Shown piece after piece: positions 1 through 64,000 of a DNA stretch of 64,000 nucleotides. The notes below the pieces were generated by a model, which did no database searches, had not been told where the DNA came from, and saw nothing but the letters and a program-made list of their open reading frames with translations. A program made the translations under genes and the position numbers. The stretch spans positions 124,001-188,000 of the forward strand of contig JAUNHV010000002.1 of assembly GCA_030523725.1 (NCBI GenBank), written 5' to 3'. Positions within the stretch are counted from its first letter, which is position 1. The number at the start of each line of letters is the position of its first letter. The DNA comes from Synergistaceae bacterium. GTDB taxonomy: Bacteria; Synergistota; Synergistia; Synergistales; Synergistaceae.

Positions 1-1326
1 TTGATTGAGAAAGGACTTGCCTATGTTGATGACCAAAGTTATGAGGAAATAAAGCAGGGGCGTGGCACCTTAAAAACACCTGGTGTGAATTCACCATTTC
101 GTGACAGAAGCGTCACAGAAAACATGGATTTGTTTCACAGAATGGCTGCTGGTGAATTTGAAGAGGGACAAAAGGTCCTTCGTGCAAAAATAGATATGGC
201 ATCAAACAACATGAATTTCAGAGATCCAATAATCTATCGTATTTTGAAAAGAGCACATCATAGAACCGGTAGCAAGTGGAATGTTTATCCAATGTATGAC
301 TTCGCTCATGGCTTTGAGGATGCAATAGAGGGTGTTACTCATTCAATTTGCACTTTGGAATTTGAAGACCATAGGCCACTTTATAATTGGTTTATAGATC
401 ATGTTTCCGTTCCACATAAGCCACACCAATATGAATTTGCTAGGTTGAATTTGACCTATACACTAATGAGCAAAAGAAAGCTGTTAGAGCTAGTTAGCCT
501 TGGCATTGTGGATGGATGGGACGATCCGAGAATGCCAACAATTTGTGGATATAGACGTCGAGGGTACACGCCTGCATCCTTACGTCGTTTTACGCAAGAA
601 ATAGGTGTTGCAAAATCAGACAGCCTTGTAGAAGTTGAGCTTATGCAACACATTTTGCGCGAAGAGTTGAACAAAACTTCAACTCGTGCAATGTGTGTGA
701 AGCATCCATTAAAGGTTACCTTAACAAACTGGGATGACGATTTTATTGATACCTTTGTTGCTGTGAATAATCCAGAAGATGCAGAGGCTGGAACACACGA
801 AATTCACATCGGCAAGACTGTTTATATTGAGCGAGAAGACTTTATGGAAGATCCTGTTAAAGGATTTTTCCGCCTTGCACCAGGACGTGAAGTTCGCTTA
901 AAGTATGCCTATGTTATTAAGTGTGATGAAGTTGTGAAGGACGAAGCAGGAAATGTCGTTGAATTGCTTTGCTCTTGTGATATGGCTACAAGAGGTGGTG
1001 ACACGCCAGATGGTAGAAAGATTAAAGGCACATTGCACTGGGTCTCCGGATGTGATGCAGTGCCAGTTACGCTCAATATTTACGATCATCTTTTTACATT
1101 AAAGAATATGGCGGATATGGAAGAAGGGCGTGATTATAAGGATTACCTTAATCCTAATTCACTTGTTGTGGAAAATGCACTAGCAGAGCCAATGCTTGCT
1201 ACGGCAAAGCCGCTAGACAAATTTCAGTTTTTACGCCACGGATATTTCTGTTGTGACAAAACAAGCACAAAGGAAAAACCTGTGTTTAATCTCACAGTTG
1301 GTCTGAAAGACAGCTGGAAAAAATAG
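1..1326 (+). CDS. glnS: Glutaminyl-tRNA synthetase, 5' end missing
   Basis: Charges tRNA-Gln with glutamine in the cytoplasm. The 441 visible residues match the bacterial GlnRS core: the NSPFRDRS and KIDMAS stretches, the YPMYDFAHG region, the class I signature LMSKRKL at about residue 155, then WDDPRMPT and the RRRGYT helix, followed by the two C-terminal anticodon-binding beta-barrels. The family is about 550 residues long, so roughly the first 110, including the HIGH motif, lie before the window. The TTG at base 1 is therefore an internal Leu codon and not a start. The gene ends with TAG just before the transaldolase promoter. Identification is firm. Confidence 0.96.
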   Translation: MIEKGLAYVDDQSYEEIKQGRGTLKTPGVNSPFRDRSVTENMDLFHRMAAGEFEEGQKVLRAKIDMASNNMNFRDPIIYRILKRAHHRTGSKWNVYPMYDFAHGFEDAIEGVTHSICTLEFEDHRPLYNWFIDHVSVPHKPHQYEFARLNLTYTLMSKRKLLELVSLGIVDGWDDPRMPTICGYRRRGYTPASLRRFTQEIGVAKSDSLVEVELMQHILREELNKTSTRAMCVKHPLKVTLTNWDDDFIDTFVAVNNPEDAEAGTHEIHIGKTVYIEREDFMEDPVKGFFRLAPGREVRLKYAYVIKCDEVVKDEAGNVVELLCSCDMATRGGDTPDGRKIKGTLHWVSGCDAVPVTLNIYDHLFTLKNMADMEEGRDYKDYLNPNSLVVENALAEPMLATAKPLDKFQFLRHGYFCCDKTSTKEKPVFNLTVGLKDSWKK

Positions 1327-1347
1327 CGATAGAATTACTTTTGTTTC

Positions 1348-1376
1348 TTGACGGTAATGCTTAATTGGTGTATCAT
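1348..1376 (+). promoter_or_regulatory. Sigma-70-type promoter for transaldolase
   Basis: TTGACG at 1348-1353 and TATCAT at 1371-1376 are separated by exactly 17 bp, 50 bp before the transaldolase start. This fits a housekeeping promoter. It suggests the transaldolase is transcribed separately from glnS. Confidence 0.65.
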
Positions 1377-1426
1377 CTTGCTAGATGTTAATAAAATAAA
1401 TTGTCACAGAAAGGATGATTTTAGTC

Positions 1427-2080
1427 ATGAAGTTTTTTCTAGACACAGCAAACTTTGAAGAAATTAAAGAGGCATATGGTTGGGGCGTTATTGCTGGTGT
1501 TACCACAAACCCTTCCCTTGTTTCCAAAGAGGGCAACATTGACTTTTACGCAAGAGTAAAAGAGATTGCTGACTATGTTCAGGGACCAACCAGCGCAGAA
1601 GCAACATCGATGGAAAAAGATGTTCTTTTAAAGCAGGCTCTTGAAATCGCAGCGTTGTCACCAAATATTGTTGTAAAAATTCCGTGCTACCCAGATGGAC
1701 TTGGTGTTGTCAAAGAGCTTTCGAAGAAGGGAATCAAGACGAACGTTACACTTATCTTCTCAGCAAACCAGGCAGTTTTGGCTGCAGCGGCTGGTGCAAC
1801 TTATGTTAGCCCATTTGTTGGCAGACTTGATGATATCAGCGAAGATGGCATTCGTCTCATTGAGGACGTCAAGGAAGCATTCATCATGGGTGGAAATGAT
1901 ACAAAAATAATTGCAGCAAGTCTCCGTCACCCAGCACACGTTTTAGCATGTGCAAAGGCTGGTGCAGACTATGGCACAGTTCCATTCAAGGTTTTGAAAC
2001 AGCTCTTCAATCATCCTTTGACGGCAAAGGGAATTGATCAGTTCAATGCTGACTGGGCAAAATTCCTTGCAGCAAAATAA
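1427..2080 (+). CDS. tal: Transaldolase, short (TalC/FSA-like) type
   Basis: Moves a dihydroxyacetone unit between sugar phosphates in the non-oxidative pentose phosphate pathway; the transketolase at 59644 would be its partner. The 217-residue single domain starts MKFFLDTAN, has the TTNPSL motif near residue 28, and carries the Schiff-base lysine in the VVKIPC segment near residue 85. The length fits the short TalC/fructose-6-phosphate-aldolase-like subfamily and not the roughly 320-residue form. I chose ATG 1427 over the in-frame ATG at 1415 because the AAAGGA ribosome-binding site lies just before 1415 and is correctly spaced only for 1427. Whether it acts as transaldolase or fructose-6-phosphate aldolase cannot be told by eye. 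Confidence 0.9.
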   Translation: MKFFLDTANFEEIKEAYGWGVIAGVTTNPSLVSKEGNIDFYARVKEIADYVQGPTSAEATSMEKDVLLKQALEIAALSPNIVVKIPCYPDGLGVVKELSKKGIKTNVTLIFSANQAVLAAAAGATYVSPFVGRLDDISEDGIRLIEDVKEAFIMGGNDTKIIAASLRHPAHVLACAKAGADYGTVPFKVLKQLFNHPLTAKGIDQFNADWAKFLAAK

Positions 2081-2111
2081 TATAAAGCATAATTATTTAT
2101 AAAAACTTAAA

Positions 2112-2140
2112 AACGGCCAACGTTTGTTGGTCGTTTTTTT
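2112..2140 (+). terminator. Rho-independent terminator after transaldolase
   Basis: An inverted repeat (ACGGCCAAC / GTTGGTCGT, loop GTTT) is followed by seven T residues. It separates the transaldolase transcript from the kdsC-pepA-recD2 run. Confidence 0.88.
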
Positions 2141-2168
2141 ATTATCGCTCCAAAGCAATTTTATGTAG

Positions 2169-2174
2169 TATAAT
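2169..2174 (+). promoter_or_regulatory. Probable -10 box upstream of kdsC-like gene
   Basis: A perfect TATAAT at 2169-2174 lies 32 bp before the ATG at 2206 and after a terminator. No good -35 hexamer is visible 17 bp upstream. Confidence 0.45.
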
Positions 2175-2205
2175 AGCAGCGTGAAATATTTTTGGGGTGA
2201 CACAA

Positions 2206-2853
2206 ATGGCAAACAAAATTTTTATTTCGTCTTGTGATGAATCTTTTTTGAAATTTGTAGTTTCAAAATTTGGTGAAGGCGGCGAATACTTTGTAACAGA
2301 CACTGTAATTAAGGAAATTGGAGAAACAGAAGCAGAAGAATTAGAAAAGAAGTTAATAGGAAATAACTATTTTGCTGACAGTAAGAAAATCAAAATTCTT
2401 TTGACCGACTGTGATGGTTGCCTTACGGATGCTGGCTTGTATTACACAGAAAATGGTGACGAAATAAAAAAGTTTAACGCACATGATGGCATGGCATTCA
2501 ATATGCTAAGAAGTGCTGGTGTAATCTGTGGAATCGTGACTGGTGAAATACGAGAGTTAAACACACGTCGTGCCAAAAAATTACAATTAGATATCTGCTA
2601 CGGTGGAATTAAAGACAAGCTTTCTGCAGTAAAGGAAATTGCGAAAGATTATAATTGCACGTTAGATGAAATTTGTTACATAGGTGACGACATAAACGAT
2701 ACAGAAGTGTTGCAGAATGTCGGTTTTGCTTGTTGCCCTGCGGATGCATGCTCCGAAGTGCTTTCTGTTGCTGGTTACATTGCAACAAAAGCAGGTGGAG
2801 CTGGTGTTATCCGTGAAATTGCAGAATTGATTTTAAAAAACAAAAATAAATAA
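2206..2853 (+). CDS. kdsC: KdsC-like HAD phosphatase (Kdo-8-phosphate phosphatase family)
   Basis: Likely removes phosphate from 3-deoxy-D-manno-octulosonate 8-phosphate, a step in making the Kdo of lipopolysaccharide. HAD motif I is at residues 67-75 (TDCDGCLTD, nucleophile Asp68, acid/base Asp70). KdsC-type HDGMAF and TGE segments follow, and the motif IV acidic cluster GDDIND is near residue 162. The protein is 215 residues; usual KdsC proteins are about 170-190. The extra length is an N-terminal stretch of about 60 residues that I do not recognise. ATG 2206 was preferred to GTG 2197 because that GTG is inside the GGGGTGA ribosome-binding site. No other LPS gene is nearby. An alternative is a nonulosonate-phosphate phosphatase of the same family. 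Confidence 0.8.
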   Translation: MANKIFISSCDESFLKFVVSKFGEGGEYFVTDTVIKEIGETEAEELEKKLIGNNYFADSKKIKILLTDCDGCLTDAGLYYTENGDEIKKFNAHDGMAFNMLRSAGVICGIVTGEIRELNTRRAKKLQLDICYGGIKDKLSAVKEIAKDYNCTLDEICYIGDDINDTEVLQNVGFACCPADACSEVLSVAGYIATKAGGAGVIREIAELILKNKNK

Positions 2854-2880
2854 AATTTATAGACTAACGAGGTAAGCATA

Positions 2881-4329
2881 ATGAACATTTTCGCCAAAAA
2901 CGAAACAAATCAAAAATTTGCTGCACATGGATTTTTACTTGATAAAAATCTTATACTTCCAAGTCAGTTGGATAACGCATTAGCCACGAAATTAAAGACT
3001 ATTTTTTTGGCAGAGCAATTCAATGGTCTTGAGGACGAATTTTTAACTGTTCCTACAGAAGATGGACTTTTTGTCTTTGCAGGGCTTGGTGAAAAAAGAG
3101 AAAATTCTGATACGGATGTGTTGCGTATTGCTGCTTACAAAGTTGCACGTTTCGTTGCAGAAAGTGGGCGCAACAATCTTGAGCTCTTTGTTCCATGTCT
3201 TGATGATACTTCGTCAATAGCGGTAGTAGAGGGTGTAGCTCTGGCAAATTACAGATTTAATAAATACAAAAGTGAGCCAAAAGACAACAAGGAAAAGTTT
3301 ACGGAGCTTGAAAACGTTGTTATCTATGGCATTGATGAGAGCATAATTCCCTATGCTCTTGCTTCTGTTGAAGCACAGAATTTTGCCAGAAACATTGCTA
3401 ATGAACCTGGTAACTCAATTCATCCAGAAGAATTAGCACAGATTGCTCAAGATTTGGCGCAAGAATATAACTTAAAATGTGAAATTTGGGACGAAAATAG
3501 AATCATAAAAGAAAACCTCGGCGCATTTTATGCCGTTGGCAAAGGGAGTGCTTCTCAGCCACGCCTTATTCACCTTACATATGAGCCAAGCAGTTACAAA
3601 AAACATTTAGCACTTGTTGGAAAAGGTATTACATTTGATACGGGTGGTCTTGACTTAAAACCATCTGGCTATATGCTTACCATGAAAGGTGACAAAACGG
3701 GAGCTTGCGTTGTGCTTGGTGTTATTAAGTCAATAGCAGAAATGAAGCTGCCTGTTAAAGTGTCATTGTTCATTGCTGCTGCAGAGAATATGCCGGGTGC
3801 TGACTCTTATCACCCAGATGATATTTTGACGGCTAGGAATGGTAAAACAATAGAGGTGAATAACACTGATGCAGAAGGTCGTTTGACACTTGCCGACGCA
3901 TTGTGCCTTGCCTGCGAGCAGAAACCTGATCTCGTTATTGACATTGCGACACTAACTGGTGCTTGTGCTGTGGCACTTGGTTCAACAACAAGTGGGCTTT
4001 TCTCCAATAATGGCAAATTAGCGGAGCAAATTTTGTCTGCTTCGGTAAAAACTGGAGAATCTTTCTGGAGACTTCCAATGACAGATAAGCACTTGAAAAA
4101 GCAATTAGAAAGCAAATTTGCTGATCTTTCAAATTGTGGTGAGCGTTATGGCGGAGCTATTACAGCTGCATTGTTCCTGCAAGAGTTTGTTACGGAAGGC
4201 ACACCATGGGCACACCTCGATATTGCTGGGGCAGATTTTGTAAAATCACCGTACGATTATTATACCTGTGGCGCTACTGCATTTGGCGCAAGAACAATTT
4301 TTGCTTTGGCAAATGAATTAGCAAAATAG
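2881..4329 (+). CDS. pepA: Leucyl aminopeptidase, M17 family
   Basis: Cytosolic metallo-aminopeptidase that releases N-terminal residues from peptides; useful to a peptide- or amino-acid-fermenting cell. It is 482 residues long, normal for the family. The C-terminal catalytic domain shows the metal-binding KGITFDTGG segment near residue 247 and the M17 signature NTDAEGRL near residue 328. The variable N-terminal domain spans about residues 1-150. It starts 27 bp after kdsC with an ACGAGGTAAGC ribosome-binding site and probably shares its transcript. Some M17 enzymes also bind DNA; nothing here indicates that. Confidence 0.95.
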   Translation: MNIFAKNETNQKFAAHGFLLDKNLILPSQLDNALATKLKTIFLAEQFNGLEDEFLTVPTEDGLFVFAGLGEKRENSDTDVLRIAAYKVARFVAESGRNNLELFVPCLDDTSSIAVVEGVALANYRFNKYKSEPKDNKEKFTELENVVIYGIDESIIPYALASVEAQNFARNIANEPGNSIHPEELAQIAQDLAQEYNLKCEIWDENRIIKENLGAFYAVGKGSASQPRLIHLTYEPSSYKKHLALVGKGITFDTGGLDLKPSGYMLTMKGDKTGACVVLGVIKSIAEMKLPVKVSLFIAAAENMPGADSYHPDDILTARNGKTIEVNNTDAEGRLTLADALCLACEQKPDLVIDIATLTGACAVALGSTTSGLFSNNGKLAEQILSASVKTGESFWRLPMTDKHLKKQLESKFADLSNCGERYGGAITAALFLQEFVTEGTPWAHLDIAGADFVKSPYDYYTCGATAFGARTIFALANELAK

Positions 4330-4351
4330 CGAAACAAAAAATAGAAATTAG

Positions 4352-6634
4352 ATGCAAAGGCAGTTGTTAGAAGAAGAAAATACAATATCTCTGCGAGGTT
4401 CATTAGAGCGAATTGTTTACCACAATGATGAAAGCAATTATTCTGTCTTGAGCCTCAAGGTTAGCAAACATGCAGACCTTGTTACAGCAGTCGGCATTTT
4501 GCCAAATCCTGTACTAGGTGAATTTATGATGTTGAGCGGTGCATGGGTTGATAATCCTCGTTTTGGTATGCAGTTTAGTTTTACCAAGGCAGAAGCATCA
4601 TTGCCTACAACACTTACTGGTCTTGAAAAATATCTTGCCTCTGGTTTTATTAAGGGAGTTGGAGTGGCAACTGCTGCAAAAATTGTAAATGCTTTTGGTG
4701 AAGATACTATCAATGTGCTTGACAATGAGCCAGAAAGGTTGCGTGAAGTTACCGGTCTAAGCGTGAAAAAAGCACAGGAAATTGCGACTGCTTGGAGTGA
4801 AAAACAGGACGAGCGACGCATAATGGTATTCCTGCAAAGTTGGGGTCTTGGTACCGGATACGCTAGCCGAATTTTTAAGCAATACGGAGCTGATACAATA
4901 GAAATATTAAAAGCAAATCCATATCGCCTAACTCAGGAAGTTTGGGGAATAGGCTTTGCTATTGCGGATAAAATTGCTGCATCAATGGGGGTTGCCCTCA
5001 CTGCACCAGAGCGTGTATCTGCAGGTGTTGCCTTTGCCCTCAATGAATTTGTGGCACAGGGCCATGTCTTTGCCCCAAAGGAAAAACTTTTGGTACGGAC
5101 GGCGGAGCTTTTGGGCATTTCAGCAGATATCGTGGAAGAGGGGCTAGAATTAGCGCGCCTTGAAGAAAACGTCATAGTTGAGGATTATATAAACTCTGAC
5201 GAAGAGGCCAATGAAGAGGATAAACAAATAGAGTCGGCAGTATATCTTCCAGCCTTTCATTATTCAGAAGTAAAGAGTGCGGAAAATTTAGCTGCACTTG
5301 TTGCCTCACCTTTTCAGATGCAGTTTGTGAATTTCGAGCAATATTTGCCTGCTTTGGAGCAGGATATGGGGCTAACATTGGCGGAAACACAGAAAGAAGC
5401 AATAAAAACAGCTCTTGCTTCAAAGGTTATGGTGATAACCGGTGGACCTGGAACTGGCAAAACTACGATAATTCGCGCTGTGCAAAAATTAAAAGAATAT
5501 GCTGGATTTAAGGTGGCACTTGCCGCACCAACTGGCAGAGCTGCAAAAAGAATGAGCGAGGCTACAGGTTGTGGGGCAAAGACAATCCATAGATTACTGG
5601 AGTGTCAGGGCACGGCAGATGTGGGGCTTAACTTCTTGCGTGATGACAAAAATCCTCTTGATTTTGACCTCATCATTTTGGATGAAGCTTCGATGATAGA
5701 TCAGGTTCTGTTTCATCATATATTAAAGGCTATAAGAAAGGAAGCTAGCCTAATTCTTGTTGGAGATATAAATCAACTTCCATCTGTTTCTTCGGGGAAT
5801 GTTTTGGAAGATGTTATCGACTCTGGAATTTGCCCTGTTGTCAGGCTGAATCAGATTTTTCGTCAAGGAAAAGAAAGTCGAATAATTACAAATGCCCACA
5901 TGATAAATAATGGTGAAATGCCAAACTTGCAAAATTTAAGAGACAGCGATTTTTATTTTATAGAGACAACGAGCGAAAATGACCAGTTTATACCAGAAGA
6001 GGAACAAAAGGCAGAAACGGAAAGGCGTACGCTAGATGTAATAAAGCGTCTTGTTACACAGAACATTCCTCGCACATTTGGTTTTGATCCATTAAAGGAT
6101 ATTCAAGTTCTTTGCCCAATGCACAATGGAATAACTGGAACAAAGCGGCTAAATATAGAGCTTCAACAGGTCTTGAACAGAAATGGTGGCGAGGGCATAG
6201 AGCGTTTCGGCTTTCGTTACAAGATCGGTGACAAGGTTATGCAGATAAAAAATAATTATGATAAGGATATCTATAACGGTGACATTGGCATAATTACCGA
6301 AATTGATATGCAGGATAAAATGATGCTTGTTTCCACCGACTCAGGGGACGTCTGTTACGAGTTTACTGAGCTTGATGAGCTAGCCCCAGCCTATGCAATT
6401 TCTGTTCATAAGAGTCAGGGCTCAGAATACCCCGTTTGTATTGTCCCATTATTGACACAACACTACATAATGTTACAAAGAAATTTGCTCTATACTGCAG
6501 TAACAAGAGGCAAAAAATTAGTTGTGCTTGTGGGGTCAAAGAAAGCACTTGCTATTGCTGTTTCCAACAACCAAACCAAGGTGCGTTGGACGAGGCTAAA
6601 GGAAAGGCTTCAAACCTACATGAACAATCATTAA
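4352..6634 (+). CDS. recD2: RecD2-type 5'-3' DNA helicase
   Basis: SF1B helicase acting in DNA repair without RecBC. The N-terminal 75 residues form an OB-like domain (LRGSLERIVYHN). Helix-hairpin-helix repeats follow at about 90-200, then the motor with Walker A GGPGTGKTT near residue 364, DEASMID (motif II) near 444 and the UvrD-like C-terminal motif VHKSQGSEYP near 685. At 760 residues it matches RecD2, whose long N-terminal region distinguishes it from E. coli RecD. It follows pepA by 22 bp with no terminator. The ribosome-binding site is weak, so translation may be low or coupled. Confidence 0.94.
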   Translation: MQRQLLEEENTISLRGSLERIVYHNDESNYSVLSLKVSKHADLVTAVGILPNPVLGEFMMLSGAWVDNPRFGMQFSFTKAEASLPTTLTGLEKYLASGFIKGVGVATAAKIVNAFGEDTINVLDNEPERLREVTGLSVKKAQEIATAWSEKQDERRIMVFLQSWGLGTGYASRIFKQYGADTIEILKANPYRLTQEVWGIGFAIADKIAASMGVALTAPERVSAGVAFALNEFVAQGHVFAPKEKLLVRTAELLGISADIVEEGLELARLEENVIVEDYINSDEEANEEDKQIESAVYLPAFHYSEVKSAENLAALVASPFQMQFVNFEQYLPALEQDMGLTLAETQKEAIKTALASKVMVITGGPGTGKTTIIRAVQKLKEYAGFKVALAAPTGRAAKRMSEATGCGAKTIHRLLECQGTADVGLNFLRDDKNPLDFDLIILDEASMIDQVLFHHILKAIRKEASLILVGDINQLPSVSSGNVLEDVIDSGICPVVRLNQIFRQGKESRIITNAHMINNGEMPNLQNLRDSDFYFIETTSENDQFIPEEEQKAETERRTLDVIKRLVTQNIPRTFGFDPLKDIQVLCPMHNGITGTKRLNIELQQVLNRNGGEGIERFGFRYKIGDKVMQIKNNYDKDIYNGDIGIITEIDMQDKMMLVSTDSGDVCYEFTELDELAPAYAISVHKSQGSEYPVCIVPLLTQHYIMLQRNLLYTAVTRGKKLVVLVGSKKALAIAVSNNQTKVRWTRLKERLQTYMNNH

Positions 6635-6743
6635 TTTATTTTTTGGCAATTTGCGAATTTGAAATTTAGCAATTTAAAAATTGGTTATTTTTTTTAACTC
6701 AATATTAAAAAAAATGAAGAAAAATAGGGCAAAGTGGAATTTG

Positions 6744-6769
6744 AAACAAGCCTTTGCCTTGTTTTTTTT
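6744..6769 (+). terminator. Rho-independent terminator after recD2
   Basis: A seven-base-pair stem AAACAAG/CTTGTTT with loop CCTTTGC runs into a tract of eight T residues. It ends the kdsC-pepA-recD2 transcript. Its T tract overlaps the proposed promoter of the next gene. Confidence 0.7.
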
Positions 6770-6787
6770 GCCTAACAGGTGTAAAAT
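6759..6787 (+). promoter_or_regulatory. Promoter for the Lrp-family regulator
   Basis: TTGTTT at 6759-6764 and TAAAAT at 6782-6787 are 17 bp apart, 33 bp upstream of the ATG. The -35 box sits in the 3' arm of the recD2 terminator, so terminator and promoter are nested. Confidence 0.45.
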
Positions 6788-6819
6788 ACTGATTAAGATT
6801 AGGAACGTGGGGTGTAACC

Positions 6820-7284
6820 ATGGGAAAATTGATGGACAGCGTCGGATGCAAAATTTTAGAAATTTTGCAAGAAGAAGGAAGAGTTTCTTATAACGATCTT
6901 GCAACAAGGGTTGGTTTGTCTTCGCCTGCAGTTGCAGAAAGAATTAAAAGAATGGAAGATCAAGGAATCATACGGGGATATAGAGCTGTGGTAAATTATC
7001 CTGAAATAGGTTATGGCATTACTGTTTTTGTTCGTGTTGTTATTGCTGCAAACAAGATCCCAGAGCTTGAAGAACTTGCACAAAAAATTCCAGAGGTTAT
7101 AGAAACGCACCATGTTACGGGGACAGATGGCATGATATTAAAAGTAATATCTGGTAGTATGGAGCGACTTGAAGAAATTTTGCGTGAAATTGCTGCTTAT
7201 GGGAAAACAAACACATCTCTAGTGCTTTCTTCGCCAATAAATGGTAAGGTGGTTTACCCGCTAAACGTCAAACGAGAAAAATAA
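6820..7284 (+). CDS. Lrp/AsnC-family transcriptional regulator
   Basis: DNA-binding regulator that usually responds to an amino acid. The 154 residues contain an N-terminal helix-turn-helix (about 5-55; ILEILQEEGRVSYNDLATRVGLSS, with the recognition helix PAVAERIKRME) and a C-terminal RAM/AsnC effector domain (about 68-145), including the family's THHVTGTDG turn. Start ATG 6820 follows GTGGGGTG. The next genes (gyrA, psd) are not typical targets. The downstream iorAB genes for aromatic 2-oxoacid oxidation would be a plausible regulon, but that is inference. The ligand is unknown. Confidence 0.92.
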   Translation: MGKLMDSVGCKILEILQEEGRVSYNDLATRVGLSSPAVAERIKRMEDQGIIRGYRAVVNYPEIGYGITVFVRVVIAANKIPELEELAQKIPEVIETHHVTGTDGMILKVISGSMERLEEILREIAAYGKTNTSLVLSSPINGKVVYPLNVKREK

Positions 7285-7322
7285 AACGAACAAATTGATA
7301 AACGAGATATGGAGTTGTAATA

Positions 7323-9776
7323 ATGGATACAAATTCAAAACAGAGTGGACTTTTTGAAATAGGTAGAGTCATTAACCTTCCTGTTGAAGATGAAATAAAA
7401 ACTAGTTATCTAAACTATGCAATGAGTGTTATTATTGGTCGTGCTTTGCCTGATGCGCGTGACGGCTTGAAGCCGGTTCAACGCCGTGTGCTTTATGCAA
7501 TGCTTGAACTTGGTGTTCGCCATAATACAGCATTCAAAAAATCTGCTCGTATTGTTGGTGAAGCAATGGGTAAGTATCACCCACATGGTGACTCGTCAAT
7601 TTACGATACTATGGCAAGACTTACACAAGATTTCTCCATGAGATATCGCCTCGTTGATGGACAGGGTAACTTTGGTTCTATAGATGGTGACTCCCCTGCA
7701 GCTATGCGTTACACAGAGGCAAGACTTCATGCTATGGGTGAAGAAATGTTGGCAGATATCACAGAAGACACAGTTGATTGGATGCCGAATTTTGATGAAT
7801 CCTTGCAAGAGCCGGTAGTTCTTCCTTCAAAATTACCCAATTTGATTATAAATGGCACAACGGGTATTGCCGTTGGTATGGCCACAAATATGCCACCACA
7901 TAACCTTGGTGAAACGGTTGATGCATGTTGCGCTGTGCTAGATAATCCTAATATTGAATTAGGAGAGCTTATGCAATATATTCCAGGTCCAGACTTCCCA
8001 ACAGGTGGAATAATACTTGGCAGAGACGGAATAATTGATGCTTATCGCACTGGTCGTGGTAGAATTGTTGTTCGTGGTAGAACCGAGATTGAAGAAAAGG
8101 GTAAGAAAACTGCAATCGTTATAACGGAAATTCCGTATATGGTGAATAAAACTACCTTGATTGAAACGATTGCAAAGGGAGTCCAGACAGCTCAGATTGA
8201 TGGTGTCAGCGACCTTCGTGATGAATCTGATAGACATGGAATGAGAATTGTTGTTGAGCTTTCTCGTGATGCTGATCCAGCCTTGGTCTTGCGTCAACTT
8301 TATACAAGAACACAGCTTCAAAGTACATTTGGCGTTATTAATCTTGCTGTACTTGATGGAACGACTAAAGAACTTTCCTTGATGGATATGATAAATGTCT
8401 TTTTGAATCACAGGAGAGACGTTGTCCGTCGTCGAACAGAATTCCGTTTGAAAAAGGCAGAAGACAGACGTCATATTGTAGAGGGACTCTTAAAAGCTCT
8501 TGATGTTATTGATCAAGTTATAAAGATAATTCGTGGTAGTTCTACTGGCCAGGAAGCAAAAAATAATCTTGTTGAGCAGCTTGCTTTCAGTGAAATTCAG
8601 GCACAGGCAATTCTTGACATGAGGTTGCAGCGTCTTACTGGATTAGAAAGAGAAAAACTTGATACTGAGTTGGCTCAACTTTTGATGGATATTGAGCGTT
8701 ATAACAGCATCCTGTCAAGTAGCATAATCCTTGATTCTGTCATCAAGCAAGAACTTCAAGATTTAAAGAGTGCTTATAATGACAAACGTCGCACGGATAT
8801 TGAAAATGCTGTTGAAGAAACAACAGCTGATCAGCTTATTCCAGAAGAAAATATAGCTGTTACATTAACGCATGATGGCTACATCAGGCGTACTAACCTC
8901 GATGATTACCGTGTACAGCAGCGTGGAGGCAAGGGGGTAAAGGGAGCTCCTACTCGTGCGGAAGATATTATTTCCGCTGTGGCTACGACAACAACGCATC
9001 GTACACTTTACCTATTTACAACAAAGGGAAGAGTGTTTGGTGTTCGTGGCTTAAATCTTCCAGAACCAAAGACCGGTAAGGGCAAACTCATAGGTACAAT
9101 TGTTCCATTGGAAGAAAATGAAAAGGTTGTAGCATTAAAGGATAGTGATCTTGGTGGTGCAAAATATGTATTCTTCCTGACGAAGAATGGAACAGCAAAG
9201 CGCTTACCGATTGAAGAACTTGATGGTTTGAATAGAGCTGGTCGCCGTGTCCTCGGTATTGCTGATGGTGATAACATTGCATCTATTTGTTTTACGAATG
9301 GTGAGGATGAGCTACTCTTTACTACTGGACTGGGGCAAACTTTGCGAGTTGCAGAAGAGGAATTTAGACCACTCGGCAGAACTGCTCGTGGAGTACTTGG
9401 TATTAGACTTGATGATGGCGACTTTGTTGTTGGCTGTGATGTTGTTTCTGACAAACGAAAGGTGTTGTTTGTTTCAGAAAATGGCATAGGTAAGAGAACG
9501 AGCTATGAAGAGTTTACATGTCATCACAGGGGTGGTTTTGGTGTAAAAACTATGAAACTCAATGACAAGACGGGTAGTCTTGTTGGTGCTTGGGGTGTTG
9601 AAGAAGATCAAGAGCTTTTTGTAATTACGACTAAAGGTAGAATGGTTCGCATTGGCGCTTCTGAAATTTCTGTATTATCTCGTATTGCTACTGGTTATAC
9701 TGTTGTTTCACTTGATGAGGGAGACAGTGTTTGCGATGTAAGCATTATAGACAGCATGGAACAGATTGAGGATTAG
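7323..9776 (+). CDS. gyrA: DNA gyrase subunit A
   Basis: Breaks and rejoins DNA to introduce negative supercoils together with GyrB, which is not in this window. The 817 residues include the winged-helix breakage-reunion domain with catalytic Tyr at about 130 in RYTEARL, and a C-terminal six-bladed beta-pinwheel that begins with the GyrA box QRGGKGV near residue 533. The GyrA box separates it from ParC. The quinolone-resistance-determining segment reads [11 protein letters not shown]: the positions matching E. coli Ser83 and Asp87 are Ser and Asp, the unmutated state. It lies 38 bp after the regulator gene and may be read from the same promoter. Confidence 0.97.
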
Positions 9777-9781
9777 CTAAA

Positions 9782-10414
9782 ATGAAAATTGCAAAGGACG
9801 GTTTTGCTTCACTTGCTTTACTCTTAGCCTTAGCTGTAACCTCGTTTATTGGTTCAAAGGTCATAGGTGTAATTTTTCTGATATGTTTTGTGTTCTTCCT
9901 TTGGTTTTTCCGTGATCCAGAAAGAACGCCAGAGCGTGAGTTGGCTGAAAGCGATTTTTTGTCTCCGGCTGATGGTAAGGTTACTGAAATATTGGAAACT
10001 GATACAGAATTTATGGGGCATGCCACGAAAATTGGTATCTTTATGAGTGGTACAGATGTACATGTAAACCGCTTCCCATGCGATGGTAGAGTAGTTTTTA
10101 CAAAATATGTTCCTGGCAAAAAATGGTTAGCCATTGCACCCAAGGCAAGTGAAATCAACGAAAGATATTACGTTGGTGCAGAGGGAAAATTTGGACGTTT
10201 TATGCTTGTGCAGATTGCAGGCATAATGGCACGTCGCATTGTGGTGCGTTCAAAAATTAATGATAGTTTTGTACGTGGAGAGCGTTACGGCATGATAAAG
10301 CTGGGGTCAAAGGTTGACATCTATTTGCCAAATGGCATTGTGCCAACAGTGCTGGTTGGCCAGAGAGTGTTTGCCGGAACGACAATAGTAGCAACTGGAA
10401 AGGCAAACAGTTAG
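9782..10414 (+). CDS. psd: Phosphatidylserine decarboxylase, short form
   Basis: Converts phosphatidylserine to phosphatidylethanolamine at the inner membrane. The precursor is 210 residues, typical of the short PSD-A form. It has two hydrophobic segments at about 8-44 (residues 10-25 and 26-43), the FFRDPER motif and an HVNRFPCDG segment near residue 94. The self-cleavage site is LGS with Ser at about 176, which becomes the pyruvoyl group. It starts 5 bp after gyrA and precedes pssA, so the two consecutive steps of PE synthesis are co-transcribed. Confidence 0.94.
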   Translation: MKIAKDGFASLALLLALAVTSFIGSKVIGVIFLICFVFFLWFFRDPERTPERELAESDFLSPADGKVTEILETDTEFMGHATKIGIFMSGTDVHVNRFPCDGRVVFTKYVPGKKWLAIAPKASEINERYYVGAEGKFGRFMLVQIAGIMARRIVVRSKINDSFVRGERYGMIKLGSKVDIYLPNGIVPTVLVGQRVFAGTTIVATGKANS

Positions 10415-10423
10415 GGCTTGAAA

Positions 10424-11242
10424 ATGGAACAGAAACAAGAGCAAAAAGAAAAAAGAGAATCAAAGTCAAAGAAGTATTACTATAAATACAGGCAAAAGAA
10501 GCAAAACAGACAAAACCAAAAATATCCATTTCAGGTTAAAATGGTGATACCGAATGCAGTTACCAGCGGAAGTATTTTTTGTGGAATGTCCTCATTGATA
10601 CTTGCTAGCAATGGTAAATTTCGTCAAGCTGCGTGGCTGATATTTTTTGCTTGTTTCTTTGACTTAATGGATGGCAGGATTGCACGCAAACTTGGTTCAT
10701 CTTCTTCATTTGGCGTTGAATTGGATAGTCTTGCGGATGCAATAAGTTTTGGTGTTGCGCCAGCTTTTTTAGTTTATGCGGCATATTTTAGTGATCTTGG
10801 TATTATTGGTCATATTGTTGCATCTTTTTATGCACTGTGTAGTGTGCTTCGTCTTGCACGTTTTAACATTTCTACGAATGTGCCAGATGGTTATTTCTAT
10901 GGTCTTCCGACACCGGCAGGTGCTTTGACACTTGCCTCTTCTCTTTTTCTTCCTCTTCCTGTTACACCTGATATTGCCATGGCAGCTACTGGCATTATTG
11001 GTTTTCTCTTGGTATCTAATATAGTTTATGCAAATTCCAAAAAAATGAAGAAAGATAACATAAATCGCTTAGCTATGCTAATACTTTTTGTTATCGTTGG
11101 AGGGCTGACATATTTCTTGAGAAGTGGTGTCCTCTTTATCCTATGTTCTTTTTATGTTTTGACAGGAATCTTGGGAATAGATGTATCAAGTTGGTTTATC
11201 AAAAAAGATAAGGGTGTTACTGAGGAATCATTTGGAGGTTAG
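10424..11242 (+). CDS. pssA: CDP-diacylglycerol-serine O-phosphatidyltransferase
   Basis: Makes phosphatidylserine from CDP-diacylglycerol and serine, feeding psd immediately upstream. The CDP-alcohol phosphotransferase signature is visible (DLMDGRIARKLG, then ELDSLADAISFG), with about six to eight membrane segments after it. The first 35 or so residues are unusual: almost entirely Lys, Gln, Arg, Tyr and Glu with no hydrophobic run. ATG 10424 is preferred to TTG 10418 because the AGGG ribosome-binding site at 10413-10416 is correctly spaced for it. Membrane-bound family II type. Confidence 0.93.
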   Translation: MEQKQEQKEKRESKSKKYYYKYRQKKQNRQNQKYPFQVKMVIPNAVTSGSIFCGMSSLILASNGKFRQAAWLIFFACFFDLMDGRIARKLGSSSSFGVELDSLADAISFGVAPAFLVYAAYFSDLGIIGHIVASFYALCSVLRLARFNISTNVPDGYFYGLPTPAGALTLASSLFLPLPVTPDIAMAATGIIGFLLVSNIVYANSKKMKKDNINRLAMLILFVIVGGLTYFLRSGVLFILCSFYVLTGILGIDVSSWFIKKDKGVTEESFGG

Positions 11243-11244
11243 CT

Positions 11245-13011
11245 ATGAAACAGTTATTGACAGGTAATGAGGCGTTAGCTCGTGGCGCGTGGGAAGCTGG
11301 GCTTTCTGTCGCTTCTGCATATCCAGGAACGCCTTCAACTGAAATTTTGGAAAATCTTGCACTGCATAAAGACATATGCACCGAGTGGGCTCCAAATGAG
11401 AAGGTTGCACTTGAAGTTGCAAGTGGTGCGTCTATTGCAGGAGTTAGAGCCATTGCTGCCATGAAGCATGTTGGTCTTAATGTTGCTGCTGATCCCCTCT
11501 TTACCATGGCTTATATTGGCTCACTTGGTGGATTAGTCGTTGTGTCTGCTGACGACCCTGGTATGTTCAGCTCGCAAAATGAGCAGGATAACAGACTATA
11601 CGCTCCTCACGCACATATACCAATGATAGAGCCATCAAATAGCCAAGAAGCTTATGACTATATAAAAGAAGCATTTGACCTTTCAGAGAAATTTGATGTT
11701 CCGGTCTTGTTCCGTATGACAACACGTATTTGTCATAGCAAGACTGTTGTTGAAGTCGGTGATAGAGTTGAGCATCCGGCATTGCAGTATGTAAAAAATG
11801 TTGGTAAAAATGTAATGGTTCCTGCTGCAGCAAAGGTAAGAAAAACAATTTTGACAAAGCGTTTGCAGGAGCTTGAAAAATTTTCTGAGGCTACAGAGTT
11901 AAATCGAGTTGAATATGCTAGTGATGGCAATAGAAGAATTGGTGTTATTACATCTGGCGTTTCTTATAATCACGCAAGAGAAGTGTTTGGTGATACAGTT
12001 TCTTATCTGAAGCTTGCCTTCACATATCCATTACCACCCCAAAAAATTTCAAATTTTGCCTCACAATTTGAATCGATTTACGTAATAGAAGAAAATGAGC
12101 CATATTTAGAAAACTTTGTCAAGCAGCTTGAAATTAAGTGCCATGGTAAAGACCTTTTGCCCTGGGAAGGAGAGCTTGATTCCTTGACCATTGCAAAAGC
12201 CTTTGGTATGGCTTCGGAAAATGTAAATTTTGCGCATGGGCTTGATTTGCCACCGCGTCCACCAGTGCTTTGTCCAGGTTGCCCACATAGAGGTTTTTAT
12301 TATGAGGTATCAAAATTCAAAGACATTGTAGTTACTGGAGATATTGGCTGTTACACCCTTGGGGCTGTTCCACCACTTTCGAGCATTGACACCTGTATTT
12401 GCATGGGAGGCTCAATCTCTGCCGCCTGTGGTTTTGCTCATGCTGATCATTTTGCAAAAACTGGTAAAAAATTCCTTGGGGTCATAGGAGACTCGACATT
12501 CTTCCATTCAGGTATTACTGGGCTTATCAATGCGGTTGTTAATAAGGCTCCAATAATTGTTGCGATACTTGATAATAGAATTACCGCAATGACGGGGCAC
12601 CAGGAGAACCCTGGAACTGGGAGGACATTGCAGGGAGAGGTAACACATCAAGTTGATCTTATTGCACTTTGCAAGGCCTGTGGTGTTAAGGATGAGAATA
12701 TTAGAGCAATCGATCCCTATAACATTTTAGAAACGAGAGAAGCAATTAGGCTTGCGCATGATGCCACGGAAGTATTTGTTATAATTGCAAAGCAACCATG
12801 TGCCTTGATAAAGTCTGTTATGAAGGCACGCGCTAGAATGAAATGTTATGTTGATCAGTCAAAATGTATTAAGTGTAAAATGTGTATGAAAGCGGGTTGC
12901 CCCGCTTTGTGCTTCCAGAATGGTCAGATCATTATTGATAAGACAATGTGCAATGGTTGTGAAATTTGTGCACAAATTTGCCCCAAACAGGCAATAATGA
13001 AGGAGGAGTAG
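11245..13011 (+). CDS. iorA: Indolepyruvate:ferredoxin oxidoreductase, alpha subunit
   Basis: With IorB oxidises aryl pyruvates (indolepyruvate, phenylpyruvate) to acyl-CoA, passing electrons to ferredoxin; a step in anaerobic catabolism of aromatic amino acids. The 588 residues show an N-terminal pyrimidine-like domain (SAYPGTPSTEI at about 25), a C-terminal thiamine-diphosphate-binding domain (GDIGCYTLGA and GDSTFFHSG at about 370-425), and a ferredoxin domain at the extreme C terminus with two CxxCxxC clusters (about 541-580). It begins 2 bp after pssA and is followed by iorB; both have strong ribosome-binding sites. Confidence 0.95.
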   Translation: MKQLLTGNEALARGAWEAGLSVASAYPGTPSTEILENLALHKDICTEWAPNEKVALEVASGASIAGVRAIAAMKHVGLNVAADPLFTMAYIGSLGGLVVVSADDPGMFSSQNEQDNRLYAPHAHIPMIEPSNSQEAYDYIKEAFDLSEKFDVPVLFRMTTRICHSKTVVEVGDRVEHPALQYVKNVGKNVMVPAAAKVRKTILTKRLQELEKFSEATELNRVEYASDGNRRIGVITSGVSYNHAREVFGDTVSYLKLAFTYPLPPQKISNFASQFESIYVIEENEPYLENFVKQLEIKCHGKDLLPWEGELDSLTIAKAFGMASENVNFAHGLDLPPRPPVLCPGCPHRGFYYEVSKFKDIVVTGDIGCYTLGAVPPLSSIDTCICMGGSISAACGFAHADHFAKTGKKFLGVIGDSTFFHSGITGLINAVVNKAPIIVAILDNRITAMTGHQENPGTGRTLQGEVTHQVDLIALCKACGVKDENIRAIDPYNILETREAIRLAHDATEVFVIIAKQPCALIKSVMKARARMKCYVDQSKCIKCKMCMKAGCPALCFQNGQIIIDKTMCNGCEICAQICPKQAIMKEE

Positions 13012-13013
13012 CC

Positions 13014-13592
13014 ATGGCTCAAGATACGAAAAGTATTTTATTAGTTGGAGTCGGCGGTCAAGGAACTATTCTTGCTTCAAAGATTCTTTCGCAAGGGTTA
13101 CTTCATTTTGGTTTTGATGTCAAAATGTCTGAAATACATGGTATGAGTCAGCGTGGTGGAAGTGTTACGACACATGTCCGCTTTGGAAAAAAAGTAGATT
13201 CACCAATAATTTCCAAGGGCTCAGCAGACATCCTTGTTGCTTTTGAAAAGGTAGAAGCAGCAAGATACCTTGATTTCCTGAAACGAGATGGAAAACTTAT
13301 TGTCAATAATTATGAAATTTATTCCTTGCCAGTTATTACTGGAGTGGCGAGTTATCCGGAAGATGTTACAGATAAATTAAAGACAATTGTTAATGATACA
13401 AAAGTTTTTAATGCATTTGAGTTGGCAGATAAGCTTGGAAATTCTAAGGCACAAAACATCGTGTTGCTAGGTGCTCTTGTTGCTGGAATTGGACTTGCTG
13501 AGTTGGATTGGAATAGCGTTCTAGAGGAGCTTATTCCAGAAAAAATGCTTGACCTAAATAAAAAGGCTTTTGAATTAGGATTAATGTTGTAA
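13014..13592 (+). CDS. iorB: Indolepyruvate:ferredoxin oxidoreductase, beta subunit
   Basis: Gamma-type 2-oxoacid oxidoreductase domain that completes the IorA active enzyme. The 192 residues carry GVGGQGTILASKIL near residue 14 and the HGMSQRGGSV motif near residue 46, both typical of this subunit. Start ATG 13014 has the AAGGAGGAG ribosome-binding site, which overlaps the end of iorA. An earlier in-frame start at 12966 would lie inside iorA and lacks a ribosome-binding site. It ends the operon, followed directly by a strong terminator. Confidence 0.94.
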   Translation: MAQDTKSILLVGVGGQGTILASKILSQGLLHFGFDVKMSEIHGMSQRGGSVTTHVRFGKKVDSPIISKGSADILVAFEKVEAARYLDFLKRDGKLIVNNYEIYSLPVITGVASYPEDVTDKLKTIVNDTKVFNAFELADKLGNSKAQNIVLLGALVAGIGLAELDWNSVLEELIPEKMLDLNKKAFELGLML

Positions 13593-13632
13593 AAAAAAAG
13601 TTTCGCTTCTTTTAGAAGCGAAACTTTTTTTA
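13591..13632. terminator. Bidirectional terminator between iorB and purR
   Basis: A perfect 11-bp stem AGTTTCGCTTC / GAAGCGAAACT with a five-base loop is flanked by nine A residues on the left and seven T residues on the right. It can end transcription of iorB rightward and purR leftward. Confidence 0.92.
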
Positions 13633-13642
13633 TACAATATTA

Positions 13643-14446
13643 TTAATTGTTGTCTGTTACCTTTAGTTTGCTGTTTCCTTTTGAGTCAATGTTAAGCGTC
13701 AAAAGTGATTTACAGTCTTTTCTCAATTTTAATTTTGGTTTTGCATTAGCTATGATTGTAGCAACGCCGACGACATTTGCTTTAAATTGTTCTGCCATTT
13801 GAAGCATACCTGTGATTGTGCTTCCGCCACGGAGGAAGTCGTCTACAATTAGGACACGTGACTTTTGTTCTATTTGACGTGTTCCCATATACATTGTGCG
13901 AACATCGCCATTGGAAGTGGGGAAGTGAACAGCAACAGCTGCACCATCACTTGCACGATTACGGAATCGGCAAACTGAAAGTTTTGCGCCAAGTGCCTGT
14001 GCGACATAGATAGCGACTGGAATGCCCTTTACCTCGCTTGTAAGAACTGTATCAACCTTTGTGTTAGCATAAAGACTTGCAATGCAATATGCAAGCTTAA
14101 ATGCGATATTAGGTTGGAAAATCAAATCACTGTAGTAGATGAGCCCACCAGGAAGAATACGGTCGGGATTTGAAAGTTCAACTGCTAATTCAGATAAGAA
14201 CTTTTCCCTGATGTCTTTCCTTAAACGAGGAATAAAAGTAGCTCCACCAGCTCTTCCCTTACCGACTGTGAAAGAGCCAAGTCCAAGCTCGGCGATGGCA
14301 TTACTAATTGCACTTATGTCCTCACTAATAATTGTCTTGGAGACATCAAACTCATTTGCATATTCAGTAAGTGAATATGGAAACGTAGGACGAAATAAAA
14401 AATCTGATAATAAACTTACAAGACGAAGATTTCTTTGACGACGCAT
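13643..14446 (-). CDS. purR: Pur operon repressor, Bacillus type
   Basis: PRPP-responsive repressor of purine genes. The 267 residues contain an N-terminal winged-helix DNA-binding domain (about 1-75; DVSKTIISEDISAIS) and a phosphoribosyltransferase-fold effector domain with the PRPP motif VLIVDDFLRGGST near residue 200. It lies one base after the ispE stop, an arrangement seen in many Firmicutes and a main reason for placing this organism there. It probably shares the leftward transcript with hemW and ispE, so translation is likely coupled. Confidence 0.95.
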   Translation of the reverse strand: MRRQRNLRLVSLLSDFLFRPTFPYSLTEYANEFDVSKTIISEDISAISNAIAELGLGSFTVGKGRAGGATFIPRLRKDIREKFLSELAVELSNPDRILPGGLIYYSDLIFQPNIAFKLAYCIASLYANTKVDTVLTSEVKGIPVAIYVAQALGAKLSVCRFRNRASDGAAVAVHFPTSNGDVRTMYMGTRQIEQKSRVLIVDDFLRGGSTITGMLQMAEQFKANVVGVATIIANAKPKLKLRKDCKSLLTLNIDSKGNSKLKVTDNN

Positions 14447-14447
14447 T

Positions 14448-15305
14448 TTAAATTACCTGCCTTTTCTTTATAAAATTAAATTTGTTAAACGTACTTTGCG
14501 CAGTGCAAGCAGTTCCAAATGAATCATAAAGTGCAAAGAAGCAACTACCACTTCCAGAAAGTCCGTAGGCTAAGGCTGAAGTTTCTTCCGCTTCCCGAGC
14601 AAGCAAATCATATTCATTGTGGTGGTTGCGTGCTACATGCCAAAAGTCATTTGGTAAAAGTCCTACATGCTTGTTTGCTTTTAAAAGAGAAACAATTTCG
14701 AGACTACGAGAGACGTAAAACTCGTCGCTAACTTGTTTGTTAGCATTAATCTCGTCTATTTCCTTATATGCAAGAGCAGTATTTATTTGCCAATCTGGAA
14801 AAAGTAGGAGAGCGGGAAGTGCAATAGTACTTTCAAGTGGCTCAATTATTTCTCCGATGCCCTTAACGAATGCAAGTGGAGCGCTTTGAGTTAAAAACGG
14901 AATGTCGGCACCCAAAGTTGAAAGTTCCGTCATAGAAAAATTAACACCAAAATTTGTATGTAGAAAATCTAGCACCGCAGCAGCATTACCACTTCCGGCT
15001 CCAATACCGCTACCAGTAGGATAAAACTTTTCAAGAGTAATGTCGAAATAAGGTAATTCATTCATTTTGCCTCTTGCAAGCTTCAAAGATTTTGTTACCA
15101 AATTTTCTCCACAAATGATTGCGTTTTTTATACTCAAAACATCCATTAACATATTACATGAAGTTGAATTTATTGTCAATACCTCTGTTGCATTTTTTTT
15201 CAAAAAAATTGAAAATAAATTATGGTATCCATTGGGGCGTTTACTTGCAACAAACAATGTAATGTTTAATTTTATTGGACAATTAATTTTGAGAACTTTA
15301 TTCAT
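14448..15305 (-). CDS. ispE: 4-diphosphocytidyl-2-C-methyl-D-erythritol kinase
   Basis: ATP-dependent GHMP kinase of the non-mevalonate isoprenoid pathway. The 285 residues begin with PIKLNITLFV and RPNGYHNL, have the glycine-rich ATP loop PTGSGIGAGSGNAAA near residue 92, and a C-terminal GLSGSGSC motif near residue 245. The first and last motifs match the family, though several positions (for example KLNITLFV for the usual KLNLxLxV) are divergent. It sits between hemW (9 bp) and purR (1 bp). Confidence 0.92.
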   Translation of the reverse strand: MNKVLKINCPIKLNITLFVASKRPNGYHNLFSIFLKKNATEVLTINSTSCNMLMDVLSIKNAIICGENLVTKSLKLARGKMNELPYFDITLEKFYPTGSGIGAGSGNAAAVLDFLHTNFGVNFSMTELSTLGADIPFLTQSAPLAFVKGIGEIIEPLESTIALPALLLFPDWQINTALAYKEIDEINANKQVSDEFYVSRSLEIVSLLKANKHVGLLPNDFWHVARNHHNEYDLLAREAEETSALAYGLSGSGSCFFALYDSFGTACTAQSTFNKFNFIKKRQVI

Positions 15306-15314
15306 AAGTTACCC

Positions 15315-16421
15315 CTATATAATTTCCTGCCAAATTAAATTGGCAACACGCATTCCCTTTTGTGTCATATAAATTTTACTATCATTTTGTGCCACAAGAC
15401 CAGAGGGAAGAAGCATTAGTTTATTTGAGATTTCATTTAGCATCTTACTACCAAATTTTGATATAAAGTTTTTTTTGTCTATTCCATTGGTTGTTCGTAA
15501 TAAAAGAACCGCTGCTTCCCTAGCGGATTTTGCTCTTGACAGTATTTCTCCTGCAGCTACTGGAAGCTTCATATCATTTATCATTTTTGCGTACAGTTTT
15601 ACATTGTTGGTATTCTGGAATCTTTGTCCCATGATAAAACTGGCTGCAGAAACTCCCAGACCTATGTAGTCTTTGCCAGTCCAGTAAGCCATATTGTGCC
15701 GGCTTTCCTCATGTGGTTTTGCAAAATTTGAAATTTCATATTGATAAATTCCTTTTTTTTTGAGATACCAAATAGCATAACGATATTCTTCATAGCCGTC
15801 AGTCATAGAATCTTTGGGTAAATTTTGCCAAGGGGTGCCATGCTCTAAGGAAAGTTGATAAAGCGAGACATGCCCTACGCCACTTGTAACTAATTCTTTT
15901 AAGCTTCTAGCGTAGGAGTAAAAATTTTGATGGGGTAGGGAATAAATAATATCTCCGCTTGTGCGAAATCCTGAAGCCAAACATGCAGAAATTGCTTCAT
16001 GAGCCTGGCGTGCTGTGTGACATCTTCCCATCATCTGCAATTCGGAATCATCAAAACTTTGAACACCAATACTGATTCTAGTTACACCAGCATCACGAAA
16101 AATATGAATATGCTCTGCACGCAATGTGCCAGGGTTTGCTTCTACAGTAATTTCTGCATTTGAATTAAATTTTAAATTTTTAAATAAAAAATCTGAAAAA
16201 TCCTGCCATAATAGTGGTGAGATAACCGTTGGAGTGCCGCCTCCTATGTAAAGAGTATCGAGCAATAGGTTGTGCTTTTGTTTAACTAATAATAGTTCCT
16301 TTTGCAAATGTTTCAAATAAAACTCTATCTCGCCACTTTGGGGAACATGACTAGCAAATGAGCAGTAGTTACACTTTTTTACACAAAAGGGAATATGAAT
16401 ATATAAATGTGCAATGTTCAT
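15315..16421 (-). CDS. hemW: Radical SAM heme chaperone HemW
   Basis: HemN-like radical SAM protein now understood as a heme chaperone and not a coproporphyrinogen oxidase. The 368 residues open with HIPFCVKKCNYC, whose Cys13, Cys17 and Cys20 bind the [4Fe-4S] cluster. The SAM-binding GGGTPT, EANPGTL and ISIGVQSF segments follow, with a C-terminal HemN-like winged region. The ATG shares one base with the lepA stop (TAATG), a translational-coupling arrangement. lepA-hemW order is common in Firmicutes. Confidence 0.94.
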   Translation of the reverse strand: MNIAHLYIHIPFCVKKCNYCSFASHVPQSGEIEFYLKHLQKELLLVKQKHNLLLDTLYIGGGTPTVISPLLWQDFSDFLFKNLKFNSNAEITVEANPGTLRAEHIHIFRDAGVTRISIGVQSFDDSELQMMGRCHTARQAHEAISACLASGFRTSGDIIYSLPHQNFYSYARSLKELVTSGVGHVSLYQLSLEHGTPWQNLPKDSMTDGYEEYRYAIWYLKKKGIYQYEISNFAKPHEESRHNMAYWTGKDYIGLGVSAASFIMGQRFQNTNNVKLYAKMINDMKLPVAAGEILSRAKSAREAAVLLLRTTNGIDKKNFISKFGSKMLNEISNKLMLLPSGLVAQNDSKIYMTQKGMRVANLIWQEII

Positions 16422-18235
16422 TAGTTTTCTTTTTTGCTAACATCCATAAAGGCGAGGAAGGCTTCCTGTGGAATTGCAACACGCCCAACTTGTTTCATAC
16501 GTTTTTTCCCTTCTTTTTGTTTTTCAAGAAGCTTTCTCTTTCTTGTAACGTCGCCGCCGTAGCATTTTGCCAATACGTCCTTGCGTACAGCCTTTATGTT
16601 CATACGGACAATGACCTTCTTGCCAATAGCGGCTTGAACTGGGACTTCAAAAAGCTGTCGTGGAATAAGCTCCTTTAATTTTTCTACGAGTGCAAACCCT
16701 CTGTGGTAAGCGTCATCTGCATGGCATATAAATGAAAAGGCATCAACTGGTTCCTCTTGTAATAGGATGTCAACCTTTACAAGCTTTGCTGGAATGAATC
16801 CTATGTGCTCATAGTCTAGTGATGCATAGCCGCGTGTGCAGGATTTTAATCTATCATGAAAATCTAAGATAAATTCGGAAAGGGGCATTTTGTATGTTAG
16901 GCGGACCCTTTCTGGTGTTAGGTAATCCATGCCTACATAAGTGCCACGTTTTTCTTGACAAAGCTGCATAGCCGGTCCGACGAAGGTTTCTGGAATAAAG
17001 ATTGCAAGTTTTATATATGGTTCACGAATTTCTTCTATCTTGGTAGTGTCGGGGAATTCAGAGGGTTTGTGTGCCTCAATTATGCTACCGTCTGTCAGTG
17101 CAATTTGGTAAACAACATTTGGTGAAGTAGCTATGAGGTCGACGCCGAATTCACGTGTGAGGCGTTCTCTTGCAATTTCCATGTGAAGAAGCCCGAGAAA
17201 ACCACAGCGGAAGCCAAAACCTAGTGCTGCGGAATTTTCTGGTGCAAAGGAAATAGCACTGTCATTTATTTGAAGTTTTTCGAGTGCATCACGTAATTGG
17301 TTGATGTCTTCTCTTTCTATGGGGTAGAATCCACAAAAGACAACCGGCTTTACCTTCTTATAACCGGCAAGTGGTGTAGTGGCAGGATGACTTGTGCTTG
17401 TTACAGTGTCGCCTACATGGGCTTCATCAATTGATTTTATTGAAGCTGCAATGTAACCAACATCACCAGGTAGCAATACATCTGTCTTTGTCTGAACAGG
17501 CTTAAAAAAGCCTACTTCGTCAACATCGTAATCCATGCCGGTAGCCATAAAACGCACCTTGTCTCCTGGACGAATTGAGCCATTTACCACACGAAGATAG
17601 CAAATGACCCCCTTGTAATTATCATACACAGAATCAAAAATTAAAGCTTGTAATGGAGAATTGATATCTCCTCTTGGAGATGGAATCTTCTGTACAATTA
17701 GCTCCAATAGCTCTGGAATGCCTTTACCGGTTTTGGCAGAAACTTCTGCTGCGTCAAGAGCGTCTATCCCGATAATCTCTTCTATTTCCTGCCTTACTGT
17801 ATCGGGATGTGCGGAGGGAAGATCAATTTTGTTGAGAACAGGTACAATTTCCAAATCAAGCTCTATAGCTTGGTAACTATTAGCAACAGTTTGAGCCTCA
17901 ACGCCCTGGGTTGAATCAACAACCAAAATGGTGCCGTCGCAAGCAGCAAGGGAGCGAGAAACTTCATAGGAAAAATCAACGTGGCCAGGAGTGTCAATCA
18001 GGTTTAGGGTATAGTTATTGCCGTCTTTTGCTTTATATTCCATGCGAACTGGGACAGATTTTATCGTTATGCCTCTTTCTCTTTCAAGCTCGAGCATATC
18101 AAGCATTTGGTTTTTTAGGTTTCTTTTGTCTATTGTGCCTGTTGCCTCCAATAGTCTGTCTGCTATTGTGCTTTTGCCGTGGTCAACATGGGCAATGATA
18201 CAAAAATTTCTTATTAACCTGAGGTCATGTGCCAT
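16421..18235 (-). CDS. lepA: Elongation factor 4 (LepA)
   Basis: Ribosomal GTPase that helps translation under stress and in initiation or back-translocation. The 604 residues have the full translational GTPase G1 motif AHVDHGKST at about 15, DTPGHVD (G3) at about 81 and NKID (G4) at about 135. EF-G-like domains II, III and V follow, then the LepA-specific C-terminal domain ending in [16 protein letters not shown]. Length is normal. It lies 25 bp downstream of tamB and overlaps hemW by one base. Confidence 0.97.
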
Positions 18236-18260
18236 AAGTACTTCTCCGAAATTGAAATTG

Positions 18261-21200
18261 CTAGAATTTGAAATTTAAACCGTCTAAGATAGTCCCAAAC
18301 GGATCCTTAAGAAAGCCACCCTTTTCCTTTTTGGTGCTAGTTGTAGGTCCTAAAGGAATGGAATATTTGAATGTAACCTTTGTATCTCCCTTTAGTCCCA
18401 TTGACTCTGCATCTGGATCATGTGATGAATGAGGAATTTCCCAATTTATGTCTTTTAAAATGGTATTTTCCATTTTTAAGCGAGAAAATTTTACATTATC
18501 TACTGTGCCACCTATGTGCATATCAATGATTCTAAATTCTCGCTGAGATACTCCCTTAATAAGGCTTTTGAGCATTCCTCCGAGTAGTGCTCCTGTGTCA
18601 AAATCTTCATCCTTAGTTAATTTACGAACGCCCTGGCGTAGAAGTATACTAGAAGCGTCAAGCACGGAATTCAAAGCTTTGATATTAACCTTTGTTTGAA
18701 GAGACATATTAATCTTTCCTTCCCTGGTCAGAACACCATCTAAGGAAGCGTAGTTATATAAAGAATTGCCATCAGGAGCTACTGCTTGGGTTCCAGGCAA
18801 GATTGTTAAGTCTCCAGATTTGTATGTGAACGGAATATTGATGGCGGCAAATTTTATAGTTTTTTCTCCAGTGAATTTGTATGCAGATTTAATTGCTTCA
18901 AATCCACTAATTTCACCATCCTTTAATTTCAAAATTCCGTTTGTAGTGTTGGTAGATAGTCGTCCTTCTTTACCAGTAGCAGTAGCTTCTAGCTGAAGTT
19001 TTCCAGATATTTTTTCAGGTTTATTTGCAAAAATAATAGGTGATATCTTTGCTAAATCTATGTCTTCAGTTTTCAGATCAACCTGGTAGACGTCATCTGT
19101 AATACTAAGCTTATAGTTATATAAAATTTCACTACCACATATCTTGGCTTTTGCGTTTGGCGCGGAGAGTGTTTCTTTATTCAACCTAATTGGAAAGCGG
19201 ATATCTGTTATTGGAATTCCGTAAACAGTAATCTTGTTTGATGTAAGATTACCTCTTGCTATAACTCCATTTTTCTCGCCGTGAAAACCAGCACGGAAGT
19301 TAACAATTCCACGGATGTTGTGGTAAGGGTTGTTAGTAATTTTTATATTAAATTGGTCAAGAGGAACGTCTTTTCCTACCAATTGTGCAAAATATTTCCA
19401 ATTGTTATCTGAGTCCACGAATAATTTTGCTTTTGCTTCAACCGTTCCTTCGCGAAGTAAAACTGAAACAGGTGCAATTACTGCTCTATAAGCATTTCCT
19501 GTAAAATGCATTGTCCCCTTAGGAAGAGGGTGGTGTATGTAGGCTGCCTGTTCCACAGCAACGTCTCCTGTGTATTGGGGATTCGAAAGTGTACCTGTAA
19601 TATGGCTTTTCATTGTGACGTAGCCCTGAAGTCCACGTATTGCCGGAACAAGTTTTAATGCTAATATGTAGAGGTTTAAGTCATGGCAATTAGCTGTTAA
19701 ATCTAGTTTTCCATTTTTAATGTTGGTAAGCCCTTGGGGTAAAAAGATTTTGCCGAAGATAACACTATCTGAGTCGAATATGTCTGCGGCTATTTTTTTG
19801 ACTTTTATTTCTTTAGGTGTACCGTAGATTTCTGCATTTATCATTTTGAATGGGATTCTGCCAAGGGTAATATTTGGAGATGATATGTGTAATTTCCAAT
19901 TAGTACCTCCGGCAACTCTTGCAGAAGAAATTTTTCCACTCACACGTCCTTTTAATTTGTATGGTAATTTTAGCATTTGAGCAATGGTAGCTATGTTAAA
20001 ATTGTTAGCTGAACCGTTGCAGTCAAAAGCTAAAGATTGATTAGCATTTCCGAGATATATTTTTGCATTCAAGAAGAAAGAACCGTCATCTATGGCAAGC
20101 TTTATATTTTTAAGTGTAATTGCATTATCGGAATAAACGATATCTGCATTGATACCGGAGATTGTAATGCCATTAAGCTTTCCCTTTGAAGTGGTAAGCT
20201 TTGCATTAACAATTGGAGATGTCCTATTGCCAGTTACTGACCAAGTAAGTTTTACATCTGCGTCAGCCTCAAGCCCAGTGGAATTTTCTATTGTTTCACG
20301 GAATGCTGAGAGTTTTAACCCAAAAGATTCTCCGCGGAAATTGAGTCTTCCTTGTGAATCAGTTGCGCCCTTAGCTATAAATTTAGCACCTTGCCAAGAG
20401 AAAGACCAATTTTTGATGGTGTAAATTTCCTTGCTTAAATTTGCTGAAATGTCCGCTGTGATTTTTGTTATGTCGCCGTAGAAATTTGTTTTTAGCCTAT
20501 CTGTTGCAACCTTTGCTTCCAGTGCAAGATTGTCTGGCGTGCCTTTTAGCGTGCCATTTATTTTTATATTGCCATCAAAGCCATAGCTGTCGCCTACCAG
20601 TGCATTTAGAATCTTTTTTACAGGGAGCCCATCTGCAAAGTATTTTAAGTTATTTTGACCATTTTTGAAAGAAAGTTGTCCTTGTACACCAAGTTTTTTG
20701 TTTTCAAGCAGTGCGTTAAAATTTATTTTTCCAACTGGAGTGCCGTTAAAGTTTGTTTCAATGGTTATCTTGTTTAAGTTGAGTCCATTGTAAGAAATGT
20801 TTGATTGTGAGGCTTTTATAGAACCAGTCAAGGCATTGAGAGGGCCGTTAATGTTGGCATTCAACGATGAGATATTTCCCTTGAGCCCTTTTGCATCAAT
20901 ATTAGACGTGTCTTTTATGAATGAAATAAGATTGTCAAACTTTATGTTTTTAATGTTTGCATTTAGCTTTAAGTGTTCCTTGTTCTTTTTTGAGTCATAA
21001 ACAAAGTTTCCCTTCAATGTGGAGTTAAAAATTTCTCCTCTGTCTACTGTAACGTGAATAACTTCATCGTTTACTCCCCAATCAAGAGCAATATTGTTGG
21101 CAAGTATGCCAAATATTTTGCCATTAGTTAATGTCCCATTGCCGAAAGATTTTATGTCATCACTGTTAAAGACGAAATTGAATTCTCCCCCCAGTTTTCC

Positions 21201-22043
21201 TGATGCATCAAGCTGGGTTACGGCAGGTATAATAGAAGCGATAGATTTTAAGTCAAGATTACTTGTCTTTGCCGTGATAGAAGATTTTGCTGGGAACTTG
21301 CCAGACAAAACGAGATGCCCAATATTTCTATTGTTGTTAGTAACAGATAAAACAAGACTGTCAATTTTAGCACGGCTCGTTCCTAAATCATCTGCTGCAC
21401 CGTTTAACGCTAAATCGTACGATTTAATTCTGCCTTTTACATCAAGGTGAACAGAATCTTTTGCGTCTATGAAGGAAGTCAGGTGCGTCAGAGTTAAAAG
21501 GTTTCCAGCAATAATGTCATCTTCAAAATAAATCTTTGTGTTTGTCGCGTCTAATTTGGCGATTGGTAGATTTATGTAGAATAAGACTTCTTTAATAATT
21601 TCGTCTGCTGTCATTGTGGAGTTTGGGTCACTTGGAAAGGTGGCATTGATTGCAGGAATATCAACTACTAGATTTTTTGTCGTTAATTTTGCTAGACGTA
21701 ATGTGAGCAAATCCCTAAGAGTGAAGTCAATTTTGCCTTCTGCTAGGGTTACGAAATTTCCTTTTCCTTTTATGGCTAAATTTTTTACGCTATAGCCTTT
21801 GAAAAGATTACCGGTGATATCCATTTTTAGAGAAAGATCTGATTCTGATAGGGCTGGAGTAAGGTATTTATTTATGATAAACTTTAGTCCTAAATCTGCG
21901 TCGGTCGCTGCATACAAAAAGCCAACAAAAAAAATGGCAAGACATGCAAGAATAACAAAAGAGCGCAGAAGTGCCTTGCCTCTTGCAAGTTTACTTTTAG
22001 GTAGTGTGTTGCTCTCTATATTTTTCTTTACTTCGTCTGCCAT
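18261..22043 (-). CDS. tamB: TamB/DUF490-like intermembrane lipid-transport protein
   Basis: AsmA-superfamily protein thought to bridge the inner and outer membranes and move phospholipids. The 1260-residue product has one N-terminal membrane anchor (about 26-46; [17 protein letters not shown]), a very long beta-rich region of repeated amphipathic strands, and a C-terminal TamB domain. The last residues, DGLNFKF, fit a beta-strand ending in Phe. ATG 22043 is chosen because AGAGGATAGG precedes it; the reading frame is open to 22154 but the extra 37 residues lack a ribosome-binding site. Its presence implies an outer membrane. It is not beside bamA or lpx genes here, but heads a lepA-hemW-ispE-purR run. 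Confidence 0.85.
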
Positions 22044-22078
22044 TAGCCTATCCTCTAAATAAATAAAATTAACTTGTA

Positions 22079-22087
22079 ATTCTACCA
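22079..22087 (-). promoter_or_regulatory. Extended -10 promoter for tamB
   Basis: Reading leftward, TGG followed by TAGAAT gives an extended -10 element 35 bp before the tamB ATG. No convincing -35 hexamer is seen. The rest of 22088-22340 holds the pflA terminator and AT-rich sequence with nothing else recognisable. Confidence 0.4.
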
Positions 22088-22168
22088 TAAAAAATTGTTT
22101 TTTTACGCATGTATCATAAAATGAAATGAAAAAATAAAATCCATTATGAATCAACTCTTTTGCAAAAC

Positions 22169-22214
22169 AAAAAAGGAGACATCACAAATGTTGCTTGTGG
22201 TGTCTCCTTTTTTT
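22169..22214 (-). terminator. Terminator ending the hydrogenase-PFL operon
   Basis: A 15-bp stem (AAGGAGACATCACAA with TTGTGGTGTCTCCTT, seven-base loop) is flanked by A and T tracts. It lies between the pflA stop and the tamB promoter and would stop leftward transcription. It is symmetrical enough to work in both directions. Confidence 0.9.
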
Positions 22215-22340
22215 GCAAATATCTTAAAATTCTTATTGAATCATGGCATTTTTGTGTTGCAATTACAGCATTTTTTTCTTTTTAGTGCAGAAAAAAGTCT
22301 GCATGGCTAATTTCAGCTATTGCTCTAAGGTAACTTGTCA

Positions 22341-23066
22341 TTATCTCATTGCTTCTAAGATGATGTCTCTAGCTTTTATTGCCTCTTCCTTTGTCGTATT
22401 AGTTGTGTCACGCAGAGGATAACCTATTCCAAGTTTTTCATATTTTGAAATCGCCATATTATGATATGACAAAATTTCCAATGCATTAATATTTTTTAAG
22501 TTTTTTAGAAACTGTCCTAATCTCTCAAGCTCTTCTCTTTTGTCTGTAATACCAGGAACAATGACGTGTCTAATCCAAACCGGGATGTTTTTTTCTGAAA
22601 GATATCTTGCAAAATCCAAGATATTTTTGTTTTCATGCCCTGTCAGTTTCTTATGCTCTAGGTTATCAATATGTTTTATGTCCAAAAGCACTAAATTTGT
22701 AACTGAGAGCAATTTATCAATAGGAGCAAGATTGTTTCTGTCAAAATAGACCCCAGATGTATCAAGTGCCGTGTGAATATTTCTAGCATTGGCTTTTGCA
22801 AAAAGCTCTGTAACAAATTCTATTTGTGCCATCGGTTCGCCACCTGTTACAGTAATACCGCCATGTGAAAAAAATTCTTTCAAGCTGTCAAAGCGCGCTA
22901 AAATTTCCTCACTTGTCATTGGTGAATTTTGCTCAAAAGTCCAAGTGTCTGGGTTATGGCAGTAAAGGCACCTCATGGGGCACCCTTGCAAAAAAACTAC
23001 GAAACGTATTCCTGGTCCATCAACCGTTCCACACGTTTCGATTGAATGAATATTCCCTTTTTTCAT
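22341..23066 (-). CDS. pflA: Pyruvate formate-lyase activating enzyme
   Basis: Radical SAM enzyme that abstracts a hydrogen from the glycyl residue of pyruvate formate-lyase. The 241 residues carry CPMRCLYC (Cys29, Cys33, Cys36) for the [4Fe-4S] cluster, followed by HNPDTW, the PFL-activase hallmark, and the SAM-binding TVTGGEP near residue 72. ATG 23066 is used; a TTG four codons upstream is also open. No ribosome-binding site is seen directly before it, and a strong hairpin ends only a few bases upstream, so expression is likely lower than that of the enzyme it activates. Its substrate here would be the free-standing glycyl-radical domain encoded just upstream. Confidence 0.94.
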   Translation of the reverse strand: MKKGNIHSIETCGTVDGPGIRFVVFLQGCPMRCLYCHNPDTWTFEQNSPMTSEEILARFDSLKEFFSHGGITVTGGEPMAQIEFVTELFAKANARNIHTALDTSGVYFDRNNLAPIDKLLSVTNLVLLDIKHIDNLEHKKLTGHENKNILDFARYLSEKNIPVWIRHVIVPGITDKREELERLGQFLKNLKNINALEILSYHNMAISKYEKLGIGYPLRDTTNTTKEEAIKARDIILEAMR

Positions 23067-23077
23067 CTTATTGCACA

Positions 23078-23121
23078 AAAAGCGAGGACATGGTAAACAT
23101 GGTAAACTTGTCCTCGCTTCT
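23078..23121 (-). terminator. Hairpin between the glycyl-radical domain gene and pflA
   Basis: An 11- to 12-bp stem (AAGCGAGGACA / TTGTCCTCGCTT) with a 17-base loop that itself contains the direct repeat TGGTAAACA TGGTAAAC. Read leftward the stem is followed by TTTTT. It looks like a partial terminator or mRNA-stabilising hairpin that lowers pflA output. Confidence 0.7.
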
Positions 23122-23131
23122 TAATTTCTCC

Positions 23132-23368
23132 TTATAATGAGCTATGGAACGTCCTAGAAATAACGTCGTCTTGCTGCTCTTTTGTTAATTTATTAAAATT
23201 AACAGCGTATCCTGATACACGAATAGTCAGAGTAGGGTATTTCTCTGGATGTGCTTGCGCATCAAGCAAAGTTTCTTTGTTCAAGACATTAACATTAAGG
23301 TGATAACCACCTTTTTGCATATAGCCATCTATCAAATTAACCAAATTTTCTTCAGCCTTTGTAGACAT
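23132..23368 (-). CDS. grcA: Stand-alone glycyl-radical domain of pyruvate formate-lyase (GrcA-like)
   Basis: A 78-residue protein equal to the last part of a normal pyruvate formate-lyase. It contains [15 protein letters not shown], a [17 protein letters not shown] segment with the radical Gly at residue 53, and the terminal SRTFHSSL. In E. coli PFL this stretch is covalently part of the enzyme, while the stress protein GrcA/YfiD is a spare copy. Here the neighbouring PFL gene lacks it altogether, so this protein probably supplies the radical in trans. ATG 23368 has an AGGAGG ribosome-binding site. The gap to the PFL stop is 34 bp; stop codon and new ribosome-binding site argue against a sequencing frameshift. 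Confidence 0.88.
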
Positions 23369-23402
23369 ATTAAGGTTCCTCCTAAAATTTAAAAATAATT
23401 TT

Positions 23403-25487
23403 TTAGTCAACTGTACATTCAGTACATCCGGTATTCATTGTTAAAACGGCACCATCAACTAAGAGTTCATCCTTTCCGAGTGCCTCAGGAATAATTGAGA
23501 AGGTGTTAGAGATTCCATCCTGCGAATCTTCAAAAGGAATTTTTGCTACAGAGGCAAGAGAGGCTACAGCACCACTTTTATCTCTTCCGTGCATTGGATT
23601 GGCTCCTGGTGCGAAGGGTACGCCAATTTTTCTTCCATCCGGAGTGCTTCCGGTCTTTTTACCGTATATAACATTTGATGTAATTGTCAAAATTGACAGC
23701 GTTGGAATTGAGTTGCGGTAGGTTCTGTGTGATCTAATTTTGTCCATAAATCTATGGACTATTTCAGTTGCTAATTCATCAACTCTATCATCATTGTTTC
23801 CGTATTTAGGATAATCACCTTCAATTTCAAAATCAGTAACTATGCCATCTTCATCGCGTATTGTTTTTACCTTTGCGTATTTTATAGCAGAAAGGGAATC
23901 TGCTACAACAGAAAGCCCAGCTACACCAGTAGCAAAATAACGTTTTACGTCTCTGTCATGAAGTGCCATCTGTGCTCTTTCGTAGCAATATTTGTCATGC
24001 ATATAGTGAATACAGTTCAAGGTATTAACATAAAGCCACGCCAACCATTCCATCATGGCGTCATATTTTTCCATGACTTCATCAAAGTCTAAATATTCAT
24101 TCAGTATCGGGCGATTTTTTGGACCAACCTGTACTTTTAGTCTCTCGTCAACTCCGCCGTTGATTGCATATAGTAAGCACTTTGCAAGATTTGCTCTTGC
24201 ACCAAAAAATTGCATTTCCTTACCAACAACCATAGAAGAAACACAGCAAGCAATTGCATAATCATCGCCATGGGCGACACGCAAGATATCATCATTTTCG
24301 TATTGTATGGAAGACGTTTTTATGGAAATTTTGGCGGCAAACTTTTTAAAATTCTCTGGCAAATCTTTTGACCAAAGAACTGTTAAGTTTGGTTCTGGAG
24401 CTGGATCTAAATTGATAAGTGTCTGTAGATATCGGAAAGAATTTTTCGTAACCAATGGTCTTGCGTCTGCTGCCATACCGCCAATTGACTCAGTTACCCA
24501 TGTCGGGTCACCCGAGAATAATGAATTATAATCCGGTGTTCTTGCAAACTTCACAAGCCGAAGCTTCATAATGAAGTGATCTATCATCTCCTGTGCTTCG
24601 CTTTCAGTAATAACACCATTTTTTAAGTCTCGTTCTATGTAAATATCCAAAAATGTTGATGTGCGACCAAGACTCATAGCAGCGCCATTTTGTTCTTTAA
24701 CTGCTGCTAAATAGCCAAAATAAAGCCATTGCACAGCCTCTCTTGCGTTCATTGCAGGACGTGAAATGTCAAAACCATAAATTGTGCCCAATTCTTTCAT
24801 CTCATTTAGTGCCACAATCTGTTCTGCAAGCTCCTCTTTTAGGCGGATCTTATCATCGACCATAGTTCCGCTAATAGATTCATGTTGTTTTTTCTTGTCT
24901 TCTATGAGTCTATCAATTCCGTAAAGTGCAATACGCCTGTAGTCACCAATTATGCGCCCTCTGCCATAAGCATCTGGCAAACCGGTAAGAATTGCAGCGT
25001 GTCGTGCAAGTTTCATCTCAGGAGTATAGACATCAAACACACCTTGGTTGTGTGTCTTTCTGTATGTTCTAAAGATGTGAGAAATTTCTTTATCAACCTC
25101 ATAGCCATAAGACTTACAGGAGGTTTCTGCCATTCTAATTCCACCGAAAGGCTGTAAAGCTCTTTTTAGTGGCTTGTCTGTCTGTAAACCAACAATGACT
25201 TCATTTTCCTTGTCTATGTAACCAGCCTTATGAGAAGTTATGGTAGAAACAATTTTCGTGTCCATATCAAGAACACCGCCGTTTCTTGTTTCTTCTTGCA
25301 TAAGAGCCTTGCATTTGCCCCAAAGTTTTTTTGTCCTCTCTGTAGCAGGGGCAAGAAAGGTATCGTCACCATGATATGGGGTAAAATTTTTTATTATAAA
25401 ATTTCTGACGTTGATTTCTTTCTTCCAAGCACCATCGGCAAACCCCTGCCAAGCGGTTTCTTTTATTTCTTCAAGATTTTTTTCCAT
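23403..25487 (-). CDS. pflB: Pyruvate formate-lyase core, lacking the C-terminal glycyl-radical domain
   Basis: Cleaves pyruvate with CoA to acetyl-CoA and formate without oxygen. The 694 residues cover the ten-stranded barrel of PFL, with the two active-site cysteines Cys414-Cys415 in ACCVS. They follow known PFLs up to the [10 protein letters not shown] segment, where E. coli PFL continues into the glycyl-radical loop. Here the chain instead ends with about 20 different residues, including TGCTECTVD. The usual length is about 750-760, so about 70 residues are missing and are found in the next gene. It starts 27 bp after the hydrogenase gene with no terminator between them, so the two are co-transcribed. 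Confidence 0.92.
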
Positions 25488-25514
25488 AGTCGTACCCTAC
25501 CTTACATTACAAAA

Positions 25515-26954
25515 CTATTCTTTTGAAATATCGTTGCTTTTATTAAGTAAATCAGTAATTAGTTTAGTCGATGTCCTGGAATCTGCAATTGTTCCATGGC
25601 CACCAATACAGCCACCTTCACAGCACATGACTTCAACAAAATTTCCGTTGTCACACTTGCCCTCTCTTACATATTTTTTTAACTGTCTTATGGTTTCTTT
25701 ATTTAGTCCATTAATAACAGTGGGGCAGGTATCAGAGTTGGTGCAGAATTTAACTGCTTCAGCCACACCACCAGAAAGAGGGAATTTTCTGCCTTGCTTA
25801 GAAGGCTGAACTCCACCATTATCCTCTTCACAATTTAAAATTTCTATATGAGATGCAATAAACATGGCACCTAGCGTCGCGATGTTGATAACGTAGTCAA
25901 CATTGGGATTTTCTTTTGCTTCTTGTTTTTTTGCAACACAGGGGCTTATGAATACCACCTTTGAATTTGGATGTTCTTTTTTTGCAATTTCTGCCGTATA
26001 AAATAGCGGAGTTTTTGTTTCAGATTTATAGGGCGCAAGCTCTGGTAAATGTTTTTTTATAAATTCATTATATCCAGCACAACACGAAGTAGTCATAAAA
26101 GCTTGACCACTTGCCATCTTTTCTTGAAATTCTCTAGCTTCATTTTTTATGGTAATATCCGCACCCTGCGCAACTTCATAAACATGAGTGAAGCCTAGTT
26201 TTTTCAAAGCGGTTTTAAACTGACCAACGCTTCCTGGCAACTGACCGACAGCTGCTGGTGCAAAGAGGACAGATACTTCTTCTTTATTTTTTAATAATTT
26301 CAAAACATCTATTAATTGATTTTTTTGTAGCACTGCTCCGAAAGGACAGCTTGAAATACATCTACCGCAAAGTATGCACTTGTCAAAATCAATTTTTGTT
26401 GTTCCATCCGCATTTCTTTCAATAGCATCAACTGGACAGCTATCTTCGCATGGCACAGCTACCTTTACTATTGCATTGTATGGGCAAACTGGTATACACA
26501 TTTTACAAGCTTTACACTTGCTTGAATCAATTACAGATCTGCCGTTTATAATTTCTATTGCGCCAAATTTGCAAGCTGTATGGCACGGTCTAGCCACACA
26601 TCCTTGACATAAATCAGTAACATGTATTCTTTGATGCACACAAGCTTTACAAGCGGCGCCGAGCACTGTTAGTGGATTTTCTTCTGGGCGTTCTCGTTCT
26701 AATGCGTTTTTGGCATACCTATACAATGAGACTGTTTCATCATCGTCTTCTATAGCAAATCCAAGAGCAGCAATGATTCTATCTCGTAGTATTGCACGCT
26801 CTTTGTATATACAGCAGCGATAAGGAACCTTTGTGCCTTTAGGCCTCATATCGTAGGGGATTAGTCTTGTATTTTTTTCAAAATCATCGGAAAGAAATGC
26901 TTCAACTAACCTTACTAATATTTCCTTTTTTAAGTGTTGAACATCATTAGTCAT
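25515..26954 (-). CDS. Monomeric [FeFe]-hydrogenase, group B-like
   Basis: Likely produces or consumes H2 with ferredoxin as partner. The 479 residues have an N-terminal ferredoxin-rich region (Cys clusters at about 102-128, 147-157, 169-173 and 193-203) and a C-terminal H-cluster domain. H-cluster motifs: L1 TSCCAGY (Cys291, Cys292), L2 SPCVAKK (Cys339), L3 EVMCCEGGCIGG (Cys445, Cys449). L1 departs from the usual TSCCPxW, with Ala for Pro and Tyr for Trp, which together with the DLCQGCVARPC segment suggests the poorly studied group B. The maturases HydE, HydF and HydG are not in the window. The gene overlaps the preceding [2Fe-2S] gene by 8 bp and leads into pflB. Confidence 0.85.
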   Translation of the reverse strand: MTNDVQHLKKEILVRLVEAFLSDDFEKNTRLIPYDMRPKGTKVPYRCCIYKERAILRDRIIAALGFAIEDDDETVSLYRYAKNALERERPEENPLTVLGAACKACVHQRIHVTDLCQGCVARPCHTACKFGAIEIINGRSVIDSSKCKACKMCIPVCPYNAIVKVAVPCEDSCPVDAIERNADGTTKIDFDKCILCGRCISSCPFGAVLQKNQLIDVLKLLKNKEEVSVLFAPAAVGQLPGSVGQFKTALKKLGFTHVYEVAQGADITIKNEAREFQEKMASGQAFMTTSCCAGYNEFIKKHLPELAPYKSETKTPLFYTAEIAKKEHPNSKVVFISPCVAKKQEAKENPNVDYVINIATLGAMFIASHIEILNCEEDNGGVQPSKQGRKFPLSGGVAEAVKFCTNSDTCPTVINGLNKETIRQLKKYVREGKCDNGNFVEVMCCEGGCIGGHGTIADSRTSTKLITDLLNKSNDISKE

Positions 26955-27213
26955 TTTTCTTTAATTGTCTTTCAATTTCTTCTATAACTTTTTCTAGTGT
27001 GGCTTTTTTAACAACGATATCATTTACCTTCACGTATGGGGCTTGTGAATAGTCAAAACTTGAGAGCTCTGACTCTAAGCAATCATTCCCAGCTGTAACA
27101 GTCACATTATCTCCAAATTTTTGTGCAATAGTTGCTTTCAAATTTTGTAAATCGGGAGACCTCATAACAAAACAAGTTGTGCACAGGCATACTCTTACTT
27201 CTATTTTTTTCAT
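26947..27213 (-). CDS. Thioredoxin-like [2Fe-2S] ferredoxin
   Basis: Small electron carrier of the NuoE/2Fe-2S thioredoxin-like family. The 88 residues show Cys9, Cys11 and Cys14 near the start and Cys45 further on, a set of four suited to a [2Fe-2S] cluster, with a thioredoxin-like pattern ending in QAPYVKVNDIVV. Usual family spacing is C-x4-C rather than the C-x-C-x2-C seen here, so which three of the four N-terminal positions bind is uncertain. As the first gene of the operon and overlapping the hydrogenase, it is probably that enzyme's dedicated electron partner. Confidence 0.72.
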   Translation of the reverse strand: MKKIEVRVCLCTTCFVMRSPDLQNLKATIAQKFGDNVTVTAGNDCLESELSSFDYSQAPYVKVNDIVVKKATLEKVIEEIERQLKKND

Positions 27214-27250
27214 GTTATTTCACCCATAAAATTTATTCACAAATCAGGTA

Positions 27251-27256
27251 ATTATA
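27251..27256 (-). promoter_or_regulatory. Probable -10 box of the hydrogenase-PFL operon
   Basis: Read leftward, TATAAT lies 37 bp before the ATG at 27213. The -35 region is T-rich with no clear hexamer. The 173-bp gap 27214-27386 is shared with the divergent thrS promoter. Confidence 0.45.
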
Positions 27257-27305
27257 CTACAAATTTACAACAAAAAACGAAAAAATCAGAATTCTCGGTA
27301 AATGG

Positions 27306-27334
27306 TTAACAACTTCGAGCATTTGTTGTATAAT
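27306..27334 (+). promoter_or_regulatory. Promoter for thrS
   Basis: TTAACA at 27306-27311 and TATAAT at 27329-27334 with 17 bp between them. The leader to the thrS ATG is only about 45 bases, too short for a T-box, so no tRNA-sensing leader is present. Confidence 0.75.
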
Positions 27335-27386
27335 CCACTAAAAGTACGATTTTGTAATAGCATAACATACAGGGAGTGATTTATAA

Positions 27387-29276
27387 ATGGCAAGCTTTAC
27401 TTTAAACGGTGAAAAAACTTATGAAGCTGAAAAAATAACGCCAAGGGAATTGGTGAGTGTTTGGCATTTGAAAAAAGCTTTAGCACTTTCCGTAAAGGGT
27501 GAAATTGTTGATTGCGACAAACAATTTACAGAAGACACAGATTTCTCACAGGTGCTGGGTGATACAGAGGAAGGCCTTGCTCTACTTCGTCACTCTACTG
27601 CACACCTTATGGCACAGGCGGTGTTACATCTTTATCCTGAAGCAAAGTTTGGAATTGGTCCTGCGATAAAGGATGGTTTTTATTATGATATACGTTTTCC
27701 AAAAAGTATTTCAGAAGAAGACCTAGCAACGATTGAAAAAGAAATGAGACGCTTGAGCGAGGCAAAAATTCCGTTAATTCGTTCTGTTATTTCCAAATCA
27801 GAAGCCTTAAAAATTTTTGCTCAAAAGGGTGAAGATCTAAAAACAGACCTAATCGAAAACATTGACGCAGAGACTGTTTCAATTTACGCACAGGGAGACT
27901 TTTGTGATCTCTGTCGTGGCCCACACGTTTTTGACACCGGAAGAATAAAGTTTTTCAAGCTTTTATCTCTTGCCGGTGCATATTGGCACGGTGATGAACA
28001 TAACGAAATGCTAACTAGAATTTATGGCACGGTCTTTGCCTCCGAAGCTGACTTGAAGGATCACTTAAGAAAACTGGAAGAAGCAAAAGCTCGTGACCAC
28101 AGAAAGCTGGGCAAGGAGCTAAACCTCTTCTCAATTCATAATGAAGGCCCAGGCTTTCCATTCTTCCACCCAAAAGGTATGGTTATTATGAATTCTCTTC
28201 AGCAGTTCTGGAGAAATGAACATGCTCGCCGTGGCTATGTTGAAGTAAAAACTCCTATGATTTTAGATCGTTCCCTTTGGTTGCAGTCAGGCCACTGGGA
28301 TCACTATAAAGATAACATGTATTTTACAACAATAGACGAGGCACCCTTTGCAATTAAGCCAATGAACTGCCCAGGAGGCATTCTTATCTATAAAAGTGAC
28401 AAACACAGCTACAAAGAACTCCCAATTCGCATGGGAGAGCTTGGCTTTGTTCACCGCCATGAAAGAAGCGGCGCTTTGCATGGTCTTATGAGGGTTCGTG
28501 CCTTTACGCAGGACGATGCACACATTTTCTGCACAAAAGAGCAGATAAAAGACGAAATCAAGGCCATTATGGATCTTGAAAATTACGTTTATACGAAGGT
28601 CTTTAACTTTAAGTATTTTGTTGAGCTTTCCACTCGCCCAGAAGATTCAATGGGGGATCCTGAGCTTTGGGAATTAGCTGAAACTTGTTTACGTGAAGCG
28701 CTTGAAGAAACTAACACACCCTACAAGTTAAACCCTGGAGATGGAGCCTTCTATGGTCCAAAAATTGACTTCCACCTTGAGGACTGCATAGGGAGGACTT
28801 GGCAGTGCGGAACAATTCAGCTTGACTTCCAAATGCCAGAAAAATTTGACATTTCATACATTGGACAAGATGGCGCAGAACATCGCCCCGTTATGTTACA
28901 CAGAACAATAATGGGAAGCATTGAAAGATTTATGGGAATCCTTATCGAAAACTATGCTGGTGCCTTCCCCTATTGGCTATCTCCTGTTCAGGCAAAGATT
29001 TTACCTGTCAGCGAGGCTTTCAATGACTACGCTTTTGATGTAATTAAAGAATTAAAGCAGGCTGGAATTCGTACGGAAATTGACACTAGGGACGAAAAAC
29101 TTGGCAAAAAAATCCGTGATGCACAGCTTGAAAAAGTTCCTTATATGCTAGTAATCGGTGCAAAAGAAGCAGAAACTGGAACCGTTGCTTTACGTCACAG
29201 AAGCGAAGGTGACAAGGGAAGCATGACAATAAAAGAATTTATTGCCTTGACAAATACTGAGTTCAACCCTATGTAA
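27387..29276 (+). CDS. thrS: Threonyl-tRNA synthetase
   Basis: Class II synthetase that charges tRNA-Thr. The 629 residues contain an N-terminal TGS domain (about 1-60) and the editing domain (HSTAHLMAQAV at about 70, plus the DLCRGPHV zinc-like segment at about 175). The catalytic core follows, with KPMNCPGG near residue 325 and the motif 2 arginine in FVHRHERSGALHGLMRVR. The C-terminal anticodon-binding domain begins at about 530. Length and order are standard. Start ATG 27387 has a GGGAGTGAT ribosome-binding site. Confidence 0.97.
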   Translation: MASFTLNGEKTYEAEKITPRELVSVWHLKKALALSVKGEIVDCDKQFTEDTDFSQVLGDTEEGLALLRHSTAHLMAQAVLHLYPEAKFGIGPAIKDGFYYDIRFPKSISEEDLATIEKEMRRLSEAKIPLIRSVISKSEALKIFAQKGEDLKTDLIENIDAETVSIYAQGDFCDLCRGPHVFDTGRIKFFKLLSLAGAYWHGDEHNEMLTRIYGTVFASEADLKDHLRKLEEAKARDHRKLGKELNLFSIHNEGPGFPFFHPKGMVIMNSLQQFWRNEHARRGYVEVKTPMILDRSLWLQSGHWDHYKDNMYFTTIDEAPFAIKPMNCPGGILIYKSDKHSYKELPIRMGELGFVHRHERSGALHGLMRVRAFTQDDAHIFCTKEQIKDEIKAIMDLENYVYTKVFNFKYFVELSTRPEDSMGDPELWELAETCLREALEETNTPYKLNPGDGAFYGPKIDFHLEDCIGRTWQCGTIQLDFQMPEKFDISYIGQDGAEHRPVMLHRTIMGSIERFMGILIENYAGAFPYWLSPVQAKILPVSEAFNDYAFDVIKELKQAGIRTEIDTRDEKLGKKIRDAQLEKVPYMLVIGAKEAETGTVALRHRSEGDKGSMTIKEFIALTNTEFNPM

Positions 29277-29320
29277 AATAAAAGCAAAGAGAAAAAATTT
29301 AATTTGGGGAGGTGTTTGAT

Positions 29321-30511
29321 ATGAGCAAAGAAAGATTCCTTTTTTCGTCAGAATCTGTGACAGAGGGACATCCTGACAAACTCGCAGATCAAATATCCGA
29401 CGCGATATTAGATGCGATTTTAGAAAAAGACCCTATGGGTCGTGTAGCGGCAGAAACGCTTGTAACAACCGGATTAATTACTATTGCAGGTGAAATAACC
29501 ACAAGTTGCTATGTTGATATTCCAAAGATTGCAAGACAAACCGCAAAAGATGTTGGCTATACCCGCGCAAAATATGGTTTTGACGCTACTACCTGTTCCG
29601 TTTTGACATCAATAGACGAACAGTCACCAGATATCTCTCAGGGGGTTACAACAGCAATTGAAGCGAGAAATATGTCGAGTGACGAGATAGACAAAATTGG
29701 TGCAGGTGACCAAGGGCTGATGTTTGGCTATGCAACAAACGAGACAGAGGAACTTATGCCACTGCCAATAACCTTAGCTCACAAATTAACAAGGCAGCTT
29801 GCTAAGGTTAGGAAGGATAATACCTTGCCGTATCTAAGACCAGATGGCAAAAGTCAAGTTACTGTGGAATACGAAAATGGAAAGCCAGTTAGGCTAGACA
29901 CAATAGTGTTAAGCGCGCAACACCATCCATCACTTACCATTGAGCAAATTGAACAAGATCTTAAGCAACTTGTAATTGATCCAGTTATTCCTGAGAAATT
30001 CAAGAGTGACAAAATAACGATATTAGTCAATCCAACAGGAAGGTTTGTTCTGGGAGGACCAGCAGCTGACTGTGGCTTGACAGGAAGAAAAATCATTGTA
30101 GATACATATGGTGGAAGTGTGCCACATGGTGGGGGCGCCTTTTCTGGAAAAGACCCTACAAAGGTTGATCGTAGCGCTGCCTATATGGCACGTTATGCAG
30201 CAAAAAATATAGTAGCAGCTGGGCTTGCCGACTCCTGTATGCTACAGGTTGCCTATGCAATAGGCGTGGCTCGTCCAGTTTCCTTGATGATTGATACAAA
30301 AGGAACTGGAAAAATTTCTGACGAAAAATTGACAGATATGGTGCAGCAAGTTTTTGATTTTCGTCCTGCTGCAATTATAAATAACTTAGAATTGCGAAAG
30401 CCACAGTATAAACGTCTTGCTGCCTATGGTCATTTTGGACGCACAGACTTATCCCCACTTCCTGCATGGGAAAAAACTGATAAGGTAAATGAATTAAAGA
30501 ATTTGCTTTAA
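29321..30511 (+). CDS. metK: S-adenosylmethionine synthetase
   Basis: Makes S-adenosylmethionine from methionine and ATP. The 396 residues open with [24 protein letters not shown] and carry the [12 protein letters not shown] motif near residue 115 and the [10 protein letters not shown]-loop near residue 265. ATG 29321 follows GGGGAGGTG; an in-frame ATG at 29312 lies inside that ribosome-binding region. Only 44 bp separate it from thrS, so a SAM riboswitch does not fit there and both are probably read together. SAM made here would feed the window's several radical SAM enzymes. Confidence 0.97.
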
Positions 30512-31215
30512 TGGCTTATCTACATAACAATTTTTTCAATACAAAAATTTATAATTTTCTCCAATTATTGCAACACATAGTTTTTCCATTTAGCTGTCCC
30601 ATTTGTCATAAGGCAGTATCCTACGGATGCGAAAAATGTATTACATCATCTATTACGCCTGTCCCAACAATCTGCATAAATTGTGAAAAGCCCCATACAA
30701 CAGAAATTACTTGTAAAAATTTCCTTCCACTTTACGCTTTATCATCTTACAATGATGATGTTAGGGAATTGGTAATACATTTGAAATTCCACAACTATAA
30801 ACCTTTGGGAAAATTATTGGGAATTATCATTGCAGAAAAATTTGGCGAAAAAATTACTGATCTAGCTCCTAATTACATAGTTCCAATTCCAAACCACCAA
30901 AACACAGAACGTACCTTTTCTCACACGGAGGAAATTGCACGAGGTGTAGCTGATAAGCTTAATATTTCTGTTTTAGCTGATTGTATTGAATGGAAATATG
31001 GTGTAACGCACCAACTAGGTAAAACTGCTGCAGAACGTGAGACTCTCACAAGCGATTGTATCAAGATAAAAAATAAAAAACTTTCTGGCAAAAAGATTAT
31101 TTTGTTAGATGATGTTTATACAACTGGTAGCACTGTTCGTGCTGCTGCACAAGCACTGGAAAAGGCTGGAGCTCAATGTCTTGCAGTGTTAGTTATTGCA
31201 AAACAAATTTCGTAA
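30511..31215 (+). CDS. comF: ComF-like phosphoribosyltransferase-fold protein
   Basis: Member of the ComF/GntX family, needed for DNA uptake in naturally competent species. The 234 residues have an N-terminal four-cysteine zinc site (CPICHKA, CEKC, CINCEK) and a PRPP-type motif KIILLDDVYTTGST near residue 193. Its ATG shares one base with the metK stop. With pilT and pilin-like genes at 48187-50323 it may reflect a competence system, but comEA and comEC are not in view. The function of the family is otherwise poorly known. Confidence 0.88.
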   Translation: MAYLHNNFFNTKIYNFLQLLQHIVFPFSCPICHKAVSYGCEKCITSSITPVPTICINCEKPHTTEITCKNFLPLYALSSYNDDVRELVIHLKFHNYKPLGKLLGIIIAEKFGEKITDLAPNYIVPIPNHQNTERTFSHTEEIARGVADKLNISVLADCIEWKYGVTHQLGKTAAERETLTSDCIKIKNKKLSGKKIILLDDVYTTGSTVRAAAQALEKAGAQCLAVLVIAKQIS

Positions 31216-31247
31216 AAAAATATCGCTGACTGAGTCAGCGATATTTT
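31215..31247 (+). terminator. Terminator after comF
   Basis: An inverted repeat AATATCGCTGAC / GTCAGCGATATT with loop TGA, preceded by A and followed by TTT. It is a good stem with a short T tract, so it may be leaky into thiE, which starts 23 bp later. Confidence 0.7.
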
Positions 31248-31269
31248 AGTGATTATAGGATAATAGTAA

Positions 31270-31911
31270 ATGAACGACTTGAAAAAATGCCTTCTTTTTT
31301 ATGCCGTAACAGACCACAGTTGGGACAAGGGAGACAATTTCTTTAGCAATATAGAAGCTTCATTGGCAAATGGAGTTACACTTTTACAACTCCGAGAAAA
31401 AAACATTGCTACAGACCATTTTATTGAAATTGCTAATGAAGTAAAACAACTCTGTCAAGCATATTCTGTTCCTCTCGTTATAAATGATAACCTGGAGGTT
31501 GCGTTAGCAGTAAAGGCAGATGCACTTCATATTGGTCAAGATGATGGAAATGTAAAAGCCATACGAGAACAGCTTCCTCGCGATGTTATATTAGGAGTTT
31601 CTGCACAAACAGTTGAAGAAGCACTGCAAGCAGAAAAGGATGGAGCGGATTACCTTGGCGTTGGTGCAATTTTTTCTACCTCAACTAAGCTGGATGCCAA
31701 ATCAGTTTCGCTGTCAACCCTAAAAGAGATATGCAAAACTGTTAAAATTCCCGTAGTGGCAATTGGCGGGATTACTACTACAAATATTAAATTACTGGAA
31801 CATAGTGGAATAGTTGGTGTAGCACTAGTGTCTGCAATATATGGGGCAAAAGACATCCCGAGTGAATGTAAAAAGATATCACAGATTTTAAAGGAGACAA
31901 ACTTCCGATGA
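31270..31911 (+). CDS. thiE: Thiamine-phosphate synthase
   Basis: Joins the hydroxymethylpyrimidine and thiazole halves of thiamine. The 213-residue TIM barrel shows LLQLREK at about 35, the NDNLEVAL segment at about 75, HIGQDD at about 91 and GGITTTN at about 163, all family motifs. It overlaps thiD by four bases (ATGA). No TPP riboswitch fits in the 22-bp gap before it. thiC, thiG and thiM are absent, so in this window the pair could serve either salvage or full synthesis. Confidence 0.94.
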   Translation: MNDLKKCLLFYAVTDHSWDKGDNFFSNIEASLANGVTLLQLREKNIATDHFIEIANEVKQLCQAYSVPLVINDNLEVALAVKADALHIGQDDGNVKAIREQLPRDVILGVSAQTVEEALQAEKDGADYLGVGAIFSTSTKLDAKSVSLSTLKEICKTVKIPVVAIGGITTTNIKLLEHSGIVGVALVSAIYGAKDIPSECKKISQILKETNFR

Positions 31912-32687
31912 ATATAGCCTTAACGATAGCTGGATCTGATTGTAGTGGAGGTGCCGGAATACAAGCAGACCTAAAGACATTTGCTTGTCATAAGGTGTAT
32001 GGGGAGAGTGTTATTACGTCTTTGACTGCTCAAAATACCACTGGAGTATTTGCCATAGAAGATGTTAGCTCTTCCTTTGTCGCTAAACAACTTGATGCTG
32101 TATTTACAGACATTTTTCCTGATGCAGTAAAAATTGGCATGGTAGGTAATAGTGATATCATAAAAATTATAGCTGAAAAACTTCAACAATATGGCGCAAA
32201 AAACATCGTTCTCGATCCTGTTATGGTTTCGACAAGCAGATGTAAACTAATCAGTGACGATGCTTGTGCAACGCTTGCTTCTACATTGATACCAGTTGCT
32301 AGCTTAATTACCCCCAACATTCCAGAGGCTGAAGTCTTGACAAAAATGAAAATTACTGGCGAAGGTGACATGATAAATTCTGCGAAAAGTTTATCAGAAA
32401 AGTTTAATGTACCTGTCCTACTTAAAGGGGGGCACAGCGTCAATGATTCAAATGATGTTCTATATCACAATGGACTTGTTACGTGGTATAACTCTCCACG
32501 CATTGAGAATAATAATACCCATGGGACGGGTTGTACATTATCTAGTGCGATTGCTGCAAACCTTGCCAAGGGATTTTCGCTTGACGAAAGCATTAAAAAC
32601 GCAAAAAATTACCTTACTGGAGCTTTAAAAGCTGGCTTAAACTTGGGGCATGGCTCTGGTCCCCTAGACCATACATACAATTTATAA
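31908..32687 (+). CDS. thiD: Hydroxymethylpyrimidine (phosphate) kinase
   Basis: Phosphorylates HMP and HMP-phosphate to supply ThiE. The 259 residues start IAGSDCSGGAGIQADLKTF, the ThiD signature, and end with the anion-hole motif THGTGCTLSSAIAA near residue 203 carrying the catalytic Cys/Asp loop of the ribokinase fold. Start codon overlap with thiE implies coupled translation. Confidence 0.94.
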   Translation: MNIALTIAGSDCSGGAGIQADLKTFACHKVYGESVITSLTAQNTTGVFAIEDVSSSFVAKQLDAVFTDIFPDAVKIGMVGNSDIIKIIAEKLQQYGAKNIVLDPVMVSTSRCKLISDDACATLASTLIPVASLITPNIPEAEVLTKMKITGEGDMINSAKSLSEKFNVPVLLKGGHSVNDSNDVLYHNGLVTWYNSPRIENNNTHGTGCTLSSAIAANLAKGFSLDESIKNAKNYLTGALKAGLNLGHGSGPLDHTYNL

Positions 32688-32728
32688 AAAAAATCAGACG
32701 AAGCACAAACGCTTCGTCTGATTTTTTA
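32685..32728. terminator. Bidirectional terminator between thiD and rpsI
   Basis: A 15-bp perfect stem AAATCAGACGAAGC / GCTTCGTCTGATTT with a six-base loop, A-rich on the left and T-rich on the right, between convergent thiD and rpsI. Confidence 0.93.
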
Positions 32729-32743
32729 TTCCAATGATTATGA

Positions 32744-33136
32744 TTAACGCTTTGAGAACTGCTTGTCAGCACGTGCCTTGCGGAGACCAACCTTCTTACG
32801 CTCAACCATACGTGAGTCACGTGTAAGGTAACCGGCCTTTTTAAGAGCAGGCCTTGATTTTTGATCAAACTTTAAGATTGCTCTTGAAAGTCCCAAGCAA
32901 ATTGCTCCGGATTGTCCAGTAAGACCACCACCATGAGCATTAACAAACACGTCAAGTTTACCTACGAGATTTGCTGCCTTTAGTGGTGCCATTGCTACAT
33001 CCGCCCAACAATCGCGAGCAAAGTAATCCTTTACTTCACGGTCATTGACGAGAAACTTGCCAGAACCAGCACAAATACGGACTCTTGCAATAGCATTCTT
33101 TCTTCTACCTGTGCCCCAAATATATTTATCTGCCAT
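32744..33136 (-). CDS. rpsI: 30S ribosomal protein S9
   Basis: Small-subunit ribosomal protein. The 130 residues begin YIWGTGRRKNAIARVRI, contain HGGGLTGQSGAICLGLSRAI and end with the positively charged tail KKVGLRKARADKQFSKR that reaches the P site. It follows rplM by 16 bp in the usual L13-S9 operon. Confidence 0.98.
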   Translation of the reverse strand: MADKYIWGTGRRKNAIARVRICAGSGKFLVNDREVKDYFARDCWADVAMAPLKAANLVGKLDVFVNAHGGGLTGQSGAICLGLSRAILKFDQKSRPALKKAGYLTRDSRMVERKKVGLRKARADKQFSKR

Positions 33137-33152
33137 AATATCTCACCCCAAA

Positions 33153-33587
33153 TTAGTCTAACTTTTCTGGATTTTGTGCTGCATGTGGATGCTCAGCACC
33201 TGAATAAACCTTAAGTTTCGTGTACATTGCTCTACCTAATTTTGTCTTTGGTAACATACCACGAATAACTCTTTCTACAAGTTTAGTTGGATCTTTGTCC
33301 ATAACTGCCTTGTATGATTCTGTTTTTAACCCACCAGGATGACCAGTGTGATGAATAACTGTTGACTGAACAAGTTTCTTTGGTGTAATTGCAAGCTTAG
33401 CTGCATTTATTATAACAACGAAATCACCTGTATCAACATGTGGGGTGTAGGTGGGCTTATGTTTTCCAGTAAGGATTCTTGATGCTACAACAGCTAATCT
33501 GCCAAGCGACTTTCCCTCGGCATCTATGAGATACCATTTACGAGCTTGTTGCTCTGCATGTGCAATATAGGATTTTGTACCTATCAT
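33153..33587 (-). CDS. rplM: 50S ribosomal protein L13
   Basis: Large-subunit ribosomal protein. The 144 residues contain KWYLIDAEGKSLGRLA, KHKPTYTPHVDTGDFVV and the RGMLPKTKLGRAM segment of L13. ATG 33587 is taken for its AGGAGG ribosome-binding site; an upstream in-frame start at 33605 would lie inside that site. Confidence 0.97.
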   Translation of the reverse strand: MIGTKSYIAHAEQQARKWYLIDAEGKSLGRLAVVASRILTGKHKPTYTPHVDTGDFVVIINAAKLAITPKKLVQSTVIHHTGHPGGLKTESYKAVMDKDPTKLVERVIRGMLPKTKLGRAMYTKLKVYSGAEHPHAAQNPEKLD

Positions 33588-33761
33588 CTTAATGCCTCCT
33601 AACAAAAATAAAAATAAATCTAACGTTATACAAACTTTCGCTTAAATCAACTTTTAATGCCTTGTTCCCGTAACAAAACAAAGCAATGTTCAAGAAACTA
33701 CACAGGTAACCTTGTGGGAGATTACTTGCGAGATATGTTTTACGACCTGCGAGAATTTATT
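33588..33761 (-). promoter_or_regulatory. Structured leader upstream of rplM-rpsI
   Basis: This 174-bp non-coding stretch before rplM can fold. One stem pairs 33659-33666 with 33677-33684 (GCTTTGTT / AACAAGGC read leftward, ten-base loop) and has no following T tract, so it is not a terminator. A second pairs 33701-33707 with 33745-33751 (CGCAGGT / ACCTGTG) and competes with an inner hairpin (AGTAATC / GGTTACCT) for the same bases. Its position fits an autoregulatory L13-type leader, but I cannot match it to a known family. A 6S-like RNA is a less likely alternative. Confidence 0.35.
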
Positions 33762-33980
33762 TTATCTAACTAGTGCCTGAATTAATGAAAGAAGGAGGAA
33801 AATTGCCGTTAGAACAGCAGTTAATTTGGCTAAACCGTCCATTCTCTTCCATGCATTTGAATTTTCAAAAGCGCCGCCGAAACTTCCGGTAAACCCACCT
33901 TCATTTCTTTTCTGCATCATAATTACTACGATTAATGCAATGGCAATTAACACATGGACAATATTTAAAAATATTAACAT
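33762..33980 (-). CDS. secG: Preprotein translocase subunit SecG
   Basis: Small accessory subunit of the SecYEG channel. The 72 residues form two membrane helices (about 3-21 and 50-69) joined by the loop QKRNEGGFTGSFGGAFENS, a clear SecG pattern. Start ATG has AAAAGGAGTAGG upstream. secA lies further along on the same strand but in a separate transcript. Confidence 0.95.
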   Translation of the reverse strand: MLIFLNIVHVLIAIALIVVIMMQKRNEGGFTGSFGGAFENSNAWKRMDGLAKLTAVLTAIFLLLSLIQALVR

Positions 33981-34039
33981 GATAACCTACTCCTTTTCTA
34001 TGGCATTGAACTGTAAACCAAGCCTACAGACAGTTGGAT

Positions 34040-34048
34040 ATTATACCA
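34040..34048 (-). promoter_or_regulatory. Extended -10 promoter for secG
   Basis: Read leftward, TGG then TATAAT is an extended -10 element 59 bp before the secG ATG. The -35 region is a poly-A run without a consensus hexamer. Confidence 0.55.
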
Positions 34049-34185
34049 CAATTTTTTTTTTTGTGTAGTGCTTTTTTGCTAATTGACAAGTTTTTCCCCT
34101 CACAGAGCTAAGTTATGAGAAAATAGATCAAAAGCCAAAGCATCTTATTGCAAGTAGCTAACATTGTATTAAGCAAGAGACAAAT

Positions 34186-34222
34186 AAAAACTCCAGTCTA
34201 TATGTGTATATGACTGGAGTTT
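34186..34222. terminator. Terminator at the end of the secA-argS-ftsB run
   Basis: Stem AAACTCCAGTC / GACTGGAGTTT with a 13-base AT-rich loop, preceded by AAAA and followed by TTTC. Read leftward it has a run of five to six T residues, fitting termination downstream of the ftsB-like gene. Confidence 0.8.
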
Positions 34223-34313
34223 CTTAATAACATAAAATTAAAATTTTCAAATTAAATTACTTTTTGGGGTGAATTTAACGCACTACTCTTCAAGCCGACA
34301 TAACTTGTAAGCG

Positions 34314-34598
34314 TTACTTTATTATGATTTTATAAAGCTTGGTATCTTTGGAAACCATATTATAATCTTTTAAGGCTAAATATTCTAAACCTTTTCTGCT
34401 TTGATAAAAATGTATCTGTTCCTCAAGACGAGAATTTTCGTTCTTTATTTTCTCTAATTCGTCACGATTTTTATCTAGCAGTGATAAAAGTGTAACTCGC
34501 CTGCCATAAATCTCTTCATATAGGGAAAAGGAAAGCTCTGCTACTACAAAAAGAAAAACAGCTACTATGAGCATCGTCGTTAATTTAGGTAATCTCAT
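34314..34598 (-). CDS. FtsB/DivIC-family septum formation protein
   Basis: Bitopic cell-division protein. The 94 residues have a membrane helix at about 8-26 (MLIVAVFLFVVAELSFSL) and a coiled coil at about 38-66 (LDKNRDELEKIKNENSRLEEQI), then a short tail with the family's YLALKDYNMV, similar to the usual 'A..xxxMVxpgE' segment. No other division gene is adjacent. It starts 34 bp downstream of argS. The start is uncertain by five codons: the only GAGG is better placed for 34598 than for 34613. Confidence 0.75.
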   Translation of the reverse strand: MRLPKLTTMLIVAVFLFVVAELSFSLYEEIYGRRVTLLSLLDKNRDELEKIKNENSRLEEQIHFYQSRKGLEYLALKDYNMVSKDTKLYKIIIK

Positions 34599-34631
34599 TG
34601 CATTATACCTCACTTAAAAGAAAATAGAATA

Positions 34632-36308
34632 TTACATCCTCTCTGGTGCTGATATACCAAGTATAGACATGGCATTGCGTAATGTTATCTGAGTTGCTTC
34701 CATTAAAAGCAAGCGACTTTTCGTAACGTTGTCAGGAGAACCAATAATCTTGCAGGAATTGTAAAAAGCATGGAATGCTTCTGCTAAGCTAGTTGCATAA
34801 TAAACAATTTTATGTGGAGCAGCCTCACGTGCAGCTAGTGCAATTTCTTCTGGGAAGCGTGAAATTGCCTTGGCCAGTGCTATTGAGGTTTCATCCTCCA
34901 AGGTCGCGATATCAATGTCCGTTATCTCAGGCATTGACATGCCTCTAGCTTGTAATTCTCTTTTTATTGAAGAAATTCTAGCATGTGCATATTGTATATA
35001 GTAAACAGGATTTTCTGAAGATGCTTTTTTGGCGAGCTCAAGGTCAAAATCAACTGTGCTATCGCAACGACGTAGAACAAAGAAAAGACGGGCAGCATCA
35101 CGTCCAACTTCCTCTACTATCTCTTTCAAAGTAACAATTGTTCCCGCCCTTTTGGACATTTGAACAGGAACACCATCTCTTACAAGGTTTACCATTTGTA
35201 TAAGTAATACTTCAATCCCATCGTCGGCAAAGCCTAGAGCTTTGTTCGCTGAACGAATACGTGGCACATAGCCATGGTGATCTGCACCCCAGACATAAAT
35301 ATTCCGTTCAAATCCTCTATCATATTTTGTTTTCAAATATGCAATGTCAGATGTGAAATAAGTTGGAACACCATTTGCACGAATTAACACTCTGTCTTTG
35401 TCATCGCCAAACTCGGTGCTACGAAACCAAGTAGCACCATCTTGTTCATAAGCAAAGCCTCTTTGACGTAAAATTTCTACAGCAGGATATACTAGATTAT
35501 TTTCATAAAGAGACTTCTCACTGTAGTAAACATCAAAGTGTACACCAAAATCCTCAAGATCCTTTTTTATCAGAGAATTCAAAATGTAGTAACCAGCCTC
35601 TTGTGAAAAAATCTTAATAGATTCTTCCTCTTCCACTGTTAACAAAGAATCGTTATATTTATCCACAAGTACATTGGCAACTTCTACAATGTAATCTCCT
35701 TGATAGCCATCCTCCGGTAACGGTGCAAGATCTGCCTTGCCAAAATGCGCGAAATACTTTGCACGAACAGAGCGTCCCAAAAGCTCCATCTGTAATCCCG
35801 CATCGTTAATGTAATATTCACGACAAACGTCATAACCAGCAAATGCGAGAATGTTTGCTGTTATATCACCAACAGCTGCTCCTCTACCGTGTCCCATGTG
35901 CAACGGACCTGTTGGATTGGCCGAAACAAATTCTACTTGAACTTTCTTTCCATTACCAATATTGCATTTGCCCCAATCATTTCTTTTTGTTAATACAGTT
36001 GAAATTGTCTCTTTTATCCAGCTAGATGACAAAAAGAAATTCATAAAACCTGGACCTGCCACAGATGCAGACTTTATTAATTCGTCATTTTTTACAAGCT
36101 CAATAATCTTTTCTGCCAATTCTCTCGGTGAAGTTCCCATTTTTTTGGCTAGCTGCATTGCGATATTGGTTGCCCAATCACCGTGATTGGGATCACGTGG
36201 ACGCTCAAGCTTAACCTGTACGTCTTCTGGCAAGGCAAAGTTAAATTCATTTGCTACTTGCCTAAGTGCTTTTTTTATCAAAGCTTGTAAATTTTGGGTA
36301 AATGTCAT
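34632..36308 (-). CDS. argS: Arginyl-tRNA synthetase
   Basis: Class I synthetase that charges tRNA-Arg. The 558 residues show the N-terminal additional domain (about 1-110), the HIGH-like signature ANPTGPLHMGHGRGAA near residue 133, the QMSKRAGT KMSKS-equivalent near 384, and a C-terminal DALR anticodon-binding domain (YYIQYAHARISSI at about 440 onward). Length and motifs are standard. It sits 29 bp downstream of the DUF3857-like gene on the same strand. Confidence 0.97.
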   Translation of the reverse strand: MTFTQNLQALIKKALRQVANEFNFALPEDVQVKLERPRDPNHGDWATNIAMQLAKKMGTSPRELAEKIIELVKNDELIKSASVAGPGFMNFFLSSSWIKETISTVLTKRNDWGKCNIGNGKKVQVEFVSANPTGPLHMGHGRGAAVGDITANILAFAGYDVCREYYINDAGLQMELLGRSVRAKYFAHFGKADLAPLPEDGYQGDYIVEVANVLVDKYNDSLLTVEEEESIKIFSQEAGYYILNSLIKKDLEDFGVHFDVYYSEKSLYENNLVYPAVEILRQRGFAYEQDGATWFRSTEFGDDKDRVLIRANGVPTYFTSDIAYLKTKYDRGFERNIYVWGADHHGYVPRIRSANKALGFADDGIEVLLIQMVNLVRDGVPVQMSKRAGTIVTLKEIVEEVGRDAARLFFVLRRCDSTVDFDLELAKKASSENPVYYIQYAHARISSIKRELQARGMSMPEITDIDIATLEDETSIALAKAISRFPEEIALAAREAAPHKIVYYATSLAEAFHAFYNSCKIIGSPDNVTKSRLLLMEATQITLRNAMSILGISAPERM

Positions 36309-36337
36309 AAATAAATCCTCGTTATAAAATAAGACTA

Positions 36338-38389
36338 TTACTTTTCCTTTTGAGGTAGTTTTTTAGGATCATTTTTTTCGCTGTTATTTTTCTGTAGTTG
36401 ACTTTTGACTTCTTGAGTTTTCTTCTCAAACTTTTCTTTCATTATTTTTTCTTGCCGTAGTTGTACCTTTTCACTTCTTATAAATCCAACGTCAGTCATC
36501 GGCCAATGGCAAACAGCAGCAAGCTGTTGACCAACAAACTGTGCCTGTTCAGCTGTTACTTCATTCAAACGAACAACTAGCTTAGAACCTATTTCTAGCC
36601 TATGCCATTGACTTTTGTAGTCAAATTCTTGTTTTATCACAAATGCCGATGATTCAGGTGGTGTGTTGGTAAGCGATGGATTTTGTATGACCGTATAGCC
36701 AACGGGGAATGATACATTAGCCATTTGTGTTATCGAAAAAGGAAATTTAAAATTGTAATTTTTTTGAGTAGGATTGAATGCTAATAAGGCATTTGGAATA
36801 CCACCAGGAATCCTAAATAACAAACGATTTCCTTGAACTATCGCTTCTTGACACTTTACATCAAAATTAAGGCGCGTTTTATTGGGGCCAGTCTGCGATA
36901 TATTTGTGCATTTCAGTTGTAGTCCAGGGATAGGAAGTGTAAAAGCGTTCTTAACAAAATCATCAATATTTTCCTTTGTCGGTTTTACGCCATTAGCAAG
37001 TAAGTTCTGCCACGTTCCAGCATAATCAACATTCAAGGTGCCAGTTGAGGTTCCATTTTCATCCAATTTTAGGTTCCAAGTGAAATCCAAATGGTTAAAG
37101 GCAGAACTAAGTGATTTTAACGTTTTTTTCTTTAACTTGCCATTGCTTTCAAAATACACTGTCTTTCCAGCAACTAGAGGTGAGTATTTATCAAAGCAAC
37201 CTGTATTATCTGGAACAAAATAGGAAACCCTACCACTTTTTTCTATAATTTTCATTACAGGTATATAAAATAGTTCCCTTGTAGCACTACTGCTTTTGTC
37301 GTTCATATCCTGACGCGCCATATATGTGAATTGAACCTTTGCTCCAAGCTGCTTTGCATATGAAGAGACGATAGCTACCTTCTCCCAAGTAGTCCAAGGA
37401 CCCTTGGTTGGAACAACTTCTGCATCCCTTACGCTAGTTTGGATGTCACCAGGAAGTGTATTATTTTTATCATCTATTATGCCAAGCATAGCACGGAGGT
37501 CGATTGTCTTAAAATCTTCAGGAATTTTTACATTACTGTATAATTCATCAAATAGCTTATTTAACGATGTAATTCCATTTACTGCACCAAGCTTATTTGA
37601 GAAGGCTATAAATGGAAGATGTTGCTCAACAAAGGGGTTTCCAATAGCTGCAAGCTGATTAGTATTGTGCCAAAGGTATGTGGTACTGTCGGCGTCTTCA
37701 ACTTTTGATGGATTATCTGCGTTTAATCCGTCAAAATGCAGTTCAATGTCCTTTGGTGTCTTCACCGTTAAACTTTGATCCCATATTGAAAATTGCCGAT
37801 CTGCAAATTCTGTATAAAAGGATAAATGTTCATTGGGAGCATAATGTTCCAAATAACTTATTACAATGACTCTACCTATTGCCTCGTCTGTTACGGAAAG
37901 CATGAGAGCAAAACCGCCACCTTCTAAATTTACAGGGCTAGCAATTAAAGGTGAAATTGCTGTCCCCCTTTGTGAATCATAAATTTTTGCATCCAATAAT
38001 TGAAGAGTAGTTCCTTTAGCCACTGGAATACATATAAATTTGTAACACTCAGGAACGCTTTCACCAATGTAGGCAATGACTTTTCTGGTTACGTCAAGAG
38101 AGTTATCTTTATTGACGTTAACCTTTGTATCCTTACGCCAAATAAAAGACTGTGTGGCTTCATTCATACTTGGAATGTTGGAAGCAAGATCTGCAACTTC
38201 AGCACTAGAATCCTCGAATTCACTAAACTTCTGTGGAATTTTAATGGAGTCACACTGTACTTTTAACTTAGCGCCGTTGACGTTAGTATGTAAAGACTCA
38301 CCAAGTTTGACACTTTTGGGCATATCTGCGAAACAAACTGAAACAAAAGCAAAGGTTAAAAGAAAAATCGACAATAAAAATTTTTTCAT
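36338..38389 (-). CDS. Exported DUF3857/transglutaminase-like protein
   Basis: Unknown function; probably periplasmic. The 683 residues begin with a clear signal peptide (MKKFLLSIFLLTFAFVSVCFA). A DUF3857-like beta domain follows (about 60-260), then a region laid out like a transglutaminase-core fold (about 280-420), a second beta-rich region, and a Lys/Gln/Glu-rich C-terminal coil (about 640-683). The place where a papain-like Cys would be expected reads GPWTTWEKVA, without Cys, so it is probably not an active transglutaminase. It lies between secA and argS with short gaps and no terminator. Confidence 0.6.
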   Translation of the reverse strand: MKKFLLSIFLLTFAFVSVCFADMPKSVKLGESLHTNVNGAKLKVQCDSIKIPQKFSEFEDSSAEVADLASNIPSMNEATQSFIWRKDTKVNVNKDNSLDVTRKVIAYIGESVPECYKFICIPVAKGTTLQLLDAKIYDSQRGTAISPLIASPVNLEGGGFALMLSVTDEAIGRVIVISYLEHYAPNEHLSFYTEFADRQFSIWDQSLTVKTPKDIELHFDGLNADNPSKVEDADSTTYLWHNTNQLAAIGNPFVEQHLPFIAFSNKLGAVNGITSLNKLFDELYSNVKIPEDFKTIDLRAMLGIIDDKNNTLPGDIQTSVRDAEVVPTKGPWTTWEKVAIVSSYAKQLGAKVQFTYMARQDMNDKSSSATRELFYIPVMKIIEKSGRVSYFVPDNTGCFDKYSPLVAGKTVYFESNGKLKKKTLKSLSSAFNHLDFTWNLKLDENGTSTGTLNVDYAGTWQNLLANGVKPTKENIDDFVKNAFTLPIPGLQLKCTNISQTGPNKTRLNFDVKCQEAIVQGNRLLFRIPGGIPNALLAFNPTQKNYNFKFPFSITQMANVSFPVGYTVIQNPSLTNTPPESSAFVIKQEFDYKSQWHRLEIGSKLVVRLNEVTAEQAQFVGQQLAAVCHWPMTDVGFIRSEKVQLRQEKIMKEKFEKKTQEVKSQLQKNNSEKNDPKKLPQKEK

Positions 38390-38426
38390 AAGTTATTCAC
38401 TCCCTCAATATGATTTTTAATTGTAA

Positions 38427-41111
38427 CTACTTATTTCTTCCACAACATTGTTTATATTTTTTACCGCTACCGCATGGGCATGGGTCATTTCTGCCAACTT
38501 TGGGACCATTTACAATTGGCGCAGTTTTTTCTGCTGTTGCAACTGCACCTGGATTTTTTCTGTTTGCCAAATCACTTACAAATTCGTCATGGGTCGCATT
38601 CCCACGATTGCGCCGTCCAGTGTCTTCATTAATGACAGACACGCGCCAAGCAAACTCGGTAATACTAGTCCTTATTTGTCCTAACATCTCTTGGAATAGA
38701 TTAAAGGATTCAAACTGATATTCTGTCAATGGATCTTTTTGACCTATGGCACGAAGTCCAATGGAACGTCGCAATTCGTCCATTGCGAGCAAATGCTCCT
38801 TCCAAAATTTATCTAGCACTTCCAAGAATATATAACGGAAAATTCCACGTGCATTATCTATGCCAAGCTCCAGTACTTTCTGCTCATAACGATTTGTAAT
38901 GGCAGAAGCAATTTTATTTCTTGTAGCATCTAGTTCTTCTTTTGTTTCAATGCCATTAAGCAATTCCCCAAGCGATGGCCAATAGAGTGAAGCAAGGCGA
39001 ATTTTTGCAGCTTTAAAGTCAGGCTCTTCATCTCCCTGTAGGTTATCAAAAATTGAATTGAGACATTCACTTGCTGTATCTTGTAATATGTCTTTCATTC
39101 TTTCTTCAATCTTTGGGTCTGTTAAAATTGCCTCACGTTCAGCATATATTGCTTCACGTTGTTTATTCATTACATTGTCATATGCAAGAAGCTGTTTTCT
39201 GATATCAAAGTGCATTTGCTCAACTTTTTTTTGAGCTCCTTCAATTGCACGACTCAAAAATGGGTGCTCAATCGCTTCACCTTCTTGAATTCCAAGCTTA
39301 TCCATGATGGTAGCAATCCTATCTCCACCAAACAAACGAATTAAATCATCTTCTAAGGCTAGATAGAATCTACTTTCACCTGGGTCTCCCTGACGACCAG
39401 ACCTACCACGAAGCTGGTTATCAATGCGGCGGCTTTCATGACGCTCTGTTCCAATTATTCTAAGTCCCCCGGCGGCAAGAACCTTGTCATGCTCATCAGA
39501 ACAAATTGCAGTGTATTTGCCTAATAATGACTTATATTCCTCTGGTGCGTCTTCTTTCGTTTTTTCTTCCTTTGCTAATTCAGTATCTGCTAATATTTTA
39601 GGGTTACCTCCAAGCATAATGTCTGTGCCTCTTCCTGCCATATTAGTTGCAACGGTTACCATGCCTAATCTACCAGCTTGAGCCACTATAGCTGCTTCCT
39701 TTTCATGAACCTTTGCATTAAGGACATTGTGAGGTACGCCTCTTGCACGTAAAAGCTTAGAGACCTTCTCTGAATGCTCAATAGAAGCTGTTCCTATGAG
39801 TATAGGTTGTCCAGTTTTATGGGCTTCTGCCACTTCATCTGCGACAGCAGTATATTTTTCATTTACGGTTTTATACACAACATCTGGATTGTCTTTTCTT
39901 ATCATTGGCTTATGCGTTGGAATGGCTAGAACTCCCATGCCGTAAATTTCTTTAAATTCTTCTTCCTCAGTCATTGCAGTTCCGGTCATACCAGCAAGTT
40001 TTTTATACATACGGAAATAGTTTTGTAGCGTAATTGTAGCCAAGGTTTGGTTCTCTCGCCCAACCTGGACACGTTCTTTTGCTTCTATTGCCTGGTGCAA
40101 ACCATCAGAATAGCGTCTTCCTTCCATAAGGCGACCTGTAAATTCATCCACTATTATTATTTCTCTATTTTTCACAACATAGTGGACATCACGGACAAAT
40201 AAATGGTGTGCCTTGAGAGCTTGAGTAATCTTGTGAGTAAGAGAGGAGTTTTTGAAATCTGTAAACAAATCCTCCTTACCAGATATTTTTTCAGCTGCCT
40301 TTATACCTGCCTCAGTTAGTGCAAGGTTTCTATCTTTTTCATCTACCTCAAAGTCGCGGTCTTTTACGAGCTTTCGCGCAATCGCGTCTGCTTCAATATA
40401 GCTTGCAGTGTCATCCTCAGATGGACCAGAGATAATAAGTGGGGTTCTTGCTTCATCTATCAATATAGAGTCAACTTCGTCAACAATGCAGAAATTATGT
40501 CCTCTTTGTACCTGTTGCGTTTTGGACACTGCCATATTGTCACGCAAATAGTCAAAACCAAATTCAGAGTTTGTGCCATAGGTTATGTCACAATCGTATT
40601 GAGCTCTACAGTCTGCATCTTCCATGAAAGGAACTATTACTCCGACGGAAAGTCCAAGCCCTTCATAGACTGGAGACATCCAAGCTGCGTCACGACCAGC
40701 AAGGTAATCATTGACTGTAACAACATGAACTCCTTTGTGTGTCATGGCATTCAATGCAACGGCAAGGGTAGCGACAAGTGTTTTACCTTCACCGGTTTTC
40801 ATTTCTGAAATATAGCCATCGTTTAATGCCATTCCTCCAATGAGTTGCTCGCGGAAATGACGAAGTCCAATTGTGCGGACAGAAACTTCTCGAACACGAG
40901 CAAAAACCTCGGGTAAAATATCATTCAATGTTTCACCATTCTCGAGTCTTTCATGAAAGAAATTTGTGCTTTCTTTTAATTCTGCATTTGATAGTTGTTT
41001 AACAGATTCTTCAAGTGAATCTATTTGATCTGCAATCGCTTCGTATTTTATAAGTGCCTTCCCTTTAGGATTTAGCCCTAGTGCTATTTTTAACGATGAA
41101 AAAATACTCAT
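38427..41111 (-). CDS. secA: Preprotein translocase ATPase SecA
   Basis: Motor that pushes proteins through SecYEG. The 894 residues show Walker A KTGEGKTL near 105-112, the DEVDSILIDEARTPL region with the DEAD-box motif near 207, and the HESRRIDNQLRGRSGRQGD motif near 620. A zinc-binding tail CPCGSGKKYKQCC lies at 878-890. ATG 41111 is chosen for its GAGAGG ribosome-binding site and because the usual SecA N terminus starts there; the 33 extra in-frame codons to 41210 contain the leader of the gene. Confidence 0.98.
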   Translation of the reverse strand: MSIFSSLKIALGLNPKGKALIKYEAIADQIDSLEESVKQLSNAELKESTNFFHERLENGETLNDILPEVFARVREVSVRTIGLRHFREQLIGGMALNDGYISEMKTGEGKTLVATLAVALNAMTHKGVHVVTVNDYLAGRDAAWMSPVYEGLGLSVGVIVPFMEDADCRAQYDCDITYGTNSEFGFDYLRDNMAVSKTQQVQRGHNFCIVDEVDSILIDEARTPLIISGPSEDDTASYIEADAIARKLVKDRDFEVDEKDRNLALTEAGIKAAEKISGKEDLFTDFKNSSLTHKITQALKAHHLFVRDVHYVVKNREIIIVDEFTGRLMEGRRYSDGLHQAIEAKERVQVGRENQTLATITLQNYFRMYKKLAGMTGTAMTEEEEFKEIYGMGVLAIPTHKPMIRKDNPDVVYKTVNEKYTAVADEVAEAHKTGQPILIGTASIEHSEKVSKLLRARGVPHNVLNAKVHEKEAAIVAQAGRLGMVTVATNMAGRGTDIMLGGNPKILADTELAKEEKTKEDAPEEYKSLLGKYTAICSDEHDKVLAAGGLRIIGTERHESRRIDNQLRGRSGRQGDPGESRFYLALEDDLIRLFGGDRIATIMDKLGIQEGEAIEHPFLSRAIEGAQKKVEQMHFDIRKQLLAYDNVMNKQREAIYAEREAILTDPKIEERMKDILQDTASECLNSIFDNLQGDEEPDFKAAKIRLASLYWPSLGELLNGIETKEELDATRNKIASAITNRYEQKVLELGIDNARGIFRYIFLEVLDKFWKEHLLAMDELRRSIGLRAIGQKDPLTEYQFESFNLFQEMLGQIRTSITEFAWRVSVINEDTGRRNRGNATHDEFVSDLANRKNPGAVATAEKTAPIVNGPKVGRNDPCPCGSGKKYKQCCGRNK

Positions 41112-41181
41112 AAAATTACCTCTCAATTTTTTTAATAATTCGTCTAGCTTCATTTCTACAGCAAAATCCAAGCTAATGGTA

Positions 41182-41210
41182 ATTATATACTTTTTTTTAA
41201 TTTTAGCCAA
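41182..41210 (-). promoter_or_regulatory. Promoter for secA
   Basis: Read leftward, TTGGCT (41210-41205) and TATAAT (41187-41182) are 17 bp apart, leaving a leader of about 65 bases before the secA ATG. No SecM-like arrest ORF is evident in it. Confidence 0.7.
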
Positions 41211-41267
41211 CCTTTAGGAGTCGGTTTTTGACTATTTTTACGAATTGGTCCGAACCTTTATCATTTA

Positions 41268-41276
41268 TGGTAAAAT
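41268..41276 (+). promoter_or_regulatory. Extended -10 promoter for the LMW phosphatase
   Basis: TGG followed by TAAAAT at 41271-41276, about 46 bp before the ATG. The -35 region is unclear. Confidence 0.4.
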
Positions 41277-41321
41277 TACAATAAAATTTTTTGAGGAGAT
41301 CGTGAGGAGATCAATTTACAT

Positions 41322-41777
41322 ATGAGAATTATGTTTATTTGCCATGGAAATATTTGTAGAAGTCCTATGGCAGAATTTGTATTGAAGGATTTAGTTCATA
41401 AGATTGGCAAAGAGAGAGAGTTTTTTATCGCTTCTTCTGCTACTAGCAGTGAGGAAATTTGGGGTGGCGTTGGTAATCCAATTTATCCACCAGCACAAAG
41501 AGAATTGCGTCGTCACAATATTCCATTTACAGACCACAGAGCTACAAAGCTTTTGCCAAGCGATTATGAAAAATACGACATGTTTATTTGTATGGATAGT
41601 GCAAACATGCATAATGCAAAAAGAATTTTGCTTGGTGATCCACAAAATAAGCTAGAAAAATTACTAGGCTTAAAAGACATCAGCGACCCATGGTACAGTG
41701 GTGATTTTACAACCACCTTCACTGAAATTGAGCAAGGGTGCAAAGAGTTACTCCAAAGAATCTTAAAAAATGGATAA
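41322..41777 (+). CDS. Low-molecular-weight protein-tyrosine phosphatase
   Basis: Removes phosphate from tyrosine or arginine side chains. The 151 residues open with the P-loop CHGNICRS (catalytic Cys7, Arg13) and carry the general-acid Asp in DPWYSG near residue 122. It has two copies of GAGGAGATC (41293-41301 and 41304-41312) before the ATG, so the ribosome-binding site appears duplicated. No tyrosine kinase gene is adjacent; such phosphatases often regulate polysaccharide export or, as YwlE, arginine phosphorylation. It stands alone between secA and a terminator. Confidence 0.93.
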   Translation: MRIMFICHGNICRSPMAEFVLKDLVHKIGKEREFFIASSATSSEEIWGGVGNPIYPPAQRELRRHNIPFTDHRATKLLPSDYEKYDMFICMDSANMHNAKRILLGDPQNKLEKLLGLKDISDPWYSGDFTTTFTEIEQGCKELLQRILKNG

Positions 41778-41790
41778 ATGTAGGTACAGC

Positions 41791-41826
41791 AAAAGCCCAC
41801 GCAAAATACGTTTTGCGTGGGCTTTC
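41791..41826. terminator. Bidirectional terminator between the phosphatase and nrdG
   Basis: A perfect 15-bp stem AAAGCCCACGCAAAA / TTTTGCGTGGGCTTT with loop TACG between convergent genes. Confidence 0.93.
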
Positions 41827-41828
41827 TA

Positions 41829-42512
41829 TTATCCTCTTATTACTGTGTTTGGAAAATATGCTAACAAATCTTCCCTTTTTGCTTCGCTTTGTTTCATAAA
41901 TTGTTTATCTAGCGTATTCAATGGCTTAAAACATTGAATAACCCAAGAGTCATCGTTAATAGCATTCTTGATTTCTTGTAAATCATGAATTGTATGTAAT
42001 GACGGAACAAATGTTGTCCTAAATTCGTGTGGAATTTCTTTCAAAATGTTTATTGAAAGAAATATTTTTTTCAATGTATCTTGAGTAATAATTTTACCAG
42101 TCAATCTTGAATATTGCTCTTCATTCATTGGTGCTTTTATATCCATAGCAACAAAATCAATAAGCTCATTATCTATTAGATTTTGCAAAATTTCTGGGTT
42201 AGTTCCGTTTGTATCTAGTTTTGTATTAAGACCAATATTTTTTATTTCCTGTAAAAAATTTTGCAACTCATCTTGCAATGTTGGCTCGCCACCGCTCACA
42301 CAAACCCCATCTAAAAAATTTTTTCTTTTTCTTATATCACTAATGATTTCGCTAATTGAATAGAGACCTTGAGCAGAGGTCACTATATTGCCATTATTGC
42401 ACCATGGGCATGCAAAATTACAGAATGGCGTAAAAACAGTTGATACAACATGAGCTTTCCAATCAAGAAATGAAGTTCTTACGTAGGCTACAATTTGAAA
42501 GTCATCTAACAT
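41829..42512 (-). CDS. nrdG: Anaerobic ribonucleotide reductase activating protein
   Basis: Radical SAM activase that creates the glycyl radical on NrdD. The 227 residues show CNFACPWC (Cys31, Cys35, Cys38), the GGEPTLQ SAM-binding segment near residue 95 and the LDTNGT strand near 122. It is longer than E. coli NrdG (about 155) and belongs to the larger NrdG2-like type. It directly follows nrdD (3 bp), which supports the assignment over other activases. Confidence 0.92.
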   Translation of the reverse strand: MLDDFQIVAYVRTSFLDWKAHVVSTVFTPFCNFACPWCNNGNIVTSAQGLYSISEIISDIRKRKNFLDGVCVSGGEPTLQDELQNFLQEIKNIGLNTKLDTNGTNPEILQNLIDNELIDFVAMDIKAPMNEEQYSRLTGKIITQDTLKKIFLSINILKEIPHEFRTTFVPSLHTIHDLQEIKNAINDDSWVIQCFKPLNTLDKQFMKQSEAKREDLLAYFPNTVIRG

Positions 42513-42515
42513 AAA

Positions 42516-44639
42516 TTAATTAGCCAAGACGGATTTTCTGTAACGATCCTTTAATTCACCACGCTTGCCCGCATTCCAGCTACTTGTTTTGGTAAAGTAG
42601 CCCGTTATCCTTGTAATACCATCAACATTATTTGAACCGCAGGTAGGGCACTCGTCTAGGAGTCCACGCTCTATATGGTCACACTCATTACAAACAGTAA
42701 ACTCTGGGCTAAAGGCAATCTGTGCATTTTCACTTTTGTCAAAAACTTTTTTTACAAAAGAAACAAGCGCGTCAGGATCTGGCTTCTTTTCACCACACCA
42801 AACGTGCGTAATTGAACCAGCCTTTATCATAGGGTGAAATGCTCCTTCGCGGAATACCTTATCTATAGGGTCTTGAGCCAGCTGATAATTCAACTGGGTG
42901 CTATTGGTGTAGTAAATCTCCCCAGATTCGATGTGTCCCTTGACATATTTTTTTGCAATTTCAGGCATTTGTTTCAAATCAAGCTTGGCAAAACGGAGAG
43001 CAGTACTTTCTGCTGGAGTTTGTTCCAAAATAATTTTTACGCCAAGCCTCTCGCTTAATTCTTGGCACTTCAAATCCATATACTGTATAACTGCCATGCC
43101 AAGTTGATGTGCTTCATCAGTTTCGTGAAGTTGGCTTCCTGTAGCAGCCTGTACCATTTCATTCAAGCCTAAAATTCCAATTAAGTGACTCGCCTTTCTA
43201 AGGCGTAAATATGGCTCCTCATCTCCCGAAACGCATAGTGCAGCGAGAGGACCATCTGTTCCAAGATCAAGAATTTGTTTCAAAAACTCACGCTTTTGCA
43301 TGTGTGCCTTTGCGACAAGCTCCATTTCTTCATTGATTAAATCAAAGAGTAATTCTTTGTCACCATTTGCTCTGTATGCTATACGTGGCAAATTTATTGT
43401 AATATTCTGCAAGGCACAATGGCGCATCTTCCATGGGTGTTTTGCCTCGTCCAAGTCCTCTGGGGTTAACTCAAAAGAAAGACGACAGCACTCTGAAAGT
43501 TTTGCAACTCCGCCACGGTCAAAAACGTAATAGGTATTTCCCATTTCGCTAGAGAGAAAAGCTGCTTTGTATAGACATTCCTGCCAACCTTCCTCCTTGA
43601 AGAAATAATCTGTTATATGCAATAACGGTTTAGGGAAGAAAAATGGTTGTTTTCTGCAATCCCCTTGAAGATATACATCAAAAAGAGCTGAAAGGAACAT
43701 TTTAGATTCCTTGTCATAATCAGCGTAGGTTTTGCCCGTAAATTTTCCGCCAGGCCCTATTGCTGGAACGTCACGGAAGTGGTTAGGAATTTCATAATAC
43801 AGGTTTATATCAGTAAAGGCAACTTGACCACCTCTGCCACCAGCAAGCTGATTAAATTCAAAGATAAGTTGCTGTGCAAGTTGGACATATTGTTCATATT
43901 TCCATCCAACAGTATAGGGAGCAAAATACATGTTTACTGCATCCCAACCAATTGCACCGGCAAAATGATTCTGCAAAACGCTCGTCATTTTTAACATATG
44001 AGCTAACAATACATCGGCATGTTTTGCTGGAGCAGACACACTAGTGATAGATGGAATATTTATCCCAAACCTAGCAACATAAGCCACACTTTGCCCGCTA
44101 CAATATGGTCTATCTATCATGCCCAAATCATGAAGGTGAATATCTCCGGCTAAGTGAGCAGCGGCTACATCCTTGGAAAAGACCTTTGAGAGTGCATATT
44201 CTTTTAAAACAAGCTCTGCAACGCTAAGGTTTATTGATTCTGGATTGTGTGTGATGTTAGAGTTTTCTTTGTTTCTATTAAATATCATGACTTCCAGGTC
44301 ATGAATCGGGATACCAATGCGAGAATGATCCACAAGCTTTGCTGTAAGTCCACGTTTGAAGAGTAAAACATTTACCATTTCGCGAATAAGATTTGTTGTT
44401 ACATTTTCTCTACCAAATTTTAACAAGTCTTCTTCTACTTCAAGGGCAATGCTTTCTGCTGTTGTGGGGTCAATACCCGTTTCAGAAATAAGCGCCTCAC
44501 AAATGCGTGAGGCATCCCAAGCTGAACGCTCCTCTTGTGCAAGCGCATCAACCATAAGAGCAAGGTCAGTTGACTCACCTACATTTCTGCCTGAGTTAAA
44601 TAACGTTGATTGTTTAGTCATTTTTTTTGATTTTTGCAT
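42516..44639 (-). CDS. nrdD: Anaerobic (class III) ribonucleoside-triphosphate reductase
   Basis: Makes deoxynucleotides without oxygen using a glycyl radical. The 707 residues have a short ATP-cone-like N-terminal region (about 20-95), the ten-stranded barrel, a zinc site with Cys650, Cys653, Cys665 and Cys668 (CNEC and CPTC), and the glycyl-radical loop RITGYFT with Gly at about 680. The allosteric N-terminal domain looks degenerate compared with a full ATP cone. It follows nrdR by 27 bp and is probably repressed by it. Its presence indicates anaerobic growth. Confidence 0.96.
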   Translation of the reverse strand: MQKSKKMTKQSTLFNSGRNVGESTDLALMVDALAQEERSAWDASRICEALISETGIDPTTAESIALEVEEDLLKFGRENVTTNLIREMVNVLLFKRGLTAKLVDHSRIGIPIHDLEVMIFNRNKENSNITHNPESINLSVAELVLKEYALSKVFSKDVAAAHLAGDIHLHDLGMIDRPYCSGQSVAYVARFGINIPSITSVSAPAKHADVLLAHMLKMTSVLQNHFAGAIGWDAVNMYFAPYTVGWKYEQYVQLAQQLIFEFNQLAGGRGGQVAFTDINLYYEIPNHFRDVPAIGPGGKFTGKTYADYDKESKMFLSALFDVYLQGDCRKQPFFFPKPLLHITDYFFKEEGWQECLYKAAFLSSEMGNTYYVFDRGGVAKLSECCRLSFELTPEDLDEAKHPWKMRHCALQNITINLPRIAYRANGDKELLFDLINEEMELVAKAHMQKREFLKQILDLGTDGPLAALCVSGDEEPYLRLRKASHLIGILGLNEMVQAATGSQLHETDEAHQLGMAVIQYMDLKCQELSERLGVKIILEQTPAESTALRFAKLDLKQMPEIAKKYVKGHIESGEIYYTNSTQLNYQLAQDPIDKVFREGAFHPMIKAGSITHVWCGEKKPDPDALVSFVKKVFDKSENAQIAFSPEFTVCNECDHIERGLLDECPTCGSNNVDGITRITGYFTKTSSWNAGKRGELKDRYRKSVLAN

Positions 44640-44666
44640 GTCTTTTCCTCAATATATAGTTAAAAA

Positions 44667-45116
44667 TTAAAAATTTCTTAGCTTTTCTATTTCCTCTGTA
44701 AATCCTTGTAGGTCAGTAAACTCACGATAAACAGAGGCAAAACGTACATAGGCAACATGATTGATTTTTTTTAACTCATCGGAAACCATTTCGCCAATTG
44801 TGGAACTTTTTATTTCACCGCCCATTTTGGTCAGAGCTTGCTCAATGTTTTCCCTTGCAGCTTCTAACCTCTCTAGTGGTACAGGTAATTTTGTGCAAGC
44901 ACTTTGCATGCTACGCAATATCTTATTTCTATCAAACTGCTGACGTGAACCATCTTTTTTTACAACCCATGGTGCTTGTTGCTCGTAGCGTTCATAGGTG
45001 GTAAAACGCGCTCCACACTTTGGGCAAACACGACGCCGACGGTTTACTAGTCCGTTATCTACCAAACGCGTCTCTATAACTTTTGTTTCCGTTGCATTAC
45101 AATACAAACAATTCAA
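44667..45116 (-). CDS. nrdR: Transcriptional repressor NrdR, TTG start
   Basis: Zinc-finger and ATP-cone repressor of ribonucleotide-reductase genes that senses the dATP/ATP state. The 149 residues start MNCLYC and have the zinc site Cys3, Cys6, Cys31, Cys34 (CPKCGARFTTYE) followed by the ATP cone (about 49-135). The start is TTG at 45116: it matches the family's N terminus, is preceded by AGGAG, and lies below a strong promoter. The frame is open to 45254, but that extension contains the promoter and cannot be translated from it. Heads an nrdR-nrdD-nrdG operon. Confidence 0.95.
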   Translation of the reverse strand: MNCLYCNATETKVIETRLVDNGLVNRRRRVCPKCGARFTTYERYEQQAPWVVKKDGSRQQFDRNKILRSMQSACTKLPVPLERLEAARENIEQALTKMGGEIKSSTIGEMVSDELKKINHVAYVRFASVYREFTDLQGFTEEIEKLRNF

Positions 45117-45147
45117 AATTATTATCTCCTGTTGATTAAGTGCTCGA

Positions 45148-45176
45148 ATTATACCACTACATTTAGCGTTTATCAA
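45148..45176 (-). promoter_or_regulatory. Promoter of the nrdR-nrdD-nrdG operon
   Basis: Read leftward, TTGATA (45176-45171) and TATAAT (45153-45148) are 17 bp apart, 31 bp before the TTG start of nrdR. It is one of the best promoters in the window. Confidence 0.82.
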
Positions 45177-45200
45177 GACAGAATTTTCCATATCTAGTGT
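45154..45200 (-). promoter_or_regulatory. Pair of NrdR-box-like operator sites
   Basis: Two 16-bp sites resemble the NrdR consensus ACACTATATATAGTGT: ACGCTAAATGTAGTGG at 45169-45154 (12 of 16) and ACACTAGATATGGAAA at 45200-45185 (11 of 16). They are 15 bp apart, the spacing usual for paired NrdR boxes. The first fills the spacer between -35 and -10, the second sits just upstream, so bound NrdR would block RNA polymerase. Matches were scored by eye. Confidence 0.72.
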
Positions 45201-45263
45201 TTTGGATTTTTTTGAAGAAAACTTAAGCAAATTCGCCATAAGCGCTCCGCTCACCTAACATAA

Positions 45264-45302
45264 AGAAAACGAGACATTGCAAATTTATTCGCAATGTCCC
45301 GT
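45264..45302 (-). terminator. Terminator after glgB
   Basis: Stem GGGACATTGC / GCAATGTCTC with a ten-base AT loop, followed leftward by GTTTTCTTT. It isolates glgB from the nrd operon. Between it and the glgB stop (45303-45393) lies a second inverted repeat, CCGTG / CACGG, with no other feature. Confidence 0.72.
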
Positions 45303-45393
45303 AATTTTTATGTAAGGAGCAATGTTGTTACTCCGCTTATGTTAGCCGTGATTTCACACGGTGCAAATGACTAGAATTTATAAAGATTTATTT

Positions 45394-47319
45394 TTATTTA
45401 TCTTCTTTATCTTCTCTTTTTAATATAAGACAACCAAGTGGTGGTAAGGTGAAGCGTGCAGACTGGTTAAAGCCATGAATTGCATAATCATCTGTGTAAA
45501 CCCCACCACAGTTACCCATTCCGCTACCACCATAAATGGCAGCGTCGCTGTTCAAAACTTCTTTCCAATAACCTGCATCAGGCAAACCAACTCTATAGTC
45601 ATAACGTGGTACTGGCGTAAAGTTGAATATGGCGACAATCTTGTTGCCCTTGCTGTCGTATCTGACCATTGATGCAATGGACTGATCTCTATCATTGATA
45701 TCTATCCAGCGGAAGCAATTTGAAGTCTGGTCAAGTTCCCAAAGTGGTGAATTATTCTTGTAGAAATGGTTAATATCACGGAACCAACGGTTGATGCCAT
45801 CATGTCCCCAATCTTGATACAAGTGCCAGTCAAGGCTCATTTCATGATTCCATTCTCTTTCCTGACCAAACTCACCGCCCATGAAGATAAGTTTCTTGCC
45901 TGGGTGGCAGAACATAAATCCGAATGTTAAGCGGAGCGATGCGCATTTCTGCCAATAGTCACCTGGCATCTTGTTAAAGAGTGAGCATTTACCATAGACA
46001 ACTTCATCATGTGAAAGTGGCAAGGTAAAGTTTTCACTCCAAGCATACCAAATACCGAAGGTCATTTGATCCTGATGATATTTACGATAAACCGGGTCTA
46101 ATGAAATGTAGCCGAGGAAGTCATGCATCCATCCCATATTCCACTTGTAACCAAAGCCTAAACCACCGAGATAAACAGGTGTTGTAACGCCTGGCCATGC
46201 TGTGGACTCTTCCGCTGTTACTGAAATTCCTGGATTTGCGCCATAGAGGGCACAGTTCAAGTGGTGCAAGAAGTCTATTGCTTCAAGATTCTCATGACCA
46301 CCAAACTGGTTTGGAATCCATTCGCCAGGCTTACGTGAATAGTCAAGGTAAAGCATGGAAGCAACAGCGTCAATACGAAGACCATCAACGTGATACTTAT
46401 CTATCCAGAAATTAGCGGAAGAAATCAAAAATGCCTTTACTTCATAACGGCTAAAGTTGAATATTGCACTCTTCCAGTCTGGGTGGAAGCCCTTGCGTGG
46501 GTCTTCGTGCTCATAAAGCGCTGTGCCGTCAAAACGATAAAGCCCCCATGAGTCCATTGGGAAGTGCGCTGGAACCCAGTCAAGAATAACAGCTATGCCT
46601 GCATTGTGTAGTGCGTTGACTAGTTCTGCAAAATCTTCGGGCAAACCATAGCGTGTTGTAGGAGCAAAATAACCGCTTGTCTGGTATCCCCAGGATCCAT
46701 AGAAGGGGTGCTCCATGACAGGCATAATTTCAACGTGGGTAAAGCCCTGCTCCTGCAAATATTGAGGAAGCATCTTTGTAATATCTTTGTAAGGAATACA
46801 AGTGTTTTCAAGTGTGCGACGCCATGAACCAAGATGCAACTCATATATTGATTGTGGACGATTCAATGCATTTACAGTTGGACGAACATTCTTCATAAAG
46901 TCGTCATCTGTCCACTTAAAATCAAGATCCTGAACTAGTGCAGCATTGCCAGAGCTGCCGCTTGGAATTTCCGTACGGAAAGCAACTGGGTCAAATTTTT
47001 CTAGGATTTGATTATTCTTTGTTCTAATAACATACTTGTAGTTTTGACCACGAAGATCTCCATCAACAAGACCTTCCCAAATACCGGATGAATCAAGGCG
47101 TGGGAACATTTTTAAGCTAAATTTATCCCATCCGTTGAAATCACCTTCAACAAAAACCTCTTCCGCATTTGGTGCCCAAACCGCAAAAAGTGTGCCATTA
47201 ACATCTTTGTTCTTAACATAATGTGCACCGAGGAAGTCATAAATCCTCATGTGCGTTCCTTCTTTGAAGAAGTATATGTCTAGATCAGATGCTAAACTAT
47301 AGGGTCTTATCGTTGCCAT
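45394..47319 (-). CDS. glgB: 1,4-alpha-glucan branching enzyme
   Basis: GH13 enzyme that adds alpha-1,6 branches to glycogen. The 641 residues contain a CBM48 domain (about 38-140; FAVWAPNAEEVFVEGDFNGWD), the catalytic barrel with ILDWVPAHFP (about 250), the nucleophile Asp in DGLRIDAVASML near residue 314, the acid Glu in TAEESTAWPG near 367 and the LPLSHDEVV motif near 436, then a C-terminal beta domain. Length is normal for the short N-terminal type. No other glycogen gene is in the window, so the enzyme stands alone here. Confidence 0.96.
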   Translation of the reverse strand: MATIRPYSLASDLDIYFFKEGTHMRIYDFLGAHYVKNKDVNGTLFAVWAPNAEEVFVEGDFNGWDKFSLKMFPRLDSSGIWEGLVDGDLRGQNYKYVIRTKNNQILEKFDPVAFRTEIPSGSSGNAALVQDLDFKWTDDDFMKNVRPTVNALNRPQSIYELHLGSWRRTLENTCIPYKDITKMLPQYLQEQGFTHVEIMPVMEHPFYGSWGYQTSGYFAPTTRYGLPEDFAELVNALHNAGIAVILDWVPAHFPMDSWGLYRFDGTALYEHEDPRKGFHPDWKSAIFNFSRYEVKAFLISSANFWIDKYHVDGLRIDAVASMLYLDYSRKPGEWIPNQFGGHENLEAIDFLHHLNCALYGANPGISVTAEESTAWPGVTTPVYLGGLGFGYKWNMGWMHDFLGYISLDPVYRKYHQDQMTFGIWYAWSENFTLPLSHDEVVYGKCSLFNKMPGDYWQKCASLRLTFGFMFCHPGKKLIFMGGEFGQEREWNHEMSLDWHLYQDWGHDGINRWFRDINHFYKNNSPLWELDQTSNCFRWIDINDRDQSIASMVRYDSKGNKIVAIFNFTPVPRYDYRVGLPDAGYWKEVLNSDAAIYGGSGMGNCGGVYTDDYAIHGFNQSARFTLPPLGCLILKREDKEDK

Positions 47320-47359
47320 GGTATCGCCTCCATAATTTTATTCTATCTAATTTGGTGAC

Positions 47360-47389
47360 ATTATACAACCAAAATCATCATAATGTAAA
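47360..47389 (-). promoter_or_regulatory. Promoter for glgB
   Basis: Read leftward, TTTACA (47389-47384) and TATAAT (47365-47360) are 18 bp apart, 40 bp before the glgB ATG. The 174-bp gap to the divergent hydrolase gene holds no other clear feature. Confidence 0.68.
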
Positions 47390-47493
47390 TTGAAATTTTG
47401 TTTTTTTATAAAAATTTTTGTAAAAATTTGACTTTAAATTCGATTTGTGGAAAAATGCGCTTGTAAACTTTGTAAATTGGAGGATGATTTTTC

Positions 47494-48171
47494 ATGAATA
47501 AATTAACTTATCTTGGGCATAGTGCTTTTTTGCTTGAAACCCAAAATTTTTCCGCTCTTTTTGATCCGTTTCTTGTTTCAAGTCCAGTAAAGGCAAAGGA
47601 CTTCAAAAACCTTGACGCAATTTTTGTGACACACGGTCATGGTGACCATTTTGGTGATACACTACAGATTGCCCAAAATACTGGTGCAACAGTTTACACA
47701 AGTTTGGAATTAGCTTCTTGGCTTTCAAAAAAGGGGGTTCATGCTATTGGTATGCAGTTTGGTGTTGCTAAATTTGACTTTGGCACGCTTCGCATGACCA
47801 GCGCAAAACATTCAAATTCTTTTAGCGTAGAGTCTGGAATTCCTTGTGGCGAATCGTGTGGTTTTGTTCTAAGCATAGATAATAAAAAAATTTACCATGC
47901 CGGGGATACATCGCTTATAGCGGATATGATGCTTTTAGAGAGTGAAAGAATTGACGTAGCATGTTTGCCAATAGGTGGATACTACACAATGGACGTAAAT
48001 GATGCTGTGAGGGCAGTTTCTTTTATAAAACCTGTAATAGCTGTCCCAATGCACTACAATACTTTTGCACAAATTACACAAGCTCCAAATGAGTTTGTCA
48101 AGCTAGTAAAAGATGCAAATTTAGACACTGAAGTTAAAGTGCTGAACTTCGGAGAAAGTTTTACGTTTTAA
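47494..48171 (+). CDS. UPF0173-family metallo-beta-lactamase-fold hydrolase
   Basis: Predicted metal-dependent hydrolase of unknown substrate. The 225 residues open with LTYLGHSAFLLE, have the dinuclear metal motif THGHGDHFGD near residue 47, a second ligand histidine in SAKHSNSF and the YHAGDTSLIADM segment near residue 131. This matches the widely conserved UPF0173/YtkL group. ATG 47494 is preceded by TTGGAGGATGA. It forms a single-gene transcript ended by a hairpin that lies inside the convergent pilin-like gene. Confidence 0.9.
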   Translation: MNKLTYLGHSAFLLETQNFSALFDPFLVSSPVKAKDFKNLDAIFVTHGHGDHFGDTLQIAQNTGATVYTSLELASWLSKKGVHAIGMQFGVAKFDFGTLRMTSAKHSNSFSVESGIPCGESCGFVLSIDNKKIYHAGDTSLIADMMLLESERIDVACLPIGGYYTMDVNDAVRAVSFIKPVIAVPMHYNTFAQITQAPNEFVKLVKDANLDTEVKVLNFGESFTF

Positions 48172-48186
48172 CTTTTTTACACTCAA

Positions 48187-49068
48187 TTAATTGAGATTAG
48201 CAAGAAAGAAACTTCTTTTGTAACAAAAGAGGTTTCTTTTTGTTTTTGCTAAAAGTGATGATAGCTCGTCAATCAATTCGCTGGGTAAAATTTCTTTTCC
48301 CTCAACTCTTGGGGTGTCGCACTCTCTATCTCCTGTTGCAATTAAAGTAACAGTTACAAGCCTTTTAATTTCATCGTAGACAAAATGAATTTTCCAAATT
48401 CCGTCAATTCTTGGTTGCACACCGCTTGTGCGAAAATCATTTGTATAAAAAATTCCGTTATTAGCACTTGCTTCTATGGCGCGAAGCCCCATAACCATAT
48501 CATTTTTACCGATAGAGTAACTACTGTCAGTTTGGCTTATCACCCGTATGTAATTACTTGTTGCACTGGTAATGCGAAATACCTTATTGTCGATATTAGC
48601 AGATTTCAGTATAACGTATGACTTTATGTTATATGCAGAGACAGAAAACTTATTTGCGTCTATTGCCGAGGTAAAATCAATAGCGCAGGAGCCAGCATCA
48701 GTGCTTATATTGTTTTTAACCAAAGTGTATAGTGGAAGGGCATAAAAGATTCGAATTTTTTCATTGGTTACGCAAGAAATTGCCCACCCCCAAGAAAAAG
48801 GCTCTGTTATTGACGAAAAAAAATGGCTACTAAATTCTTTCCCTGATAACATTGCAAAACCTGCATGATAGAGAGGTTGTTTTAGCAAAGCAAAAACAGA
48901 ATTTGCCCGGCTTGTTGCAATTCGCCTATCTAACATTCTCCAATATGAATCTGAAACCGTAGCAATGGTACGAGAAATGATAAATATGGCTGGTAGGGTT
49001 ATTGCAAATGCAAGCAAAATCTCAAGTATCGTAAAGCCTCTGTGAGAGCTACTTTTTGATAAAAACAT
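48187..49068 (-). CDS. Type IV pilin-like protein (minor pseudopilin)
   Basis: Probably a minor pilin of a type IV pilus or DNA-uptake pseudopilus. The 293 residues carry a class III signal, HRGFTILEILLAFAI, with cleavage after Gly at about 11 and Glu5 of the mature protein, and a hydrophobic helix (about 12-32). The rest is a beta-rich globular domain without a recognised family; Cys positions near 118, 146 and 251 are visible. Its last 15 or so codons overlap the terminator of the convergent gene. It overlaps the next upstream pilin-like gene by 20 bp. Confidence 0.75.
   Translation of the reverse strand: MFLSKSSSHRGFTILEILLAFAITLPAIFIISRTIATVSDSYWRMLDRRIATSRANSVFALLKQPLYHAGFAMLSGKEFSSHFFSSITEPFSWGWAISCVTNEKIRIFYALPLYTLVKNNISTDAGSCAIDFTSAIDANKFSVSAYNIKSYVILKSANIDNKVFRITSATSNYIRVISQTDSSYSIGKNDMVMGLRAIEASANNGIFYTNDFRTSGVQPRIDGIWKIHFVYDEIKRLVTVTLIATGDRECDTPRVEGKEILPSELIDELSSLLAKTKRNLFCYKRSFFLANLN
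48208..48249 (+). terminator. Terminator of the UPF0173 gene, inside the pilin-like gene
   Basis: A 13-bp stem (48208-48220 with 48224-48236, one G-T pair) with loop TAA, followed by TTTTTGTTTTT. It ends rightward transcription but lies within the 3' coding end of the leftward pilin-like gene. In the leftward sense the tail is the weak TTTCTTGC. Confidence 0.82.
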
Positions 49069-49345
49069 ATTTTGTCCCTATGTCTGTTGTGACAGAAAAT
49101 TTATAAAACGCCACTCCGTCAAAATAAATTGTTTCACCGGTGTGCTTTACAGTATTTTGGTTTTCATTGTAAAAATCTGACACTTGGCAAACAGAATTGA
49201 AATGTTGCATATTTTTCTTAAAGCTTACAATTGAAAAATTTATCACTTGGAAAATTGCAATGACAACACTAAAAAATATTGATATGACAATTATTGTTTC
49301 AAATAGGAAAAAAGCATCTTGCGTCTTTTGTATTTTTTGCTTCAT
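49049..49345 (-). CDS. Small prepilin-like protein
   Basis: 98 residues with a prepilin-like N terminus: QKTQDA before FFLFETIIVISIFFSVVIAIF, giving Glu at position 5 if cleaved after Ala11. The leader is unusual in having Ala instead of Gly at the cleavage site. The remaining 60 residues are soluble and unrecognised. It overlaps the minor pilin gene by 20 bp and lies 6 bp from pilT, so all three are one transcript. Probably a minor pilin of the same system. Confidence 0.6.
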   Translation of the reverse strand: MKQKIQKTQDAFFLFETIIVISIFFSVVIAIFQVINFSIVSFKKNMQHFNSVCQVSDFYNENQNTVKHTGETIYFDGVAFYKFSVTTDIGTKYVFIKK

Positions 49346-49351
49346 TCGTAT

Positions 49352-50323
49352 TTAACCTGTTAGGTTTCCAAATTTTTTCGTTAATCTTTCAGTATCTTGC
49401 TTCAGAGTAAACATTCCAAAATTGCCACCGCTTGATATAGCATCTTGTAGAGCTGTTTCTTTGTCATCAACTATGCAATTTTCCACTGCTTTTGTATGTA
49501 ACAAAAGCTCTGTAACTGCGCGTGGCTTTCGCATATCGTCAAAAAGCATTTTTTGATGGATTATAGCAGTAAAAACTCGCGCTATGCGATTTCTAGCATC
49601 GGACTTATTACTTTTAAACAATTCACTAAATCTTTTAGGCACTCCTACTGTGCTAGAAGAATGTATAGTAGCAAAAACAAGTCTGCCAGTTTCTGCTGCA
49701 GTGAGGGCAGCCTCAGCTGTTGCCTCATCTCTGATTTCTCCTATCATAATTACATCTGCATCTTGTCTTAAAGCTGCTACCGTTGCTGTTGCAAAATTTG
49801 CTGTGTCCTGTCCAACTTCACGCTGATGAATAATTGATTTTTTCTCGTTAAAAATATATTCTATCGGATCTTCTATTGTCACGATGTGACAAGGTCTTGT
49901 GTTATTGATTTCTTCTATCATAGCTGCCATGGTAGTGCTTTTGCCACTCCCCACGTTGCCACTTACTAGAATAAGTCCATGATGCTCCAGTGCGATTTTG
50001 CTAAAAATAGGTGGTAAAGAAAGCTCTGTAACATTTGGTACATAGCACGGTAATACCCGTATTGCAATAGATTTTTTACCATTGGAAAGAAAATAATTAC
50101 AACGTAACCGAATTCCGTCCATAGTTGTGCAAGAAAAATCTTTTTCATATAAATTAAGCGGAAATTTCGTTTCCAGATCTTTCCAAAAATTTTCTATTAC
50201 AGCTTTATCAAACGAAACTTTTTCTATTTTATTTGCAATACGAAGTGAAACGCATTTACCATCTGCTATATGTATATCAGTTGCGTTTTTTTCTATTGCT
50301 AAACTAATCAAATCTTCAAACAT
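49352..50323 (-). CDS. pilT: Type IV pilus retraction ATPase PilT
   Basis: Hexameric motor that pulls pili back, giving twitching or DNA uptake. The 323 residues have an N-terminal PAS-like domain (DIHIADG), Walker A SGNVGSGKSTT near 125, the Asp box TIEDPIEYIF, the Walker B MIGEIRDEATAEAAL near 195 and the His-box FATIHSSS. ATG 50323 is chosen for its GAGAGG ribosome-binding site; nine extra codons upstream are open. The extension motor, PilC and PilQ are not in the window. Confidence 0.93.
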   Translation of the reverse strand: MFEDLISLAIEKNATDIHIADGKCVSLRIANKIEKVSFDKAVIENFWKDLETKFPLNLYEKDFSCTTMDGIRLRCNYFLSNGKKSIAIRVLPCYVPNVTELSLPPIFSKIALEHHGLILVSGNVGSGKSTTMAAMIEEINNTRPCHIVTIEDPIEYIFNEKKSIIHQREVGQDTANFATATVAALRQDADVIMIGEIRDEATAEAALTAAETGRLVFATIHSSSTVGVPKRFSELFKSNKSDARNRIARVFTAIIHQKMLFDDMRKPRAVTELLLHTKAVENCIVDDKETALQDAISSGGNFGMFTLKQDTERLTKKFGNLTG

Positions 50324-50376
50324 GGTTTTACCTCTCAATTCAAATCTCAAAATATTACCACAAGACTATAGTTTTG

Positions 50377-50385
50377 TGCTATAAT
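50377..50385 (+). promoter_or_regulatory. Extended -10 promoter of the binding-protein/synthetase unit
   Basis: TGC followed by TATAAT (50380-50385), 35 bp before the ATG at 50421. No clear -35 hexamer, as is usual for extended -10 promoters. Confidence 0.6.
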
Positions 50386-50420
50386 TCTCTTGATTTTATC
50401 ACTAGTTGAGAATTATTAAA

Positions 50421-51977
50421 ATGAATGTTAAAGAATCCACTATTGAATTAACAAAAAAATATGGTTGGAATCTGCTTTCTGATCCTGATAGATTGTCTCA
50501 GATGCTCGAATTTGAGTGTGAGGATCATGAACGTGAGATATTTTGTGTTACGCTAGTTGTGCGTTATCTTCTACAGAAGATTCGTCGTATCTCCCCTAAT
50601 GTACCCTACGTGACAGAAGACGACAAAGAACGATTGATTCGTATTTTTTATCTTTCTGACGAGGATGCTAACAATGCTATTGACATAGTTAATTCTGCCG
50701 TTGCTGTAACTTGTGACGATGGAGTTACATGGTTTGCTGAACCTGGCAGATTACGCAATGTGCACTCCGTTACTCCTAAAAATAATACAAATCCCGTGAA
50801 AAACAGTGTAAAAAGTATTTTTATAATTGTCCTTTTATTTATTGCTCTAGGACTGATAGTGTATCATGCTGAAAGTTTGAAAAAACCTAGAAATGGAGAG
50901 TTAACAGTGGCATTTATGTTGCCCCTTTCCCATAAGGAAAGTAACTCTTCTTATCTCTTGTTAAAATCAGCTCAAATGGCAGCTGAAAAAATAAATCTAC
51001 AATTAAAGTTCCAAGGTGGCTATCGTTTGAAGCTCTTAGGAGTTAATCTACCAACAAAAGACGAAGAGAATATTGCACAAACGAAAAGAATTTTGAAAAA
51101 ATCATCTGCTGCTGCAATCGTCTCTATTGGTGGTGCTGCTTCTGAACGTATTTCAAAAATTGCCAATGAACTTGAAATACCCATATTTTTCACGGGAAGG
51201 TATTTGCCAAGGAAAGAAGCCTTAAAATTCGGTTCAATTCTAGCTCCCTATACCTTTATGCTCTCAAACAACGCTGAGTCAAAAGGAAAAGCTCTTGCAT
51301 ATTTTGCCACTCATGGTTTAAGAAAACGTCGTATAGGTATTGTAACAGACTTAGATGACCAATCTGCACTAGAAATAGAACGTAGTACTAAAAAATGGGT
51401 CAGGTCATTTGGTGCTCGTGTGGTTTGTAAGTCTTATCTAAATGCAAGTGAGACAAACATGGATGCTATCGTTGAAAAATTACAAGCATCTAAACCGAGC
51501 GTTATAATCATTCTTGGACAAGATACAAGGTATAGAATGGCAAACTTTATCCGTACATCAAGCAATATGAAATCTTCTATTGTTGCGCTTGATTATGATA
51601 ATATCCAAGCGAAAGGAATGAATTTAGTTGATTCATGGTGGCTAAATGAGGTGACTGATTTGGATGTTGCTTCCGTTTCCTTTGTGTCGGAATTTGAATC
51701 AAAGTATGGCAAAAACGTCACACCTGTTAACATAACTGATTCCATTATGGCGTATGATTCCATTTTGTTTATTTCGCAAATGTTTGAAAGAGCAACAAGT
51801 TTTCGTGGCGAGTCTTTAAGACATACCATTATGTCCATGGAATATATTCCTTTGTTATCGGGTGTCGTTACTATGAACCAAAGGACACATGCACCACTTG
51901 ACAATTCATATTCGCTTATAAGGATAGAGCAGTCAGTCCCAGTTTTTCAGAGAAAACTAAAACTAACAACGAGATAA
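50421..51977 (+). CDS. Membrane-anchored type I periplasmic-binding-protein-like protein with cytoplasmic domain
   Basis: Function unknown. The 518 residues split into three parts. First is a cytoplasmic region (about 1-125) that begins like the small 'YGwxLLSDPxRL' domain seen at the start of various bacterial proteins. Next is one membrane helix (about 132-149; FIIVLLFIALGLIVY). Last is an extracytoplasmic domain (about 160-518) with the LivJ/Peripla_BP_6-like pattern: VAFMLPLS, AAEKINLQL, AIVSIGGAASE, then IGIVTDLDD near 300. No lipobox or transporter gene is present. The join of an inner domain to an outer sensor suggests signal or substrate sensing. It is 24 bp before the synthetase gene with no terminator. 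Confidence 0.7.
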   Translation: MNVKESTIELTKKYGWNLLSDPDRLSQMLEFECEDHEREIFCVTLVVRYLLQKIRRISPNVPYVTEDDKERLIRIFYLSDEDANNAIDIVNSAVAVTCDDGVTWFAEPGRLRNVHSVTPKNNTNPVKNSVKSIFIIVLLFIALGLIVYHAESLKKPRNGELTVAFMLPLSHKESNSSYLLLKSAQMAAEKINLQLKFQGGYRLKLLGVNLPTKDEENIAQTKRILKKSSAAAIVSIGGAASERISKIANELEIPIFFTGRYLPRKEALKFGSILAPYTFMLSNNAESKGKALAYFATHGLRKRRIGIVTDLDDQSALEIERSTKKWVRSFGARVVCKSYLNASETNMDAIVEKLQASKPSVIIILGQDTRYRMANFIRTSSNMKSSIVALDYDNIQAKGMNLVDSWWLNEVTDLDVASVSFVSEFESKYGKNVTPVNITDSIMAYDSILFISQMFERATSFRGESLRHTIMSMEYIPLLSGVVTMNQRTHAPLDNSYSLIRIEQSVPVFQRKLKLTTR

Positions 51978-52001
51978 AACACCTATAAGGAGCGTAGCGT
52001 G

Positions 52002-55000
52002 ATGACCAATTTAGGAAAATTTTACACCGAAAATCCAAATCTTCGCATTGAAGAGGCTGTAAAAATAGTTTGGAAAGGTGAGGAAGATAAAAGAAATCTG
52101 TGGTGGCAGGGACATTGGATAACACACAATGAACTGTTGCCGCTCATTGCATTCTATAAGGAGAAATTTGCTGCTACAGGTTTTTCCGAGGGGCAAAGGA
52201 TAGCTATCCTTTTGCCGAATTCCCCAACTTTCATTGCAATAATGTTTGCCACGTGGGAACTTGGTGGTGCGATTTGTCCCTTAAATGCGAGAGCCGGTGT
52301 AGCCCAACTTGTTGACACAATTAAAAAACTTGATGTTGCCTTTATAATCACGACTGAAGAAAATGTTGCAAAAGCTGGGGAACTTGCTCAGAGGATACCC
52401 ATAATTCCCGTGCCACTTTTTGGCAAAACGGAAGCAGAATGGCATGCTAGAATTGGGACACAAGAGTCACGTGATATTGCGGTCATTTTTTCAACCAGTG
52501 GTACGTCTGGTTTGCCTAAAGCTGTCCCCTTAACACACAGTAATATTATTGCAAATGGAGTAGGACAAGTATTACATTTTGATGATTTCTTTGTAAATGA
52601 TAATATATTTCTTTTTATATTACCAAATTTCCATACATATGGTCTAAACATAGGCTGCATCATTCCTTTCCTTTATTGTATCCCGACTGTTGTTGTGCCA
52701 AATTTTGTTCCTGTTACTAATACCATAAAAGCACTTCAGGAAAGTGGAGCAAACTTCCTCATTGTAGTCCCGACCATTTTAGCTTTCATAGTAAGTGCTC
52801 TCGAAAAAGCTAATATAAGACTTTCTGGCATAAATTTCATTATTGCTGGTGGTGATAAACTTAATACTGCACTAGATGATAAATGTGCCGAATATCTAGG
52901 TTGCAGAATTGTGGAAGGATATGGTCTTACTGAATGTTCGCCAACAGTTGCAGTAGCGGAAAGCCTGGCTAAGAGAAAATTGGGGACAATAGGCAGAGCC
53001 CTTGCTAACATTGAAATAGAAGTTAGAGATAGGGAGGGGAATAAATTAGATTTGCATGACGAAGGTGTGCTTTGGTTAAAGGGACCTTCCATTGTGAAAT
53101 CATATTTTCGTGATGAAGAAAACACTCGTGAACGTTTTAAGGATGGCTGGTTCAATACTGGAGATGTCGTCCGTATAGACAATGAAGGGTATATATCTGT
53201 GGTTGATAGAGCAACAGATATAATAATAGTTGGTGGTTTCAATGTGTATCCCCAAGAGGTGGAAGCTGTTTTGTCGCAGCACCCCGCTGTGGCACAAGCA
53301 GTGTGTGTAGGGGAGAAAAATTCTGTAACTGGTGAAATTGTTAAGGCTTTTATAATACTTAAGCCTAATGCTACTGTAACAGCAAAAGAACTCGTGAAAT
53401 TTTCTAAGGAACACCTTTCACACTATAAAGTTCCACGCAAAATTGGTTTTGTTGAAAGTTTTCCTCTTTCTCCTGCTGGAAAGATTTTGCGCCGTGAGCT
53501 TCGAAAAATTGATATTCGCAAATTAGAGCAATCACAAGAGAATACACCATCGACTGAAAATCGTGATATGAGAACCTTCTATAAAAATCACTTGGATATG
53601 AGGATTGAAGAAGCGGTTTCACTCATCTGGAGAGAAAGATTGGGTTCGAAATGCTTGTGGTGGGAAGGTGACTGGATAACAGCAGCAACCTTTGCTGACT
53701 TGGTTACCTCTTACAGGGATTATTTGAAGGATGCTGGCTTCAAGGATGGAAATAGATGTATTGCCCTCCTTCCAAACTGTCCTTCAATGGCAGCAATAGC
53801 TTTGGCTACATGGCTACTAGGAGGGACAATTTGTCCACAAAACGCTAGAGCAGGTAACATCCAACTATCTAACATAATACAAAGTTTAGATGCTTCCTGT
53901 GTTTTTACGATAGAAGAAAATATGTCACGTGCAGATATAATTTCGTCCGGTGTTCCGATTGTTCCCGTTCCACTTTTTGGTTTGCCAAAGGCACAGATAA
54001 CTGTCAGACAAGGAACGCCTGGTTCACGTGATACTGCTGTTATCTTTTCTACAAGCGGGTCCTCTGGGCTACCAAAATTTGTTCCTCTTACCCATAAAAA
54101 TATTATCTGTGACTGTTGTGGTCCAGCAGAGCGAATAAATGGATTCATCAATGACCAAATTATTTTCCTTTGGATTTTGCCGAATTTTCACACATTTGGA
54201 CTTAACGTTGGTTTGCTACTACCGCTTCTGTATGGTTATCCAACTGTGGCTATCCAGAAGTTTATCCCAGTAGAAAAAACAATTGCTCAATTAGAAGCAA
54301 GCGGAGCGAATTTCTATATCATTGTTCCTACAATGCTTTCCTTCCTGCTCGCAACCTTGGAAAAGAAAAAAAAGAAGTTGGATAACATCCTCTATGTGAT
54401 TTCTGGCGGTGATAAACTGGACATTGAAATGGAGAAAAAAAGTAAGGAATATCTTGGTTGTGAAATCCTTGAAGGTTATGGGCTAACCGAATGTTCTCCA
54501 ATTGTGTCAGTAGGTGGCGATGGAAACAAAAAACGCCTTGGTACTGTTGGTCAACCATTCTCATTTTTAGAGCTCTCTATAAGAGACAAGGATGGGAATG
54601 AGCTGGAACTACATGAAGAGGGGGCTCTTTGGTTACGTGGTGAGTCAGTGACAAAATCATATTTTCGCGATGAAGAAAGTACACGGGAGCGTTTTAAGGA
54701 TGGCTGGTTCAACACTGGGGATATTGTTCGCATAGACAAGGATGGATTTATTACAATTGTTGATCGTGCGACAGATATAATCATCGTTGGAGGATTCAAT
54801 GTTTATCCTCAAGAAGTTGAAGCTGTCTTAATGCAACATCCTGATATTGCTTCTGCCGTGTGCATAGGAGAGAAAAATACAATTACGGGTGAGATTGTGA
54901 AAGCCTTTGTAATATTGAAGCCAGGGGCTAAGGTAACAGAAAATGACATTATTCGCTTTGCCAAAGCACAACTTTCACATTATAAGACACCAAGAAAAGT

Positions 55001-55070
55001 TATATTTTTAGATAGTTTTCCACTCTCACCAGCTGGCAAGGTATTTCGCAGAGCGTTAAAAAATATATAA
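52002..55070 (+). CDS. Tandem (two-module) acyl-CoA synthetase-like protein
   Basis: Two complete AMP-forming acyl-CoA synthetase modules in one chain of 1022 residues. Module 1 (about 1-505) has the adenylate loop STSGTSGLPK at 164-173, EGYGLTE near 305, GWFNTGD near 382, and the catalytic lysine of SPAGK at 494. Module 2 (about 520-1022) repeats each: STSGSSGLPK at 683-692, EGYGLTE, GWFNTGD and SPAGK at Lys1013. A linker rich in Gln, Glu, Thr and Ser joins them (about 507-522). Both look active and are similar along their length, with the same WW-G-WIT start, so this is an internal duplication. ATG 52002 follows AAGGAG. Confidence 0.88.
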   Translation: MTNLGKFYTENPNLRIEEAVKIVWKGEEDKRNLWWQGHWITHNELLPLIAFYKEKFAATGFSEGQRIAILLPNSPTFIAIMFATWELGGAICPLNARAGVAQLVDTIKKLDVAFIITTEENVAKAGELAQRIPIIPVPLFGKTEAEWHARIGTQESRDIAVIFSTSGTSGLPKAVPLTHSNIIANGVGQVLHFDDFFVNDNIFLFILPNFHTYGLNIGCIIPFLYCIPTVVVPNFVPVTNTIKALQESGANFLIVVPTILAFIVSALEKANIRLSGINFIIAGGDKLNTALDDKCAEYLGCRIVEGYGLTECSPTVAVAESLAKRKLGTIGRALANIEIEVRDREGNKLDLHDEGVLWLKGPSIVKSYFRDEENTRERFKDGWFNTGDVVRIDNEGYISVVDRATDIIIVGGFNVYPQEVEAVLSQHPAVAQAVCVGEKNSVTGEIVKAFIILKPNATVTAKELVKFSKEHLSHYKVPRKIGFVESFPLSPAGKILRRELRKIDIRKLEQSQENTPSTENRDMRTFYKNHLDMRIEEAVSLIWRERLGSKCLWWEGDWITAATFADLVTSYRDYLKDAGFKDGNRCIALLPNCPSMAAIALATWLLGGTICPQNARAGNIQLSNIIQSLDASCVFTIEENMSRADIISSGVPIVPVPLFGLPKAQITVRQGTPGSRDTAVIFSTSGSSGLPKFVPLTHKNIICDCCGPAERINGFINDQIIFLWILPNFHTFGLNVGLLLPLLYGYPTVAIQKFIPVEKTIAQLEASGANFYIIVPTMLSFLLATLEKKKKKLDNILYVISGGDKLDIEMEKKSKEYLGCEILEGYGLTECSPIVSVGGDGNKKRLGTVGQPFSFLELSIRDKDGNELELHEEGALWLRGESVTKSYFRDEESTRERFKDGWFNTGDIVRIDKDGFITIVDRATDIIIVGGFNVYPQEVEAVLMQHPDIASAVCIGEKNTITGEIVKAFVILKPGAKVTENDIIRFAKAQLSHYKTPRKVIFLDSFPLSPAGKVFRRALKNI

Positions 55071-55078
55071 TTTCATAC

Positions 55079-55116
55079 AAAAAGCGTGTATATGACGAAT
55101 CATATACACGCTTTTT
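55079..55116. terminator. Bidirectional terminator between the synthetase and glnN
   Basis: A 17-bp stem AAAAAGCGTGTATATGA / TCATATACACGCTTTTT with loop CGAA between convergent genes. Confidence 0.93.
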
Positions 55117-55122
55117 AAATTT

Positions 55123-57246
55123 TTATGCCAACGAGAGCAATTCCCTATAATTGGGGTACACAAGATTTTCCTTTGATATATAGACTTCAACTTCGTCAGC
55201 TATTTTTCGAATTTCTGCCATCAAGGGAACTGACTTTTTAAAAAGGAAATCAGCATGCTCATAGAGTGGTAAATTTGCAGCTTTCAATTTCAAATTATCA
55301 AGTTTTTGCGCAAGGCCCATAAGTGATAATCTTGAATTTGCAAGTATGGTTAATACTTTTAGATTATTGTCACATTTTTCCGTTGCAAATTTTTTCAACA
55401 ACTCATGTTCATTGGCATAGGCAGAAAGCTGTTTGCCTATGGATGGGATAATTCCCTCCCATAGCATTTCACGTAAAACAGCCATTTCAATTTCAATTGA
55501 TTTAACAAACATTTCGGTTCTTGTCTGTGCAAAGATATCAGCCTCAACTGCGTCACATACACCAATTTTGGTTAGCATGTTGACAATTTTCTCATCCTTA
55601 AAGCACTTAAGTCCTTGTGGTATTGAGGTTACATCAGCAAGTCCACGGCGAACAGCCTCAGCTTGCCATTCCTTTGAATAGGCGTCACCTTCAAACAAAA
55701 TGTTTTTGTATATTTCATGTGATTTCTTTATTGCCCGTGTAGCAGCCTTCATTGGATCAACAGATTTTTTCTTCAATTCTACACGGTACATGTCTATAAA
55801 CTCATCCAACCCTGCTGCCCAAATTGCAAACACAGCCATTGCTGGCACCGCCATAGATTGGCTTGCACCTGGAGCCCTAAATTCAAATTTATCACCAGTA
55901 AAGGCTAATGGACTTGTGCGATTTCTGTCACCGAGATCGGATAGAGTGTTCGCAGGTGAAATATTTAAGCTGGATTTTTCAACATTATCTAACATTGATG
56001 TCACAACACTTCCAAGGAATATGCTTGGAATAAATGGGGGCGCTTCATCTCCCCCCAAGCGATATAAATTGCCTGCCGTAGCAACACTGGCTAATAGTAA
56101 TTTATAATAACGAGAGGCACCAAGTAAAAATGCAGAAAGAAAAGATAGAAAAACTATATTTTTTCTATAGTTTGAGGAAGGCTTTAATAAATTCCTGCCC
56201 TCATTGTCTGTTAATGAAAAATTAACGTGTTTACCACTACCGTTTAAGCCATCAAAAGGTTTTTCACCAAAAAGCAAGCGAAGATTGTGAGGAGCAGCCA
56301 TTTTTCTCATTGTTTCCATGATAATCTGGTTTTGATCGCACGCGAGATTGGCAAGGCTATAGAGAGGAGCAAATTCAAACTGGCAACGTGCCGCCTCATT
56401 ATGTCGTGTTGCTACATCAACACCAAGACGTGACAGATCTCGCTGTACATCTTCCATATATGATAAAACTCGCATGGGGATTGAACCTAGATAATGTGAT
56501 TCCATTTTCTGGTCACATGGTGGGGGGCATCCTAGTAAGGTTCTTCCACAGTAACGAATATCGGGTCTTTGTTGTGCTTTTTCACGATCCAGTACAAAAA
56601 ACTCCTGCTCACCACCAAGCGTAGCATAGACTTTTTTTACGCCTCTATTACCAAAAAGCTTCAAAAGTCTTAGAGCCCTACTTTCAACTGCATCTGTAGA
56701 ACGAATTAAATAGCTTTTCAAATCTAGGGGGGTACCACTGTATGATTTAAATACAGAAGGGATGCACATCGTGCCACCCTTTTTAGACTTTATTATGAAA
56801 GCAGGACTACTTGGATCCCAATAGGAGTTACCACGGCTCTCAAAAGTACTTCTCGTCCCTCCGCTTGGAAATGAAGAAGCATCTGGTTCGGAATATGTAA
56901 GGTCCTTGCCTGAAAAAACGTTAATTGGATTCCCTGATGTGGAATTTAAAAATGCAGTATGTTTTTCAGCTGTAAGCTCCGTCATTGGGTGAAACCAGTG
57001 AGCAAAATGATCTGCTCCCTTTGAAATTGCCCACTCCTTCATTGCGAGTGCTATAATGTCTGCTTCTGCTGGAGATAAAGTTGATTTTCCTTCAATTACC
57101 TCTGAAAGATGTGCAAAAACGTCTTTTGGAAGGCATTGTTTCATTTCTGACCTACTGAATACTAGTGTTCCATAGATCTCTTTCATAGTTGCGTATGTTT
57201 TTTTCGAATTTAGGATATTTGGATTATTTCTCTCAAGCTCAGCCAT
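55123..57246 (-). CDS. glnN: Glutamine synthetase type III
   Basis: ATP-dependent assimilation of ammonia into glutamine. The 707 residues match the large GSIII subunit: HWFHPMTELTAEKHTAF near 83, SGGTRSTFESRG near 128, GEQEFFVLDRE near 215, ARHNEAARCQFEFAP (glutamate-binding) near 285, and KHVNFSL near 330. GSIII is common in anaerobes and Bacteroidetes. GSI is about 450 residues and lacks this layout. It is a single gene with its own promoter, convergent with the tandem synthetase. Confidence 0.95.
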   Translation of the reverse strand: MAELERNNPNILNSKKTYATMKEIYGTLVFSRSEMKQCLPKDVFAHLSEVIEGKSTLSPAEADIIALAMKEWAISKGADHFAHWFHPMTELTAEKHTAFLNSTSGNPINVFSGKDLTYSEPDASSFPSGGTRSTFESRGNSYWDPSSPAFIIKSKKGGTMCIPSVFKSYSGTPLDLKSYLIRSTDAVESRALRLLKLFGNRGVKKVYATLGGEQEFFVLDREKAQQRPDIRYCGRTLLGCPPPCDQKMESHYLGSIPMRVLSYMEDVQRDLSRLGVDVATRHNEAARCQFEFAPLYSLANLACDQNQIIMETMRKMAAPHNLRLLFGEKPFDGLNGSGKHVNFSLTDNEGRNLLKPSSNYRKNIVFLSFLSAFLLGASRYYKLLLASVATAGNLYRLGGDEAPPFIPSIFLGSVVTSMLDNVEKSSLNISPANTLSDLGDRNRTSPLAFTGDKFEFRAPGASQSMAVPAMAVFAIWAAGLDEFIDMYRVELKKKSVDPMKAATRAIKKSHEIYKNILFEGDAYSKEWQAEAVRRGLADVTSIPQGLKCFKDEKIVNMLTKIGVCDAVEADIFAQTRTEMFVKSIEIEMAVLREMLWEGIIPSIGKQLSAYANEHELLKKFATEKCDNNLKVLTILANSRLSLMGLAQKLDNLKLKAANLPLYEHADFLFKKSVPLMAEIRKIADEVEVYISKENLVYPNYRELLSLA

Positions 57247-57316
57247 TTTTGTTACCTCTTTGCAAAAAAAAATACATTTTATTTGCTAATAAAATGATTT
57301 ACCTTAGTTTACGTCC

Positions 57317-57345
57317 TTTATACACCAATTTAAGCAATAATTCAA
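57317..57345 (-). promoter_or_regulatory. Promoter for glnN
   Basis: Read leftward, TTGAAT (57345-57340) and TATAAA (57322-57317) are 17 bp apart. The 70 bases to the ATG are AT-rich, with no recognisable riboswitch. Confidence 0.7.
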
Positions 57346-57405
57346 GTGTATTTATTGCATAATTATCTTCCAATAAAAAATATAGAGACTGTAGATGCAG
57401 ATATG

Positions 57406-57414
57406 TGGTAAAAT
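57406..57414 (+). promoter_or_regulatory. Extended -10 promoter for the sirtuin
   Basis: TGG followed by TAAAAT at 57409-57414, about 26 bp before the ATG. The GGGAGGTGGAG ribosome-binding site lies just downstream. Confidence 0.5.
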
Positions 57415-57439
57415 ATTCTGATGACGGGAGGTGGAGATA

Positions 57440-58174
57440 ATGTTATCACATAAGGATGTAGATCAAGCAAAACAAATTGCGGAGTTTTTGGCTAAGGGAG
57501 ATTGTGTTATTTTTTCTGGTGCAGGGTTGTCAACTGAATCTGGTTTAGCAGATTTTCGTTCAAAGAATGGTCTGTGGAAAAAACATGATCCTAGTAGATA
57601 CTGTTCAGTAAATTGCCTAGAGTATAATTATGATGAATTTCTCGAGTTTTATAAAGCACGCCTCATGGTGCCAGAGAATGTAAAACCAAACATTGGACAT
57701 CAGTTAATAGCAAAATGGGAGGCAAAAAAGCTGGTAAATGGTGTAATAACGCAAAATATTGATGGACTACATCAAGCTGCAGGAAGTAAAATTATTGCTG
57801 AATTGCACGGAGGTCTTGAGCCAATTTTTTGTCATAGATGTGGAACAAATGATACTGTCCAAAATTTTATAAATGGCATACCGTGCAAAAAATGTGGTGG
57901 ACACCTCAGAACCTCAATTGTACTTTTTGGGGAATCGTTACCTCAGAAAGATTTTACTCTAGCAGGAAAGCTAACTGAACATGCAAGGACCATGATAGTA
58001 GTTGGTTCTTCCCTTACTGTTAGCCCTGCCAACATGTTTCCCCAAATGGTAAAAAACAAAGGTGCTACGTTGATTATTATTAATAGGGATGAAACTGCAC
58101 TGGATTATTTAGCCGACATAGTGATACACTCAAGTATAGGAGAAACACTTTCTGCTATTAACAACTTTTTATAG
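57440..58174 (+). CDS. NAD-dependent protein deacetylase (sirtuin)
   Basis: Removes acyl groups from lysine using NAD. The 244 residues show SGAGLSTESGLADFRS near 28, TQNIDGLHQAAG near 103, the catalytic His in ELHGGLEP near 123, four zinc cysteines (CHRC and CKKC) and VGSSLTVSPANMFP near 193. The GAGLST and ADFRS residues fit a Sir2-class bacterial sirtuin. ATG 57440 rather than GTG 57431 follows from the ribosome-binding site, which includes the upstream start. In view of the acyl-CoA synthetase genes nearby, a link to acyl-lysine control is possible but not shown. Confidence 0.93.
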   Translation: MLSHKDVDQAKQIAEFLAKGDCVIFSGAGLSTESGLADFRSKNGLWKKHDPSRYCSVNCLEYNYDEFLEFYKARLMVPENVKPNIGHQLIAKWEAKKLVNGVITQNIDGLHQAAGSKIIAELHGGLEPIFCHRCGTNDTVQNFINGIPCKKCGGHLRTSIVLFGESLPQKDFTLAGKLTEHARTMIVVGSSLTVSPANMFPQMVKNKGATLIIINRDETALDYLADIVIHSSIGETLSAINNFL

Positions 58175-58226
58175 AATAGCTTCTTGAAAAAATTATCATG
58201 AATGTAAGAATTTTCTTTTTCATTTT

Positions 58227-58775
58227 TTATCTTTTACTCCAAATACAACCACAATAATTTTGACGATACAGCCCAAGTTCTTTACTTCTTTTTATTGAAG
58301 CAAGAAAGCCATTGTTTTTTCTCCAAACAAAATCCAGCCATTTAACTCCATATTGTGATGCAATGCTATTGCCAATTTCGTTTATCAGCTTTACATTTTT
58401 ATGTGGACTTATTGTTAATGTTGTAGTGATATATTCAAAATTGTGTTCTTTGGCATATTTCGCCGTAGCTTCAAATTGTTCTCTAAAACAAATAGTACAG
58501 CGTGCTCCGCCTTCTGGCTCGTTTTCAAGACCATGTGTTGCGTTATGCCATGTTTCGGGGCTATAGGGTGGAAAGACCACAAAACCGGATATTGATTTTT
58601 GTAAAATTTTTACTGAATCAATGCGCCTTTCGTATTCCTCAAGTGGATGAATGTTTGAGCCATAGAAAAAACCTGTAACGTTATATTTTTCTAAAAGTGC
58701 TGGCCATGGAATTGTTGCGTCAGGGGCACAACAGATATGGAGTAATAGACTTGGTTTTGGTAGATTACTCACCAT
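58227..58775 (-). CDS. queH: Epoxyqueuosine reductase QueH
   Basis: Last step of queuosine synthesis for tRNA wobble position 34, the non-cobalamin alternative to QueG. The 182 residues begin LLHICCAPD, and the family's cysteines are all visible: CC at 15-16, CTIC near 93 and the terminal YCGC near 174. Metal and [4Fe-4S] binding by these cysteines is known for QueH. It overlaps the trmI stop by 11 bp, giving a two-gene tRNA-modification unit. Confidence 0.9.
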   Translation of the reverse strand: MVSNLPKPSLLLHICCAPDATIPWPALLEKYNVTGFFYGSNIHPLEEYERRIDSVKILQKSISGFVVFPPYSPETWHNATHGLENEPEGGARCTICFREQFEATAKYAKEHNFEYITTTLTISPHKNVKLINEIGNSIASQYGVKWLDFVWRKNNGFLASIKRSKELGLYRQNYCGCIWSKR

Positions 58776-59577
58776 CTTGTATCACTTCTTGTGGTGTTAT
58801 GCCATCTTTTAAAGGAACAGTTTTAGCTCCAAAAATTAAATAACCAGTGTGACCTATCATGATATCTTGTGGGCGTATACGATATGGATCGGTTTTTAAG
58901 TAGCGAAGCATAAGTTCAACGACCATAACATCTATAAAATTATATTTCTCCATAGCAAGAAGCGTTTGTGAAATTTGATTGGTGGTAGGGACAAGGATAC
59001 CTAGTCGGCACCCAGGCGCGAGAGCGTCATAAGCATGCCCAATGTAGTCATACGGATTTGGGACATCGAGAAAAACAGCATCAACATTGCGTTCGATAAA
59101 ACCATTTTCAATGTCTTGTACATGGAACGTAATGCGGTTGTTCACTCCCCATTTTGTTGCATTTTTTTGTGCAATTTTGGAAAATTCTTCGCGTCGATCA
59201 TATGTGTAAATTTGGCCAGTATCGCCAATAAAATGTGCAAAGGCTGTCAAAAGTGAGCCACTGCCTGTACCACACTCTACTATGCGTGCTCCAGGGAAGA
59301 AATTCAAATGCTGAATGATAAAACCAGCCTCTTTTGGAAAAACAATTTGAGTTTGTCTTTTTATACGCCGTGTGTAATCTGCAAGGGTGGGTTTCGTGAT
59401 GTAAAATATGTCACCCTTTGGTGTAATTACACCCTCCCCCCAGTCATGCGCCAAAATTTCGTCGTGATAAATTTGTCCAAAGTGTGTGCCAACTGTTGCC
59501 CCTTTCTTTACTGTAAGAAGAACAGTGTCGCCTTTTTTAGGGTTCCAAATTAAAACGTTATCACCCTCATTAATCAT
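58765..59577 (-). CDS. trmI: tRNA (adenine-58-N1)-methyltransferase
   Basis: Methylates A58 in the T-loop. The 270 residues have an N-terminal small beta-barrel, the WGEGVITPKGD segment near 47, HLNFFPGARIVECGTGSGSL (SAM-binding loop near 102-108), VFLDVPNPYDY near 168 and a C-terminal tail. It is a class I methyltransferase of the TrmI/Gcd14 family. It overlaps queH and precedes it in the transcript. Confidence 0.9.
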   Translation of the reverse strand: MINEGDNVLIWNPKKGDTVLLTVKKGATVGTHFGQIYHDEILAHDWGEGVITPKGDIFYITKPTLADYTRRIKRQTQIVFPKEAGFIIQHLNFFPGARIVECGTGSGSLLTAFAHFIGDTGQIYTYDRREEFSKIAQKNATKWGVNNRITFHVQDIENGFIERNVDAVFLDVPNPYDYIGHAYDALAPGCRLGILVPTTNQISQTLLAMEKYNFIDVMVVELMLRYLKTDPYRIRPQDIMIGHTGYLIFGAKTVPLKDGITPQEVIQDGE

Positions 59578-59594
59578 TTTTTTGCCTCACAAAA

Positions 59595-59637
59595 AACGGA
59601 TAACGGACATTACGTCCATTATCCGTTATAATTTTTT
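59595..59637 (-). terminator. Terminator after transketolase
   Basis: Stem AACGGATAA-GGAC with GTCC-TTATCCGTT (one internal mismatch), loop ATTAC. Leftward it ends in CCGTTTTTTG, so it stops the transketolase transcript just before trmI. Confidence 0.85.
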
Positions 59638-59643
59638 ACTATA

Positions 59644-61581
59644 TTATTTACCGAGTAAATCCTTTACTCCTGCCAAAATTCCAGCTTTGTCGAGTCCCAT
59701 TGCTGCAACCGCATCCTTTGCCGAGCCTGAATCGCCATATCTTGTTACACCGAGGCACTTAATTTTTGTTGCCTTGCCAGCAAGAGCAAAGAGTCTTGCC
59801 GCAATTGAACCAATACCGGTTGCAACGTGGTGGTCTTCAACCGTAAGAAGTGGTTTGTTACCAACAAGTGCTGTGAGGTTTTCTGCTTTCATTGCAAGTG
59901 GCGTTGCACAATGTAGAACTTGAACTGAAACACCCCGTGCCTTTAGTTCATCAGCTGCTGCGACTGCCTGTGAAAGTACATGACCCATTGCTAGAATTGT
60001 AGCGTCTGTTCCTTTGCGGATTTCGTCAATTTTGCCATTCTCAAATTTGTAGCTACCGCCAAAGAATGGTGTGCCATCTTCTGCAAGAATTGGAAGCATG
60101 ACAGAACGTCCCATTGCTACGCAAACGTTACCACTGTCCTTCAACATGGAACGAATAGCTCTATCTGTCTGGTTTGGATCTGCAGGAACATAAACTTTCC
60201 AGCCAAAGGTATTGTTAAAGAGCCCAACATAGTCTATGCACTGGTGTGTCATCCCATCTTCACCAACATCAAGACCAACGTGTGTCAAAACCGTTTTTGT
60301 AGTTGCACGATTTATGTCATTTAAGCGCTGCTGATTGAAGACTTCGTCTGCACCAAAGCAACCAAATTCTGCCCAAACTGCCACGACGCCAGCTGTGGAA
60401 GCGACACCAGCGAGGGTTGCTGTGTTGTGTTCTTGGATACCAATTTCAATAAAGTTGTCTGGGCAAGCTTTTTTGAAATCACTTGTTTTCACTGCACCTG
60501 CGAGGTCACAGTCAAAAACGAGAATTGGTGACTTATCTGCTTTTTTGTAATTCAATAAACCAACTTCTGCCAAAGCTTTACCAAAAGCTCCTCTATTATC
60601 TTTCTTATCTTCTGGTCCGTATGTGATCGGTGTTCCTGTGTCAATGTTCGGTACAAAACGTTCAACTTCTCTTCCTTTGGGTGCGGGTTTTGTTGCGCGA
60701 AGCTCCTTTGCCTGTGCAAAAATTGATGGGTCAAGTCCTAATTCTTTTAATGCAGCTTCTGTTTTGTCACCTGCTGATTTTCCGTGATAATCAGGAATGT
60801 TTTCCATGAAAGAAACACCCTTACCCATGATTGTATGTGCAATGATAACAGTTGGCGTATCGGCGAATCTCGCCTTTCTCATGGCTACATAGAGTTCTTT
60901 GAAATTGTGTCCATCTGCATGGATTACCTGCCAACCGTCTGCTGCCCAAAGAGCTTCAATATTCACTGGCATAACATCTCTTAAGTGACCAGAAATTTGG
61001 ATATCATTGTTATCTATGATTGCAGAGATATGTAATTTTTCTTTTACTGCAACACGGCGTGCTTCTGCGAGCTGTCCTTTTACTTGCTCACCGTCGCCCA
61101 AAACTACCCATGTGTGGAAAGGTGCATTTTTTGCCTTTGCCGCGAGTGCAAAACCAACGCCGGAAGAAAGTCCCTGTCCGAGGTTTCCAGTCCCCCAGTC
61201 ACAACCTGGTACGTCACGTTCAACGTGCCCCTGAAAAGCACTTCCAACGCGGCGAAAGTTTGCGCCCATTGTTAGAGGATCAATAAAACCATTTGGTGCA
61301 AGAGCTGCATAGAAGCCTGCACTCGTGTGTCCGTGGCTTACTACAATTCTATCTTGTTCGTCTGTCCCTTGATTTTGAGGAGTAGTATTGGCACAAGCAA
61401 GAAGAAGTGTATAAATATCTTCACTTGAAAGTGCTCCTGCAGGGTGTCCACTGTTTGCAACTGACGTTGCTACGATTGCCCAACCACGAGCTATGGCAGC
61501 TTCCTTTTTTAAAACTGCTTCTGTTGCATCTGAAAGGGTTTCTGCTTTGAAATTAAAAATTTCCGGTGCGTTCTTTAACAT
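59644..61581 (-). CDS. tkt: Transketolase
   Basis: Thiamine-dependent two-carbon transfer in the pentose phosphate pathway, partner of the transaldolase at 1427. The 645 residues contain SGHPAGALSSEDIYTLLL near 46, the thiamine-diphosphate motif GDGEQVKGQLAEA near 155, the pyrimidine-domain IGIQEHNTATLAGVA near 395, GMTHQCIDYVGL near 443 and a C-terminal regulatory domain. ATG 61581 has a GGAGG ribosome-binding site; the frame is open 16 codons further upstream. Length is normal for a single-chain enzyme. Confidence 0.96.
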   Translation of the reverse strand: MLKNAPEIFNFKAETLSDATEAVLKKEAAIARGWAIVATSVANSGHPAGALSSEDIYTLLLACANTTPQNQGTDEQDRIVVSHGHTSAGFYAALAPNGFIDPLTMGANFRRVGSAFQGHVERDVPGCDWGTGNLGQGLSSGVGFALAAKAKNAPFHTWVVLGDGEQVKGQLAEARRVAVKEKLHISAIIDNNDIQISGHLRDVMPVNIEALWAADGWQVIHADGHNFKELYVAMRKARFADTPTVIIAHTIMGKGVSFMENIPDYHGKSAGDKTEAALKELGLDPSIFAQAKELRATKPAPKGREVERFVPNIDTGTPITYGPEDKKDNRGAFGKALAEVGLLNYKKADKSPILVFDCDLAGAVKTSDFKKACPDNFIEIGIQEHNTATLAGVASTAGVVAVWAEFGCFGADEVFNQQRLNDINRATTKTVLTHVGLDVGEDGMTHQCIDYVGLFNNTFGWKVYVPADPNQTDRAIRSMLKDSGNVCVAMGRSVMLPILAEDGTPFFGGSYKFENGKIDEIRKGTDATILAMGHVLSQAVAAADELKARGVSVQVLHCATPLAMKAENLTALVGNKPLLTVEDHHVATGIGSIAARLFALAGKATKIKCLGVTRYGDSGSAKDAVAAMGLDKAGILAGVKDLLGK

Positions 61582-61631
61582 GGGAAAACCTCCATTTTTT
61601 ATTGTTTTATTCAAAAGGTGTAACTTCACAC

Positions 61632-61844
61632 CTATTTTGCAATTTGTTTTTCTGCTTCTAACTCTTTAAGATAACTTTTCCAAAGTGTTATAGCACAAAA
61701 GGCTGAAAGTAAACCACAAAATAGCCACAAAAAAACAAGCTTCCAATGTGGACTACGAATGGCTGTAACACCAAGAGCTCCGAGCGAGTAACCAAAGCAG
61801 ATAATAGTCATAAACGAAAGTATCATAACTAACAGTCTTTTCAT
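61632..61844 (-). CDS. Small two-helix membrane protein
   Basis: Unrecognised 70-residue protein with two hydrophobic segments (about 4-22 and 35-55) and a charged C-terminal tail (ELEAEKQIAK). It lies 50 bp ahead of transketolase on the same strand and may be co-transcribed. No usual ribosome-binding site precedes ATG 61844; the proposed promoter ends 7 bp before it, so a leaderless message is possible. An upstream start at 61880 is open but falls inside the -35 box. Could also be a spurious reading frame, but the amphipathic tail and membrane segments look real. Confidence 0.5.
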   Translation of the reverse strand: MKRLLVMILSFMTIICFGYSLGALGVTAIRSPHWKLVFLWLFCGLLSAFCAITLWKSYLKELEAEKQIAK

Positions 61845-61851
61845 GGAAGAT

Positions 61852-61880
61852 ATTTTACGCACAAGATTAAAATTTTGCAA
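61852..61880 (-). promoter_or_regulatory. Promoter upstream of the small membrane protein and tkt
   Basis: Read leftward, TTGCAA (61880-61875) and TAAAAT (61857-61852) with 17 bp between. Start of transcription would fall at or next to the ATG at 61844. Confidence 0.55.
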
Positions 61881-61919
61881 GGATTTTTTTATTTTTTCAT
61901 GCTTTTTTAATACAATCTG

Positions 61920-61928
61920 TGGTATTAT
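61920..61928 (+). promoter_or_regulatory. Extended -10 promoter for the aminotransferase-like gene
   Basis: TGG followed by TATTAT (61923-61928), 18 bp before the GTG at 61947. It diverges from the tkt promoter. Confidence 0.45.
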
Positions 61929-61946
61929 AAGCGGAAATAAGATCGG

Positions 61947-62732
61947 GTGAAAAATAACAGGCTTATGGTTAGTTTAGAAAAAGTATACGCAAATTATTTG
62001 TCTAGGAAATATGTAGTGGTATCAAGTTCTTCTTTGAATGATGCTCTTGCAAAATTTTGGACTTTAAATGTGCACTTCATATTTACTTGTGATAATTTTA
62101 TTGACTTGAGCAAGCTTGACAATATTGGCCAAAGTTTACAAGCTCTTTATTACAAACCAAAATATGGTTTTTTAGGCAAAATTGAGATAATAAAAGAATT
62201 TTGTCAAAGGCACAGCATTATTTTCATTGAAGATTTTACTGAAAATTTTTCTGCCAATAAAATTATTGATGGAAAAAGTTTGTATGCAGGAATGTTTGGC
62301 GATGTATCTGTGTGTATAATTGATAATGTTTTCTTTTATGCTACAGATAATGAAAAATTAGCAGAGTTTTTGGGCAATTTTGCAGTGCAACCAGAAGTTT
62401 CGAAGAAAAAGAAATTAATAGATTTTCTTTTCGAAGTCGAAGTTGAAAAACGAAAGCGCCGCATTGTGGTTGCTAATTATGTAATGCTAATTGCCTATAC
62501 TGGACTTTTTCGTTATTTGAAACCCATAGATGAAGTTGATGGTGAAGCCGCCAGTTATCCTGTGTTTGCTGTTACACCCGAAAACGCTTGCAATCTTTGG
62601 CACTACATGACAAAAAACGGTGCTAAAATTAACAAATGTAACGATTTCCTATTGTTACCTACGGATGTTGCGGAAGCTGAGCTTAAAAATATAATTGATT
62701 TAATTTCTAAATTTTACAAGGAGGTTTGTTAG
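61947..62732 (+). CDS. Degenerate DegT/DnrJ/EryC1-aminotransferase-like protein
   Basis: Weakly recognisable and probably not an active aminotransferase. The 261 residues include IIFIEDFTENFSA (the position of the family's 'xVIEDAAQxxGA'), GKSLYAGMFGDVSVCIID (like 'GxxxGxFGDxxxFSF'), then FFYATDNEKLAEFL (like 'xGGxxxTxDxxLAxxL'), and a C-terminal 'LLPTDVAEAELKNII' segment. The loop with the PLP-binding lysine is missing. The start is uncertain: GTG 61947 or ATG 61965, neither with a good ribosome-binding site. It overlaps the next gene's ribosome-binding region. Confidence 0.55.
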   Translation: MKNNRLMVSLEKVYANYLSRKYVVVSSSSLNDALAKFWTLNVHFIFTCDNFIDLSKLDNIGQSLQALYYKPKYGFLGKIEIIKEFCQRHSIIFIEDFTENFSANKIIDGKSLYAGMFGDVSVCIIDNVFFYATDNEKLAEFLGNFAVQPEVSKKKKLIDFLFEVEVEKRKRRIVVANYVMLIAYTGLFRYLKPIDEVDGEAASYPVFAVTPENACNLWHYMTKNGAKINKCNDFLLLPTDVAEAELKNIIDLISKFYKEVC

Positions 62733-62734
62733 TG

Positions 62735-63433
62735 ATGTTTTTCCCGTATTTTTTTGATCCAACCTTTGTGATTCTTTTGCCTGCAATTTTGCTATCTATG
62801 TGGGCACAGTGGAAGGTGCATTCCGCATTTAGCCAGTACAGTCGTATCTCTGCACGAAATGGGGCAAGTGCTACACAAATTTGCAGGATGTTGCTTGATA
62901 GAGCAGGACTATTTAATGTGCCGATAGAGCATATCAGGGGTGAATTGACTGATCATTATGACCCAAGAGCAAAGGTGCTTCGCCTTTCTTCTAGCGTAAA
63001 TGGTTATCCTAGCATTGCTGCAATTGGTGTTGCTGCACATGAAACAGGACACGCAATTCAGGACAAAGAGGGATATACTTTTTTGCGGGTGAGAAATGCT
63101 ATCGCTCCTGTTGTACAGATTTGTTCTTTTGCGTCCATGCCACTACTCTTAATAGGGCTATTGTTTGGAGCGGTCGGATTAGCTCAGTTAGGTATTGTAC
63201 TGTTTTGTGGGGTTCTTGTTTTTCAACTTGTTACTCTCCCTGTTGAGTTTGATGCTAGTGCTAGGGCATTAAAAATGCTGAAAGAAACTAATACACTTTC
63301 TGATGGAGAATTACTTGGAGCTAAAAAAGTCCTTGATGCTGCAGCTTTAACCTATGTTGCAGCTGCTCTTATGGCTGCTCTACAGGTGTTAAGATTACTT
63401 GCTATTGTTGGAATGTCATCAAGAAGAAGGTAA
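62735..63433 (+). CDS. YugP-family membrane zinc metallopeptidase
   Basis: Integral-membrane peptidase of unknown target. The 232 residues have an N-terminal hydrophobic segment (about 8-24), the zinc motif HETGH (His102, Glu103, His106) near the start of a soluble region, two further hydrophobic segments (about 125-175), then PVEFDASARALKML with the expected third ligand Glu, and a final one. ATG 62735 is spaced from AAGGAGG. The gene immediately precedes rsmB, an arrangement known in Firmicutes. Confidence 0.9.
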   Translation: MFFPYFFDPTFVILLPAILLSMWAQWKVHSAFSQYSRISARNGASATQICRMLLDRAGLFNVPIEHIRGELTDHYDPRAKVLRLSSSVNGYPSIAAIGVAAHETGHAIQDKEGYTFLRVRNAIAPVVQICSFASMPLLLIGLLFGAVGLAQLGIVLFCGVLVFQLVTLPVEFDASARALKMLKETNTLSDGELLGAKKVLDAAALTYVAAALMAALQVLRLLAIVGMSSRRR

Positions 63434-63448
63434 ATATAGAGGTGAACG

Positions 63449-64000
63449 ATGCGAGGTTTGAAAGCAACGCTAAATTTATATGGTGAAGTTAAGGATGAAA
63501 CAAAAAGCACTTTTGCTTCAGAAGCTTTGCGTCGTGTATACAATGATATAACTCCTGGTGATAGGCGACTGGCTGCAACCTTACTTTATTGCGTATTAAG
63601 ACGTGAAACGCTTTGGAAAACTGTGCTTCAGAAATATTGCAAAAGAAATTTGACGAGCCTCGAACCAGTTACTCGTAATGCACTTATGATTGGAGTAGCT
63701 GGAATCTTTGAATTAAAGCACTTTGCTTTACCTGTGCTTATCAATGGGTTAGTTGCTGCAGTTAAAAATGCAGGACGTGCGGACGATGCTCCGCTAGTGA
63801 ATGCTGTCTTACATACAGTTGCTGAGGAAGGTAATAAGCTCCTGAGGGTCTTGCAAAAAAGTTCAGAGTTAAGCGATTTAGCTCTTTTTTATGGTGTGCC
63901 TGGTTGGGCTGCAGCAACTTGGGCAAGGGAATTAACTCTTCCCGTAGCCAAGAGACTTGTCGCAAATATGGGGATGAGGAAATATCTTTCTCTTCGTCTT
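63449..64000 (+). CDS. rsmB: 16S rRNA (cytosine-967-C5)-methyltransferase, 3' end missing
   Basis: The visible 184 residues begin the RsmB/Sun protein: an N-terminal NusB-like helical domain (about 8-140; with DITPGDRRLAATLLYCVLRR and VLINGLVAAVKNAGR), then YGVPGWAAATWARELT, which fits the hinge before the methyltransferase domain. The family's SAM-binding domain lies beyond the window. ATG 63449 has GAGGTGAAC upstream. The reading frame is open to base 64000. Confidence 0.88.
   Translation, partial: MRGLKATLNLYGEVKDETKSTFASEALRRVYNDITPGDRRLAATLLYCVLRRETLWKTVLQKYCKRNLTSLEPVTRNALMIGVAGIFELKHFALPVLINGLVAAVKNAGRADDAPLVNAVLHTVAEEGNKLLRVLQKSSELSDLALFYGVPGWAAATWARELTLPVAKRLVANMGMRKYLSLRL

Follow-up and report, generated by a model that had tools for sequence, protein, structure and literature searches.

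In the Synergistaceae bacterium analyzed here, pyruvate formate-lyase (PFL) is encoded as two genes, one for a 694-aa core that ends where the enzyme normally enters its glycyl-radical loop and one for a 78-aa protein that consists of this radical domain, and their sequences make it very likely that the pair specifies a working two-component enzyme. PFL is a central enzyme of fermentation and its radical is oxygen-sensitive. The two genes lie within a 64,000-nt stretch of contig JAUNHV010000002.1, referred to below as the window, and the coordinates of the locus are given in Table 1. An earlier note based on the letters of the window had proposed such a split, with no built-in radical domain to fall back on and an essential small subunit. 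The split is confirmed and the obligatory role is supported, and the arrangement turned out not to be peculiar to this genome but to be a variant of apparently single origin that is common to several phyla.

Table 1. Features of the split PFL locus, in window coordinates
Feature	Position	Strand	Basis
PFL activase PflA, radical SAM	22341..23078	-	TIGR02493 302.5 bits, cut-off 231.75
Hairpin followed by U run, between small gene and pflA	23075..23124	-	-22.1 kcal/mol, z = -4.8
Stand-alone glycyl-radical subunit, 78 aa, radical residue G53	23132..23368	-	E. coli PFL alignment; NCBIfam GrcA3; match of the model to 6owr
Gap between core and small gene, 34 nt	23369..23402	-	Sequence; AGGAGG 9 nt before ATG
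Core tail codons after LGK (22 residues plus stop), not in fused PFLs	23403..23465, approximate	-	Tail comparison
PFL core, 694 aa	23403..25487	-	TIGR01255 1135.9 bits; alignment to E. coli PFL
[FeFe] hydrogenase, group B1	25515..26954	-	TIGR04105 496.2 bits, cut-off 450

A PFL core and a separate radical domain

The core on its own scores above the cut-off of 994.2 bits of TIGR01255, the formate C-acetyltransferase equivalog, and covers model positions 1-663 of 744. Its alignment to E. coli PFL stops at residue ~678, and the small protein takes up the alignment at residue 683. From there it continues to 758, has a deletion of 5 residues and places G53 opposite the radical residue G734. In line with this, the Pfam Gly_radical domain is cut across the two proteins, the core holding positions 1-50 and the small protein positions 51-106; RVSGYAV, the radical glycine motif, is absent from the core chain and sits on the 78-aa protein. 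The core retains the active-site cysteines C414-C415 (E. coli C418-C419), a pair that is invariant in 26 split cores. Thus, the break point, the cysteine pair and the radical glycine named in the earlier note were all found as described.

The core ends with a TAA stop codon, and the small gene runs in a different reading frame from an ATG at 23368 to a stop at 23132, preceded by the ribosome-binding site in the gap. A 92-aa ORF with a TTG start differs from the small gene only by an additional upstream start located before the AGGAGG. A sequencing or assembly error, i.e., a frameshift in an ordinary PFL, has nothing in its favor beyond the split itself and deserves next to no credence here in view of the stop codon, the 34-nt gap, the ribosome-binding site, the novel core tail and the recurrence of this break in numerous assemblies that are independent of each other; for the split clade as a whole it is refuted.

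The cognate radical-SAM activase, PflA, is encoded by the next gene after the small gene; its true start is probably an ATG near 23066 and not the TTG at 23078. The hairpin between the two genes, which is missing from a terminator scan with a loop limit of 8, is a possible attenuator that would hold the activase under the level of the subunit. On the other side, the [FeFe] hydrogenase gene shares the strand of the core, is located 27 nt upstream of it and is a probable operon partner. Besides the hydrogenase, the region 25515-27213 on the minus strand contains an 88-aa Cys-containing ORF directly upstream of the core, which has no Pfam or NCBIfam match.

Searches with both PFL families detected no second PFL or glycyl-radical domain elsewhere in the genome, which is 100% complete by estimate, and none of the split genomes carries a fused PFL. 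As there is no intact PFL here and split genomes never have a fused enzyme, we expect the small protein to be obligatory for the enzyme, in agreement with the earlier note, and not a spare. Its similarity to GrcA/YfiD and the NCBIfam name rad_fix_GrcA3 would fit a GrcA-type spare for damaged PFL, with the core being degraded or functioning separately. We consider this reading very improbable, however, since split genomes lack an intact PFL to repair, strong purifying selection acts on the core, whose Cys pair is intact, the GrcA and GrcA2 scores are well below the cut-offs, and the small protein has no counterpart of the 60-residue YfiD N-terminus.

Distribution and origin of the split

Comparison of the break point with relatives showed the same break in dozens of independent genomes. 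Among the best 80 loci matched by the small protein, most are split in this way, the small gene beginning ~0 to 264 nt past the core end, and the remainder are solo small genes. In 25 genomes drawn from these loci, all matches are stand-alone small genes, present once or twice per genome, and none is fused. The window's core shares 73-80% identity with split cores of other genomes, and its small protein shares 78-85% with its relatives. At the sequence level, Q38 of the small protein is diagnostic of the split: it is found in 56/56 split proteins, whereas 35/37 fused enzymes carry Met.

The split is most frequent in the Gastranaerophilales, where 97 of 241 genomes match, 84 with a split and 13 with a fused PFL but none with both (p = 0.003 for this exclusion assuming independent genomes, which they are not). 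In an alphaproteobacterial order, 7/153 genomes are split and the other six matches are fused. The Bacillota, the phylum of a Lachnospiraceae-labelled genome among the matches, have a stand-alone GrcA3 in 3/399 genomes, each time adjoining a truncated core. Within the window's own phylum the split occurs in 1/188 genomes, namely the one studied here. One matching MAG (L081/G207) is labelled Brachyspira; an order search centred on the L081 genome drew the same Gastranaerophilales genomes, so that we rejected this assignment, and the MAG appears to be a mislabelled public record of a member of the Gastranaerophilales.

In a tree of 95 cores, a branch with an SH-aLRT support of 95 sets all fused enzymes apart, corresponding to one state change if the chains of the PDB entries 38la and 38lb are counted with the split cores. 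The small-domain tree, which has few columns, agrees with one change at a weaker support of 87; both trees are quick and have some long branches. The best reading of these trees is that the split PFL arose once, and its occurrence indicates that it has moved among bacteria of at least four groups. The window's core shares 82% identity with a core from the Gastranaerophilales vs about 60-61% with the fused PFLs of its own family, whereas LepA from the same contig shows 73-82% identity to its own family vs 58-60% to Gastranaerophilales. As PFL core and LepA thus show opposite patterns of identity, the split PFL of this genome was probably gained by horizontal transfer. A foreign base composition of the PFL operon was not found (GC 0.35-0.40, window 0.39). 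For selection, dN/dS was taken from closer pairs, synonymous sites being saturated against the window's sequence, and was about 0.01-0.07 in both genes, indicating strong purifying selection; one small-gene pair has a dN of 0.02 vs a dS of 1.17.

Proposed subunit interplay and the possible use of the split

According to the model suggested by these data, the core would contribute the barrel and substrate pocket along with the catalytic Cys pair, and the 78-aa protein would add the elements that a normal PFL has in-chain, namely strand, radical loop and C-terminal helix. By analogy with PFL and YfiD biochemistry, the small protein would dock into the core, the product of the neighbouring pflA gene would take hydrogen from G53, and the radical would move from G53 to C415/C414, followed by the usual pyruvate cleavage. 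A loose radical domain can pass its radical to a truncated PFL, as is known for YfiD, and an E. coli core cut at residue 695 together with YfiD lacking its N-terminus shows normal activity once activated (PMC8683613). The binding of YfiD to this E. coli tPFL is too weak to measure and activation is 32-fold less good (PMC8683613), suggesting that an efficient natural split needs extra binding features. The natural split is also earlier (678) than the E. coli cut (695).

Two candidates for the missing binding determinants are the N-terminal stretch added to the small protein and the novel tail of the core. In the small protein, a segment that starts with NLxxLx and continues for 18 residues is kept whole, and only the short N-terminus is an addition; the model of this protein matches the YfiD NMR structure 6owr and is usable from residue 29 on. 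The AlphaFold model of the core has a mean pLDDT of 54, too weak for placing the tail or a docking site. The tail of split cores measures ~22 residues (15-58), with GKDEVFMGDLxIxLDCGCCE as the typical form. That of the window, which includes TGCTECTVD, had been singled out as a new Cys-containing element, and it proved to be a clade feature that is conserved in kind: 61 of 63 split cores have at least one tail Cys and 60 at least two. The cysteines are missing in two of the three Bacillota cores (L077, L212) and hence are dispensable for the split as such. Separately, 20/74 small proteins have a C-terminal Cys, often CGC (L008, L017, L024, L058, L078, L082), which resembles the DCGCC tail of the core. 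A general pairing of the two was rejected, as tail cysteines occur in 61/63 cores but C-terminal cysteines in 20/74 small proteins, with none in that of the window.

Upon exposure to oxygen, O2 would cut only the 78-aa subunit and the core would stay reusable. That the damaged subunit is replaced cheaply on its own, as the earlier note had suggested, is plausible, given that some genomes carry solo small genes with a single core, where checked, and with Crp/Fnr or D-lactate dehydrogenase neighbours. A second, solo small gene was found in 23/84 split Gastranaerophilales genomes, and those two-small-gene genomes that were checked have one core gene each (in pieces where contigs end). Among 20 solo loci, a Crp/Fnr-like neighbour is present in nine, a D-2-hydroxyacid (lactate) dehydrogenase neighbour in nine, and both in two, the families being confirmed by Pfam on examples; loci adjoining such genes include L054, L053, L073, L061 and L062. 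The neighbours are the best hint of on-demand synthesis of the radical subunit, but control of fermentation would explain them just as well as repair after oxygen damage.

In a fairly credible rival view of the two-component enzyme, the split would serve regulation, with the supply of the radical subunit setting activity, or be neutral, and would have nothing to do with cheap replacement after oxygen damage. The Crp/Fnr or D-lactate dehydrogenase genes beside solo copies fit fermentation control equally, and an extra copy is present in the above minority of split Gastranaerophilales genomes, with no second small gene in the genome of the window; the long conservation and the cross-phylum transfer speak mildly against pure neutrality. 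A more elaborate and rather doubtful proposal is that the split PFL works as a consumable cartridge, in which O2 destroys only the 78-aa subunit and fresh copies then reload the core; in some species these would come from a second gene under separate regulation beside a Crp/Fnr-family regulator. The conserved Cys tail of the core would act as a redox-dependent gate or tether for the cartridge.

Comparison with known systems

Searches for split PFL, GrcA3, Gastranaerophilales PFL and naturally split glycyl radical enzymes yielded no paper on this system and no experiment on any member of the split clade in the literature covered, which left bioRxiv and subscription journals mostly outside. The small part of the split PFL is of a kind already catalogued by NCBIfam as a repair cofactor (GrcA3), and others may already claim the discovery of the system. 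PDB entries 38la (687 aa) and 38lb (739 aa), both termed 'Formate acetyltransferase', lose their similarity to PFL at the same point and fall within the split clade, with 75-79% identity to the nearest split cores and no radical domain detected in their chains; neither is among the entries of a structure library ending in April 2026. Judged by sequence, they look like solved natural split cores on which work has already begun, although they could be engineered truncations.

Loose radical domains are also encoded by phages: relatives were found in 1542 phage records, and the GrcA-like proteins of T4-type phages share 60-80% identity. In contrast to the small gene of the window, these genes are phage-borne, and in what we inspected none was seen to accompany a truncated core. 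In a few fecal or Enterococcus 'phage' records without annotation, the match extends over nearly the whole small protein at 75-78%.

GrcA/YfiD (TIGR04365; 6owr) resembles the small protein in being a loose radical domain of similar sequence and fold. In contrast to GrcA/YfiD, the window's protein lacks the ~60-residue N-terminus, scores 99.3 bits vs a cut-off of 170 with a match from model position 65 on, and is encoded next to a PFL without its own radical domain and with no full-length PFL coexisting. The GrcA3 family (NF038360, rad_fix_GrcA3) agrees in length, a stand-alone ~78 aa, and is most likely the family of the window's protein. The full-length match of the latter scores 152.6 bits, under the cut-off of 158, which relatives from the split clade pass (e.g., 165.5 for G206). 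The name GrcA3 implies repair, yet split genomes have no intact PFL, and genes named as GrcA3 'repair cofactor' as well as truncated-looking PFLs of gut MAGs are probably misread.

Canonical PflB (TIGR01255; E. coli 1h16/2pfl) shares with the system described here the fold family, the catalytic Cys pair, the RVSGY radical loop and a PflA-type activase, and differs in that the radical domain of the window is on a separate polypeptide and its core has the new Cys tail. What E. coli employs as an emergency repair, YfiD on a cut PFL, would here be the normal and obligatory design of a clade that is spread over phyla of largely gut-derived bacteria, and could offer a natural system for the docking of a radical domain in trans, access of the activase, and recovery from air with the oxygen-labile part kept separate.

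Follow-up and report, generated by a model that had tools for sequence, protein, structure and literature searches.

A conserved Synergistaceae gene pair encoding a predicted membrane-anchored binding protein and an AMP-forming acyl-CoA synthetase

We found that two adjacent genes in a Synergistaceae genome, here called A and B, form a real gene pair that is conserved in the family. A encodes a type I periplasmic binding protein domain preceded by a single predicted membrane helix and an N-terminal cytoplasmic domain, and B encodes two AMP-forming acyl-CoA synthetase modules in one chain. Lack of co-conservation in relatives had been named beforehand as the outcome that would speak against the pairing; a B-type synthetase was instead found directly downstream of A in 27 of the 45 family genomes that could be judged, the Thermanaerovibrio lineage included. 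A chance pairing would not explain adjacency that relatives share, and the gene order suggests that the two products may share a joint job, such as the uptake and activation of fatty acids. Our tentative proposal is that A and B would form an inner-membrane unit that captures and activates outside carboxylic acids, most likely fatty or hydrophobic ones, with the resulting acyl-CoA going into lipids. The overall interpretation in an earlier note on this DNA, which considered either a system that detects an outside compound and activates acids or a scaffold that recruits the synthetase to the membrane, is partly supported. The features of the locus in the window, by which we mean the whole 64,000-nucleotide stretch of DNA that was analysed, are listed below.

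50377-50385, + strand: extended -10-like sequence TGCTATAAT, from a pattern scan, without a -35 partner; weak
50421-51977, + strand: gene A, 518 aa, ATG start (ORF list, Pfam, hydropathy)
50421-50714, + strand: cytoplasmic domain at the N-terminus of A, residues 1 to about 98, helical, with no Pfam family
50817-50879, + strand: membrane helix of A, residues 133-153 (hydropathy)
50904-51917, + strand: Peripla_BP_6 domain of A, residues 162-499 (Pfam)
51987-51992, + strand: ribosome-binding site AAGGAG of gene B, read from the sequence
51999-55070, + strand: gene B, 1023 aa, GTG start, or ATG at 52002 (ORF list, Pfam)
51999-53558, + strand: module 1 of B, with all five checked motifs present
53559-55067, + strand: module 2 of B, again with the five motifs; module 1 is its sister in the tree
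55079-55116, + strand: intrinsic-terminator-like hairpin of 17 pairs with a T tail, from a terminator scan; clear

The ORFs and Pfam matches confirmed both genes at the stated positions, intact and on the same strand. The gap of 24 bp given in the earlier note is correct if B starts at the ATG, but it shrinks to 21 bp if the GTG is used. No promoter-like or terminator-like site was found around the A-B junction (51850-52150), and the strong terminator claimed at the end of the unit is there, as a hairpin followed by a T tail. The claimed extended -10 promoter fared less well: the sequence TGCTATAAT is present, but it is weak evidence for a promoter: TGNTATAAT occurs 7 times in the window, about twice the 3.85 expected, a number that 11 of 100 shuffles also reach, and the scan gave no -35 partner. 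Across the family the gap between A and the synthetase reaches ~290 bp, so that a single transcript is not certain everywhere. Among the other neighbours, a gene for a Type II/IV secretion ATPase (Pfam T2SSE) lies directly upstream of A on the minus strand, followed by two small proteins whose N-termini look pilin-like by eye (window 48187-50350), and glgB is found near the pair in several genomes, the window's included.

The binding domain of A matched Peripla_BP_6 with 77.7 bits against a curated cut-off of 31.7 (E 1.7e-21), which makes it a type I periplasmic binding protein by Pfam, and a PDB profile search with the family alignment of A (A3, which includes L061 and omits L031, read in the wrong frame) matched LivJ-type structures (4gnr, E 5e-36). 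Hydropathy showed a single hydrophobic segment at residues 133-153, with a mean Kyte-Doolittle value of 2.38 compared with 0.99 for the runner-up. The net charge is +3 in the 20 residues preceding this helix and +2 in the 20 residues after it, and the N-side flank was the more positive one in 32/32 aligned A members, indicating that the N-terminus of A lies inside. The proposed order of cytoplasm, membrane and periplasm thus fits the domains, the hydropathy and the charge. Describing the outer domain as LivJ-like is right for the fold family; the ligand contacts, as we place them, appear not to be conserved. We equated alignment columns with what we take to be the amino-acid head-group contacts of LivJ, using presumed positions and spacing rather than a structure; under this mapping columns 238 and 257-261 vary among A members, and most members have Asp in column 284, where the window's A has Asn.

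The N-terminal domain is predicted to contain five helices, in structure models of low confidence (pLDDT 45.6 for A built from three sequences, 50.0 for the domain modelled alone). Neither Pfam nor the PDB profile search assigned it to a family (best E in the latter 0.2), and Pfam searches of the whole protein and of this domain found no known output domain. Of 32 whole proteins 2 gave a match to EAD1 (best E 0.017), but none of 20 single domains did, and we do not rely on it. In a scan of 185 genomes of the phylum, 47 of the 52 listed family genomes carried the domain, each in one copy, and outside Synergistaceae the scan returned nothing but weak matches in G040, G057, G070 and G152, that in G040 (family f6) being the head of a protein with TPR repeats. 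Similar domains may occur in other phyla. The first ~55 residues are among the best conserved parts of A, with a mean pairwise identity of 0.50 compared with 0.41 for the binding domain, and within the ectodomain the C-terminal 120 residues are conserved best (0.52).

The claim of a tandem synthetase was borne out, as B contains two AMP-binding and two AMP-binding_C stretches (Pfam). Both modules belong to the ANL superfamily by these domains and by their P-loop, hinge and C-terminal lysine motifs, for which we used patterns that we take to be characteristic; since these patterns miss some motifs in some relatives, the motif result was applied to the window's two B modules only. The best NCBIfam match of each module was a long-chain-fatty-acid--CoA ligase family, below its cut-off. 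Against PRK06187 and similar models the single modules scored 337.8 and 314.7 bits compared with a cut-off of 476, which does not place either in that family, and they also fell below the cut-off for MenE; the 645.9 bits obtained for whole B are a sum over the two modules.

We next consider how widely A and the pair occur. Full-length A was present in 32 of 36 family genomes, the window's included, and absent from 4. A synthetase lies directly downstream of A on the same strand in 24 of these 32 genomes (again including the window's), and 8 have A without it. Fifteen further genomes added 3 with the pair, 10 without it and 2, G164 and G167, in which the contig ends within A and which were not counted. 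The host belongs to Synergistota (Synergistaceae), not to the Negativicutes as the earlier note had assumed; Thermanaerovibrio acidaminovorans is assigned to phylum Synergistetes and family Synergistaceae in the available text of its description (PMC3035242). The genera split cleanly, with A alone in g11, g12, g16, g17 and g18 and the pair in the others. The pair is present in the lineage made up of G001, G004, G021 and G031, so that under the assumed rooting it is simpler to suppose that the A-only group lost the synthetase. In the 18 of 45 judgeable genomes where no such synthetase follows A, the N-terminal domain is retained, which argues that it is not only a synthetase dock. A role as a mere dock is disfavoured by this persistence, and with it the scaffold idea is weakened.

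We examined the history of the synthetase in a tree of 70 stretches from fetched loci; stretches of less than 400 residues, including the L072 copy and the first L059 copy, were left out. All A-linked synthetase rows (29/29) fell into one clade with no other row inside (SH-aLRT 93), and the synthetases fetched from A-only genomes fell into other clades. The window's two modules are mutual sisters with support 100/100. Constraining module 1 or module 2 to group with its counterpart in the fused protein of G005 and G023 was rejected (p-AU 0.00014 and 1.6e-7), and G003, G008 and G022 show a third arrangement, an adjacent pair of unfused synthetases. Taken together, the sisterhood, the rejected constraints and the unfused arrangement indicate that the synthetase at the A locus was probably duplicated at least three times and fused twice, the window's fusion being its own. 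Gene conversion within the window's B could mimic an independent duplication. Elsewhere, two adjacent synthetase genes without A occur in family f3 (L127:5364-8730, L128:4866-7852 and L129), adjoined in L127 and L128 by a pyruvate:ferredoxin oxidoreductase gene. The window's genome (G000) has fused AMP-binding proteins at L165:6631-8952 and L166:2390-4900, one with an Acyltransferase domain and one with a xylose-isomerase-like TIM barrel.

The window carries an unusual copy of the pair. The end branch of its A measured 2.6 changes per column in the A tree compared with a median of 0.19. Of 52 near-invariant columns its A deviates at 21; the other 31 A proteins deviate at 0 to 9 of 48-53. By these measures it is the most diverged copy and the least typical member of its family. 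The end branches of the B modules were 0.32 and 0.97 (median 0.15), an acceleration smaller than that in A. In this small genome, with an assembly of 1.55 Mb, A may be decaying or may have been re-tuned.

In the sister family f7, a FadL gene lies directly upstream of a related synthetase in 3/3 genomes fetched, with a Pfam E of 2e-75 in L131 and, in G041, a FadL gene that runs partly off the contig. G038 of family f4 likewise has FadL directly upstream of a synthetase, though of another one. Of the 24 pair genomes 19 contain FadL, compared with 1 of the 8 with A only and 1 of the 4 without A; the difference between pair and A-only genomes gave a Fisher p of 0.0016, but with relatedness considered it reduces to one or two contrasts and is not significant. 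The 5 of 24 pair genomes without FadL include all four of the Thermanaerovibrio/G004 lineage. FadL, which FadL-linked uptake would need in the same genome, is present in two copies in the window's genome. In L155:7558-10203 (G000:C10) two FadL-type genes stand in tandem, and a PEPCK_ATP-like gene, scanned in its L157 copy, lies beside FadL in the window's genome and in some relatives. A genome search found no acyl-CoA dehydrogenase in 21 of 24 pair genomes, among them the window's, which argues against oxidation of the synthetase product and disfavours a catabolic role of B; a ketoacyl synthase match is present in the window's genome.

In the reading that we tentatively prefer, an outside acid would cross the outer membrane, through FadL where present, and in the periplasm would meet the Peripla_BP_6 domain that A anchors at the inner membrane. 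Once the acid is across that membrane, B would convert it on the cytoplasmic side to a CoA thioester and so trap it, and the acyl-CoA would be destined for lipids and not for beta-oxidation. A might hand the acid on, signal its presence by way of the N-terminal domain, or do both. We infer the ligand, the substrate, the contact between A and B, the direction of flow and the lipid fate. The conserved adjacency, the single A-linked clade, the FadL context, the missing acyl-CoA dehydrogenase and the best NCBIfam matches argue for this reading, as does the precedent of the R. palustris COG0683 binding proteins and PimA in the available text of PMC3223731. Against it stand the pair genomes that lack FadL, the 18 of 45 genomes in which A has no such synthetase, the NCBIfam scores below cut-off, the deviation of the window's A at 21 of 52 columns, and the lack of an identified path through the inner membrane.

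A could also be a transmembrane receptor in its own right, in which ligand binding alters the N-terminal domain and thereby a cytoplasmic partner, ancestrally perhaps in c-di-GMP turnover, with the synthetase as one output or as a co-regulated neighbour. A gene of the HD_5 (HD-GYP) type is divergent from A at the 4 pair loci of the Thermanaerovibrio/G004 lineage and at 14 of 18 A-only loci. Since A outlives the synthetase and adjoins an HD-GYP-type gene in two lineages, we regard the receptor as possible if somewhat doubtful, and as close behind the best explanation. The retention of A without a synthetase in 18/45, the good conservation of its first ~55 residues relative to the binding domain, and four GGDEF matches in the window's genome, in a row on one strand (L183-L186, G000:C8:18827-21560), are consistent with it. 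However, no divergent HD_5 gene was found in the stretch read at the other 20 of 24 pair loci, the window's included, no HD_5 match in the window's genome passes the cut-off, and A has no known output domain. At A-only loci, a ~310-residue protein follows A in 17 of 18 cases, with no Pfam match in the members scanned, and often there is also a relative of the L071 Ppx/GppA gene (L064-L071, L172-L182). Outside the Thermanaerovibrio/G004 lineage, pair genomes have other genes in place of these neighbours, often a DUF1850 gene.

An unlikely alternative is that A is an anchored substrate-binding protein feeding a LivHM-type ABC permease encoded at a distance, its cytoplasmic domain being incidental. 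Such transporters are the usual partners of Peripla_BP_6 proteins, and the window's genome has two BPD_transp_2 (LivHM-type) permease genes grouped at C3, so that the earlier description of A as 'without any transporter' is accurate for the locus but not for the genome. Neither the window nor the neighbourhoods read contain permease or ATPase genes at the A locus, as would be expected for an ABC subunit, and two other Peripla_BP_6 proteins over the cut-off in the genome could serve the permease. Such a role would also need no conserved cytoplasmic domain. Given the absence of permease genes at the locus and the presence of this domain, we keep an ordinary Liv component as a rival only.

LpoA is an envelope protein with which a ligand-free binding-protein fold can be compared, and A might be a structural or regulatory envelope protein of this manner, as the varying columns equated with LivJ contacts and the well-conserved C-terminal 120 residues could indicate; we consider this improbable, since it leaves the long-kept synthetase link unexplained and an altered pocket may simply mean a different ligand. 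It is just as improbable that A and B function separately and that their adjacency reflects nothing but inherited gene order: the presence or absence of the pair does track the A tree with about two changes, and the wide gaps leave one transcript uncertain in places, but the order survives at 21-29% identity of A to the window's copy while other neighbours change.

More broadly, A may represent, although we hold this with some doubt, a class of single-pass proteins seen here only in Synergistaceae, with a type I binding domain outside, an uncatalogued helical domain in the cytoplasm and a dedicated synthetase, in which recognition of an acid would control or feed its activation without a dedicated transporter. 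If this were true, then the repeated duplication and fusion of the synthetase at the locus would reflect selection for a two-module enzyme beside a receptor. Binding proteins matched with CoA ligases are already known at transporter loci. A transporter-free, anchored version retained across this family would offer a simple and testable model for the recognition and use of outside acids in anaerobic Gram-negative bacteria that mostly lack acyl-CoA dehydrogenase, and a first role for the uncatalogued cytoplasmic domain would follow from it.

In the FadL-FadD system of E. coli, an AMP-forming acyl-CoA synthetase traps outside fatty acid. The pair resembles this system in its AMP-forming synthetase and in the occurrence of FadL, in 19 of 24 pair genomes and beside related synthetases in sister families, but FadL-FadD works without a binding protein of the A type, and the operon partner here is A, not FadL. 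A TPR protein of family f6 (L116:1550-5098) shares the same kind of N-terminal domain (E 2.3e-5), followed by eye by a hydrophobic stretch and a large C-terminal part; in contrast to A, TPR repeats replace the binding-protein domain, and no synthetase occurs in the stretch read. The closest parallels come from R. palustris, where, in the available text of PMC3223731, COG0683 binding proteins often bound fatty and dicarboxylic acids in a screen, and two binding proteins encoded beside the pim operon (RPA3723-3725 and pimFABCDE) have a specificity that matches the acyl-CoA ligase PimA. The pim locus thus also has a COG0683-type binding protein gene beside an acyl-CoA ligase gene, but there the binding protein genes share a cluster with those of an ABC transporter, and beta-oxidation genes are also present (same text, PMC3223731), whereas A is membrane-anchored, has a cytoplasmic domain and has no permease gene nearby. 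Likewise, the gene for CouP lies near the p-coumarate CoA ligase gene RPA1787 in the same organism, a LivK-family binding protein and a CoA ligase for the same outside acid; unlike A, CouP belongs to the CouPSTU ABC transporter, takes an aromatic substrate and, as far as the available texts describe it, does not have the layout of a membrane-anchored receptor (PMC3223731, PMC3610893). Full-text searches of open-licence papers found no published account of the A-B pair. We regard A and B as a variation on this known theme of a binding protein plus a CoA ligase, with an unusual membrane-anchored binding protein and an inferred function.

Follow-up and report, generated by a model that had tools for sequence, protein, structure and literature searches.

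A binding protein–synthetase operon of Synergistota in which two acyl-CoA synthetase units are fused in one chain

The window, a stretch of 64,000 nucleotides from the genome of a Synergistaceae bacterium whose relatives likewise place it in Synergistota, carries a gene in which two ANL acyl-CoA synthetase units are joined in a single open reading frame. It follows a gene for a LivJ-like binding protein, with which it makes up a two-gene operon that is conserved among Synergistota relatives. The features of the locus are as follows.

50406..51977, forward strand: gene for the LivJ-like binding protein, upstream in the operon, ending 21 nt before the synthetase gene
51987..51992, forward strand: ribosome-binding site AAGGAG, 9 nt ahead of ATG 52002, read directly from the sequence
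51999..55070, forward strand: fused double acyl-CoA synthetase gene, starting at GTG 51999 or ATG 52002, 1022–1023 amino acids
52002..53507, forward strand: N-terminal synthetase unit, residues 1–502, with Pfam AMP-binding at 26–369 and AMP-binding_C at 419–494
52488..52523, forward strand: A3 phosphate loop of the N unit, FSTSGTSGLPKA, residues 163–174
53481..53483, forward strand: A10 catalytic lysine of the N unit, K494
53508..53567, forward strand: polar linker RRELRKIDIRKLEQSQENTPSTENRDM, without stop codon and without ribosome-binding site
53568..55067, forward strand: C-terminal synthetase unit, residues 523–1022, the faster-evolving half, 56% identical to the N unit
54045..54080, forward strand: A3 loop of the C unit, FSTSGSSGLPKF, residues 682–693
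55038..55040, forward strand: A10 catalytic lysine of the C unit, K1013
55079..55116, forward strand: hairpin resembling an intrinsic terminator, 17 pairs and a T-run, closing the operon just past the stop

The frame of the fused gene, read directly, has no internal stop and ends with the stop codon at 55068–55070, and the gene lies in the interior of a 192-kb contig. A Shine-Dalgarno-like sequence stands ahead of the first start alone and is lacking before the internal ATG at 53568. Within the linker, residues 510–521 have a pLDDT below 50 in the AlphaFold2 model of the fused chain. Terminator-like hairpins number 1 against 3.1 expected in shuffled sequences, and the terminator is argued from its place directly after the stop and not from this count. 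The sequence-only reading had described two synthetase units fused in one protein, and this is confirmed: one open frame holds two stretches each of AMP-binding and AMP-binding_C (403.9 and 133.2 bits over the whole protein, above the gathering score), and the fusion is real and forms one chain. That an error of assembly or sequencing merged two genes is extremely improbable; the genus of the window is represented by one genome, which leaves some room for such an error, but the 192-kb contig, the absence of a stop and of an internal ribosome-binding site, a DNA identity of just 60% between the halves, and the identical architecture of two separately assembled genomes from another genus all argue against it.

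When the halves (52002–53567 and 53568–55067) are compared, 497 residues align without a gap at 56% identity and 591 bits, far beyond chance. Each half keeps the ANL motifs from A3 to A10 (the A3 loop, A5, the A7 aspartate, the A8 hinge and the A10 lysine), and the two have in common STSG(T/S)SGLPK, EGYGLTECSP, GWFNTGD and VDRATDIIIVGGFNVYPQEVE. The common entry sequence reported earlier is present (LWWQGHWIT in the N half and LWWEGDWIT in the C half), the catalytic lysines lie exactly at the reported residues 494 and 1013, and the adenylate loop, GWFNTGD and lysine each occur twice, so that both units are intact by motif, as had been proposed, and on this ground both would be competent enzymes. 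Likewise, the proposed absence of a carrier or acyltransferase between the units is upheld by a Pfam search of the fused protein, which detects neither a carrier nor a condensation or acyltransferase domain. This sets the protein apart from Aas and from the dimodular nonribosomal peptide synthetases (for example LgrA), which likewise string two or more ANL-containing modules into one chain but in addition possess carrier and condensation domains. When the complete fused chain is compared by Foldseek, peptide synthetases of the LgrA type rank first, with TM-scores of 0.2–0.4 that reflect the shared ANL fold only. Elsewhere in the window genome (G000, contigs C6 and C13, loci L005–L015) lie several large frames of up to 2982 amino acids with distant adenylation domains; small as the genome is, these frames probably encode peptide synthetases.

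By length and by motif content, each half is a complete member of the ANL acyl- and aryl-CoA synthetases (PF00501 plus PF13193; FadD-like PRK06187, MenE, 4CL and the feruloyl-CoA synthetase 8WEU), from which the fused protein differs in having two units per chain. None of the best 25 NCBIfam models listed reaches its cut-off, and the N half falls short of FadD, MenE, 4CL or MatB identity (314/766, 276/556 and 258/330 bits with the best equivalogs). In the PDB, single units match CoA ligases of the MenE/4CL/oxalyl-CoA type, and the solved relatives of the halves include aryl, succinylbenzoate and fatty acid CoA ligases. The hallmark of the FAALs is a specific insertion in the N-terminal domain (PMC8460268); the fused protein shows no long insertion when aligned to the CoA ligase 8WEU, the sole reference, which would speak for a CoA ligase.

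The sequence-only reading attributed the two units to an internal duplication, and phylogeny agrees. The halves are sisters in the full tree (100/100), in the AMP-binding domain alone and in the C-terminal third (94/98), and the duplication is thus private to this protein. The identical residues of the two halves use the same codon at 122 of 280 positions, where 115 are expected by chance; silent sites are therefore randomised between the halves and the duplication is old, which rules out a recent duplication or one introduced by assembly. Local gene conversion was considered for the conserved stretch at 360–440 and rejected, as each half resembles unfused relatives there almost as closely as the halves resemble each other. 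The halves have diverged unequally, with branch lengths of 0.29 (N) and 0.73 (C); the C half, evolving at about 2.5 times the rate of the N half, alters several positions (A174F, T168S, N205W, E499A) that are otherwise nearly fixed in P1, as we call the synthetase group that is paired with the binding-protein gene and includes the fused protein.

The substrate pockets, which the earlier reading had singled out for comparison, differ at few sites (NFHTYG/NFHTFG, NFIIAGG/LYVISGG, CSPTVAV/CSPIVSV) in segments that were placed by motif and are expected to line the pocket in the ANL fold. Together with the fact that nearly all conserved positions are common to the halves, this invites the alternative that both catalyse the same reaction and that the fusion fixes a 1:1 dimer or doubles the activity behind the receptor. 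Several aryl-CoA ligases are indeed homodimers (PMC8388817), but others are monomeric, the halves evolve at different rates and differ in 44% of their residues, and the AlphaFold2 model, in which two ANL units are folded, one per half, has no confident interface between them (pTM 0.53). We regard a built-in dimer or a dosage effect as fairly unlikely.

The product of the upstream gene has a class I periplasmic-binding fold, confirmed by Pfam (Peripla_BP_6, 1.8e-21) and by structure comparison. It is laid out as a helical domain (about residues 1–103), one transmembrane helix (134–159) and a LivJ-like domain (165–523), and its AlphaFold model has a pLDDT of 75. The best fold matches in the PDB are LivJ, LIVBP and aromatic-acid-binding proteins, and the ligands of these fold relatives include branched-chain amino acids, aromatic acids, urea and other small ligands. 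The N-terminal helical domain, which is without a Pfam match, is conserved among aligned orthologues (YG..ILEDPDRLSQFLE). The solute-binding proteins of ABC transporters share the same fold; however, they are typically free or lipid-anchored and accompanied by permease and ATPase genes, whereas the upstream protein has neither trait and carries a helical domain and one membrane helix ahead of its binding domain. Among the genes that recur around the synthetase loci, none was recognised as coding for a permease or an ATPase. The order of binding protein followed by synthetase is found in 18 compared loci, and the pair is present across all examined genera of the same GTDB family that have P1; the remaining neighbours vary (glgB, malQ, an FAD oxidase, DUF1850). 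This conserved operon suggests that the binding protein and the synthetase are functionally coupled.

It is informative to examine the fusion in light of the copy states of the synthetase across Synergistota. Most genera have P1 as a single gene; it is tandem in two (G003, G008, G023) and fused in two, namely that of the window and a second genus represented by two separately assembled genomes, G005 and G024 (Synergistaceae MAG S33M_St_37, locus L045). Thus the sequence-only reading was correct that a single domain of about 500 residues is the norm in this family; nonetheless, the search that it proposed for the same fusion finds it in one other genus, and tandem pairs are common in the phylum, so the window fusion is not a one-off. 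Of 101 loci taken for a census from a search of 188 genomes of the phylum, 48 are tandem, 41 single, 3 fused and 9 unresolved; some of the single loci lie near contig ends, and in at least some of the unresolved ones the gene gave way to a longer antisense frame during frame picking. Tandem pairs in another Synergistota family mostly overlap by 1 or 4 bases and are translationally coupled, and six pairs share one frame, the second gene beginning 0 to 75 bases after the stop of the first. Given such coupled or one-stop pairs, fusion is a small step away. These pairs are widespread in that family (L079–L165; for example L089:6042-9104, with TAG ATG). Like the fused gene, pairs such as L047 and L089 consist of adjacent synthetases on the same strand, sometimes in the same frame and one stop apart, but they encode two proteins, are paralogues of another clade (gu/gd) and have no upstream binding-protein gene. 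Frame lengths had suggested further fusions in G136, G097, G154, G135 and G133; all are same-frame tandem genes with a stop between them (TAG ATG at the G135 junction, TAA ATG at that of G133). G168 and the group of G003, G008 and G023 have additional tandem duplications of their own. A true single-frame fusion occurs in only two genera of the Synergistota census, and the statement of rarity applies to this phylum, as the search outside it used subfamily-specific patterns only.

The fusion of G005 and G024 has the same architecture and the same upstream binding-protein gene as that of the window, but it differs in its duplication history, in the half that has diverged and in its shorter junction. 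Its N half has a long branch (0.72) and its C half a short one (0.29–0.30), the opposite of the window protein. Likewise, the junction from RRELRK to R(I/L)E measures about 32 residues in one fusion and 17 in the other. Trees in which the N halves of both genera form one clade are rejected (p-AU 4.4e-6), as are those in which the C halves do (p-AU 1.0e-4), and both rejections hold when the AMP-binding domain and the C-terminal third are analysed apart. This implies either separate duplications or complete overwriting by conversion in one lineage. The two fusions were apparently formed by separate duplications, unless conversion overwrote an older shared one. Such a history, in which one ancestral fusion was common to both genera and later gene conversion mimicked a private duplicate in the window genome, is rather unlikely. 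All six fused halves group together (93/90, not starred), and a sister relation of the two genera is not rejected by RpoB (p-AU 0.51) and is borderline in the binding-protein tree (p-AU 0.063), a test weakened by long branches; against it, the junctions differ in length and both tested parts of the protein group alike, such that conversion would have needed to cover the whole unit. The RpoB of the window genome (L219, G000:C8:87407-90862) has a branch of 1.07 against a median of 0.075. The window has 38.7% G+C compared with about 41–61% in sampled relatives, and belongs to a fast-evolving lineage of 1.55 Mb.

The fast divergence of one half might also indicate that it is turning into a regulatory or structural pseudo-enzyme that tunes its partner, and the changes at nearly fixed P1 positions in the window's C half would fit this. 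We consider it very unlikely, because the catalytic motifs and lysine are intact in both halves of both fusions and purifying selection acts strongly on each half of the G005/G024 protein (dN/dS 0.056 and 0.067).

The unfused genomes of the family possess a second, unlinked synthetase, P2, which is present in 20 of 20 genomes checked and absent from all three fused genomes, whose completeness is 100, 100 and 93%. P2 commonly lies in an operon of the order M20 amidohydrolase, P2, citC, citX (L166–L185; for example L166:2504-6746), an acyl-CoA synthetase being an unusual companion for genes of citrate-lyase activation. In the window genome (L222:5891-8635, G000:C9), comEB and the M20 hydrolase adjoin with two tRNA genes between them, and no remnants of P2, citC or citX were found there, these genes having gone without trace. 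citC is also absent from G002, G003 and G023, all of which keep P2, and the tandem genera g4 and g9 retain P2. The idea that the C half is a relocated P2 is excluded, because both fused halves fall in the P1 clade. The absence of P2 fits a fused second half that stands in for it, a fit that rests on two genera. If these are independent, the association of fusion with P2 loss would arise by chance 1 in 91 times over 14 genera; if they are sisters, it shrinks to one event. In addition, both fused lineages are fast-evolving and have small genomes, so the loss of P2 may be part of a general reduction.

Of the two roles suggested in the sequence-only reading, activation of different acids or a built-in dimer, the former is favoured, as a different or extra specificity, by the lack of P2 in fused genomes and by the unequal divergence between the halves. 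We therefore lean, with somewhat better than even confidence, toward one chain with two working sites, in which one half would have diverged toward another acid and would cover for the lost P2. A P1 gene behind the binding-protein gene would have been duplicated in tandem, and the copies merged into one open frame through a short polar linker. Each half would adenylate a carboxylic acid at its own site, as its motifs predict, and hand it on to CoA through the domain rotation typical of ANL enzymes. One half (N in the window, C in G005/G024) would have stayed near the ancestral enzyme, and the diverged half would take a second acid, whereas the binding protein may sense or present a related acid at the membrane. 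A bolder version of this proposal, which we put forward as speculation and think quite unlikely, is a receptor-coupled, two-headed synthetase: the LivJ-like domain would bind an acid outside, the inner domain would hold the fusion at the membrane, and the heads would activate two different acids on entry, the paired state being repeatedly rebuilt in Synergistota through tandem duplication, coupling and fusion, and the fusion replacing P2 in lineages that lost it.

The ANL fold and chemistry of the fused protein are already known. In the limited library of literature that was searched, we found no description of a fused two-unit synthetase without carrier domains, nor of the apparently repeated origin of such a fusion or of the receptor–synthetase operon, and nothing relevant on tandem acyl-CoA synthetases. 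The occurrence of single, tandem, coupled, one-stop-apart and fused states in one phylum provides a natural test of the fusion of enzyme copies, to which two apparently separate fusions with opposite halves diverged add. Furthermore, because a membrane-anchored binding protein is consistently paired with the synthetase, the sensing or uptake of organic acids may be coupled to their activation in a manner that has yet to be described. A gene for a Sir2-family deacylase lies at 57431–58174 of the window, 2.4 kb downstream of the fused gene; sirtuins reactivate AMP-forming synthetases through deacylation of the A10 lysine.
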